Positions 1 through 37,174 of a stretch of DNA of 37,174 nt are shown piece after piece. Position numbers and translations under genes: made by a program. The notes below the pieces were generated by a model. The model ran no database searches. It had not been told where the DNA came from and saw only the letters and a list, made by a program, of their open reading frames with translations. The stretch comes from Candidatus Gastranaerophilales bacterium (lineage in GTDB: Bacteria; Cyanobacteriota; Vampirovibrionia; Gastranaerophilales; Gastranaerophilaceae): positions 1 through 37,174 of the forward strand of contig JAFQHZ010000001.1 of NCBI GenBank assembly GCA_017415185.1. The letters are read 5' to 3'. How positions within the stretch are numbered: the first letter of the stretch is position 1; each line of letters starts with the position of its first letter.

Positions 1-1
1 C

Positions 2-679
2 TTCTCCTTTGGTTCAGACTGGAATAAAACACAACAACTATTCAAAAAATACTTATCAACAACAAGACAACCCTACGACTCTTCAATTCAAATGGGTTCA
101 TTTTCAACTTCAGTCCAAGATTCTCCAACAGCAAACTCTCAAACCCCACCCTTCCACCTTAAAGACGGAGCATTATTATTCCTTGGAACAGGAGAAAAAT
201 ATCAAGTCTCCCCATCTGCATCAGGAACAATAACAGTAGATGGATGTGAAATGTCTAAATCCCTCCTTGGAATCATAACAGTAGATATTAACGGCGAAGA
301 TGAACCTAACACCCCCTACAAAGATCAATTCAACTTCCCCATAAGCTCCAAGGGAATTGAGTATGAAATGATGTGTCAGGAAGCGCAAGTTGCGCAAGAG
401 GAATTATCTGATTGTGCTTTAGCTCAACAACAAGCAGCTAATTTTAGCTTATCTGTCTGTGGTGGTAGTCCAGATATATCGTCTGAATATTGTGAATCTT
501 TGGGGAATGCGTGGACGTATAAACCTAGCTTGTGCGAATGTGATGGCGATGGGGTGCATACTTTGGAAGAATGCAGTTATACTGAAAATACAGGTAAAAC
601 GTGTGGCGGAACGATAGAATATCCTTATTGCGCAAACCCTTGTGGATATAAAATTGATTGTAGCGCTGTATGGGAATAA
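2..679 (+). CDS. Type IV pilin-like (pseudopilin) protein, 5'-truncated by window edge
   Basis: The reading frame is open to the left edge, so the N-terminus, where a prepilin cleavage site and hydrophobic helix would sit, is missing. The visible part contains WNKTQQLFKKYLSTTR, then a DGALLFLG segment, and then a region (codons from about 251) with IITVDINGEDEPNTPYKDQF. That region fits the conserved 'D-x-NG...PN..G/YKD.F' C-terminal segment of type IV pilin-like proteins, as I recall the family. The last ~95 residues are Cys-rich (about ten Cys, ending PYCANPCGYKIDC), which suggests disulfides and an extracellular location. An in-frame ATG at 92 exists but is unlikely to be the start because homologous sequence precedes it. 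Codon use is noticeably C-richer (CCC, TTC, AAC, ATC) than in neighbouring genes. A paralog sits at the right edge on the opposite strand. The pilin assignment is by pattern only. Confidence 0.6.
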   Translation, partial: FSFGSDWNKTQQLFKKYLSTTRQPYDSSIQMGSFSTSVQDSPTANSQTPPFHLKDGALLFLGTGEKYQVSPSASGTITVDGCEMSKSLLGIITVDINGEDEPNTPYKDQFNFPISSKGIEYEMMCQEAQVAQEELSDCALAQQQAANFSLSVCGGSPDISSEYCESLGNAWTYKPSLCECDGDGVHTLEECSYTENTGKTCGGTIEYPYCANPCGYKIDCSAVWE

Positions 680-701
680 AAAAGCCCCTTTCGGGGCTTT
701 T
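680..701. terminator. Bidirectional intrinsic terminator
   Basis: A perfect 9-bp stem AAAAGCCCC / GGGGCTTTT encloses a TTTC loop, with T-runs on both strands. It starts just after the pilin-like stop codon and ends two bases before the gltX stop, so it can end both convergent transcripts. Confidence 0.9.
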
Positions 702-702
702 A

Positions 703-2139
703 TTAAACTAATTTTTCTAATCTTTTAACAATTTCTTCTTTTCCTAAGATTTGAATTGTTGCAACCATGTCTGCTCCTCTTGTTCTTCCTGTTAGAGCGG
801 AGCGGATTGCCCACATTGTTTCTTTTGGTTTAAAGCCATTGTTTTCTTTGAAAAATGTTCTTAAATCTCCTAATTTGTCGTGGATTTCGTCGTGGTTGTC
901 AAAATCCCAAGTTTTTACTTCTTCTAAAAATTTTGGTAGCACAGCTTTTGAAGCATCGCCTTCTAATACTTCTTTTACTTCGTCATAAATTGGAGCTTCA
1001 AAGAAATATTGTGTGTCGTTTTCCAAATCAGACAACAAAGTAATTGGCTCTCTTGTAACTTCGATTATTCTTTCCAATTTTTCTCTTGAATATTTTGCTG
1101 TGTCGTATTTTGCTAAAAACGGAAGAGCTAAATCTGTTAATTTTGCGATATCCATTTTTTTGATATATTGACCATTCATCCAGTTTAATTTTTCATATTC
1201 AAAAATTGAATTAGAACTTGAAACTTCGTTAATCCTAAAATCTGCGGCAATTTCATCAACGTTTTTGATTTCTTGAGCATCAGATGGAGCCCAGCCTAAT
1301 AAAGCAACGAAATTCAATAATGCTTCTGTTAAATAGCCTTGTTTGATGAAGTCTGAAACTGCTGTTGCACCATGGCGTTTAGATAATTTGCTTCTATCAG
1401 GAGCTAATATCATTCCTAAATGTCCAAATTGAGGAACGGTTGCGCCTAGTGCTTCATAAATTAAAATTTGTTTTGGAGTGTTTGAAATATGGTCTTCGCC
1501 TCTGATAACGTGTGTGATTTTCATTAGCATATCATCAACAACAACTGCAAAATTATATGTTGGCGTTCCGTTTGATTTCATAATTGCAAAGTCGCCAATT
1601 AATGATGTGTCAAATTTTAATTCGCCTTTAACTAAGTCATTGAAAATTAATTCTTTATAATCAACTTTGAAACGAATTGATGGAACAATTCCTTTTGCTT
1701 TAAGTTCAGCTTTTTCTTCAGCTGTTAAATTCATACATTTTCTTGAATATTTGTATGGAATTTTTTTAGCTTCCGCTTCTTCGTGTTCTTTGTCTAAATC
1801 TTCGTTAGAGCAAAAACATTCGTATGCATAGCCTTTATCGATTAACATTTGAGCAAATTTTGGATAAATATCAAATCTTTCAGATTGTTTATATGGACCA
1901 TATTCGCCACCAACGTCTGGACCTTCGTCCCAATTTAAGCCAAGAGCTTTTAAACTATCGAAAATGTTTTGTTTAAATGCTTCAGAGCTTCTGTCTAAAT
2001 CAGTATCTTCAATTCTTAAAACGTATTCGCCGCCCATTTTTTTGGCAAATAAAAAGTTAAATAAAGCGGTTCTTGCTGTTCCTATGTGTAAATTCCCTGA
2101 TGGAGAGGGAGCAATTCTTACTCTTACTTTTTCTGACAT
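703..2139 (-). CDS. gltX: Glutamyl-tRNA synthetase
   Basis: This class I aminoacyl-tRNA synthetase charges tRNA-Glu with glutamate in the cytoplasm. The HIGH-type motif lies in PSPSGNLHIGTART (H18-T21) and the KMSKS-type motif is SKLSKRHG near residue 250. A C-x-C...Y-x-R-x-C cluster (CFC, then YSRKC) matches the zinc site of bacterial GluRS. At 478 residues it is of normal bacterial length. The ATG at 2139 is preceded by AGAGGA at Shine-Dalgarno distance. It is transcribed divergently from hom and converges on the pilin-like gene, with a shared terminator. Cyanobacterial-type bacteria often use a non-discriminating GluRS with GatCAB; the sequence alone does not decide this. Confidence 0.97.
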   Translation of the reverse strand: MSEKVRVRIAPSPSGNLHIGTARTALFNFLFAKKMGGEYVLRIEDTDLDRSSEAFKQNIFDSLKALGLNWDEGPDVGGEYGPYKQSERFDIYPKFAQMLIDKGYAYECFCSNEDLDKEHEEAEAKKIPYKYSRKCMNLTAEEKAELKAKGIVPSIRFKVDYKELIFNDLVKGELKFDTSLIGDFAIMKSNGTPTYNFAVVVDDMLMKITHVIRGEDHISNTPKQILIYEALGATVPQFGHLGMILAPDRSKLSKRHGATAVSDFIKQGYLTEALLNFVALLGWAPSDAQEIKNVDEIAADFRINEVSSSNSIFEYEKLNWMNGQYIKKMDIAKLTDLALPFLAKYDTAKYSREKLERIIEVTREPITLLSDLENDTQYFFEAPIYDEVKEVLEGDASKAVLPKFLEEVKTWDFDNHDEIHDKLGDLRTFFKENNGFKPKETMWAIRSALTGRTRGADMVATIQILGKEEIVKRLEKLV

Positions 2140-2213
2140 CTTAAAATCCTCTTAAAATATTGTTTTTGATATCTTAATAATACATCAAAAAAATTTTGTG
2201 TTATTATTTTTCT

Positions 2214-3470
2214 ATGGAAAATAAAAAATTAAAAATAGGGATTATCGGTCTTGGGACTGTTGGATGTGGGGTTGTTAAAGTTTTAGAAAAATTTAACGAC
2301 ATTGAAATTGTTAGCGCATCTGTAAAAAATTTAAACAAAAAAAGAGATGTTGAAGTTCAAAATTTGACTTCTGATTCAATGGAAATTGCAACTAATTCAA
2401 ATATTGATGTTGTTGTTGAAGTTGCTGGTGGTTGTGGAATTTTAGAAGTTTTGAAAACTGCAATCAAAAACAAAAAACATATTGTCACTGCAAACAAAGA
2501 ATTATTGGCACGCCATGGCGCTGAATTGTTTGATTTAGCTCGTGAAAATGGAGTTGTAATTTTATACGAAGCAGCAGTTGCTGGAGGAATTCCTTTGATT
2601 CTCCCAATTAAAACAAGTTTAGCGGCAAACGATTTTAAATCTGTGGCGGGGATTTTAAACGGCACAACAAACTATATTTTAACAAAGATGGAAGAAGAAA
2701 ATCTTTCTTATGGCGAATGCTTAGCTAAAGCCCAAGCGCTTGGATATGCCGAAACCGACCCAACAGGCGACGTTGAAGGGTTTGATGCAATGTATAAAAT
2801 TGCGATTTTAGCTAACATTGTTTTTGGTAAAAGAATTGATGTTAATCAAATTTATCGTGAAGGTATAACAAAAATTACCGCTCAAGATATCAAAATTGCC
2901 GATGAATTGGGTTACAAAATCAAGCTTATTGCTCAAGCAAAAAAAGCAGACAATGGAATTGATGTTCGAGTTCATCCAATGTTGGTTTCAAAAACAAATC
3001 CAATTTCTGATATTAAAAATGCAACAAATGCCGTTTTATTGGATGGTTTTCCTGTTGATAAGGTGATGTTTGTTGGTCCTGGAGCTGGGCAATTCCCAAC
3101 AGCAAGCTCTGTTGTAGGGGATATTTTATCTCTTAAGGCTGAATTTGATAAGGGAGAAAATATTCTTCCGATGACAGTTTGTCATCATAGTGAATATGCT
3201 AATCAAATTGACGTTAATGAAACAAAAAATTGCTATTATCTTTCAATTGTTGCTAAAAATGTTAAAGGCGTAATTGGTGCAATTGGTTGTGCTTGCGCAG
3301 AATTTAATGTTAATATTTCTTGTGTTATTCAAAAAGGCGATAATGGCGACGGAAGTGCTACTATTATTGTGATTACCGAAGAAACACTTGAAAAAGATAT
3401 GAATCAAATGATTCAAAAATTGCAAAATGAAAACAATATCCAAATTACAAACAAAATAAGGGTTTTATAG
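2214..3470 (+). CDS. hom: Homoserine dehydrogenase
   Basis: It reduces aspartate semialdehyde to homoserine with NAD(P)H in the threonine/methionine branch of aspartate-family synthesis. The N-terminal Rossmann motif [11 protein letters not shown] (residues 9-19) is followed by the catalytic domain ([38 protein letters not shown]) and a C-terminal ACT domain from about residue 345 that probably gives threonine feedback control. The length of 418 residues fits the ACT-containing family. I chose ATG 2214. An upstream TTG at 2196 adds six unlikely residues and would lie in the promoter. There is no Shine-Dalgarno; a TATTAT box ends 6 nt before the ATG, so the mRNA may be leaderless. It is first in an operon with thrC (1-nt gap) and leuS. 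Confidence 0.96.
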
Positions 3471-3471
3471 T

Positions 3472-4524
3472 ATGAGATACTTAGGATTAATTGAAAAATA
3501 TAGAAAATTTTTGCCTGTGAGCGAAAAAACTCCTGTAATTTCGCTTTGTGAGGGAAATACTCCTTTAATTAAAGCTGATAATTTAGCTGAAGCTATTGGT
3601 TTAAACGCTGAAATATATTTAAAATATGAAGGTTTAAACCCAACAGGAAGCTTTAAAGATAGAGGTATGACAATGGCTGTTACAAAGGCTGTTGAAGAAG
3701 GTTCAAAGGCAATTATTTGTGCTTCAACTGGCAATACTTCTGCTGCTGCAGCTGCTTATGCTGCTAAGGCTAAAATTAAATGCTATGTACTAATTCCAGA
3801 TGGTCATATTGCAATGGGTAAGCTTTCTCAGGCTATGATGTATGGAGCAAAAGTTATTGCAATTCAGGGAAACTTTGATGAAGCGCTTGATGCTGTTCGT
3901 GAAATTGCCTCTAAATATCCAATTACACTTGTAAATTCGGTTAATCCATATAGAATCGAAGGGCAAAAAACAGGTTCTTTTGAAATTGTTGACGCTTTAG
4001 GCGATGCTCCCGATTATCATTTTATCCCTGTTGGAAACGCAGGAAATATTACTGCATATTGGAAAGGGTATAAAGAATATAAAGAAGCTGGAAATTCAAC
4101 AAAACTTCCTGTGATGATGGGAATTCAGGCTGCTGGGGCGGCACCTATTGTTTTAGGACATAAGGTTGATAATCCTGAAACAATAGCAACAGCAATTCGA
4201 ATCGGTAATCCTGCTAGTTGGAAATATGCTGAGGCTGCAAGAGACGAATCAAACGGTGTAATTGATTGTGTAACTGACGAAGAAATTTTAGAAGCTTATC
4301 GATTGCTTGCAAGAACTGAAGGCGTGTTTGCTGAACCTGGTTCAATTGCTTCAATTGCAGGGCTAATTAAGCTTAAAGACAAAGTTAAGCCTAATTCAAA
4401 AGTTGTTTGCATATTAACTGGAAACGGCTTAAAAGACCCAACAACAGCAATTGAACACTCAAATGCGATTGTTCATCATACATCTGCAAAAATCGAAGAT
4501 ATTATAAAAGTAATTAATGAATAG
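3472..4524 (+). CDS. thrC: Threonine synthase
   Basis: This PLP enzyme converts O-phosphohomoserine to threonine and phosphate, the last step after hom (homoserine kinase is not in the window). The PLP lysine is K62 in [13 protein letters not shown], followed by the family motif [17 protein letters not shown] and, near the C-terminus, LTGNGLKDP. At 350 residues it belongs to the short bacterial/plant-like class. The start codon follows the hom stop by one base and uses AAGGG within the end of hom as Shine-Dalgarno, so translation is probably coupled. leuS begins 8 bases downstream. Confidence 0.96.
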
Positions 4525-4532
4525 GTAAAAAT

Positions 4533-6998
4533 ATGTTAGAAAAAGAATATTATCCTCAGCAAATTGAAAAAAAATGGTTTGATATTTGGGAAGAAACAAA
4601 GCCTTACAAGGTTGACGAAAATAGTGATAAGCCAAAATATTTTGCGCTTTCTATGTTTCCATATCCTTCTGGAAAGCTTCATATGGGACATGTTCGAAAT
4701 TATACAATAACCGATGTTATTGCTCGTTTTAAAACAGCACAAGGTTTTAGCGTTCTACATCCGATGGGTTGGGATAGTTTTGGTTTGCCTGCTGAAAATG
4801 CTGCAATTCAAAAAGGAGCAAACCCAAAAACTTGGACATTGGAAAATATAGATTATATGACAAAACAACTTAAAATGCTTGGTTTGTCTGTTGACTGGGA
4901 TAGAGAAGTTACCACTTGTTTACCTGATTATTATAAATGGACTCAATGGTTATTTTTGCAATTATACAAAAAAGGTTTGGCTTATAAGAAAAATGCGCCA
5001 GTAAATTGGTGTGAAAAATGCGCAACGGTTTTAGCAAATGAACAAGTAATTGATGGAAAATGTTGGAGATGTGATTCAGAAGTTACCAAGAAAAATCTTT
5101 CTCAATGGTTCTTTAAAATTACGCAATATTCTGAACAATTGCTTGCTGACCTTGATAAATTAACAGGTTGGGGCGATAACGTTAAAACTATGCAAGAAAA
5201 CTGGATTGGAAAATCAACTGGTGCAATTTTAAAATTTAAAGTTAAAGAGCTTGAAGATGTTGAAATTCCAGTTTACACAACTCGTGCAGACACTGTTTAT
5301 GGGGTTACATATCTTGTTGTTGCTCCTGAATATAAAGACATTGAAAAATTAACAACACCGGAAAATTTAAAAGCTGTTCAAGAATATCGTGAAAATGCTA
5401 AAAAAATGAGCGAAATTGAACGTCTTTCAACAGATAGAGTTAAAACCGGCGTTCCTTTAGGGACTCATATTATAAACCCATTCACTGGGCGAGTTTGCCC
5501 AATTTGGGTTGCTGACTATGCTCTTGTTGATTATGGAACTGGTGCTGTTATGGCTGTTCCATATCATGATGAAAGAGATTTTGCGTTTGCAAAAAAATAT
5601 AATCTTCCGATGATTCAAGTTATCACTGGCGAAGATTTTAAAGAAGGCGAATGTTATATCGAAAAAGGAACTTTAATCAATTCAAAACAATTTGATGGAA
5701 TAGACGCCGTTTCTGCTCGTGATAAAATTACGGAATTTGCTAAACAAGAAGGTTTTGGTGAATTTAAAACCCAATATCGTTTAAGAGATTGGTTAATTTC
5801 TCGTCAAAGATATTGGGGCGCGCCAATTCCGATTGTATATTGTGAAAAATGCGGCGAAGTTGCTGTTAGCGAGGAATCTCTTCCAGTATTATTGCCTGAA
5901 GATGTTGATTTCTCGGTTAAAGGCAAATCTCCAATTGAAACAAGTGCAACATTCAAAGAAACAACTTGTCCAAAATGCGGTGGCAGAGCAACAAGAGACA
6001 CAGACACAATGGATACATTTGTTTGCTCAAGTTGGTACTATTTAAGATATGCTGACGCTAAAAATGCTGATAAATGCTTTGATAGAGATTTGGTTAATAA
6101 ATGGTTGCCTGTTGATCAATATGTTGGCGGAATTGAGCATGCAATTTTGCACTTATTATATTCTCGCTTCTTTACAAAAGCGCTTCGTGACTGCAATTTG
6201 TTAGATTTTGACGAGCCTTTTGCAAATCTTTTAACACAAGGTATGGTTTTAAAAGATGGTTCAAAAATGTCTAAATCTAAAGGGAACACTGTTGATCCTG
6301 ATGAAATTTATGCAAATTATGGCGCTGATACTGCCCGTTTATTTATTTTATCTGATTCTCCACCTGCTCGTGATTTTGATTGGACTGACGCAGGCGTTGA
6401 AGGATGCTATAAATTCATTTCAAGAGTATATCGTCTATATTCGAAATTCCAAGAAAAAATCAAACTTGATTATGATTTTGATATTAAAAATCTTTCTAAA
6501 AAAGACGACGATTTTGTTCGTGAAGTTCATATAGCTATTAAAAAGATTACAAAAGATATTGAAAACGAATTTCAATTTAATACTGTAATTTCAAGTTATA
6601 GAGAGCTTACAAACTCAATTTACGAATATATAAAGGCAGAATCAGAAATTAATTATGACGTTTTAAGCTTTGGTCTTTTAACTTTATTAAAATTAATCTC
6701 TCCTGTTTGCGTATTTATGAGTGAAGAAATCTATTCTTCATTAGGCGCTACAAAATCAATTCACCAAGAACCTTGGTGTCAATTTGATGAAAATTTAGCC
6801 AAAACTAGTGCTATAACTTTAATTGTTCAAGTTAATGGAAAATTAAGAGACAAGCTTGAAGTTCCTCAAGGACTGGATAATTCTGAACTTGAAAAATTAG
6901 CGCTTGCTGCGCCAAAAGCAAAAGAATTTATTGGCGATAAGCAAGTTGTAAAGGTCATTGTTGTTCCAAATAAGCTTGTTAATATCGTTGTTAAATAA
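4533..6998 (+). CDS. leuS: Leucyl-tRNA synthetase
   Basis: This class I synthetase charges tRNA-Leu and edits mischarged products. The HMGH motif is at residues 50-53 (PYPSGKLHMGH) and KMSKS at about 578-582 (DGSKMSKSKGNT). A zinc ribbon WCEKC...CWRCD lies near residue 155-180, and a second Cys pair set YCEKCG...CPKCGG lies after the editing domain. The CP1 editing domain shows TRADTVYGVTYLVVAPE and the DYGTGAVMAVPYHDERDFAFA segment. It is 821 residues, full length. It is third in hom-thrC-leuS, a setting that ties a leucine synthetase to threonine synthesis. A strong terminator follows. Confidence 0.97.
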   Translation: MLEKEYYPQQIEKKWFDIWEETKPYKVDENSDKPKYFALSMFPYPSGKLHMGHVRNYTITDVIARFKTAQGFSVLHPMGWDSFGLPAENAAIQKGANPKTWTLENIDYMTKQLKMLGLSVDWDREVTTCLPDYYKWTQWLFLQLYKKGLAYKKNAPVNWCEKCATVLANEQVIDGKCWRCDSEVTKKNLSQWFFKITQYSEQLLADLDKLTGWGDNVKTMQENWIGKSTGAILKFKVKELEDVEIPVYTTRADTVYGVTYLVVAPEYKDIEKLTTPENLKAVQEYRENAKKMSEIERLSTDRVKTGVPLGTHIINPFTGRVCPIWVADYALVDYGTGAVMAVPYHDERDFAFAKKYNLPMIQVITGEDFKEGECYIEKGTLINSKQFDGIDAVSARDKITEFAKQEGFGEFKTQYRLRDWLISRQRYWGAPIPIVYCEKCGEVAVSEESLPVLLPEDVDFSVKGKSPIETSATFKETTCPKCGGRATRDTDTMDTFVCSSWYYLRYADAKNADKCFDRDLVNKWLPVDQYVGGIEHAILHLLYSRFFTKALRDCNLLDFDEPFANLLTQGMVLKDGSKMSKSKGNTVDPDEIYANYGADTARLFILSDSPPARDFDWTDAGVEGCYKFISRVYRLYSKFQEKIKLDYDFDIKNLSKKDDDFVREVHIAIKKITKDIENEFQFNTVISSYRELTNSIYEYIKAESEINYDVLSFGLLTLLKLISPVCVFMSEEIYSSLGATKSIHQEPWCQFDENLAKTSAITLIVQVNGKLRDKLEVPQGLDNSELEKLALAAPKAKEFIGDKQVVKVIVVPNKLVNIVVK

Positions 6999-7016
6999 AA
7001 CACAAAAACAATATTC

Positions 7017-7041
7017 AAAAAGCGCAAAATTTGCGCTTTTT
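7017..7041 (+). terminator. Intrinsic terminator after leuS
   Basis: The 12-base arms AAAAAGCGCAAA (7017-7028) and TTTGCGCTTTTT (7030-7041) form a stem around a single base, so the innermost pairs must open to make the loop. The distal arm ends in a T-run. It closes the hom-thrC-leuS operon and stands before the Shine-Dalgarno of the next gene. Confidence 0.85.
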
Positions 7042-7073
7042 GTGTTTTAAATGTATATCAAACAGGAGAGAAA

Positions 7074-8066
7074 ATGAGAATACAAGCGCTAACTTCATTT
7101 AAAAATATTAGCAGGATAAACAATAATAAAACTAATTCAATCTTAACTAAACCTCAATATGATTCGTTTAGTTTTTCTGGCAAAGTTTTATCTTATGAAG
7201 AAATGAAGCCATTGAAGTTGCAAGCGTATCAAATTCAACAAGATTCAATTCAATATCAAAATGAAGCGCTTGAAATTAAAGACGATGCTTATTTTACCTT
7301 ATCAAAAGCAAAAGAAGAATATATTCAAGCTCTTAAATATTGCAATTCTTTCAAGAAAAACCCTTCAAAATTAAATTTAACACTTCCAAATGGCAATGTT
7401 TTGGAATATAAATTTGAATTAAAAAATGGTAATTTTACTCTTGAAATCGAAGAAAAAAACGACGAAGATGCAATTGTTAAAACAATAAGCGCTGTTAATT
7501 TTGCTCCTGTTAAAGTTGCAAATTATAATCAAGATGGTGTTGATTTATTTGAATATAGTGGAAACAATGTTGTTGCAATTAAAAATTTAAGCGCAGACGG
7601 CGCTTCATTAGGACAATATGATTCAATTTATTCGTATCGAAGCGGAAAATTATACAGCGCTTTATTTGGCGGCAATTTGGCTACTTTCTTAGAACCAAGT
7701 GAAAAAATGATTGTATATTTCGATGACAAACCAACAATTTATTCTCTTGGAAACATTGTTAATCCAAAAGGAAACAGATGTAGCGCTGATGAAAGATATG
7801 TTTTTATTGGCAATTCTTTGTCTAATTATTACTATCATTTTTGCGGAAGTGACCAAGGCGAAATGCTTTGGGATGAAAGCTTTCATTTTGAAAAAGGAAA
7901 ATTTATTGGCTCAATTAATAATGGTGAACAAAAAGCTAAAAATGAAGACATAATCAGCAACGACGCTGTATATTTAAATGATGATAATCAATTTGTTCGA
8001 ACAACAAAACTTCATGCTCGTGTGAGCGATTTTGGTTTGCCTGTTTTTGTCGATTGTGAAAATTAA
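7074..8066 (+). CDS. Unknown 330-aa protein with N-terminal FSFSGK motif
   Basis: I do not recognise the family. The start is well supported by AGGAGAG 4 bases before the ATG. The first ~30 residues are polar and Asn/Lys-rich without a classical signal peptide, and then comes SFSFSGK (31-37). A helical stretch follows (about residues 40-95, Q/E/K-rich). The remainder is rich in short beta-like segments with Asn, Gly and aromatic residues (DSIYSYRSGKLY, YVFIGNSLSNYYYHFCG), possibly a repeat-built beta structure like MORN-type toggles, though I cannot confirm repeats. The last ~60 residues are acidic and polar. It is a single gene after the leuS terminator and its stop overlaps the deoB stop by 4 bases. 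It shares an N-terminal F-x-G signature with the proteins at 28834-29589 and 29600-30292. Confidence 0.75.
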   Translation: MRIQALTSFKNISRINNNKTNSILTKPQYDSFSFSGKVLSYEEMKPLKLQAYQIQQDSIQYQNEALEIKDDAYFTLSKAKEEYIQALKYCNSFKKNPSKLNLTLPNGNVLEYKFELKNGNFTLEIEEKNDEDAIVKTISAVNFAPVKVANYNQDGVDLFEYSGNNVVAIKNLSADGASLGQYDSIYSYRSGKLYSALFGGNLATFLEPSEKMIVYFDDKPTIYSLGNIVNPKGNRCSADERYVFIGNSLSNYYYHFCGSDQGEMLWDESFHFEKGKFIGSINNGEQKAKNEDIISNDAVYLNDDNQFVRTTKLHARVSDFGLPVFVDCEN

Positions 8067-9193
8067 AGTAAATGTTTTTTAATTATTTCGCTAACATAAA
8101 CAAATGAGTCTTTAATTCCAATATTTTCGCCTGTATTTTCTTTTTTGAACATTAAATATGGAACTTGTTCTCTTGTGTGATCTGTTCCTTTGTGTGTTGG
8201 GTCGCAGCCGTGGTCTGCTGTGATAATTAAAATGTCTTCGTTTGTCATTGAATTGATGAATTTTGGAATATAAGAATCAATTTCTTCAATTGCTTTTTTG
8301 TAGCCAAAAGAATCTCTTCGATGACCATAAAGCATATCTGTATCAACAAGATTTGTAAAAATTAAATCAGCATCGCTGTTTTTAATTGCTTCAAGGGTTT
8401 TATTCAAGCCATCTGTATTGCCTTTGGTTAAAATTTTCTCATCAACTCCAGAACCCACAAAAATATCGTAAATTTTGCCTATTCCAAGGGTTTTTTTGCC
8501 TTGTTTTTGTAAAATATTTAATAAAGTATCACTCGGAGGTTCAACCGAATAATCATGACGAAGTCCTCCGATTCTCGTTGGTTTTCCGTTGATGATTTGA
8601 TAAGGTCTAGCGATAACTCTTGAAATGCCATAATTATATTCATCCAAAATTTCTCTTGCGATTTTGCACCATTCATAAAGTGTTTCAACTGGAATCAAGT
8701 CTATATCAAGAGCAATTTGAAAAACACTATCTGCTGAAGTATAAACTATTGGAAATTTTGTTTCTTGGTGTAATGTATTTAATTCTTCGATGATTGCAGT
8801 TCCTGAAGCGGGTTTGTTTCCAAGAATTCCTCCGCAATTTGTTCTTTTGATGAATTCATTTATTAATTTATCATCAAATTTTAAATATGTTTTAAATGGG
8901 TTTTCTAAAACTAAGCCCATCAATTCCCAGTGTCCTGTTGTGGTGTCTTTTCCTTTTGATTTCATTTTTAATATGCCAAAATCAGCGCTTGGTGTTGTTG
9001 TTTTTTTAACGCCTTCAATATCAATAATATTTCCTAAGCCCATTTTTTCAAAATTTGGCACATTCAAGCCTCCAGTAGCTTTTGCAAGGTTTGCTATTGT
9101 ATTACAAGACAAATCGTCATTGTATTCATTCGCGTCTTTTAATGCTCCGCAACCCATTGAATCAACAACTACAACAATTGCTCTTTTTTTCAT
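8063..9193 (-). CDS. deoB: Phosphopentomutase
   Basis: It interconverts (deoxy)ribose-1-phosphate and (deoxy)ribose-5-phosphate in nucleoside salvage and breakdown. It is a metalloenzyme of the alkaline-phosphatase superfamily. The metal and nucleophile signatures are visible: VVVVDSMGCGA (D11), YTSADSVFQIA (the T/S nucleophile region), TNLVDTDMLYGHRRD, and ITADHGCDPTHKGTDHTRE near the C-terminus. At 376 residues it matches the usual ~390. It lies 2 bases downstream of the PLP decarboxylase stop, so the two are almost certainly one transcript. Confidence 0.96.
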   Translation of the reverse strand: MKKRAIVVVVDSMGCGALKDANEYNDDLSCNTIANLAKATGGLNVPNFEKMGLGNIIDIEGVKKTTTPSADFGILKMKSKGKDTTTGHWELMGLVLENPFKTYLKFDDKLINEFIKRTNCGGILGNKPASGTAIIEELNTLHQETKFPIVYTSADSVFQIALDIDLIPVETLYEWCKIAREILDEYNYGISRVIARPYQIINGKPTRIGGLRHDYSVEPPSDTLLNILQKQGKKTLGIGKIYDIFVGSGVDEKILTKGNTDGLNKTLEAIKNSDADLIFTNLVDTDMLYGHRRDSFGYKKAIEEIDSYIPKFINSMTNEDILIITADHGCDPTHKGTDHTREQVPYLMFKKENTGENIGIKDSFVYVSEIIKKHLL

Positions 9194-9195
9194 AA

Positions 9196-10507
9196 TTACA
9201 CCATTATTTCTACATCTTTATCAAGATAATCTAAGTGCCATTTTTGTATAGCTTCGCCAGGATATAATAAGCCAATTCCAGGAGGATAAGGCATTATTGT
9301 TTTGTTTGAAATTTTAAGAAGTGAATTTTCTTTATTAACATACATATATTCACGATTAAACGTGTCCACTGGTTGAATTTTTGTTAGTGGAAAAGGTTGA
9401 AAATCTGTTTTAACAAATTCATAAGATGGGTTTGTAATAACCTTTTTTAAGCCATTTTTTAATTTTTCAAGCTTTGATTTTGTTGTTCCAATTCCTGTTA
9501 AATATAAACAAGAAATTGCATTATTCATTTCATCTTCAATATTAAATTCGTCAAACATAATTTCCGATAAATCGTATCCTGAAATTCCTTCTTTTCTTGC
9601 AAGAATTTTTGTTTGATCATGGTTTTCGCTTACATAAAATTGAACGCCAAAACGATTTAAGTCTTTTTTTAGCTTGTCTATTTCGCAAAATAACCCATTA
9701 ATTTCTTTATTGCCATCTTCTGAATTTAAGAAATTAATGCAGTGTTCGATATTTGACAATAAAGGATATGAAGGAGAAGATGTTTGAAAGATATTAATTG
9801 CCCTTTGAAATGTTTCAATATCAATGTTTTGGATATTATTTCCAATGTTTAATAATGCGCATTGGTTAAGTGCGCCTGCGGTTTTATGCAAAGAATTAAT
9901 TGAAACATCAGCTCCTTGCTCCATTGCTGATTTAGGCAAGTTTGAAGAAAAATTGTTCAATGTTCCATGGGCTTCATCCACAATTAAATAAATATTAAAT
10001 TTTTTGCAAAGTTTTGCAATTTTTTCAATATCTGAGTTTATTCCTTCATAAGTTGGCGATGTCATAATGAAAGCTTTGTATTGATTAAGATTGAAAGTTG
10101 ATTCTAATTTTTCGCAATCAATATGAGTATATATTCCCCAATTTTCGTCTGTTTCAGGAATAAACCAATCAACAATTCCTGCAGTCAAAATTAATCCATT
10201 AAAAACTGATTTATGACAATTTCTTGCGACTAAAACTTTATCCCCTGGATTAATTAAGGCTTTCATAGCACTCAAAATTGCCGTTGTTGCGCCTTGAGTA
10301 ATGAAAAAAGTTTGCTTAGCGTTCATTATTTCGGACGCTTTTGCTTGAGCATAAAAAATTGAACTTTTAGGATTAGACAAATTATCAAATCCATTTACTT
10401 CAGAATAGTCAATGTTATACATATTGCTTATGCTTGTGTTAAACATTGGTTTTTGCGAATGTGATGGTGTTGTGAATAATATTTTATCTGTTTTTTTGCT
10501 TAATAAT

Positions 10508-10521
<14 letters not shown>
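9196..10521 (-). CDS. Orn/Lys/Arg decarboxylase-family PLP enzyme
   Basis: This is a fold-type I PLP decarboxylase of the basic amino acid group (Gram-positive-type SpeA/lysine decarboxylase, OKR_DC_1), probably making cadaverine, putrescine or agmatine; the substrate cannot be read from sequence. The PLP lysine is K213 in SINSLHKTAGALNQ, the cofactor Asp is in VDEAHG (D182), and FITQGATTAILSA holds the phosphate loop. The C-terminal domain shows PYPPGIGLLYPGE, typical of this family. At 441 residues it lacks the N-terminal wing domain of inducible enterobacterial enzymes. There is no Shine-Dalgarno. TTGTTT-N17-TAATAT places the -10 six bases before the ATG. It is divergent from ligA with only 23 bases between start codons and is followed by deoB. 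Confidence 0.88.
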
Positions 10522-12560
<2,039 letters not shown>

Positions 12561-12561
12561 T

Positions 12562-13284
12562 ATGCTAAAAAGATTTGCTGTTACTTTTTTAATGTGTGGA
12601 ATGATGTTTGCGCCTGTAATTGCAGCAGATTGTCAAGAATCTATTATTACAACTGATGCAACAATCAATCGTGAAATTGCGCCAGATACAGCAAAAATTA
12701 CATTTATGGTTGAAAATTCAGGATTAAATTTGGCCGCTATTAAAGAAAAAAATGACAAAATTGTTAATGATGCAATGGCTGCAATTAAAGCCCAATTAGC
12801 AACTAACGAATCCATTAAAACAATTGCTTTTAATGTTCGAAATATTTATTCTTACAAGGATAAAGTTCGTGTATTTCAAAAATACGCTGTGTCTAATGGG
12901 TTTGAAGTTAAGTTAAAAGATTTAGATAAAGTTTCAAATATAATTAATCTAGCTATGGGTAATGGCGTTAAAAATATTGAAGGCGTAAATTTTTACATTG
13001 AAGATTCAGAATCTGTTTGTAACAATATGATGGCAGAAGCAATTAAAATGGGTAAAAATCGAATTCAACACTTATCAAATGCAGCAGGAACTTCTCTTGA
13101 TAAAGCAAAAAGCATTAACCCATATTGTTCTTTGAATTCTTCTAACACTCGCTCTCATGTAAACAAGGTTTATGCTAATGCAATGGTTGATTCTGTTGCT
13201 GCAGATGCACCTGCAATGGAAACATTTGAACCTGGAAAAATAAACGTTAGAGCTTCTGTTAATATGGTTTATTATTTAAAATAA
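12562..13284 (+). CDS. Secreted SIMPL-domain (DUF541) protein
   Basis: A signal peptide is clear: MLKRF, a hydrophobic core (AVTFLMCGMMFAPVIA) and likely cleavage after AIAA near residue 22. The mature protein has the SIMPL/DUF541 pattern: an opening strand with TTDATINREIAPDTAKITFMVEN, NDAMAAIKAQL, and a closing INVRASVNMVYYL. It should lie in the periplasm or envelope; the family's molecular role is not well defined. I place the start at ATG 12562, after a strong GGAGG in the end of ligA; an upstream in-frame ATG at 12523 lies within ligA and would bury the signal peptide. It is cotranscribed with ligA. No terminator is obvious after it. Confidence 0.85.
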   Translation: MLKRFAVTFLMCGMMFAPVIAADCQESIITTDATINREIAPDTAKITFMVENSGLNLAAIKEKNDKIVNDAMAAIKAQLATNESIKTIAFNVRNIYSYKDKVRVFQKYAVSNGFEVKLKDLDKVSNIINLAMGNGVKNIEGVNFYIEDSESVCNNMMAEAIKMGKNRIQHLSNAAGTSLDKAKSINPYCSLNSSNTRSHVNKVYANAMVDSVAADAPAMETFEPGKINVRASVNMVYYLK

Positions 13285-13298
13285 AGTTTGTTAAGGGC

Positions 13299-13411
13299 TT
13301 GCGTTTTAATTTGCAAATGATATTATATAAATATCGGCACTGGATGGAGTAACCTTTGAGGTTTTATGATTTTCGTGCTTTTTATATTGTATTAGGTCAT
13401 TTAGGAAACTT
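13299..13411 (+). promoter_or_regulatory. Promoter and structured leader of the SNF2 gene
   Basis: TTGCGT (13299-13304), 16 bases, TATTAT (13321-13326) predicts a start near 13333 and a ~79-base leader. The leader contains nested complementary arms: GCAC (13337-13340) with GTGC (13375-13378), and AACCT (13351-13355) with AGGTT (13359-13363). The outer arm is followed by TTTTTAT, so it may act as an attenuator or be a short RNA. AGGAAA precedes the GTG start. Confidence 0.4.
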
Positions 13412-16400
13412 GTGAAGTACACATTTAATAATAAATTTCTTAAGGATAATTCTAAACCTGGTTCTTATAGAAGAGGATATGAAACTTTTCAAAAGGACAT
13501 GGTAACAGAGCTTAAGTTTAATGAAAATATCGTCAGAGCAAAAGTAAAGGGCAATTTTAAATCTCATTATGAAACTGGGATTAAATTTACAAAAGCTGGC
13601 GTTAAGCCAACTTGCAATTGTCCTTTAGAAGAGCCTTGGTGTAAACATGCTATTGCTCTTGGTTTTGCAACTTTGAAAAATCATTTTTTTGAAGAATTTC
13701 TTTATGAAAAAATGAACATTGAGCCTGAATTAACCGATGAAGATTTGCCAATGTTCGAAAATCCTCAAGGCGATTTTATTTTCCATTTCAATCCAAAACG
13801 TCGCCAAAATTTCTTTTCAATTTTGGTTATGAATCGCCATACAAAAAAAGTTATTCGTGATTTGGAAGCTGTTTTTAAACAAATCATTGCTCGACAAAAA
13901 GAGGAAGAAAATTTTGAATTAAACAACGCTCAAAAGCTCGAAGTTGTTATGTTTAAAATGCTTTTGAGTCAATCAAGGTTGGATAAAAAATCTGGCTGGT
14001 ATGATGTTCAAATCAACAAATTTGATGAGTTTTTCAAAATGCTTTCTAAACAAGAAGACGTTATTGACGCTAAAACTCACAAAAAAATCAAATTTTCTGA
14101 TTCAATTTGGAATCTTTGTTTAGATGTTAATGTTTCTTATGTTGGAAATGTTTTATTAAGTTTATATTGGAAACGAAACGATATTGATGAAATTTATCCT
14201 TTTGAGGATGTGAGATATTTTTCTCGTCAATTGAAATGGGGACGATACAAAGACATTATTTTCCCTGTGGATGCATCAGTAAGTGTTGTTCCTCAAAACC
14301 TTACTAAAACAAGCTTTTCGGATATAAAAGACGCCGATGGTGGCAAATTTGTTTATGAGGACTTGCCTAAAATTAAAGAAGCAATGACAGTTAATATGTC
14401 TGAAGAAATGGAAAAGCTCACATTTGAAAAACGTCCGCCAAAGTGTGTTGTTGAGCTTGGAGTTGATTATGATCAAAGCTTAAAAGCTTCTTTAGAATTT
14501 GAATATGACGGCGTGAGAGTTCCTTATCAAAAGCAATTTAAAAGCCCTTATGTTACAATTAAGGATCCTAAAAAAGATTTACTTTATTGGGTAAAAAGGG
14601 ATATGCAGCTTGAACAAGCAGCTTATCAAATGCTTCTTGCTTGCAGATTTGCGCCCGTTCAATCAAACAACTTGGCGCTTGATAAAGAATATGCTATTGA
14701 TTTTTATAATTACTATATTTCAAAAGCAGGCGATGGCTGGCAATTTATTGAAAAAGACGATTTATCTTTCTATAAATTAAATAAAAAAGGCTTAAAATTA
14801 ATTGCAGACATAGACTTTAGCGAAGATGGCACAGATATTTTTGAAATTCAACTTAAGGGTCTTGCTGATGATAGAGAAGTTGATTTTGAAAAGGTTATTG
14901 ATTTAACTTATGAGGGTGCAAAATATTACAATGTTCCTTCAGGAGGACAAGTTTCCATCCCTACCGATGATGTTTTGTCTTTGTTGAAATCTTTCAATAC
15001 TTATGATGTTTACAAAAACAATGATGAAAAATATATCGTAAAAACATATCGTGCTGGGGTTGTGTCTGAAATGGAAAAAATGGGCATAACTTTAAAAATG
15101 AGCCGTAGTTTTTCTAAATTTTGGAAAGAAATTTCCACCTTTTCAACAATGGATACAACCACTCTTCCGAAAGCTTCAAAAGCCGAATTAAGAGAATATC
15201 AATTGAAAGGTTATTCTTGGCTTTGGTTTTTGTATAAATATGGCTTAAATGGCGTTCTAGCAGACGATATGGGGCTTGGAAAAACCGTTCAAACTTTAAC
15301 TTTATTACAAAAAGCAAAAGAAAAAGATGGTAAAGAGCCAAGTTTGGTTGTTTGCCCTACTTCTGTTGTTTTTAACTGGGAAAAAGAAATTGAAAAATTT
15401 GCGCCAAACCTTAAGTTTTTAACATTGGCTGGCGTTGATAGAAAAAGTAATTTTGATAAAATTCAAGATTATGATGTTGTTATCACAAGCTATGCTTTAA
15501 TTAGAAGAGATATTGAAGAACTCAAGGAACAAAAATTCAGATATATCATTCTTGATGAATCTCAAAATATTAAAAACTCTTCTTCTCAAACAGCTCGTGC
15601 TTGTAAAACACTGAATGCTGGTCATAGATTGGCTCTTTCAGGTACGCCAATTGAAAATAAACTTGAAGAATTGTGGTCTGTTTTTGATTTTCTTATGCCT
15701 GGATTTTTGTTTGATGCAAAAGAATTTAATAATAGATTTGTTGTTCCAATTGTTGATGGTGAGGATACAGAGGTTCAAAAGCGCTTAAAATCACAAATTT
15801 TCCCATTTATTCTTCGCCGTATGAAAAGAGACGTTGCAAAAGATTTGCCTGATAAAATCGAATCAGTTGCATATTGTGAACTCACATCTGACCAAAAAGA
15901 CTTGTATTTGCAAGTTCTTGATTCAACTAAAGAAGAATTATTTAAATCAATCGAGACAGTTGGTCTTGAAAAATCTAGAATGTCGATTTTCTCTGCGCTG
16001 TTGCGCTTAAGACAAATTTGTTGTCATCCAAGATTGTATGATAAAGAAGGTCAACTTGGTATCAATGAATCAGGTAAATTTGAACAATTGCAAAATATGC
16101 TAGAACAAGTTATTGCAGAAAAGCATAGAGTATTATTGTTCTCTCAATTTGTTGGAATGCTTGATATCATTAAAGCTTGGCTTGATTCTAAAGGTATTAA
16201 AAATGAATATCTATCGGGTAAAACAAAAGATAGACAAGCCGTTGTTGAACGATTCAATAATGACCCAACAATTCCAATTTTCCTTGTTTCACTTAAGGCT
16301 GGCGGAACTGGCTTGAATCTTACTGGCGCAGATTATGTTATCCACTATGACCCATGGTGGAACCCTGCGGTTGAAGACCAAGCAACAGATAGGGCTTATC

Positions 16401-16579
16401 GTATCGGTCAAACTAAAAAAGTCTTTGTTTATAGACTTATTACCAAAGGGACTGTTGAAGAAAAAATTCAAGCTCTTAAATCAAAGAAACGCTCGCTTGT
16501 TGATAGCGTAATTTCAATTGATAGAAATATCGTTAAATCGCTTACATATCAAGACATCAAGGATATTTTCTCAATTTAA
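13412..16579 (+). CDS. SWIM zinc finger and SNF2-family DEAD/DEAH helicase
   Basis: This is a large (1055 aa) Swi2/Snf2 ATPase of the RapA/HepA-like bacterial group, probably a double-strand DNA translocase that remodels protein-DNA or polymerase complexes. An N-terminal SWIM finger is visible as C-x-C-x8-C-x-H (TCNCPLEEPWCKHA, residues ~67-81). The ATPase has motif I DDMGLGKTVQT (~617), the motif II variant DESQ (~713), motif III LSGTPIENKLEELWS, and the C-terminal helicase motifs LLFSQFVGMLD, SLKAGGTGLNL and QATDRAYRIGQ. The start is GTG 13412 with AGGAAA upstream. It stands alone after a structured leader, with no restriction or defence partner nearby, so a housekeeping role is more likely than phage defence. 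Confidence 0.93.
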   Translation: MKYTFNNKFLKDNSKPGSYRRGYETFQKDMVTELKFNENIVRAKVKGNFKSHYETGIKFTKAGVKPTCNCPLEEPWCKHAIALGFATLKNHFFEEFLYEKMNIEPELTDEDLPMFENPQGDFIFHFNPKRRQNFFSILVMNRHTKKVIRDLEAVFKQIIARQKEEENFELNNAQKLEVVMFKMLLSQSRLDKKSGWYDVQINKFDEFFKMLSKQEDVIDAKTHKKIKFSDSIWNLCLDVNVSYVGNVLLSLYWKRNDIDEIYPFEDVRYFSRQLKWGRYKDIIFPVDASVSVVPQNLTKTSFSDIKDADGGKFVYEDLPKIKEAMTVNMSEEMEKLTFEKRPPKCVVELGVDYDQSLKASLEFEYDGVRVPYQKQFKSPYVTIKDPKKDLLYWVKRDMQLEQAAYQMLLACRFAPVQSNNLALDKEYAIDFYNYYISKAGDGWQFIEKDDLSFYKLNKKGLKLIADIDFSEDGTDIFEIQLKGLADDREVDFEKVIDLTYEGAKYYNVPSGGQVSIPTDDVLSLLKSFNTYDVYKNNDEKYIVKTYRAGVVSEMEKMGITLKMSRSFSKFWKEISTFSTMDTTTLPKASKAELREYQLKGYSWLWFLYKYGLNGVLADDMGLGKTVQTLTLLQKAKEKDGKEPSLVVCPTSVVFNWEKEIEKFAPNLKFLTLAGVDRKSNFDKIQDYDVVITSYALIRRDIEELKEQKFRYIILDESQNIKNSSSQTARACKTLNAGHRLALSGTPIENKLEELWSVFDFLMPGFLFDAKEFNNRFVVPIVDGEDTEVQKRLKSQIFPFILRRMKRDVAKDLPDKIESVAYCELTSDQKDLYLQVLDSTKEELFKSIETVGLEKSRMSIFSALLRLRQICCHPRLYDKEGQLGINESGKFEQLQNMLEQVIAEKHRVLLFSQFVGMLDIIKAWLDSKGIKNEYLSGKTKDRQAVVERFNNDPTIPIFLVSLKAGGTGLNLTGADYVIHYDPWWNPAVEDQATDRAYRIGQTKKVFVYRLITKGTVEEKIQALKSKKRSLVDSVISIDRNIVKSLTYQDIKDIFSI

Positions 16580-16660
16580 CATTCTTTAATATTTAACCAA
16601 AATTTGGCAATTATTTTTTTCAGGAGTTATTACACTATTGTAGAAATAATGGTGGATTTT

Positions 16661-16852
16661 ATGCATATTACAACTCCAAGTATTGTTAAATTTATACAAC
16701 CCGTTAAAGAAGGAATTAAAATCGATGATATTGATAAAGTATTTACAAAATACGATGGCTATTTGGAATTTCCAAACGGCAAAAAAGCATCTAATATGTT
16801 AGATGCTTTCATAGCTGCAACAGGCGCAAATGTAATTGATTATAAAGCTTAG
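16661..16852 (+). CDS. Small unknown protein (63 aa)
   Basis: I do not recognise it. The frame shows [18 protein letters not shown], then [20 protein letters not shown] and a closing [14 protein letters not shown], with no signal peptide or membrane segment. Two ATGs are possible: 16649 (after TATTAC-like promoter sequence) and 16661, which has GGTGG 5 bases upstream and is preferred; the longer frame from a TTG at 16604 is improbable. Codon use matches its neighbours. Its stop overlaps the prfA stop by 4 bases on the opposite strand. It may be only moderately conserved. Confidence 0.55.
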
Positions 16853-17940
16853 ACTTCGGTTTGTGCCAATTTTTCCATTTTTAATTTTTGGTCATATTCG
16901 ATAAGCATTCCAATAAGCTTATCTAATTCACCTTCAATAACTTCTCTTACATCGAGATTTTGACCGATTCTATGGTCTGTTAATCTGCCTTGAGGGAAGT
17001 TGTATGTTCTAATTCGCTCCGACCTATCTCCAGTTCCAACTTGAGAACGTCTAAGGTCTGTTACTTCTTGCATTTGCTTTTGAACTTCCATATCGTAAAG
17101 CTTAGCTTTTAAGATTTGCAATGCTCTTTCTTTGTTTTGAAGCTGAGAACGCTCTTCTGTGCAGAAAATCATTATTCCAGTAGGTTTATGAAAAACACGA
17201 GCAGCAGTTTCAACTTTGTTTACGTTTTGACCGCCAGCGCCTCCTGAACGAGCTGTTGTGATTTCGATATCGTTCATATTAAGCTCAATTTCAACATCAT
17301 CAACTTCGGGCATAACTGCAACTGTGGCAGTTGATGTATGAACTCTTCCTTGTGATTCCGTTTGAGGAACTCTTTGAACCCTGTGAACTCCTGATTCATA
17401 TTTAAGCTGTGAATAAATATTATCTCCGCCTTTAACAGAAATAACAACTTCTGATACGCCTCCTGCTTCACATTCATTAATTGAAAGAATTTTTGTTTGC
17501 CAACCTTTATTTGCAGCATATCTTAAATACATTCTCATTAAGTCGCCTGCAAAAATGTTTGCTTCGTCTCCACCTGCAGAACCCCTGATTTCAAGCATAA
17601 TATCTTTATCATCCATTGGGTCACGAGGTAATAAAAGAACTTTTAATCTGTGTTCGTATTCTTCGATTTTTGATTGCGATTCTGCTATTTCAGTATTAAG
17701 AAATTCTTTCATAGAAGCATCTTTTTCAACATAAAGCATTTCTTTGGAATCTTTAATTGTTTCCATTGCTTCTTTATATTTGTAATAAATTTCAACGGTT
17801 TCTTCCATTGTCTTTCTTTGTTTTGAAAGATCACGGAATTTTTCATAATCTTGAATAACATTAGGATCAGACAAAGCTACGCCTAATTCTTGATATTTTT
17901 TTTCGATTTGTTCTACTTTTTCAAATATTGAATTATCCAT
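16849..17940 (-). CDS. prfA: Peptide chain release factor 1
   Basis: It recognises UAA and UAG on the ribosome and triggers peptide release. The GGQ motif lies in [17 protein letters not shown]. The codon-recognition region reads [14 protein letters not shown], giving a P-x-T tripeptide (PQT), which marks RF1 rather than RF2 (SPF). The ending [13 protein letters not shown] is also typical. With ATG 17940 it has 363 residues, the usual length. An in-frame ATG at 17976 has a better Shine-Dalgarno (AGGA) and would add 12 residues and a 44-base overlap with thyX, so the true start is not certain. It is the last gene of rpmE-thyX-prfA. Confidence 0.96.
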
Positions 17941-18625
17941 TTTTGGTTGGTTTCCTTCCGCAAGAGTTGTCTTCATCGCAATATCCTAATCTTTCGCATT
18001 TTGGAACTAAATGCTCAGCAAGCCAAGGCTCTTCTTTAATTACCAGTGCGCACATTTTGGCAACTGCCATTCTGATTTCTAACTGTGCTCTTGTGCAGAG
18101 CCTTAAATTTGCAAGGTGAATTAATTCTCTTAAATTTAAGCTTGTCACAATTGAGCTTGCAGTTGCGTTTGGTAAAATTGAACGAGCATCTTCTTTTTTA
18201 ATGCCCGCATCAACAAATTCGGCATATAGTTTTGAAGTCGCTTCCATGTGTTTAATAAATTTTTCTTCTAATTCTGGGTTTTTTTCAATTGCAACTGGCA
18301 TAACAAAATCGAAATCTGCTTCTTTGACATATCTTTGAGACTTTTGAGAGAAGCTCATGTGTCTATGTCGAACAAGTTGGTGTGTTGCTGCTCTTGAAAT
18401 ATTGTTTATTGCGAAAGTCAATTGAATGTGTTCAATTGTTGAATAATGACCAGAAGAAATAATTCGCTTAATTAGTGCTAATTTTTTTTCTTTGTCATCA
18501 GTAATGTTTTTAAAGATTTCAACCGCTCCGTCAGCACTATAACAAGTTCTGCAAGCAGTATAAATAACATCAAGCAAATTGCTTGGCATTGCAATTAAGC
18601 TTACTTCTAAATTTTTCTTTGGCAT
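17933..18625 (-). CDS. thyX: Flavin-dependent thymidylate synthase
   Basis: It makes dTMP from dUMP with FAD and NADPH, replacing ThyA. The ThyX signature R-H-R-x7-S-x-R is seen as [14 protein letters not shown] (residues 86-99), followed by [21 protein letters not shown] and the C-terminal substrate helix CTRAQLEIR. The frame opens upstream to 18700, but that stretch runs through the rpmE terminator hairpin, so I choose ATG 18625 (230 aa), which has GGGGGT just upstream. It overlaps prfA by 8 bases. Confidence 0.95.
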
Positions 18626-18654
18626 ATCGACCCCCGCTAATTCCCATAAATAAA

Positions 18655-18683
18655 CTTTTGGCTGGTAATTAGCCAGCCAAAAG
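18655..18683 (-). terminator. Intrinsic terminator between rpmE and thyX
   Basis: The 11-bp perfect stem CTTTTGGCTGG / CCAGCCAAAAG has a 7-base loop and is followed on the minus strand by TTTATTTATG. It lies between the rpmE stop and the chosen thyX start. It may be partial, since no clear new promoter for thyX is seen. Confidence 0.75.
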
Positions 18684-18700
18684 TGATTTTGTTTTTGCAA

Positions 18701-18898
18701 CTATTTTTGATAACGTTTTTTGAATCTTTCAACTCTACCTTCTGAGTCAAGGATTTTTTGGTTTCCAGTGTAGAATGGATGACAAGCGTTACAGATTTCA
18801 ACAGTGATGTTTTCTTCAACTGAACCTGTTTCGATTTCATTACCACATACACATTTTATAGTTGTTTTTTGGTAATCTGGGTGAATATCTTTTTTCAT
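18701..18898 (-). CDS. rpmE: 50S ribosomal protein L31
   Basis: This 65-aa ribosomal protein begins [20 protein letters not shown]. It is the zinc-binding type, with C-x-C (KCVCGN) and C-x-x-C ([10 protein letters not shown]) pairs. The conserved HPFYTG and the basic end [12 protein letters not shown] fit the family. The ATG has AAAGGGAAAA upstream. It is preceded by a good promoter and followed by a hairpin terminator, and thyX and prfA follow in the same direction; rpmE next to prfA is a common bacterial arrangement. Confidence 0.97.
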
Positions 18899-18933
18899 TT
18901 GTTTTCCCTTTAATGATAATGACTTATATTACT

Positions 18934-18961
18934 ATTTTATATGGTGAAAAAAATATTTCAA
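18934..18961 (-). promoter_or_regulatory. Promoter of rpmE
   Basis: On the minus strand, TTGAAA (18961-18956), 16 bases, TAAAAT (18939-18934) predicts a start about 7 bases later and a ~30-base leader that includes the Shine-Dalgarno. Confidence 0.6.
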
Positions 18962-18990
18962 GACAAGATTACTTAAAACTTTATATTAAT

Positions 18991-20826
18991 TTATTCTTCT
19001 GGTTCTGGATCGTCATCGTCGTCGTCTGGGTCGGCTCCATCTGCATCATTTGTTTCTAATTCTTCCCATTTTTTTCTATCAGCCGCCATTTCTTCTTCGC
19101 TCCATTGTGCGACTTCTTTTTCTTTTTGGGCTATTTCTTCAAATTTTGCACTAATAGCTTCACCTTTTCTTTTTGCTTGAGCATTTGTAGCGTCAACGAT
19201 TGATTTTGCCATATCTTCGCTAAAGCCCCAAGCATTCCAAGCTTTTCCAAGCTCTGTATCTAATTCTTCATTTTTAAGTGTAAAGATGTTGATTTTTTCA
19301 CTTGAATCGTGTACCTGCTCTATTTCACTTATATCTTGCGCAAATCTTCCTTTGCCTTCGACTTCGTCTGTGAATTCATAATTTTCATCAAGCCAATCAT
19401 TGCTATCAAGAGTTTGATAACCTTTCATATCTTGTCCATTCATTGTTGCGCTGAATGTGCCAAGAAGAGTGTTTCCTTCGCCAAGGTCTTGATTTGTGCT
19501 TTGGTATGAATTCAAATTGATTCCATCTGAAGCATTTGTGAACACATCGCTTGCTTTAACGATTTCTTGAGTGCCATCTTTGTTTGTTTTAATAACTTTA
19601 ACATTTCCTGCATCCATTTCGGCTGCTGTTACTTTGCCATCATTATCAGTATCAAGAGCTTTCATTTCAGAAAAACCATCTTTGGCTCCAAGAAATTCGT
19701 TTTCATTTGTAATATCTTCGTTGTTATCAGTATCAACAAAGAAATCATATCTTGCATTATCGTTTGAAAAACCAATTGGGTCAGTACAGCTTGCCTGAGA
19801 ATCTTCTGCGCCATTTTCGGCTGCTTCTTCAACTAATTCATCAAGTTCGCCTTTAACTTCTTGCGCTTTTTCACCAAGAGCTTTATTGTCATCATTCAAT
19901 GTTCCTAAATCAGAAACATATCCTTTTAATAAGCTCATTTTATGATTTGCATCGACTAATTGACATACAACATCTGATAATTGTCTGCCTGATTTTGTTT
20001 CAAGCCCTTTTAAGTCGCCTGCAATTCCGCTTTGAAATTCTTCATAAGTCATTTCGCCATTCGAATTTGTATATGCGCTTAGGCGGTTTTGAACTGCTTG
20101 CTGGGCTTTTTGTTTATGTTCTTCTTGAATGTCTTTGCTTTCTTCGATTGCTTTTTTGATTTGTTCTTCAACTTCTTCTTGCAATGCTTCGATTGTTACT
20201 TCTAAAACCTGCATTTCATGGTTATTTGAAAGAATTTGATTATTTAATGAAGCAAGTTCGGCTTTTTTTGCCTTAATTTCTTCTGAGTCTTCGCCTGTTG
20301 CAGCAACTAAATGAGAAGAAAATCTTGAATAGATTTTTTGCGCTTCTTCGCCATGACCATAAGGACGAGTATAGGTTCCATCTGTGCCTGTTGGAGCAAT
20401 ACCAACAGATGGGAAAGCTTGAGAGATAATACTTAAAATTTGTGCTTTTGTAAAGCCTTCGTTGGCTAGAATTTTAATAATTCCATCATCCATAGCAGAA
20501 TTAAGCGCTTGCAATTCTGGGTTTGATGCAGAATATGGGTCGCTTCCGCCAGAAAAAGCTGTTTTGTTATATTTTGCTTTGATTTCTTCAGCACGAGCAG
20601 TAACATCGCCATCGCCTTTTTTGCTTTTGCCTGCACCTTGCGTGTCTTTAGTTGAGTTGTTTTTAATTAAAGATGTATCAATTCCATCTTCCTCTAAAGA
20701 TTTTAATTCGTCTAAAGTAAAGCCTCCGCTTGAAGCTTCTTCAATGCTTTGAATTTGTTCTTCAGTTAATCCTTTGTAAAGATCTGCAATTTTAACATTG
20801 CCATTTAAGTTGTAAACAGTCGTCAT
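18991..20826 (-). CDS. Large acidic EF-hand protein of unknown function
   Basis: This is a 611-aa, strongly acidic protein without a signal peptide. A canonical EF-hand loop DTDNDGKVTAAEMD lies near residue 391. A second, weaker one (DTDNNEDITNENEF) lies about 27 residues before it, so calcium binding is likely. Residues ~185-250 are rich in E, K, Q and L with a heptad-like pattern (coiled coil). Another charged helix lies near the C-terminus, and the end is an acidic tail with six consecutive Asp. I place the start at ATG 20826, preceded by GGAGAAGG; a TTG 15 bases upstream is inside that Shine-Dalgarno. It is a single gene with a leader that can fold (GATATA...GTC / GAC...TATATC). It is divergent from lepA. 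Function unknown; a structural or secreted protein is possible. Confidence 0.8.
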   Translation of the reverse strand: MTTVYNLNGNVKIADLYKGLTEEQIQSIEEASSGGFTLDELKSLEEDGIDTSLIKNNSTKDTQGAGKSKKGDGDVTARAEEIKAKYNKTAFSGGSDPYSASNPELQALNSAMDDGIIKILANEGFTKAQILSIISQAFPSVGIAPTGTDGTYTRPYGHGEEAQKIYSRFSSHLVAATGEDSEEIKAKKAELASLNNQILSNNHEMQVLEVTIEALQEEVEEQIKKAIEESKDIQEEHKQKAQQAVQNRLSAYTNSNGEMTYEEFQSGIAGDLKGLETKSGRQLSDVVCQLVDANHKMSLLKGYVSDLGTLNDDNKALGEKAQEVKGELDELVEEAAENGAEDSQASCTDPIGFSNDNARYDFFVDTDNNEDITNENEFLGAKDGFSEMKALDTDNDGKVTAAEMDAGNVKVIKTNKDGTQEIVKASDVFTNASDGINLNSYQSTNQDLGEGNTLLGTFSATMNGQDMKGYQTLDSNDWLDENYEFTDEVEGKGRFAQDISEIEQVHDSSEKINIFTLKNEELDTELGKAWNAWGFSEDMAKSIVDATNAQAKRKGEAISAKFEEIAQKEKEVAQWSEEEMAADRKKWEELETNDADGADPDDDDDDPEPEE

Positions 20827-20948
20827 TCCGGCCTTCTCCAAGATAGATATACGTCACCACGACATCTATATCGGCATTATTTTGCTGCAACTTTAATTAT
20901 TGTAAAATTTCTTAACATTTAAATTTAAATTATGAAATTTTTTTATTG

Positions 20949-20961
20949 TATAATTATTTTT
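20949..20961 (+). promoter_or_regulatory. -10 box directly before lepA start
   Basis: A perfect TATAAT (20949-20954) is followed by 7 bases and the lepA ATG, with no Shine-Dalgarno between. No strong -35 is seen. The expected transcription start coincides with the start codon. Confidence 0.6.
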
Positions 20962-22764
20962 ATGAAAAAACTTGAACATATTAGAAACTTTAGCATAATA
21001 GCCCACATTGACCACGGCAAATCAACATTAGCGGATAGATTGCTTGAGGCAACAGATACAATTTCAAAGCGTGAAATGCAAGACCAATTGCTTGATACAA
21101 TGGATATAGAACGTGAACGTGGCATTACCATTAAGCTAAACGCTGCAAAAATGAATTACAAAGCGAAAGACGGCAAGGATTATATTTTAAATTTAATCGA
21201 TACTCCTGGTCACGTTGATTTTTCTTATGAAGTTTCTCGTTCTCTTGCAGCTTGCGAGGGTGCATTGCTTATTGTTGACGCTACACAAGGCGTTGAAGCT
21301 CAGACATTAGCAAATGTTTATCTTGCTATGGAACAAAATTTGGAAATTATTCCAATTATAAATAAAATCGACCTTCCTTCAGCAGATGTTGAAAGAGTTA
21401 AAAAAGAAATTGAAGACGTTTTAGGAATTGATGCTAGCATGGCAATTCCTGTGAGCGCTAAAACAGGACAAGGAATCGAAGATGTTCTTGAGGCAATTGT
21501 TCAATATGTTCCTGCTCCTGATGATACATCCGAAAAACCATTAAGAGCGTTAGTTTTCGATAGTGCTTATGATGCTTATCTTGGAACAATTTGTTTCTTT
21601 AAAGTTGTCGATGGCTCAATTAAATTGGGCGATAAAATCAAATTTATGGCAACTGGAAGAGAATTTGAAGTTATCGAACTTGGCTTTTTAAATCCAAGCC
21701 GCAACCAAGTTCCGCTGCTAAATACCGGCGAAGTTGGATATTTTGCGGGCTCAATTAAAGAAATAACTCGTTTTGTTGGCGATACTATTACTCTAGTTAA
21801 TAATCCTGCGCCTGAACCTCTTGAGGGTTACAAAGAAGCAAAACCAATGGTTTTTTCAGGGTTATATCCGGTAAACAACGAAGATTATCACGAATTAAAA
21901 GAAGCTCTTGAAAAATTAAAACTTTCTGATAGCTCTATAACTTATGAACCTGAAACATCAAATGCGCTTGGTTTTGGATTCCGTTGCGGATTTTTGGGCA
22001 TGTTGCACATGGAAATTGCTCAAGAGCGCTTGGAGCGTGAATATGACCTTTCTTTGATTACAACTGCTCCTTCTGTAATTTATAGGGTTTATAAAACCGA
22101 CGGTTCAATGGTTGAAATTGATAACCCTGCGGAACTTCCTGCTCCTCAATATAGAGATTATATTGAAGAACCTTATGTTAAAGTTAATGTTTTTACTCCT
22201 AACGATTATGTTGGAACTTTAATGGAATTATGCCAAGATAAGCGTGGAATTTTTATAAATATGCATTATATTGATGATATTCGTGTTAATTTAGAATATC
22301 ACGTTCCATTGTCTGAAGTTATTACTGATTTTTACGACCAATTAAAATCTCGTTCAAAGGGTTACGCTTCTTTGGATTACGAATTCCATGATTATAAAAA
22401 ATCAGATCTTGTAAAAATGGATATTTTGCTTGCGGGCGAAGTTGTTGACGCTTTGTCTGTGATTTGTCATAAGGATTCTGCTTATGGCATTGGGCAAAAA
22501 TTAACCAATAAATTAAGAGAAATTATTCCTCGTCAAATGTTTGAAGTTGCTATCCAAGCAGCAATTGGCGGAAGAGTTATTGCAAGAACAAACATCAAAG
22601 CTTTAAGAAAATCGGTTCTTGATAAGTGTTATGGCGGTGACATTTCTCGTAAACGCAAGCTTTTGGAAAAACAAAAACGTGGTAAAAAGCGCATGAAAGC
22701 AGTTGGAAGGGTTGAAATTCCTCAAGAGGCTTTCATGGCAGTATTATCATTGAATGAAGAATAA
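20962..22764 (+). CDS. lepA: Elongation factor 4 (LepA)
   Basis: This ribosome-associated translational GTPase acts on stalled or mis-translocated ribosomes. The G motifs are AHIDHGKST (G1, ~14-22), DTPGHVDF (G3) and NKIDLPSAD (G4). The LepA-specific C-terminal domain ends [20 protein letters not shown] then [15 protein letters not shown], which distinguishes it from EF-G. At 600 residues it is full length. I use ATG 20962; an ATG at 20932 would place the TATAAT box inside the gene and adds ten atypical residues. It is a single gene whose stop lies one base from the convergent Nudix gene stop. Confidence 0.97.
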
Positions 22765-22765
22765 A

Positions 22766-23344
22766 TTATAAATTATTTAATCGGTTCAATGCATAATAAA
22801 TTCCGCAAACTGTTGCAGCAGCAATAGAGATTTCTTTGCTATTTATGTTTTGCAAATGAGAATGAATATTTTTTGCAGGAGTTAAATATCTTTCTGTGAT
22901 GATTCCGCCATCATCAACTGGTTTTTGCTTGATATCGTATTCATCCACAATTGCAGTAACATAGGAAAGGGTTTCTGATGACAACCCTGCGCTTGTTGAA
23001 CAATTTTCAAGCTCAATAAAAAGCTTGTTTGCAACTAGCCCCGTTTCTTCTAGTAGTTCTTTTTTAGCGCAATCAAGCATTTTTTCGTTTTTGTCATTGT
23101 CGCCAATTAGTCCTGCTGCGGATTCAAGGCAAAATTTTGCTTTGTTTTCAGCGCTTATTGGTGGTCTTATTGTTTTAAAAAGTAAAAAATTATATTCGTT
23201 GTCTTTTTTAACTAATGTCGTAATGACAACAGCGCTATCGTGGTTATTTGTGTCATTTGTTCTTCGAACATAGTACCAATCTTTGTTTGATGGTGATTTT
23301 GCTGATTTGAATTCTAAAAATTTTGTTGAAGAAATTATTGTCAT
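22766..23344 (-). CDS. Nudix hydrolase, ADP-ribose pyrophosphatase-like
   Basis: The Nudix box is visible as G-x5-E-x7-K-E-L-x-E-E-T-G-L (AAGLIGDNDKNE then AKKELLEETGL), with K in place of the usual R. The flanking sequence (FLLFKTIRPPI before, SSETLSYVTAIVDEYD after) fits NDP-sugar or ADP-ribose pyrophosphatases; the exact substrate is unknown. At 192 residues it is of normal size. Its ATG overlaps the stop of the ThiE-like gene by 4 bases (ATGA), indicating translational coupling. Confidence 0.88.
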   Translation of the reverse strand: MTIISSTKFLEFKSAKSPSNKDWYYVRRTNDTNNHDSAVVITTLVKKDNEYNFLLFKTIRPPISAENKAKFCLESAAGLIGDNDKNEKMLDCAKKELLEETGLVANKLFIELENCSTSAGLSSETLSYVTAIVDEYDIKQKPVDDGGIITERYLTPAKNIHSHLQNINSKEISIAAATVCGIYYALNRLNNL

Positions 23345-23832
23345 AAAATTTCCTTATCTACTTCTATAATTTTTATGTCTTTTAGCGAGCTTATTTTAGC
23401 TTTTATTGAGGGATTAATATCTGAATCAAGACAAACATAGTCAAATTTGTTTTCAAGCGCTTCAAGAGCATTTTCAAAGCTTGAAATATAAGAACAAAAT
23501 ATTTTATCGTCGTGGATAATTTTTTGTGCTTGATTAATTGTCACATCTTGACTAGAAAGACAAACTCCATCTGCTTCAACAACTTGTGCTATATCGACTC
23601 TTGAATTTATAATTAATAATGAATCATAAATTGAGCACAATTGTCTGATTTTTTGTGCGGTTTCGATGTTTTGTTTATCGGTTGCGTTTTTAATATAAAA
23701 ATGAACTATTTTTATGCCATTATTAAGCGCTAAAGCGACTTTGTTCAATATTTTGTCTTGAGAAAATTCATCGATTTTTGATATATCAATTGCTTTTGAT
23801 TTATTTTTAAGCAAAATTTCTTTTATATTCAT
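23341..23832 (-). CDS. Short ThiE/TenI-like TIM-barrel protein
   Basis: The segment LLIINSRVDIAQVVEADGVCLSS matches the 'LIINDRVDLA...GADGVHLGQ' core of thiamine-phosphate synthase and TenI proteins. At 163 residues it is clearly shorter than ThiE (~210), and the C-terminal glycine-rich phosphate-binding strand (AIGGI-type) is missing. It therefore may not make thiamine phosphate and could be a degenerate or repurposed relative. No frameshift is seen; the frame ends normally in the 4-base overlap with the Nudix gene. No thiamine gene or TPP riboswitch is nearby. The Shine-Dalgarno is weak (GGGT). Confidence 0.65.
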   Translation of the reverse strand: MNIKEILLKNKSKAIDISKIDEFSQDKILNKVALALNNGIKIVHFYIKNATDKQNIETAQKIRQLCSIYDSLLIINSRVDIAQVVEADGVCLSSQDVTINQAQKIIHDDKIFCSYISSFENALEALENKFDYVCLDSDINPSIKAKISSLKDIKIIEVDKEIL

Positions 23833-23899
23833 AATTACCCAATTGACTATATATTAAAGATTATAGCTAATTTTTAACTAATTTAATAGTCTTATTTTT

Positions 23900-24463
23900 A
23901 TGGATGAATATAGAGTTGAATTAATCAAAAAAGCGCAAAAAGGCGACAAAATTGCGCTTGATAAGCTAATTAAAAATGAGCAAGGAACAATTAAAACCAT
24001 GCTTTATTATTTAAATAAAAATTCTAATGATGTTGTTGATTTAGCACAAGAAATATTATTAAAAATTTCAAAAAATATTAAACAATTAAAAAGCCCCTTA
24101 GCTTTTAAAACTTGGGTTAATCAAATTGTTATAAATGCGTATTATGATAATTTAAGAAAAAAGAAAAAAGACAATCAAATAATTACAATTAACACTAGTG
24201 ACGCTAAATTGTTTGAAATTGCAGACAACGCCTCAAATCCACAAGATTCCCTATTGAATGATGAATTAGATAAAGTTATTAAAAAATCAATTAATAACTT
24301 ACCATCTCAATATAAAATCCCTATTGCACTAAGAGAAATTCAAGGCTTATCTTATGACGAAATTTCAAACATAACGAATTCGACAATTGGAACAGTAAAA
24401 TCAAGAATTGCAAGGGCGAGAGCAAAAATTAAAAGTGATATTTTAAAGTATTCAAGGGCATAA
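23900..24463 (+). CDS. ECF-type RNA polymerase sigma factor
   Basis: The 187 residues hold only regions 2 and 4. Region 2 shows DVVDLAQEILLKISKNI with the following FKTWVNQIVINAYYDNLRKKKK (2.3-2.4, -10 recognition). Region 4 shows LPSQYKIPIALREIQGLSYDEIS and the helix TNSTIGTVKSRIARARAKIK for -35 binding. It therefore directs polymerase to an alternative regulon, which is unknown here. The ATG has no Shine-Dalgarno and is preceded by TAATAG about 10 bases upstream, so a leaderless or very short leader is likely. The next ORF overlaps its stop (TAATG), and a partner or anti-sigma is expected at that place. Confidence 0.9.
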   Translation: MDEYRVELIKKAQKGDKIALDKLIKNEQGTIKTMLYYLNKNSNDVVDLAQEILLKISKNIKQLKSPLAFKTWVNQIVINAYYDNLRKKKKDNQIITINTSDAKLFEIADNASNPQDSLLNDELDKVIKKSINNLPSQYKIPIALREIQGLSYDEISNITNSTIGTVKSRIARARAKIKSDILKYSRA

Positions 24464-24642
24464 TGGTTAATTATATTGAAGAAATAAGTAAAGAATATGA
24501 TGGCATAAGTTCAATTTCTTGGATAGCGCAAAACGTAACATTTGAATATTTCAAGAAAAACTCAAATGTCGATTATTATATATTTTATTTAATTTCAAAA
24601 TCTATTCAAAAAACAAAAAGAATTTTGTCTAATCGACATTAA
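24463..24642 (+). CDS. Small ORF coupled to the sigma factor (59 aa), possible regulator
   Basis: The ATG overlaps the sigma-factor stop codon by one base, a classic coupling arrangement. It encodes 59 residues, starting MVNYIEEISKEYDGISS and ending KTKRILSNRH. The middle (VDYYIFYLISKSIQK) is mildly hydrophobic but too short and polar to be a sure membrane helix. It has no zinc motif H-x3-C-x2-C of ZAS anti-sigma factors. It ends 14 bases inside the convergent neighbour. By position it could be an anti-sigma or accessory peptide; by sequence nothing is recognised, and it might be a degenerate remnant. Confidence 0.45.
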   Translation: MVNYIEEISKEYDGISSISWIAQNVTFEYFKKNSNVDYYIFYLISKSIQKTKRILSNRH

Positions 24643-24949
24643 TTCCGTTTTCTTTAAGGGTCTTGATAAAATCTTGCGCAACTTTTTGTTGAACTTCCTG
24701 AGGAACAACTCTTAAAAGCTCAACTGTTTTAGAAATAACAGGGTCCTTATCATACCAACGAGAACCGCCATTAATTGGTTTAACCATGTGATAATATTTA
24801 TCAATGGCTTCTTTTGAAACTTTCTTTTCAAGATTGCTAAGGAAAATTTCTGCTTGTTCTCTTAGTTCAACTTGATAATCTTTTAAAATGTTGATAACTT
24901 TTAAAAGCATCGGATCATGGTCATACCATCTTTTAAACTCTTGCGTCAT
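24629..24949 (-). CDS. Small protein with two RWYDxDP modules
   Basis: The 106-aa protein consists of two related ~35-residue modules. The first starts RWYDHDPMLLKVINILKDY and the second RWYDKDPVISKTVELLR; each continues with a charged amphipathic helix (EQAEIFLSNLEK and QKVAQDFIKTLK). The linker between them is KEAIDKYYHMVKPINGGS. I remember similar RWYD-x-DP proteins annotated as hypothetical in other bacteria, with no function known. It begins 17 bases inside the murA end, with TAGGAG 6 bases before its ATG, and is thus the last gene of yidC-murA-RWYD. Convergent with the 59-aa ORF. Confidence 0.8.
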   Translation of the reverse strand: MTQEFKRWYDHDPMLLKVINILKDYQVELREQAEIFLSNLEKKVSKEAIDKYYHMVKPINGGSRWYDKDPVISKTVELLRVVPQEVQQKVAQDFIKTLKENGINVD

Positions 24950-26243
24950 TAGTAGCTCCTAATTTTAAATCGTTTTCACATATTCTTTGAGCGTCAATAT
25001 TTAAGCCTCTAAGTTTTTCGACAAAATTTTCATAACCTCTATCAATATGACCCAAAGAACCAATTTCGGTTTCGCCTCTTGCTGCAACCGCAGCAGTCAC
25101 AAGGGCTGCCCCAGCTCTTAAATCTGTTGAAGAAACGCTTGTTCCAACCATATAATCAACGCCTTTTATTATTGCATGCTTTTTATTAACAATAATATTT
25201 GCGCCCATTTTCCATAGTTCGTTTACATGCATAAATCGATTTTCATATAAGCTTTCCGTTACAACAGAAATTCCGTCTGCGCAGCATAATAATGCCATGG
25301 CAAGCGCTTGAAGATCAGTTGGAAAACCTGGATATGGTTGCGTTATAAAATTCATTGGTTTTAGGCGTTTGTTGTTTGAAACTTCCATCGTGTTTGGGTC
25401 AATTAGCTTAATATTTGCGCCCATTTCGAGAAGTTTTCCAGTAAACAAGGTTAAATGATTAGGGAAAATATTTTTAATTATTCCGCTTCCTCTTGAAGCG
25501 ATGATAATACTCATATATGTTCCAGCTTCAATTCTGTCTGGAAGAGTTGTGTATTCGCAACCTCTCAATTCAGACTGTTTTACGCCTGTAATTGTGATTT
25601 GGCTTGTACCTGCGCCAACTATATTTGCCCCCATTGATTTTAAGAAATTTGCTAAATCAACAATTTCGGGCTCTTGTGCTGCATTTTGAATTATAGTTAC
25701 GCCATTGGCTGTAACTGCCGCCATCATAACGTTTTCAGTTGCGCCAACAGATGGAATATCAAAACAAACAATTGAGCCATTAAGCTGACTAGCTTTTGCA
25801 ACAACATAACCGTCGTCAATTTTGCATTCGCAACTAAGAGCTTCAAGCCCTTTGATATGAAAATTAACTCTTCTTTCGCCAATTTTACAACCACCAGGAA
25901 GGGCGACAATTGCTTCTTTTTGTCTTCCAACAAGCGAGCCTAAAACGCAAAAACTTGCCCTCATTTTGGAAACAAATTCTTTTGAAGCAGTACAACCTGT
26001 TATATTTGTTGAATCGATTTCAATTTTTTTAAGTGTTTTGTCATATTTTGTTTTAGCGCCAAGTTCTGCTAGAACTTCAAGCATAATATCAACATCTGAA
26101 AGATTTGGGACATTATATATTACGCAAGTATCAGAACACAAAAGAGAAGCCGCCATAAGCTTCAAAACAGAATTCTTTGCTCCACTTATAGTAACTTCGC
26201 CTTTGGTTGGGGTTTGCCCCTTTATAATTAATTTTTCGCTCAC
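24933..26243 (-). CDS. murA: UDP-N-acetylglucosamine 1-carboxyvinyltransferase
   Basis: It transfers enolpyruvate from PEP to UDP-GlcNAc, the first committed step of peptidoglycan synthesis. The N-terminal GAKNSVLKLMAASLL holds the conserved Lys-Asn (K23, N24). The catalytic Cys is C119 in LPGGCKIGERRVNFHIKGLEALG-like sequence (the target of fosfomycin, so a Cys variant implies sensitivity). The late motif PDRIEAGTY and LRAGAALV are typical. At 436 residues it is complete. The start is GTG 26243, with AAAGG upstream. It lies between yidC and the RWYD gene. Confidence 0.97.
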   Translation of the reverse strand: MSEKLIIKGQTPTKGEVTISGAKNSVLKLMAASLLCSDTCVIYNVPNLSDVDIMLEVLAELGAKTKYDKTLKKIEIDSTNITGCTASKEFVSKMRASFCVLGSLVGRQKEAIVALPGGCKIGERRVNFHIKGLEALSCECKIDDGYVVAKASQLNGSIVCFDIPSVGATENVMMAAVTANGVTIIQNAAQEPEIVDLANFLKSMGANIVGAGTSQITITGVKQSELRGCEYTTLPDRIEAGTYMSIIIASRGSGIIKNIFPNHLTLFTGKLLEMGANIKLIDPNTMEVSNNKRLKPMNFITQPYPGFPTDLQALAMALLCCADGISVVTESLYENRFMHVNELWKMGANIIVNKKHAIIKGVDYMVGTSVSSTDLRAGAALVTAAVAARGETEIGSLGHIDRGYENFVEKLRGLNIDAQRICENDLKLGATNDARV

Positions 26244-26269
26244 AATATCTACCTTTTCTAACTGATTTT

Positions 26270-26293
26270 ATTATAAATTTCAATGTATTGAAA
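26270..26293 (-). promoter_or_regulatory. Possible murA promoter with palindrome
   Basis: On the minus strand a TATAAT (26275-26270) lies ~27 bases before the GTG start of murA. Immediately upstream is the inverted repeat TTTCAA-N4-TTGAAA (26278-26293), which covers the spacer/-35 area and could be an operator. There is no strong -35. Confidence 0.35.
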
Positions 26294-26327
26294 GTTTATA
26301 GGCAAAAAATAAAATTTTTGTAGGATA

Positions 26328-27434
26328 TTATTTGCTATTTTTGTCGTCAACAACTTTTGCATCGATAACTTTTGCATCAATTATGTTGTTGTCTTGATTT
26401 TTTTCTTTTTCTTTATTTGCTTCTTCTATTTCTAATTGTTTATTGATAACAATTGTTTGGAATATTTGGAAAACATTACTTGTAACTAAATATAGCAATG
26501 CACCAGCTGGAATTGGAATAAATATGAAAGTCATACCAATCATTACAGGCATAATTTTACCCATAGATTTTTGAATTGCTGCTTGTTGAGGGTCTTGGTT
26601 TTTGTTTTGAGTTGTAGCCATCATAATTTTTTGAGATAGCCAAATTGTTAAAATAAACAATGCAACTAAGAAAATAACATCGTAATGCATAGCGTTTTCT
26701 GCTGCAACAGTTGGAATTGAAGCAACGAGGATATCGCCCATTCTTTTGAATTCAATGTTTTCGGTTTCCTTAGTTAAAATATTCATAACTGAAACTTCGG
26801 CTTTTGTAACTTTATTTAACTGTGCAAAATTAAGATTTAAGTTATCAAGAGCCATTTTGAGTTCAACTGGTGAACCATCGATGATTTCGCCTTGAACTTC
26901 AATTGCTTTATTTGGTTTTTGAATTTTGATTGTTTCAGGTTTATCGGTGTCTAAATAAACAATTGCGGATTTTCCGCTTTGGAATTGTGCGTTTTTAGTT
27001 ATAGAAAATTGACCATCAAGAGATATTCCTGCTGTTGATCTAATTGTTGAATCCAGTCTTTTAATGAAAAGGAAATTTGAATCTCCAGCCATTTGAATAA
27101 ATTGTGGACTCATTAATGCGCTATAAAGCATAATGAAAACAGGAATTTGAATTAACATTGGCAAACAACCAGCAGTTGGGTTGAAGTTGTTTTCTTTATA
27201 AAATTCCATCATTTTTTGTTGCATTAATTGAGGATTGTTCTTATATTTCTCCTGAATCATTTTCATTTTAGGAGTAAGATTTTGCATGTTTTTCATTGAA
27301 CGTTGTTGTGAAACATTCAAATGCCATAAACAAATTCTCATTAATATTGTAAAAACAATAATTGCCATGCCGTATGAGCCAACAAAGCTCTTTAAAACGT
27401 CCAAAAATTGTATGGTTAATGCTACGAAATCCAT
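26328..27434 (-). CDS. yidC: YidC/Oxa1 membrane protein insertase
   Basis: It inserts and folds membrane proteins, alone or with SecYEG. It starts with TM1 (residues ~5-38), which carries the essential groove arginine R33 (LMRICLWHLN). The cytoplasmic hairpin follows (QNLTPKMKMIQEKYKNNP to ENNFNPTAGC), then TM2 (CLPMLIQIPVFIMLYSALM), TM3 (VIFLVALFILTIWLSQKI, ~253-270) and TM4/5 around 296-330. There is no N-terminal P1 domain, but residues ~135-248 form an extra soluble, beta-rich loop between TM2 and TM3, as I recall for cyanobacterial YidC. The C-tail repeats IDAKVIDAKV. The ATG has GAGGAGA upstream. It is first in yidC-murA-RWYD and divergent from mnmE. Confidence 0.94.
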   Translation of the reverse strand: MDFVALTIQFLDVLKSFVGSYGMAIIVFTILMRICLWHLNVSQQRSMKNMQNLTPKMKMIQEKYKNNPQLMQQKMMEFYKENNFNPTAGCLPMLIQIPVFIMLYSALMSPQFIQMAGDSNFLFIKRLDSTIRSTAGISLDGQFSITKNAQFQSGKSAIVYLDTDKPETIKIQKPNKAIEVQGEIIDGSPVELKMALDNLNLNFAQLNKVTKAEVSVMNILTKETENIEFKRMGDILVASIPTVAAENAMHYDVIFLVALFILTIWLSQKIMMATTQNKNQDPQQAAIQKSMGKIMPVMIGMTFIFIPIPAGALLYLVTSNVFQIFQTIVINKQLEIEEANKEKEKNQDNNIIDAKVIDAKVVDDKNSK

Positions 27435-27495
27435 TATTATCTCCTCAAAAATTAAATAGTCTTAAAAATATATGTTTATTTTACTATGAACATGA

Positions 27496-27508
27496 TAAAA
27501 TTTGCTAT
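27496..27508 (+). promoter_or_regulatory. -10 box directly before mnmE start
   Basis: TAAAAT (27496-27501) is followed by 7 bases and ATG 27509 with no Shine-Dalgarno. The -35 is weak. This fits leaderless initiation. Confidence 0.5.
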
Positions 27509-28831
27509 ATGGAAAACAATTTTGATACAATTTGCGCAATAATAACCCCGCTTGCAACTGGAGCCGTTGGAATAATAAGGATTTCGGGCGATAAATCTTT
27601 TAATATTGCTCAAGAAATATTTGATAAGAAAATCAAACCTAAAATGATAAATTATGGGCATATTATCGATGGAAATGACGTTATAGACGAAGTTATCATA
27701 CTTCCTTTTGTTGCTCCGCATAGCTATACAGGCGATGATGTCATTGAAATTCAAACCCATGGAAGCCCAATTGTCTTAAATTCTGTTTTAGAGTTGATTT
27801 TATCAAAAGGTGCAAGGCTTGCTTTAAGAGGGGAATTTACTAAGCGTGCTTTTTTAAACCATAGAATTGACTTATCTCAAGCAGAAGCAATTTTAGATAT
27901 TATTCAGTCAAAAAGCGCAAAATCGGCTCAAAATGCTTTATCTAATTTGGGCGGATATTTAAAAAACAAAACTAACGAAATTAAAAATAATTTAATTGAA
28001 ATTTATTCAAAAGTTATTGCTTCAGTCGATTTTCCTGAAGATGTTGCTGAAGTTGATACAAATTATATCGTTTCGAAATGTAGTGATAATATTCTTCAAT
28101 TGGAAGAAATTTTAAATAACTCTAGAAGTCACGATTTTATTAGGGATGGACTAAATGCTTGTTTAATCGGAAAACCTAATGTTGGCAAAAGTTCGCTTTT
28201 TAATGCACTTTTAAATTACACTCGTGCAATTGTTACTCCAATTGAAGGTACAACTCGTGACACAATTAAAGAAGCAATCAATTTAAATGGATATTTAATC
28301 AATTTTATTGATACAGCAGGAATTCGAGACAAAGAAAAAGCAGATTTAGTTGAACAAATTGGAATTGATAATTCGCTTGAAGCAATTGAAAATAGCGAAA
28401 TTGTATTATTTTTGTTTGAAAATTCTTTGTCTGAAATCGAAGAAGAATTGATTGAAAGAGCAAAAAATAAACAAATATTGTTTATCAAAACAAAATGTGA
28501 TATAAATTCAACTTCTGTCGATAATTCGCTTGAAATTAGCTCAAAAACAGGCTTTGGAATTGACAAATTAAAAGAAAAAATAACCGAAATTATTAAAAAT
28601 TTAATTCCGCAAGATTCTAATTACACAACAAACAAGCGCCAGCAAACCTGTCTTTTGAGAGCGAAAGAGTCGCTTTATAATGTTATTAAAACTTCTGAAT
28701 TTAATTCTGATGCTGATTTGTTTGCAATGGATTTAAAACAATCAATTCTTGCGCTTGATGAAATCACTGGCGAAGTCTTAACTGATACAATTTTAGACAA
28801 TATATTTGACAATTTTTGTATTGGCAAATAA
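27509..28831 (+). CDS. mnmE: tRNA modification GTPase MnmE
   Basis: With MnmG it adds the carboxymethylaminomethyl group to wobble uridine 34 of certain tRNAs. The N-terminal domain opens DTICAIITPLATGAVGIIRISG (folate-binding fold). The inserted G domain shows GKPNVGKSSLFN (G1), DTAGIRD (G3) and TKCD (G4). The last residues CIGK are the MnmE signature with the catalytic Cys. It has 440 residues. I chose ATG 27509, as the longer frame from 27362 would pass through the yidC start and promoter region. Its stop is 2 bases from the convergent unknown gene. Confidence 0.97.
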   Translation: MENNFDTICAIITPLATGAVGIIRISGDKSFNIAQEIFDKKIKPKMINYGHIIDGNDVIDEVIILPFVAPHSYTGDDVIEIQTHGSPIVLNSVLELILSKGARLALRGEFTKRAFLNHRIDLSQAEAILDIIQSKSAKSAQNALSNLGGYLKNKTNEIKNNLIEIYSKVIASVDFPEDVAEVDTNYIVSKCSDNILQLEEILNNSRSHDFIRDGLNACLIGKPNVGKSSLFNALLNYTRAIVTPIEGTTRDTIKEAINLNGYLINFIDTAGIRDKEKADLVEQIGIDNSLEAIENSEIVLFLFENSLSEIEEELIERAKNKQILFIKTKCDINSTSVDNSLEISSKTGFGIDKLKEKITEIIKNLIPQDSNYTTNKRQQTCLLRAKESLYNVIKTSEFNSDADLFAMDLKQSILALDEITGEVLTDTILDNIFDNFCIGK

Positions 28832-28833
28832 GC

Positions 28834-29589
28834 CTATTTTATTGGTAAATATATAATTCTATATCTTGTATATTCGCCATCTGCGCTGTAAATAACTTTG
28901 TTTATTCTGCCTTTTTCATCCATTAATTCATCAAGTGGTTTTTCTTTGGAAATACAAGAAAGTCCATGAATTGCTGGCATTAAGATATCGTTAGCTTTAA
29001 CTCCTGGGTTACAAATTGTTTTCAGCGGATTTTTTGTACTTCCATCTAATAAATAGTTTTTAACTCGAGAATCATTGAATATTTTAACAATATCCATTTG
29101 CAATGGCGTTGGTTCTTTGCTATCAGATTTTAAACAATAAACCTGCTCGCAATCAACAAAACGTTTGATTTGCTCTTTTTCTTGGGGCTTGTCTTTTTTT
29201 GGAATTTCAAAGATTTCTTCGTGTCTGAAAAATGAATTGAAAACAACAAAAAGTTGACCTTCTTTGTTTGTTCCGCTAACCATAAAAAGGTCTTGCGTTG
29301 GGTCTATTCCGTGGAATTTGCAAAGGTTTTTTATGCTTTGAGGAATTTTTGCGTTTATCTCGTCTTTTTGTGCTTCCCAAAGGGCGATGTCGGTTCTTTT
29401 GTCGTCTTGAGTATAGCCAAGAACTTTCATCATTGCTTTTCTGCTGATTTTGTCTGGAACGATTGTCGTTTGAATTGGTTTTGGTTCGGTTTTTTGCCAA
29501 TTATCGCTTTCTGGAAGCAATTCATTTAAATCTATTTGTTTAAAGCTTCCTTTGAATGTTGTTATATTTGGTTTTAAAGTTACTTGCAT
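28834..29589 (-). CDS. Unknown protein, paralog of next gene upstream
   Basis: I do not recognise this 251-aa family. It starts MQVTLKPNITTFKGSF; there is no signal peptide. Comparison with the adjacent 230-aa protein (29600-30292) shows a shared frame: an N-terminal MQV-x-L, an RTD in the first third, an IDP-x4-LF-(M/I)-x-S strand, VVFNS, a late PT-x2-Q...KIF-x-DS...LL-x-GS...NP...I block, and a closing VI-(Y/F)-S-x-DGE. So the two are tandem duplicates that have diverged. The Shine-Dalgarno is AAGGAAA. It lies 10 bases after its paralog and is cotranscribed. A conserved soluble fold is likely. Confidence 0.75.
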   Translation of the reverse strand: MQVTLKPNITTFKGSFKQIDLNELLPESDNWQKTEPKPIQTTIVPDKISRKAMMKVLGYTQDDKRTDIALWEAQKDEINAKIPQSIKNLCKFHGIDPTQDLFMVSGTNKEGQLFVVFNSFFRHEEIFEIPKKDKPQEKEQIKRFVDCEQVYCLKSDSKEPTPLQMDIVKIFNDSRVKNYLLDGSTKNPLKTICNPGVKANDILMPAIHGLSCISKEKPLDELMDEKGRINKVIYSADGEYTRYRIIYLPIK

Positions 29590-29599
29590 CGTTTTTTCC

Positions 29600-30292
29600 T
29601 TATATCTTTTTTATATTTAACCAATATTTTTTCTCGCCATCAACGCTAAAAATGACAGGGTCTAATTTTTTAGCATTGGCACAATATTTTGCCCAAGTAG
29701 GATTTTGAATTCCTCTTGCAACTTTATTAATTGAATTAATAATATCTCCTTTATAGGTTTCTTCATTTATTTCTTTAAACGGGTTATTATAGCTGCCTTT
29801 TTTAAGAAGGTTTCTTGATTCACTGTCGTAAAATATTTTATATGCTGCTTTTTGAGTTGGAGTTAATTCTTCGTTTGGTGAAACAAGAACAAATAATTGC
29901 ATACTTTCTATATCATTTGAATCAGTAGAATAAGAATTAAAAACAACAACTGGATGATTGTTTTGATTTTCGTAGCTTATAATAAACAAAGCTTCTAATG
30001 GATCAATATTACACATTTTTGAATAAAATTTTATATAATCTGAATCGCCATTTTTAGGGCTATAATCTGCATTGGGATTCATTGAATAAAATTCGACATC
30101 TGTTCTATCAGCTTGTTTTTTTGAGATACCAAGTTTTTGAATAAGTTTATCAAATTGACCTTTTCTTGTATGAGCATTGTATGAGCTTTTAAAAGACACT
30201 TGATTATAACTTGGGGTATTATTTATCATTTTATTATTTTGAAGCCCTTTAAAAGGCATTTTGGACGTTTTCAAATTCAAATTTACTTGCAT
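29600..30292 (-). CDS. Unknown protein, paralog of next gene downstream
   Basis: The 230-aa product starts MQVNLNLKTSKMPFKG and has a second similar element NQVSFKSSY at ~30-38; residues 1-45 are Asn/Lys-rich and may be a disordered N-terminal tag. The rest aligns by motif with the 251-aa neighbour (IDPLEALFIISY, VVFNSYS, PTQKAAYKIFYDSESRNLL, VIFSVDGE). No known domain is seen. AAGGAAT precedes the ATG. It lies 37 bases downstream of the FAD oxidoreductase stop on the same strand, so it may belong to its transcript. Confidence 0.75.
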   Translation of the reverse strand: MQVNLNLKTSKMPFKGLQNNKMINNTPSYNQVSFKSSYNAHTRKGQFDKLIQKLGISKKQADRTDVEFYSMNPNADYSPKNGDSDYIKFYSKMCNIDPLEALFIISYENQNNHPVVVFNSYSTDSNDIESMQLFVLVSPNEELTPTQKAAYKIFYDSESRNLLKKGSYNNPFKEINEETYKGDIINSINKVARGIQNPTWAKYCANAKKLDPVIFSVDGEKKYWLNIKKI

Positions 30293-30329
30293 TATTATTC
30301 CTTAATCGTTTTGCAAGTATAAAAAACGC

Positions 30330-31604
30330 CTAAATTAATTTTCTTGCTATATGATTAGCGACAGCTTCACCCATGGACATGCAACTTTTTTGAACTCTAA
30401 GTGCGCTATGGGCTTCAAAATCTGCTCCAAGAATTTTTCCAATCATATAAAGATTGTCATAATTTGCGCTCATCAAGGATTCAATTGGTAATTCATAAAT
30501 AGAAGTTTTTTGTAAAACGGAAGAATTTTTGTTTGCGCTATGAATATCAATTGAATAATTTGCCCTTAAAACTGGCGTATCAAAGGTTTTTGAAGATATT
30601 AAATCTTCTTTAGTAAACACATATTTTGATTTAATTCGATTTTCTTCTCGAATCCCTGTTTGAGTCGCAATATTTGTTATTATTGAATCTTGAAAGCCTG
30701 GGAAATATTTTTTAACAAAGTTATATATTCTCCAAATCGCTTTTTTTGCTGATATTAGCTCTTTTGAAGCCATATATGGGTTATTTTGATAATTATCGAT
30801 ACGAGGGCAATTGAAAGCTACTTGGTTTTTTGCACCCGCAATTGAAAAAATTTGGAAATAAGAGCGGTCTTTTTCGTTTAAAATTCCTTCATTAACGCCT
30901 TTTTGAAGGTATTTATCGAGTGCCCAATAACAAGATGTGTCCCAAGTCGATGCAGTTGTGAAATGCAATTCGTTGTTAGTATCTCTATCGTTTCGATAGG
31001 TATTGGTAATATTCTCGTCTTTATCAATTTCGGTTATAAAATTACAAAATTCCTCAATATTAACATTTCCAAGAATAAAACGAAGAGAGTTTTGCTGTTT
31101 TTTGTTTTCTGAAGGCAAAATATCGCAATTTGCCAAAATTGAAAATTCAGCAGAACCTGTTGCATCAATAAAATACATCGCCTCGATTGGTATTGATAAT
31201 ATATTTGATTTTAAAATTACTGAATTGATTTTGTTTTCATTATAAGATATTGATTCAACAGTTGTTTCAAAAAGAATATCCAAATTATTAAACTCAAGAA
31301 CTTCCTCAAGAACAATTTTTAAAACTTCAGGATTAAGCCATCCATCGTTTTTGTCGGAATATGTTATTTGCGCATTAAATTTTTTTGCTGTATCGATTAA
31401 TTTTTTATAAAAACCACAATTCAAATCTTCAACCGAAGATTTCATGATTGGAACAACTAATCCCCCCGTCATCAACCCGCCAAGAAAATTGTTTTTTTCA
31501 ATTAGTAAAGTTTTTAATCCAAGTTTGGCGCAATTATATGCGCAAGCACATCCAGAAGTGCCTCCGCCAACAATTAAAACGTCGTATTTTGATAGTTTAT
31601 CCAT
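30330..31604 (-). CDS. FAD-dependent oxidoreductase (FAD_oxidored type)
   Basis: The N-terminus has the dinucleotide motif VLIVGGGTSGCACAYNCAK and, at the end of the second strand, LLIEKNNFLGGLMTGG, the form seen in the FAD_oxidored (PF12831) group. YFIDATGSAEFSILA and the C-terminal YMIGKILGADFEAHSALR close the FAD site. The substrate is unknown. I place the start at ATG 31604 (424 aa): the upstream in-frame ATG at 31622 lies inside the promoter. There is no Shine-Dalgarno. Two copies of the regional 18-bp motif lie within the gene (at 30993 and 31183). It is divergent from the response regulator. Confidence 0.85.
   Translation of the reverse strand: MDKLSKYDVLIVGGGTSGCACAYNCAKLGLKTLLIEKNNFLGGLMTGGLVVPIMKSSVEDLNCGFYKKLIDTAKKFNAQITYSDKNDGWLNPEVLKIVLEEVLEFNNLDILFETTVESISYNENKINSVILKSNILSIPIEAMYFIDATGSAEFSILANCDILPSENKKQQNSLRFILGNVNIEEFCNFITEIDKDENITNTYRNDRDTNNELHFTTASTWDTSCYWALDKYLQKGVNEGILNEKDRSYFQIFSIAGAKNQVAFNCPRIDNYQNNPYMASKELISAKKAIWRIYNFVKKYFPGFQDSIITNIATQTGIREENRIKSKYVFTKEDLISSKTFDTPVLRANYSIDIHSANKNSSVLQKTSIYELPIESLMSANYDNLYMIGKILGADFEAHSALRVQKSCMSMGEAVANHIARKLI
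30993..31010 (+). repeat. Regional motif, copy 1 (inside FAD oxidoreductase)
   Basis: TCGATAGGTATTGGTAAT, 2 differences from the exact core. The nine bases before (CTATCGTTT) and ATATT after continue the similarity to copy 4, giving 25 of 27 matching positions. Here TATCG-TTT-CGATA is a perfect inverted repeat. Confidence 0.7.
31183..31200 (+). repeat. Regional motif, copy 2 (inside FAD oxidoreductase)
   Basis: The exact core TCGATTGGTATTGATAAT within coding sequence (the codons for ILSIPIE on the minus strand). The preceding ATCGCC again lets ATCG pair with CGAT. Confidence 0.75.
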
Positions 31605-31610
31605 ATTCTT

Positions 31611-31638
31611 ATTATAGGCCATGCTTTGCTATTTGCAA
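31611..31638 (-). promoter_or_regulatory. Promoter of FAD oxidoreductase
   Basis: On the minus strand TTGCAA (31638-31633), 16 bases, perfect TATAAT (31616-31611), then 6 bases and ATG 31604. This is the best-formed promoter of the window that sits directly on a start codon. Confidence 0.7.
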
Positions 31639-31681
31639 AAGTGTTCTATTATATATCCTTTTAAACTCCTTTGCATGCAAT

Positions 31682-31699
31682 TCGATTGGTATTGATAAT
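31682..31699 (+). repeat. Regional motif, copy 3 (intergenic, merges with dif-like site)
   Basis: The exact core TCGATTGGTATTGATAAT, in the gap between the divergent oxidoreductase and response regulator. Its right two thirds form the left arm of the dif-like sequence at 31688. Confidence 0.75.
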
Positions 31700-31715
31700 G
31701 TATATTATGTACGAA
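31688..31715. other. dif: Candidate dif-like XerC/XerD recombination site
   Basis: The 28-bp segment has the 11-6-11 layout of dif: left arm 31688-31698 (GGTATTGATAA), central TGTATA (31699-31704), right arm 31705-31715 (TTATGTACGAA). The inner 16 bases ATAATGTATATTATGT equal the core of E. coli dif as I remember it, and the leading GGT also agrees. The outer ends differ. It is intergenic, as expected. No xer gene is in the window. The left arm is shared with four other motif copies that lack the right arm, so it may be a chance similarity in AT-rich DNA. Confidence 0.4.
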
Positions 31716-31790
31716 GGGGGATTAAATTTCAAAAATGATAAATTATACCTCCCAAAATCAATTTTAAATGATATTTCAAGTTTAAATTGC

Positions 31791-31796
31791 TATAAT
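31791..31796 (+). promoter_or_regulatory. -10 box upstream of response regulator
   Basis: A perfect TATAAT preceded by a weak -35. The leader would be ~75 bases and contains a 13-codon frame (31825-31866) whose stop overlaps the AAGGAG Shine-Dalgarno of the response regulator. Confidence 0.35.
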
Positions 31797-31878
31797 AATA
31801 GCTTTTATTTTTAAAATTTTTCCAATGAAAAGGAAATTGAATGTTGATATTTTAAATCATAAATAAAAGGAGAAATTT

Positions 31879-32571
31879 ATGCAAAATAATATAATTGAAA
31901 ATCAAAATGAACATATTGTTAGGCTAATATTAATTGATGACCATAAACTTTTTCGCTGTGGGATAAAATCATTGTTTGAAAATTCAAAAGGAGTTTGCGT
32001 TGTGGCTGAAGCTTCCAATGGCAAAGACGGAATCGCAAAAATTCTTGCGCAAAATCCTGATGTTGTTTTGCTTGACTTGGAATTGGGCGACATTAACGGA
32101 TTAGATTTGATTGAAAGAGTGATTTCTCAAAAGCCAAACGTTAAATTTGCAATTTTAACTTCGCATGTTAATGAGCATGTTATTAATAAAGCGATGAAAA
32201 TGGGAATTTATGGATATATTTTAAAAGATATTAACTCAGAATTGCTTGATATGATTGTAAAATCGGTCTCAAAAGGAGCAATGTGGATTGATAGGAAAGT
32301 TGTTCAAATTTTAAGAGAATTAAACCCAAATGTCGTTCCAAATGCGCAAATTTCGCGCTCAAATTTTAAATCGACCCATGCAAACCTGACAGCAAGGGAA
32401 TACGAGGTCCTTAAACTTGTTGTTGATGGTAAATCTAACCTTCAAATTGCAAATGAGTTAAATATTTCAGAACATACATCAAAAGCCCACGTTTGCAATA
32501 TCATTCAAAAGCTTGTTGTTGATGATAGAACACAAGCAGCGGTGAAAGCAATTCGTGAAGGAATTGTTTAA
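31879..32571 (+). CDS. NarL/FixJ-family response regulator (orphan)
   Basis: The N-terminal receiver has the acidic pair D20/D21 (LILIDDHKLF), the phospho-acceptor D66 (VVLLDLELGD), T94 (AILTS) and K116 (YILKDI). The C-terminal LuxR-type HTH (residues ~168-228) shows NLTAREYEVLKLVVDGKSN then LNISEHTSKAHVCNII. It is thus a DNA-binding transcriptional regulator controlled by phosphorylation. No histidine kinase is nearby, so it is an orphan. AAAGGAG precedes the ATG. It is flanked by inverted copies of the 18-bp motif (31682 and 32574), which could be its binding sites. Confidence 0.93.
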   Translation: MQNNIIENQNEHIVRLILIDDHKLFRCGIKSLFENSKGVCVVAEASNGKDGIAKILAQNPDVVLLDLELGDINGLDLIERVISQKPNVKFAILTSHVNEHVINKAMKMGIYGYILKDINSELLDMIVKSVSKGAMWIDRKVVQILRELNPNVVPNAQISRSNFKSTHANLTAREYEVLKLVVDGKSNLQIANELNISEHTSKAHVCNIIQKLVVDDRTQAAVKAIREGIV

Positions 32572-32573
32572 AT

Positions 32574-32591
32574 ATTATCAATACCAATCGA
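32574..32591 (-). repeat. Regional motif, copy 4
   Basis: The exact core in inverted orientation, starting 2 bases after the response-regulator stop. Read on the minus strand it is preceded by AATCGTT, so AATCG-TTT-CGATT is a perfect inverted repeat. Confidence 0.75.
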
Positions 32592-32609
32592 AACGATTAT
32601 AACTAGAAT

Positions 32610-32627
32610 ATTATAGATACCTATCGA
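32610..32627 (-). repeat. Regional motif, copy 5
   Basis: TCGATAGGTATCTATAAT on the minus strand, 15 of 18 positions as in the core, 36 bases from copy 4 in the same orientation. Both lie in the presumed promoter region of the rhodanese gene, together with TATAAC/TTATAG elements. Confidence 0.55.
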
Positions 32628-32652
32628 CTAGATATAAAACAAAGGAGGAAAA

Positions 32653-33048
32653 ATGAAAAACAAAAATTATACATTTAATTCTTCAAAAGCAAAAGAATTT
32701 TTTCTTGAAAAGATTTCTTTTGAAATTTCTCCACGAGAACTTGAAGAATCTATTAAAAACAACATAGAAGACATTAATATTGTCGATGTTAGATGTTACG
32801 ATGATTATATTGATGGACACATTCCTTTTGCAATTCATGTGCCCCTAGATAGCCTTGAAGAGCACCTTGTAATGTTTGATAAAGACAAGGTCAATATTGT
32901 TTATAGCTATTGTCCTTATTGTAAAAAGGCTTATAAAGCAGCCCTACAAATCGCAGAGCGCAATTTCCCTGTTATGGTTCTTTGTGGTGGATATAAAATT
33001 TGGAACGAAATCGGCTTTGATACAATAAAAACAAGCAAATCGGAGTAA
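32653..33048 (+). CDS. Rhodanese-like sulfurtransferase domain protein
   Basis: This single-domain rhodanese has 131 aa. VDVRCYDDYIDGHIPFAIHV (residues 44-63) is the typical CH2A-like start. The active-site loop is YSYCPYCKKAYKAA, so C87 is the probable persulfide Cys, and a second Cys follows at C90 (C-x-x-C), unlike the usual C-x-x-G-x-R. The product is cytoplasmic. The Shine-Dalgarno is near-perfect (AAAGGAGG, 5 bases). It is preceded by two motif copies and may be regulated with, or by, the response regulator upstream. No plus-strand terminator is clear after it. Confidence 0.88.
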   Translation: MKNKNYTFNSSKAKEFFLEKISFEISPRELEESIKNNIEDINIVDVRCYDDYIDGHIPFAIHVPLDSLEEHLVMFDKDKVNIVYSYCPYCKKAYKAALQIAERNFPVMVLCGGYKIWNEIGFDTIKTSKSE

Positions 33049-33117
33049 TCTACTATAAAAGCAGTATTTAAATATTTTAAAAAATCTGTATAATATAATC
33101 AATGTTGTTTATACAAG

Positions 33118-33165
33118 CATAAAAAAAAGCCCCTAAATAGGGCCTTAAGATTTACTAACGATACA
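33118..33165 (-). ncRNA. Possible small RNA with own promoter and terminator
   Basis: On the minus strand a promoter TTGATA (33201-33196), 18 bases, TATAAT (33177-33172) predicts a start near 33165. About 25 bases later comes a hairpin GCCC/GGGC with a 7-base loop (inside 33129-33144) followed by eight T (33128-33121). The product would be ~45-48 nt. The same hairpin may simply terminate rex 180 bases downstream of its stop. Confidence 0.3.
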
Positions 33166-33171
33166 AGACTC

Positions 33172-33201
33172 ATTATATAACCGTCTTTGAAGTAATATCA
33201 A
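33172..33201 (-). promoter_or_regulatory. Promoter for the possible small RNA
   Basis: TTGATA-N18-TATAAT on the minus strand, in the 273-base gap between the rhodanese gene and rex. No ORF with a Shine-Dalgarno follows it. Confidence 0.45.
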
Positions 33202-33321
33202 ATTCGGTTTTCTTTTTGCCTAAAATTCGTATCAATTATTTCAGGCGCATTTATTATCTTATCGAAAAAATATTTATTTGCAACTATATTGATACAGTTC
33301 TTAATATTTTATCTAAAAGCC

Positions 33322-33945
33322 TTATTTTATGCTCTCAATGGCGCAAAATTGAAGGAAACTGCCAATTAAGTTTTCATTCCAAACTTTAACATCAACCGGA
33401 ACTGTTAAAATGCTTGGTGCAAAATTCCAAATATATTTTATTCCTGCTTCAATTATTTCATCAGCAACGCTTTGCGCAACTTTGTTTGGAAGAGTCAAGA
33501 TGGCAATATTAACGCCTGTTTGAGCAATTTTTTCTTTAATTGTTGATAAATGATATATTTCTTTATTATCAAATTTTTGTCCGATTATATCGGGGTTAAT
33601 ATCAAATAATCCTTTAATTTCTAGCCCAAATTCGCTAAATTTTGAGTATTTCGATAAAGCAATTCCTAAATTTCCTGCGCCAATAACAAAGGCTTTTTTT
33701 GTACTTTTATAATCTAAAACAACTTCAATTGCTTCTTTTAGCTCATAAACTAAATATCCAACTTTGCATTTTCCTTTGCATTCAATGCTTTTTAAATCTT
33801 TTCGAACTTGCGTTTCGTCAATTTTTAAAAAACTGGAAATTTGCGAAGAAGTAATGTTTTCGATATTTTTTTTTGAATATTCTCTTAAAATTGTGTGGTA
33901 TTGCACAAGCCTGTTTATGGTTCTTTGAGATAATTCATGCTTCAT
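33322..33945 (-). CDS. rex: Redox-sensing transcriptional repressor Rex
   Basis: It senses the NADH/NAD+ ratio and represses fermentation genes until NADH rises. The N-terminal winged helix shows TINRLVQYHTILREYSKK, ITSSQISSFLKIDETQVRKDL. The Rossmann half has GAGNLGIALSKYSKF and FDINPDIIG. At 207 residues it matches the family. GGAGTAG precedes the ATG. It lies just downstream of adhE, the usual Rex target, though separated by a terminator. I see no obvious Rex operator (TTGTGA-N6-TCACAA type) in the adhE upstream region. Confidence 0.95.
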   Translation of the reverse strand: MKHELSQRTINRLVQYHTILREYSKKNIENITSSQISSFLKIDETQVRKDLKSIECKGKCKVGYLVYELKEAIEVVLDYKSTKKAFVIGAGNLGIALSKYSKFSEFGLEIKGLFDINPDIIGQKFDNKEIYHLSTIKEKIAQTGVNIAILTLPNKVAQSVADEIIEAGIKYIWNFAPSILTVPVDVKVWNENLIGSFLQFCAIESIK

Positions 33946-33963
33946 AATACTACTCCATTAAAA

Positions 33964-33993
33964 AAGAGGGCTACAATCGCTTGTAACCCTCTT
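33964..33993 (-). terminator. Intrinsic terminator after adhE
   Basis: Stem AAGAGGG-T-TACAA / TTGTA-G-CCCTCTT (one internal mismatch) with a 4-base loop, followed on the minus strand by a short T-run. It separates adhE from rex. Confidence 0.8.
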
Positions 33994-34005
33994 GAATTAA
34001 ATTAA

Positions 34006-36651
34006 TTATACATTACCATTGAATGCGTCAATGTAAAGTTGTTTCATATCTTCCATGATAGGATAAACTGGGTTTGCACCAGTACATTGGTCGTCAAACG
34101 CTAGTTCAACCATTTCGTCTAATTTAGCGTAGAAGTCTTCTTCTGAAACGCCAAAGTCTTTGATTGAGTTTGGAAGTTCGATTTCTTTCATTAAAGCATC
34201 AACTGCATTTAATAATAATTGCATTTTTTCTTCATTAGAAGTTCCGCCCAATTTTAATTCGTCCGCAATTTGAGCATATCTTTCAACTGCGCATGGGAAT
34301 TTGTATTGAGGGAAAGTTGCTTGTTTTTTAGGACAATCAGTTGCGTTATATTTCATAACTTGTCTGATTAATAATGCGTTAGCAACACCGTGTGGAATGT
34401 GGAACATTGCACCAAGTTTGTGAGCCATTGAGTGGCATAATCCTAAGAATGAGTTTGCAAATGCCATTGCAGCAATTGTTGCAGCATAGTGCATTTTTTC
34501 TCTTGCGATAGGATCGTTAGCGCCTTCTTTGTATGAACGAGGCAAGTATTTGAATACTAATTTAATTGCTTCTAAAGCATTTGAATTAGTGAAGTTTGTT
34601 GCCATACAAGATACATAAGCTTCAATAGCATGAACTAAAGCATCAATACCAGAAGCGCTTGTTAAACCTTTTGGCATACCATCAACAAAGTTAGGGTCAA
34701 CAATAGCCATATTAGGAGTTAGCGCATAATCAGCAATTGCATATTTAACGCCTGATTTATCGTCTGTAATGATTGAGAATGGAGTAACTTCAGAACCAGT
34801 ACCAGAAGTTGTTGGAATTGCAACCATAAGAGCTTTTTTACCAAGTTCAGGAAGTTGACAAATTCTTTTTCTGATATCCATGAATCTCATAGCGATATCT
34901 TCGAATACTGTGTCTGGTTGTTCATATCTTAACCATAAAATTTTAGCTGCGTCCATTGGAGAACCACCACCAAGAGCAATAATAACGTCTGGTTCAAATG
35001 GTTTCATAATTGCATAAGCTTCATCAATTGTTGATAAAGTTGGATCTGGTTTAACATCGAAGAATACTTCATGATCAATACCGATTTCGTCTAAAACTTT
35101 AGTAATTTGCTCACATGCGCCTGAGTTGAATAAGAATCTATCAGTTACGATGAAAGCTTTTTTTCTACCTTGTAATTCGCGTAAAGCTAAATCTGTCGCA
35201 CCACGTTTGAAGTAAACTTTTTGTGGAACTTTAAACCAAAGCATGTTTTCTCTCCTTTCAGCAACTCTCTTATAGTTTAATAAGTCTCTAACACCAACGT
35301 TTCCTGATACTGAGTTTTTACCCCAAGAACCGCAACCAAGTGTTAAAGAAGGTTCCATTCTGAAGTTGTATAAATCACCGATACCGCCTTGAGAAGATGG
35401 TTGGTTGATTAATACACGACATGCAGGCATTTTTTGAGCATAAGCATCAATTCTGTCTTTTTTGCGTTCATCAGTATATAAAACAGCTGTGTGACCAGCG
35501 CCACCTCTAGAAACAAGATAATAAGCTTTTTCAGTTGCATCTTCAAAAGATTCAGCTTTATACATTGTTAAAATTGGTGATAATTTTTCTCTTGAGAATG
35601 GATCTTCCCATTTAACTTCTGCTCTTTCAGCCAAAAGAACTTTAGCATTTACAGGAGTATCGAAACCTGCTAATTTAGCGATTTCGTGAGCTGGTTGACC
35701 AACGATTTGTGGATGAGCTGTTCCACGAGCAGGATCGATGAATGGAAGATCGATTAATTTTTGTTGTTCTGCTTCATTAACTAAATAAGCGCCACGGTAT
35801 GCAAATTCTTTTTTAACTTCTTCATAAACGCTATCAACAATGATAACTGATTGTTCAGAAGCACAAATCATACCATTATCAAATGTTTTTGACATTAAAA
35901 TTGAAGAAACTGCCATTTTAATATCAGCTGTTTCATCAATAACAACTGCTGTGTTACCAGGACCAACACCTAATGCAGGGTTGCCTGAAGAATATGCAGC
36001 AGTAACCATTCCAGGGCCACCAGTTGCTAAAATGCAAGAGATTTTTTTGTGTTTCATTAATTGACCAGATAATTCCATACCTAATTTTGGATTAGCTGCT
36101 TCAGCTTCAGGGTCCATATCAATCCAGCCAATAATATTTTTAGGTGCACCAGCTTTAACTGCAGCTTCTAAAACGATTCTTGCAGCTTCAATTGTGCATT
36201 TTTTAGCTCTTGGGTGAGGTGAGAATACGATACCGTTTCTTGTTTTTAAAGCAATTAATGATTTGAAAATTGCTGTTGAAGTTGGGTTTGTAGTTGGAAT
36301 AACACCAGCTAAAACACCCAAAGGTTCAGCTACAATTTTAACGCCATTTGCTTTGTCATTATCAACAACACCGCAAGTTTTAGTGTTTTTGTGTTTGTTG
36401 TAAATGTATTCTGCTGCGTAGTGGTTTTTGATAATTTTATCTTCCACAACGCCCATTCCTGTTTCTTTTCTTGCCATTTTTGCAAGAGGAATACGAGCTT
36501 TGTCTGCTGCTGTTGCTGCTGCTTTGAAGATTTTGTCTACTTGTTCTTGAGAAAATGTAGCAAATTCTTTTTGAGCTTCAACTACTCTGTCAATAAGAGC
36601 ATCTAACTGTTCAGCAGAGTCAATCAATTTGATTTCTTCAGTTGCTGTCAT
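34006..36651 (-). CDS. adhE: Bifunctional acetaldehyde-CoA/alcohol dehydrogenase
   Basis: It turns acetyl-CoA into ethanol in two NADH-consuming steps, restoring NAD+ in fermentation. The N-terminal aldehyde dehydrogenase domain has PLGVLAGVIPTTNPTSTA and the catalytic Cys C263 in FDNGMICASEQSVI. The C-terminal Fe-dependent alcohol dehydrogenase (from ~460) has ALGGGSPMDAAK, IPTTSGTGSEVTPFS and iron ligands in LCHSMAHKLGAMFHIPHG. At 881 residues it is complete. AAAAGGAGATATAC precedes the ATG. Promoter TTGACA-N16-TAAAAT is upstream. Synonymous codon choice favours repeated, well-used codons, fitting high expression. rex follows. Confidence 0.98.
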   Translation of the reverse strand: MTATEEIKLIDSAEQLDALIDRVVEAQKEFATFSQEQVDKIFKAAATAADKARIPLAKMARKETGMGVVEDKIIKNHYAAEYIYNKHKNTKTCGVVDNDKANGVKIVAEPLGVLAGVIPTTNPTSTAIFKSLIALKTRNGIVFSPHPRAKKCTIEAARIVLEAAVKAGAPKNIIGWIDMDPEAEAANPKLGMELSGQLMKHKKISCILATGGPGMVTAAYSSGNPALGVGPGNTAVVIDETADIKMAVSSILMSKTFDNGMICASEQSVIIVDSVYEEVKKEFAYRGAYLVNEAEQQKLIDLPFIDPARGTAHPQIVGQPAHEIAKLAGFDTPVNAKVLLAERAEVKWEDPFSREKLSPILTMYKAESFEDATEKAYYLVSRGGAGHTAVLYTDERKKDRIDAYAQKMPACRVLINQPSSQGGIGDLYNFRMEPSLTLGCGSWGKNSVSGNVGVRDLLNYKRVAERRENMLWFKVPQKVYFKRGATDLALRELQGRKKAFIVTDRFLFNSGACEQITKVLDEIGIDHEVFFDVKPDPTLSTIDEAYAIMKPFEPDVIIALGGGSPMDAAKILWLRYEQPDTVFEDIAMRFMDIRKRICQLPELGKKALMVAIPTTSGTGSEVTPFSIITDDKSGVKYAIADYALTPNMAIVDPNFVDGMPKGLTSASGIDALVHAIEAYVSCMATNFTNSNALEAIKLVFKYLPRSYKEGANDPIAREKMHYAATIAAMAFANSFLGLCHSMAHKLGAMFHIPHGVANALLIRQVMKYNATDCPKKQATFPQYKFPCAVERYAQIADELKLGGTSNEEKMQLLLNAVDALMKEIELPNSIKDFGVSEEDFYAKLDEMVELAFDDQCTGANPVYPIMEDMKQLYIDAFNGNV

Positions 36652-36676
36652 TTTTGTATATCTCCTTTTCGTGATA

Positions 36677-36741
36677 AAAATCTCTATTTAAATTTTACTA
36701 TATAATAAAGAATTGTCAATCAAACACTTAATAGAGATTTT
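36677..36741 (-). promoter_or_regulatory. adhE promoter framed by a 12-bp inverted repeat
   Basis: On the minus strand -35 TTGACA (36719-36714), 16 bases, -10 TAAAAT (36697-36692). The perfect arms AATAGAGATTTT (36730-36741, + strand) and AAAATCTCTATT (36677-36688, + strand) lie just upstream of the -35 and over the expected transcription start, and so could form a looped operator. Confidence 0.6.
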
Positions 36742-36762
36742 GAATTTGAATCATTTTAATTA

Positions 36763-37173
36763 TTAACATAAATCAGGCCAACAACAACTTACTGAATAGC
36801 CACATGGATGATGACATGAAGGACATGAGACAACACCAGAGCCACAACTGCCATCAGGACGAGTGTTGCTGCATACTCCACCTGGGTCAAAGGTCCATCC
36901 ACTTCCCAATGAAGAACAATAATCAGCAGTTATATCTCCTCCATTACATGGAGTTTGCCCTGATTCAATCATACATGCGTAATTGTTTCTAAGTTGCGCT
37001 ACAGAGTTACAATCATAACTAGCTAACTCATTTTCCTGACACATCATTTCATACTCAATCCCCTTGGAGCTTATGGGGAAGTTGAATTGGTCTTTGTAGG
37101 GGGTGTTGGGTTCTTCTTCGCCATTGATGTCTACTGTTATGATTCCAAGGAGGGATTTAGACATTTCACAACC
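36763..37173 (-). CDS. Type IV pilin-like protein, 5'-truncated by window edge
   Basis: This is the paralog of the gene at the left edge. The frame is open to the right edge (GCE before MSKSLLGIITVDINGEEE), so the ATG at 37164 is unlikely to be the true start. The first ~47 residues are almost identical to the other copy. The remaining ~90 differ but keep a framework: C-N-GG-D-I-T-x-DYC-SSLGSGWTF, then Cys-rich SCPSCHHPCGYSVSCC. About 14 Cys in 137 residues imply disulfides outside the membrane. Codon use is C-rich. It lies upstream of and in the same direction as adhE, without a visible terminator between (111-base gap). Confidence 0.6.
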   Translation of the reverse strand, partial: GCEMSKSLLGIITVDINGEEEPNTPYKDQFNFPISSKGIEYEMMCQENELASYDCNSVAQLRNNYACMIESGQTPCNGGDITADYCSSLGSGWTFDPGGVCSNTRPDGSCGSGVVSCPSCHHPCGYSVSCCWPDLC

Positions 37174-37174
37174 A

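Follow-up and report, generated by a model that had tools for sequence, protein, structure and literature searches.

What is the role of an 18-base motif that recurs several times within a short piece of the genome of a Gastranaerophilales bacterium? The Gastranaerophilales are gut relatives of the Cyanobacteria, and the window, that is, the whole stretch of DNA analysed here, comprises 37,174 nucleotides from one of them. An earlier note on this DNA had reported three exact copies of the 18-mer (31183 and 31682 on the forward strand, 32574 on the reverse strand) and two close variants, clustered in 1.65 kb around a response-regulator gene. It had offered three options, namely binding sites of a regulator (the response regulator or the sigma factor), a recombinase or uptake signal, or remnants of a mobile repeat. 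Our data favour the recombinase signal, one copy being the XerC arm of a dif site. They lend little support to response-regulator sites and contradict an uptake signal or a scattered mobile repeat. The other copies belong to a polar array around dif, whose function we infer below.

Results

The three exact copies were found again at the same positions, as were the variants (30993, forward strand, 2 mismatches; 32610, reverse strand, 3 mismatches), and all five matches at up to 3 mismatches in the window lie inside the 1.65 kb. The motif is far above chance, as had been claimed, since 0.07 such matches are expected and none of 100 dinucleotide shuffles reached 5. Copies 1 and 4 agree over 27 bases at 93% identity (2 differences), and the two copies said to be in coding sequence lie within the FAD-oxidoreductase gene. 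The genome scan that had been proposed found the 18-mer four times at up to 2 mismatches in the 1.87 Mb assembly, all at the motif locus; a control scan with the reversed pattern gave 0 matches. It was further observed that the copy at 31682 extends into a 28-bp dif site, which had been overlooked (Table 1). A sixth and weaker copy (site A) had also been missed; the window has three matches at 4 mismatches, of which this one was singled out because it is kept in relatives. There is probably a seventh copy on another contig (G000:C25:64561).

Table 1. Features of the dif locus in the window
Feature	Position	Strand	Remarks
dif	31688..31715	+	28 bp, intergenic between FAD gene and response-regulator gene
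dif, XerC-side arm GGTATTGATAA	31688..31698	+	
dif, centre TGTATA	31699..31704	+	
dif, XerD-side arm TTATGTACGAA	31705..31715	+	
Copy 3 of the earlier note	31682..31699	+	dif left half with the 6 bases outside it
Accessory site A (weaker)	28073..28090	+	toward dif; in mnmE
Accessory site B	30993..31010	+	toward dif; FAD-oxidoreductase gene, codons ~204-212
Accessory site C	31183..31200	+	toward dif; FAD-oxidoreductase gene, codons ~140-149; 190 bp from B
Accessory site D	32574..32591	-	toward dif; directly past response-regulator stop codon
Accessory site E	32610..32627	-	toward dif; 36 bp outside D
FAD-dependent oxidoreductase gene	30330..31622	-	PF12831, 5e-79; usual left neighbour of dif in the family
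NarL-type response-regulator gene	31879..32571	+	right of dif in some genera only; array can do without it

It is near certain that 31688-31715 is dif, the site at which XerC and XerD resolve chromosome dimers ahead of cell division. It has the 28-bp XerCD/dif layout, a 6-bp centre between two arms of which the XerD-side one is conserved, and it shares 16 bases with the E. coli dif sequence, which was located in MG1655. The core GATAATGTATATTATG is present at the same locus in all 24 genomes of the genus that were examined; in other genera of the family the centre is TATATA and the right arm is TTATGTAAGAAGGC. At up to 1 mismatch the home genome has one GATAATGTATATTATG. A loose dif core proved uninformative in the home genome, as it matched at 19 places, in 16 cases with one mismatch. 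A 1-mismatch core occurs elsewhere too in 16 relatives from the genus, the second exact cores in G013, G018 and G153 fall in reading frames, and the exact core is present in only 109 of the 286 genomes of the order. No convincing dif was found in families f5 and f7. All three skews switch sign across dif in the three genomes analysed, none with a closed chromosome; their changepoints are 7.6 to 90 kb away from it and vary with genome and measure (offsets of -12.0, +12.2 and -20.3 kb for the keto skew, and of as much as 90 kb for single skews), which is too imprecise to prove a fork trap.

The identity of the site is supported by mobile elements that integrate at it in relatives. An insertion of 5.5 kb from a microvirus starts at dif in 3 of the 24 genus genomes (G002, G011, G016), and a second dif-like core is found at the far end of each. 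The capsid domain PF02305 was detected in both insertions tested (E 1e-174 and 2e-91), and a further genome, G188, has two dif cores 5,524 bp apart. Enterogokushoviruses are single-stranded-DNA phages of ~5 kb that integrate via the host XerCD, and their prophages are flanked by an intact dif upstream and a variant downstream (PMC7062461). The prophages seen here are alike in size and in integration at a XerCD site and differ in their host, a Gastranaerophilales bacterium.

The home genome codes for five tyrosine recombinases, two of which are XerC/XerD-like (L116 and L117, 295 and 297 aa). The highest score of L116 is with XerD (309.5 bits against a cut-off of 329.6), and L117 reaches 298.2 bits with XerC (cut-off 335.15) and 297.6 with XerD; since both stay below the equivalog cut-offs, L117 is called XerC provisionally. 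In neither protein was a domain found besides the core-binding and catalytic ones. FtsK gamma, which in E. coli recognises orientation signals in the DNA and activates XerD, is above cut-off in 0 of the 286 genomes of the order, including the home genome, and the FtsK motor domain in 5 of them, the home genome not among these; in the control set each of the two domains is above cut-off in 8 of 14 genomes. A motor with gamma, as expected for FtsK control of XerCD/dif, was not found in the order. Judged by these profile searches, the host gut bacteria appear to be without FtsK, the normal controller of dimer resolution.

The copy at 31682 thus forms the XerC-side half of dif, and the accessory copies (A to E) are XerC-side half-sites without the XerD side. 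Accessory sites inside a gene are conserved at synonymous positions. In third-position conservation site B has rank 2 of 421 windows in the FAD gene and site C rank 14 of 420; site A, which is in mnmE, has rank 25 of 456 windows. Of the eight-codon windows in the FAD gene, the 12 with the strongest third-position conservation all coincide with site B or C. A counterpart of site C is present in 23 of the 24 genus genomes (absent in G022), as is one of site A, at -2.1 to -5.2 kb (none seen in G010).

The arrangement was followed through the family at 66 loci (24 from the home genus, 19 from other genera of the family and 23 named ones), chosen because they have an exact core or a dif adjoined by a regulator homologue. 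Of the named set, L203, L207 and L214 were excluded from this count, L203 and L214 being the same as G104 and G224. Originally 20 family loci outside the home genus were taken; G216 (genus g33) was dropped because its match had no FAD neighbour and no site above 14 bits, and it was included in the 25-genome scan but not as a seed of the matrix. In all 24 genus genomes the FAD gene is the left neighbour of dif, as it is at 19 of the 20 loci from elsewhere in the family; only the discarded G216 differs. Training of the site matrix used the counted loci and took no account of orientation. It was found that inward-pointing sites occur on both flanks of dif at 65 of the 66 loci, the single exception probably being G209. 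Among the 305 sites 276 point inward and 29 outward (20 on the right, 9 on the left), so that about nine in ten are inward and dif is flanked by opposed polar sites in a Ter-type layout. At an equal threshold in 25 genomes, the flanking sites numbered 113 as against 6 matches in reversed sequence. The arrangement is kept across the sampled family loci though the right-hand neighbour genes change. The half-sites lie ~0.1 to 11 kb from dif on both sides, mostly within ~1 kb. In counts that ignore kinship, divergent pairs are 19 bp apart in 11 of 15 cases and convergent pairs 37-38 bp in 9 of 15. A repeat, an uptake signal or a genome-wide motif is rejected on account of the confinement to the dif region, and the conserved position and orientation likewise contradict an uptake signal or a scattered mobile repeat. 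Nor was a skewed over-representation of the KOPS type along the replication arms found, the sites being confined to the dif region.

The accessory sites resemble the dif arm of their own genome (13.61 of 18) more than those of other genera (12.90), a difference reached in 2 of 20,000 permutations; with the home genus left out the values are 13.44 and 12.93 (37 of 20,000). They have hardly any conservation on the XerD side, and their consensus of ~22 bp exceeds the 11 bp of a Xer arm. The accessory sites retain GATAA even in the several genera whose dif reads [TC]ATAAT at that place, and the specificity is therefore not identical. A palindromic half TCGnnnCGA occurs in 84 of 126 accessory sites of the genus and in 24 of 80 others; in dif it is nearly missing (0 of 24 and 1 of 19), a hint that a second protein takes part. 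In G028, from a sister family, a 40-bp inverted repeat lies around dif and has nothing but the palindromic half in common with the array; dif is flanked there by two exact ATCGNNNCGAT palindromes, and the XerC-like arm is missing. Only 6 palindromes of this exact kind were counted in 1.07 Mb from three long contig stretches, and 4 of the 6 are inside arrays. At the dif loci of the outgroups f2 (2 genomes), f3 (3) and f4 (1), no array was found at up to 4 of 18 mismatches or with the family matrix. FtsK gamma is below cut-off in these families too (f3 and f4 have one partial motor match each above cut-off), so that FtsK loss alone does not predict the array.

Discussion

The dif described here has the same 28-bp length, 11-bp arms, 6-bp centre and intergenic position as that of E. 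coli and B. subtilis, and probably a place in the terminus region; here too there are two Xer recombinases, and the site is a target of integrating phages. To our knowledge, the known dif sites stand alone. They recombine under FtsK, whereas here FtsK gamma was undetected and XerC-side half-sites lie on both flanks. We tentatively favour, with a little less than even confidence, the reading that Xer recombination is controlled or positioned, independently of FtsK, by the array acting as an accessory nucleoprotein site. XerC, alone or with a partner reading the palindromic TCGnnnCGA half, would bind the array on both flanks, and ~1.5-2 kb around dif would be folded into a defined nucleoprotein complex. 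The complex could be a topological filter, like the accessory sequences at plasmid cer and psi, that lets two dif copies recombine only when they are properly arranged, or it could hold the Xer proteins at the terminus; either would replace the FtsK-driven control of E. coli. At cer and psi a Xer core together with accessory DNA and proteins favours monomers (PMC5357621). These plasmid sites use PepA, ArgR or ArcA, and what is seen here is the presence of flanking repeated sites; cer has ~180 bp of accessory DNA with PepA and ArgR, whereas here half-sites are spread over kilobases, ~0.1 to 11 kb, around a chromosomal dif. The archaeal XerA/dif system is expected to resolve dimers free of FtsK, as is proposed here, with a single recombinase, and accessory site arrays are not mentioned in the passages cited (PMC8371274). 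According to this review, Xer regulation in archaea must differ from that in bacteria, and a mechanism other than FtsK is expected there.

The main rival is a Ter-like fork trap, in which a putative monomeric protein on the asymmetric sites would block forks leaving the dif region, so that forks would meet within ~2 kb of dif; the likeness to the XerC arm would come from shared ancestry or overlapping use of dif. The layout speaks for it, as E. coli ter sites also form two opposed groups and dif lies between the innermost sites in several fork-trap bacteria (PMC10331603). Opposed polar sites flank the dif region in both Tus-ter and RTP-ter, but the sites here are like Xer half-sites and mostly within ~1 kb of dif. 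Sites in coding and non-coding DNA, with conserved synonymous positions, and the sign change of the skews across dif are also consistent with a trap; the changepoints do not pinpoint dif. Fork arrest needs neither a dif arm that belongs to the site class nor accessory sites that co-vary with dif, and the 19-bp divergent and 37-38-bp convergent pairs, like the 20 outward sites on the right, are odd for a polar barrier. We regard a fork trap as rather unlikely. Similar doubt attaches to the broader claim that a DNA-based, inward-polar array of Xer half-sites has replaced the FtsK control of dimer resolution in one bacterial family, which in its boldest form would make the bound Xer a polar barrier too; one protein at one 2-kb locus would then enforce both fork convergence and dimer resolution. 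A terminus-organising protein with a MatP-like or SMC-unloading role could instead mark the dif region and act on neither Xer nor forks. The confinement of the sites, the palindromic half, and the exact palindromes, which are concentrated in arrays and lie beside dif in G028, where the XerC-like arm is missing, would fit such a protein. It leaves unexplained the XerC-side likeness, the co-variation with dif and the inward polarity, and we consider it fairly improbable.

A NarL-type regulator that controls its own gene and the FAD and rhodanese genes through these sites, or serves as a partner of the array in some genera, is a quite improbable account. In the home genus (24 of 24) and in some other genera the gene does lie within the array, a homologue (45% identity) adjoins dif in G028, and the palindromic half is commoner where the regulator adjoins dif (137 of 250 pooled sites, made up of 84 of 126 in the home genus, 48 of 98 at named loci and 5 of 26 in g27, g36 and g45, against 19 of 54, in counts that ignore kinship). 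The arrays, however, follow dif. Among 54 named loci with a regulator homologue (L167-L220), all 25 with a dif score above 22 have flanking sites, and the other 29 have sites only at L188 (dif score 21.2), L194 (truncated at a contig end) and L217 (a single site on a 4-kb contig), of which the last two are the exceptions among loci without dif. At 13 family loci (12 genera) sites flank dif with different right-hand genes and no regulator homologue found beside it, so that the sites are not restricted to places where the regulator gene is; a homologue or paralogue is present in every genome searched. Sites of this regulator as the whole explanation, listed first in the earlier note, are therefore rejected, and the regulator may serve as a partner in some genera. 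Since dif is a target of integrating elements here, the sites could in principle be decayed remnants of these, which is very improbable. Insertion leaves cores that keep the XerD side and not left halves, and positions and polarity are conserved; such remnants are rejected because conservation on the XerD side is nearly lacking and the synonymous sites are conserved.

If Xer recombination is controlled by the array, it would bear on how FtsK-free cells limit it to true chromosome dimers. Two small proteins and 2 kb of DNA would be enough to test either of the main hypotheses, recombination control without FtsK or a new fork trap, in vitro or on plasmids. According to Kono et al., dif prediction failed in all the Cyanobacteria examined (PMC3025954). 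The site has now been located in Gastranaerophilales, backed by phage insertions and accompanied by a conserved polar cis-acting array. No array of this kind came up among the open-access papers listed. In 18 kb around dif of E. coli MG1655 no second 18-base arm site was found within 5 mismatches, a limit that in the AT-rich window gives 19 matches in addition to dif, the majority being background with 4-5 mismatches. Around the E. coli dif there are 8 other loose matches to the 11-base XerC arm (up to 2 mismatches), and 6 of the 8 point inward, a bias that is presumably due to chance.

Results

The earlier note had described a cluster of motif copies around a response regulator gene, and the cluster was recovered, with five matches to the 18-mer at up to three mismatches in the window against 0.07 expected. 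The genome-wide scan proposed there gave four matches at up to two mismatches in the whole assembly (1,874,080 bases in 43 contigs, the window being contig C11), all of them at this cluster. The remark that no copy was noticed elsewhere in the window holds for the 18-mer at up to three mismatches but not for a relaxed 22-base pattern, which finds a weak copy in mnmE (28068-28089). Across the assembly this pattern (up to three mismatches) added copy 5, the mnmE copy and one on contig C25; two further three-mismatch matches lie on other contigs, and the pattern read backwards gave two matches.

The site which extends from one of these copies is almost certainly dif. It has 16 bases, ATAATGTATATTATGT, in common with the E. 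coli dif sequence, which was located in MG1655. The named relatives are Candidatus Gastranaerophilales MAGs, and family f1 of the remaining genomes is probably Gastranaerophilaceae. GATAATGTATATTATG is present in 24/24 genus genomes examined, always at the dif locus; additional exact core copies in G013, G018 and G153 lie inside reading frames, and a core with one mismatch occurs elsewhere also in 16 genus relatives. In genomes of families f2, f3, f4 and f6 of the same order the dif core is GATAATATATATTATG. The genome codes for five tyrosine recombinases, including two XerC/XerD-like proteins, both under the equivalog cut-offs. The sign of the base-composition skews differs between the two sides of dif in three genomes; depending on the measure, the changepoints are 7.6-90 kb away from it. 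Prediction of dif is reported to have been unsuccessful in all Cyanobacteria examined by Kono et al. (PMC3025954).

Phage insertions give independent support for the identity of dif. In G002, G011 and G016 an insertion of ~5.5 kb starts at dif and has a second, variant core at its end; a microvirus capsid gene (PF02305) and a replication protein gene (PF23343) were found in the two insertions tested (G002, G016). The reading frames run in G002 opposite to those in G011 and G016. G188 has two dif cores spaced 5,524 bp apart. Integration of gokushoviruses via XerCD is likewise reported in E. coli (PMC7062461), and in Legionellales dif has been located in a similar way from a mobile-element insertion (PMC9765430). 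In G087 (genus g17) we observed a repeat with TTCCGATAACATATATTATG at its ends, a dif-like core differing at one position; this core occurs singly or in inverted pairs spaced 0.7-1.1 kb apart. The repeat resembles a small mobile element bounded by dif-like sequences.

Features at and around dif (positions in the window unless a locus or contig is named)
Feature	Location	Strand	Remarks
dif	31688-31715	+	GGTATTGATAA-TGTATA-TTATGTACGAA; extends from motif copy at 31682
Accessory site A	28073-28090	+	in mnmE
Accessory sites B, C	30993; 31183	+	left of dif
Accessory sites D, E	32574; 32610	-	right of dif
FAD-oxidoreductase gene	30330-31622	-	left of dif
NarL-type regulator gene	31879-32571	+	right of dif
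Sister-family regulator	L087 (G028), +223 to +864 from dif		counterpart of window regulator
Microvirus (gokushovirus-like) prophages at dif, ~5.5 kb, three Gastranaerophilales genomes	L065 ~7041-12580; L073 ~4577-10220; L077 ~7814-13470
Possible fourth prophage	G188:C6:32558-38097		suggested by a pair of dif cores with 5.5-kb spacing
G087 repeat ends	L273 1794, 2934; L274 1566, 2296; L275 1487; L276 1524
G087 further one-mismatch cores	G087:C1:513150 and 513855 (L272)

The motif copies form an array of accessory half-sites around dif which is very probably linked to it and under selection. When 24 genus genomes were scanned with a site matrix, site A was found at -2.1 to -5.2 kb from dif in 23, B at ~-0.7 kb and C at ~-0.5 kb (190 bp apart wherever both were found; C was not seen in G022), and D and/or E at ~+0.9 kb, with a larger distance in G010 and the three prophage carriers. 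Sites to the left of dif occupy the + strand and those to the right the - strand, so that nearly all point at dif; the two departures from this, both weak, are - strand sites on the left in G002 and G022. Reversed sequence (438 kb) gave five matches above 11 bits. The same arrangement, with changed sequence, was found in 19/20 further family loci, and the scan of 25 genomes yielded 113 flanking sites, compared with 6 hits once the sequence was reversed. Inward sites flank both sides in 65 of 66 dif loci (142 + and 9 - sites on the left, 134 - and 20 + sites on the right). Opposed sites within 80 bp favour particular spacings, 37-38 bp in 9/15 convergent pairs and 19 bp in 11/15 divergent pairs, related loci not being independent.

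A sixth site, F, lies at +2.7 to +11.5 kb in 16/24 genus genomes, several sequence stretches stopping short of it, and the C25 copy resembles it. The window contig terminates 5.5 kb beyond dif, and a contig break between dif and the C25 copy would fit. At either end of the contig lies a reading frame (92-679 and 36763-37164), and the two have their first ~45 residues in common; such a repeat may have broken the assembly.

It had been noted that two copies are in coding sequence, and B and C do lie inside the FAD-oxidoreductase gene. Third-position conservation in this gene argues that the array is selected as DNA, because among 24 genomes the top 12 eight-codon windows all fall on B and C. For site A, whose window ranks 25/456, selection as DNA is only suggested. 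Codons ~13-36 of mnmE (window ~27470-27545) reach a third-position conservation of 0.92-1.0 in 23 genomes, above site A.

Discussion

FtsK gamma, which in E. coli recognises KOPS and is guided to the terminus (PMC2680272), was over cut-off in 0/286 genomes of the order, with two weak partial matches below it. The motor domain was over cut-off in 5/286 (nearly complete in two pieces in G191, partial in four), and neither domain was found in the home genome. Eight of 14 control genomes were over cut-off for each domain, E. coli and B. subtilis included; among these controls, Synechococcus elongatus gave no match over cut-off either. If the absence is real, XerCD would have to be controlled by other means in this order. 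The favoured reading, with slightly less than an even chance, is an accessory array that would make XerCD/dif action selective without FtsK, much as accessory sequences do at the plasmid sites cer and psi (PMC5357621). Outgroup dif loci of families that lack FtsK gamma had no array, which counts against simple replacement. The polar layout is equally reminiscent of ter sites (PMC10331603), and a fork trap is conceivable, if unlikely. In E. coli, taken as a control, no second 18-base arm site was found at up to five mismatches in 18 kb around dif; 6/8 loose 11-base matches point inward, presumably by chance. Among the open-access PMC titles and abstract openings listed, none reports a chromosomal dif flanked by arrays of half-sites; 'Melainabacteria' and 'dif site' occur together in no open-access paper searched.

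The accessory sites have ~22 bp in common with the left half of dif, CGnnTCGAT(A/T)nRTAnTGATAA, and conservation is almost nil at the would-be XerD side. When 16 genera were compared using a single genome from each, the accessory sites proved more similar to the dif arm of their own genome (13.61/18) than to those of other genera (12.90/18; 2 of 20,000 permutations, or 37 of 20,000 with the home genus left out). Accessory sites carry the palindromic TCGnnnCGA half in 84/126 and 24/80 cases against 0/24 and 1/19 for dif sites, and in some genera dif has [TC]ATAAT where accessory sites have GATAA. These differences suggest either relaxed binding specificity on the part of XerC or a partner protein that recognises part of the site.

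The earlier proposal of binding sites for the response regulator was not borne out, as the array tracks dif. Among 54 named regulator-homologue loci, flanking sites occur in all 25 with a dif score above 22; among the 29 loci outside this group, sites are seen at L188 (dif score 21.2), at L194 (two, the locus being cut by a contig end) and at L217 (one, on a 4-kb contig), and they are absent from the remaining 26. Moreover, sites are kept at 13 family loci (12 genera) with varied right-hand genes and no regulator homologue found beside dif. In some genera the regulator may still be a partner of the array, since the TCGnnnCGA half is commoner next to it (84/126, 48/98 and 5/26 in three groups) than without it (19/54). 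The left neighbour of dif is the FAD gene in 24/24 genus genomes and 19/20 other loci. A NarL-type response regulator adjoins dif in several genera, and one sister-family genome also has it there, at 45% identity. Among genus members its identity to the regulator of the window is 80-89%, higher than for the FAD and rhodanese neighbours.

Follow-up and report, generated by a model that had tools for sequence, protein, structure and literature searches.

The genome of a Candidatus Gastranaerophilales bacterium carries, in an intergenic region, a 28-bp sequence that resembles the bacterial dif site and whose left arm recurs nearby. This locus raises the question of whether the sequence is the dif of the organism and marks its replication terminus, and of what the repeated arm would mean for Xer recombination. 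The window analyzed is an entire contig of 37,174 bp from a draft genome of 1.87 Mb in 43 contigs. Near-identical stretches are found at both contig ends (window 2-679 and 36763-37173), in opposite orientation and coding for a protein with MSKSLLGIITVDINGE; this repeat probably broke the assembly here. Several Candidatus Gastranaerophilales MAGs derive from animal guts (GTDB genomes).

A single dif site in the terminus region

The site (31688..31715, + strand) has the 11-6-11 layout proposed by the sequence-only reading, GGTATTGATAA-TGTATA-TTATGTACGAA, with the XerC arm at 31688-31698 (GGTATTGATAA), the centre at 31699-31704 (TGTATA) and the XerD arm at 31705-31715 (TTATGTACGAA). The 16-base core (31695-31710) matches the dif core of E. 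coli at every base, also as proposed, and the site is indeed intergenic, between the divergent ORFs of an FAD-dependent oxidoreductase (PF12831; 30330..31622, - strand) and a NarL/LuxR-type response regulator (PF00072 and PF00196; 31879..32571, + strand). Over its full length, it matches E. coli dif at 20/28 bases, the best value in the window (the runner-up has 19/28), and the core with up to three mismatches is found twice in the window, 1.5 matches being expected. The search for a second, better dif found none, the core being single-copy in the whole genome (G000), with one exact match, none with one mismatch and six with two. Considering that ~0.03 exact core matches per genome are expected (an estimate from base composition), the match in a single genome is suggestive and no proof. 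The pattern TATAAN6TTATGTNAA was rejected as a dif finder in this genome, where it gave 27 matches (up to one mismatch) vs 39 for a reversed control.

The claim that the locus marks the terminus predicts a sign change in GC skew. A contig of 37 kb is not long enough to reveal one; the skew was analyzed in 400 kb around dif in two relatives, G008 and G136. It changes sign near dif in both, from +0.017 on the left to -0.026 on the right in G008 and from +0.014 to -0.045 in G136, and the step at dif in the gene-strand-corrected (third-position) skew was larger than in all 500 permutations in each of them, which places dif in the terminus region. The best breakpoints lie +15 kb and -42 kb from dif, with bootstrap ranges that include it; hence, the terminus is placed no finer than at this scale, and the claim holds to within ~50 kb of dif in these two relatives.

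Conservation and gene context of dif across the order

A query of 301 bases around dif, searched against 58 relatives, matched all 27 same-genus genomes (27/27), and many of these matches shrink to ~29 bases at dif itself, which is the best conserved stretch of intergenic DNA there. The 19 aligned same-genus loci read GGTNNTGATAA TGTATA TTATGTA, with GGTATCGATAA in one and GGTTACGATAA in another. Their right-arm consensus is TTATGTAACAA, from which the XerD arm of the window copy (TTATGTACGAA) deviates; a conserved XerD arm of the form TTATGTNAA is present both in this consensus and in other genera, as TTATGTAAGAA or TTATGTAAAAA. The conservation among same-genus genomes settles the identity of the site, and 31688-31715 is almost certainly dif, the XerCD crossover site. 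Within the order, 186/192 genomes have a matching core (up to two mismatches). Since several two-mismatch matches fall in the same genome in some cases, this count is a maximum for dif itself. The centre is mostly TATATA in other genera and TGTATA in that of the window.

Among 21 loci compared, the oxidoreductase gene is close to dif in all (21/21) and the response regulator is within 6 kb of it in 13/21. In 13/21 loci, including the outgroup family f7, dif lies within a PF05430 methyltransferase gene (ORF cluster c2; loci L096-L103, L105-L107, L109 and L110), where it codes for LHNIYY or a close variant. This gene is missing beside dif in the genus of the window and a few others; dif has been retained, and is intergenic in the genus of the window. 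A location inside a gene in most Gastranaerophilales genera is a difference from the XerCD-dif systems of E. coli and B. subtilis; in a 2011 survey, 93.9% of the predicted dif sites were non-coding, and the prediction failed in Cyanobacteria (PMC3025954).

Genera g6 and g42 contain many dif-like sites of the form GATAATAT[TG]TATTATGTA, up to 29 core matches per genome, arranged as inverted pairs with a spacing of 250-760 bp and mostly intergenic. Examples are 1559+/2127- and 6652+/7414- in L226, 1190+/1808- in L227, 1578+/2076- and 9419+/9896- in L228, and 1337+/1587- in L229. These could be MITE-like elements or invertible segments with ends that mimic dif.

Xer recombinases, prophages at dif and the search for FtsK

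In keeping with the Xer partners expected for such a site, the genome encodes two Xer-type recombinases, one XerC-like and one XerD-like, of 295 and 297 amino acids. Their best models are TIGR02225 (XerD; 309.5 bits) and TIGR02224 (XerC; 298.2 bits), with both proteins below the equivalog cut-offs and the TIGR02225 match above the PRK00283 cut-off.

In some relatives, an insert of ~5.5 kb is found immediately to the right of dif. In locus L154 it carries the gene of a microvirus capsid protein (PF02305, E 1e-174) together with one for a replication protein, with dif at 1035-1062 and attR at ~6555; a second prophage is found in L155 (dif at 552, attR at ~6076) and a partial microvirus prophage at dif in L156. 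In L154 and L155, attL retains the complete 28-mer dif, while attR, 5.52 kb away, repeats the centre and the XerD arm, reading TGTATA-TTATGTAACAT and TGTATA-TTATGTAACAACAGGCTTTAAACTCTT, respectively. The combination of one full dif and, at the opposite end, a variable copy is also found in the gokushovirus prophages of E. coli, the integration of which requires XerC and XerD (PMC7062461), but the hosts here are Gastranaerophilales, in which FtsK was not detected. Prophages at the exact site may be taken as indirect, natural evidence that the dif of this lineage recombines. A search of IMG/VR for contigs with the attachment sequence gave 13 matches, and the longest ORFs of the six examined were unlike those of the microviruses at dif.

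The remaining possibility for the site, that it arose by chance or serves as a promoter element, could appeal to the AT-rich region, in which loose core matches are common. It has next to no probability, considering that the site is conserved throughout the order, with an unrelated methyltransferase gene around it in most other genera, and that prophages have integrated exactly there.

Recombination by XerCD at chromosomal dif sites is generally switched on by FtsK. However, we found no FtsK with the gamma domain on which such activation is based: this domain (PF09397) was detected in 0/58 genomes (8/14 control genomes were positive), and the motor domain (PF01580) was not found in the genome of the window and exceeded the cut-off in 2/30. 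Neither Tus (PF05472) nor RTP (PF02334) was found in the genome of the window, with positive controls in E. coli and B. subtilis.

A polar array of composite sites around dif

The left arm of dif had been described as part of a regional motif that could be tied to Xer recombination. Both statements were borne out, the second in an extended form: CGATTGGTATTGATAA is found exactly three times in the genome, always within 1.4 kb at dif, and the motif proved to be a palindrome plus a XerC-arm register, a unit that is repeated around dif throughout the family. The array consists of ~28-bp composite sites in which a 13-bp palindrome (TATCG-NNT-CGATA) abuts an 11-bp XerC-arm register (KRTANYGATAA), with the arm towards dif. 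Each side usually has one to three sites in the first ~1 kb, a few others being as distant as 6 kb.

In the window, one composite site overlaps dif (31675..31702, + strand), with a degenerate palindrome (ATGCAATTCGATT) followed by the XerC arm (GGTATTGATAA). To the left, all on the + strand, two sites lie within the FAD oxidoreductase ORF, at ~-505 (31176..31203; CATCGCCTCGATT plus GGTATTGATAA) and ~-695 (30986..31013; TATCGTTTCGATA plus GGTATTGGTAA), and a distal one within mnmE at ~-3.6 kb (28066..28093; TATCGTTTCGAAA plus TGTAGTGATAA), the position of which in relatives ranges from -2.1 to -4.5 kb. To the right, on the - strand, are a site at ~+883 (32571..32598; AATCGTTTCGATT plus GGTATTGATAA), between the response-regulator and rhodanese genes, and another at ~+919 (32607..32634; TATCTAGTCGATA plus GGTATCTATAA); the gene of the rhodanese-domain protein (PF00581; 32653..33048, + strand) is the right border of the intergenic region that contains the right-hand sites. 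About 20 same-genus loci have sites at matching positions, ~-700 and -510 on the + strand, separated by 190 bp, and ~+900 and +940 on the - strand; site positions are also conserved in other genera. The other one-mismatch site of the genome lies near a contig end (C25, at a distance of 0.5 kb) and probably corresponds to the site found at +5.5 to 6.5 kb in relatives.

Orientation was counted in 46 distinct loci using TCGATWKRTANYGATAATATT with up to three mismatches, leaving out the site that overlaps dif. Up to 1.5 kb from dif, the left side had +65/-4 sites and the right side -61/+8; between 1.5 and 6.5 kb the counts were +8/-0 and -6/+0, and beyond 6.5 kb a single site was found in 153 kb. 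Reversed or shuffled control motifs gave 0-2 matches. Correctly oriented sites on both sides (up to four mismatches) were present in 53/63 loci with enough flanking sequence, and among the ten loci that deviate are both f7 loci and two in which the right-hand sites are displaced. A KOPS-like distribution along the replichores was rejected, since nearly all good matches in two 400-kb stretches are within 6 kb of dif. In family f7, dif is present, FtsK matches are absent and no array with the same motif was recognizable, the repeated 16-mers there being AT-rich noise. Therefore, an array is not a necessary consequence of lacking FtsK; it is a lineage-specific solution and no universal need.

Two rearrangements involve the array. 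The microvirus prophages displace its right half to ~+6.5 kb, and a displaced array is found in L194 and L195. In genus g39, the segment with dif and the methyltransferase is inverted in L096 (G153:C1) relative to the oxidoreductase and the response regulator, compared with L097 and L098, and the breakpoints lie in intervals that contain array sites.

Site anatomy and selection on the DNA

The columns to the left of the scan motif played no part in the detection of the sites; they read TATCG (C in 94%) and complete a 5-3-5 palindrome. Array sites have a mean of 3.57/5 complementary pairs, and other CGATW words one of 1.32. In an alignment of the site that overlaps dif, KRTANYGATAA, the remainder of a site, coincides exactly with the 11-bp XerC arm, and the first bases of the centre come next. 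At window positions 31675-31687, many same-genus genomes read CATGCTAA or similar and not the TATCG half seen in g34; the palindrome half beside dif has drifted in these genomes.

Several sites lie in coding sequence, and synonymous codons were scanned in the oxidoreductase gene (25 same-genus sequences, 430 windows). The -695 and -505 sites are the top two peaks of synonymous conservation (z of 4.5 and 4.4; the next unrelated peak has 2.6), and the site in mnmE is a peak with z of 3.8, exceeded only by the gene start. Array sites are thus conserved as DNA and not for the protein alone. We consider it very likely that the array around dif is a real, DNA-level element.

Outside the genus of the window, the variable middle of the array sites is closer to the local dif arm than to other dif arms (4.29 vs 3.74 of 7), a covariation that 0/20,000 permutations equaled, in a test that ignores shared ancestry; within the genus there was no such signal (4.488 vs 4.487). 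In g1 and g37, dif and array have jointly changed to CGATTGGT. Compensatory covariation inside the palindrome is weak, most pairs hardly varying. The G at position 7 of the arm is kept more strictly in the array than in dif in genera with dif in coding sequence; hence, the protein that binds the array may not be XerC.

Possible roles of the array

The explanation that we favor, with some reserve, has dif as the centre of the array, with a putative protein X and XerC replacing FtsK. Protein X, a putative dimeric DNA-binding protein, would occupy the palindromes and hold XerC on the adjacent arm. The X/XerC array would mark the terminus, pair both dif copies in a chromosome dimer and license recombination, in the manner of the ArgR/PepA or ArcA/PepA complexes at plasmid cer and psi. 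We assign it the job of FtsK since no recognizable FtsK was found in these bacteria, and rank Xer control first because of the exact arm register, the covariation of array and dif arms between genera and the missing FtsK. Occupation of the array arms by XerC seems slightly more probable than not. That a putative dimeric protein and XerC, acting on the array, control Xer recombination without FtsK is a tentative proposal with a little less than an even chance, and still more tentative is the specific version in which, in an FtsK-less lineage, dimer resolution at an ordinary dif is licensed by a polar array with the putative dimeric protein and XerC side by side.

In two of the other readings, the sites serve as an operator. 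The sites could anchor a MatP-like protein that organizes the terminus or takes part in segregation, with the 5-3-5 palindrome as its operator and XerC acting only at dif. In E. coli, matS (GTGAC-RNY-GTCAC) has the same 13-bp 5-3-5 geometry, and the array is restricted to the terminus, but matS sites are non-polar and spread across hundreds of kilobases, whereas the array is polar, lies within a few kilobases and conserves in its sites the XerC-arm half that gives the strict polarity, which makes this reading distinctly unlikely. The motif could also be a transcription-factor operator, for example of the neighboring response regulator, that overlaps dif by accident, as would suit a palindromic element with sites that precede the rhodanese and response-regulator genes. 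However, two sites lie deep in one ORF and one in mnmE, under selection at the codon level, the orientation of the sites follows dif, several genera that keep the array lack the response regulator within 6 kb, and good matches elsewhere in the 400-kb stretches are rare; we regard an operator as highly improbable.

A narrow polar fork trap is ranked second, because polarity and position fit it equally well. A terminator protein unrelated to Tus and RTP would let forks enter and not leave, so that they meet near dif, and the sites would look like the XerC arm because one of them overlaps dif. The sites are asymmetric and oriented towards dif from left and right, each side having several of them and distal back-ups, the site overlapping dif is oriented as the left-hand ones, and the location is the terminus. 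In known Tus traps the Ter sites are likewise oppositely oriented around the terminus, the narrow examples spanning 18 and 56 kb (PMC8707476), but a width of ~1.5-10 kb would be below those reported. Moreover, no Tus or RTP domain was found in the genome, the 11-bp XerC-arm register is matched exactly, and the skew breakpoint is coarser than the scale of the trap. We consider the fork trap rather unlikely, and continue with Xer control as the preferred reading.

Comparison with known systems

The dif itself is an ordinary bacterial dif, and the novelty lies in its setting. It shares with the XerCD-dif systems of E. coli and B. subtilis a single 28-bp 11-6-11 site with the E. coli core and centre, a location close to the change in skew, XerC- and XerD-like recombinases and hijacking by single-stranded DNA phages. 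It differs in that FtsK was not detected and palindrome-plus-XerC-arm sites flank dif. The archaeal XerA-dif of Thermococcales is also a Xer system without FtsK, and inverted repeats flanking its dif have been reported and proposed as partner sites (PMC2958812). However, it uses a single recombinase, and its polar elements are of 4 nt and distributed throughout the genome, unlike the ~28-bp sites within a few kilobases found here.

With plasmid cer and psi (ArgR or ArcA plus PepA), the proposed arrangement would share control of XerCD without FtsK through accessory DNA-binding proteins. The known accessory sites adjoin the core on one side; the array sites are chromosomal, lie on both sides at 0.4-6 kb and contain XerC-arm sequence of their own, which counts against the analogy. 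The accessory DNA of cer and psi is ~180 bp beside the plasmid core (PMC5357621), a layout that the array does not share. The array resembles Tus-Ter and RTP-Ter in having asymmetric sites in opposite orientation across the terminus (left +, right -), but is far narrower, contains the XerC-arm register and comes without a Tus or RTP that we could find in the genome.

Implications for chromosome separation

In the papers searched, we found no report of FtsK absence in Cyanobacteria or of arrays around a chromosomal dif, and a polar palindrome-plus-XerC-arm array around dif in an FtsK-free setting is apparently unreported. Since the earlier dif prediction failed in the related Cyanobacteria (PMC3025954), the clear dif described here is a starting point for that group. 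As a fork trap, the array would represent a new terminator system with dif at its center. Considering that dif and XerC- and XerD-like proteins have been retained in an order where no FtsK was found, the pairing of the sites and the timing of the reaction must depend on another factor, and the polar array is a concrete candidate for such FtsK-independent control. The lack of FtsK matches, together with an array pointing at dif, suggests that these bacteria control the last step of chromosome separation in another way.
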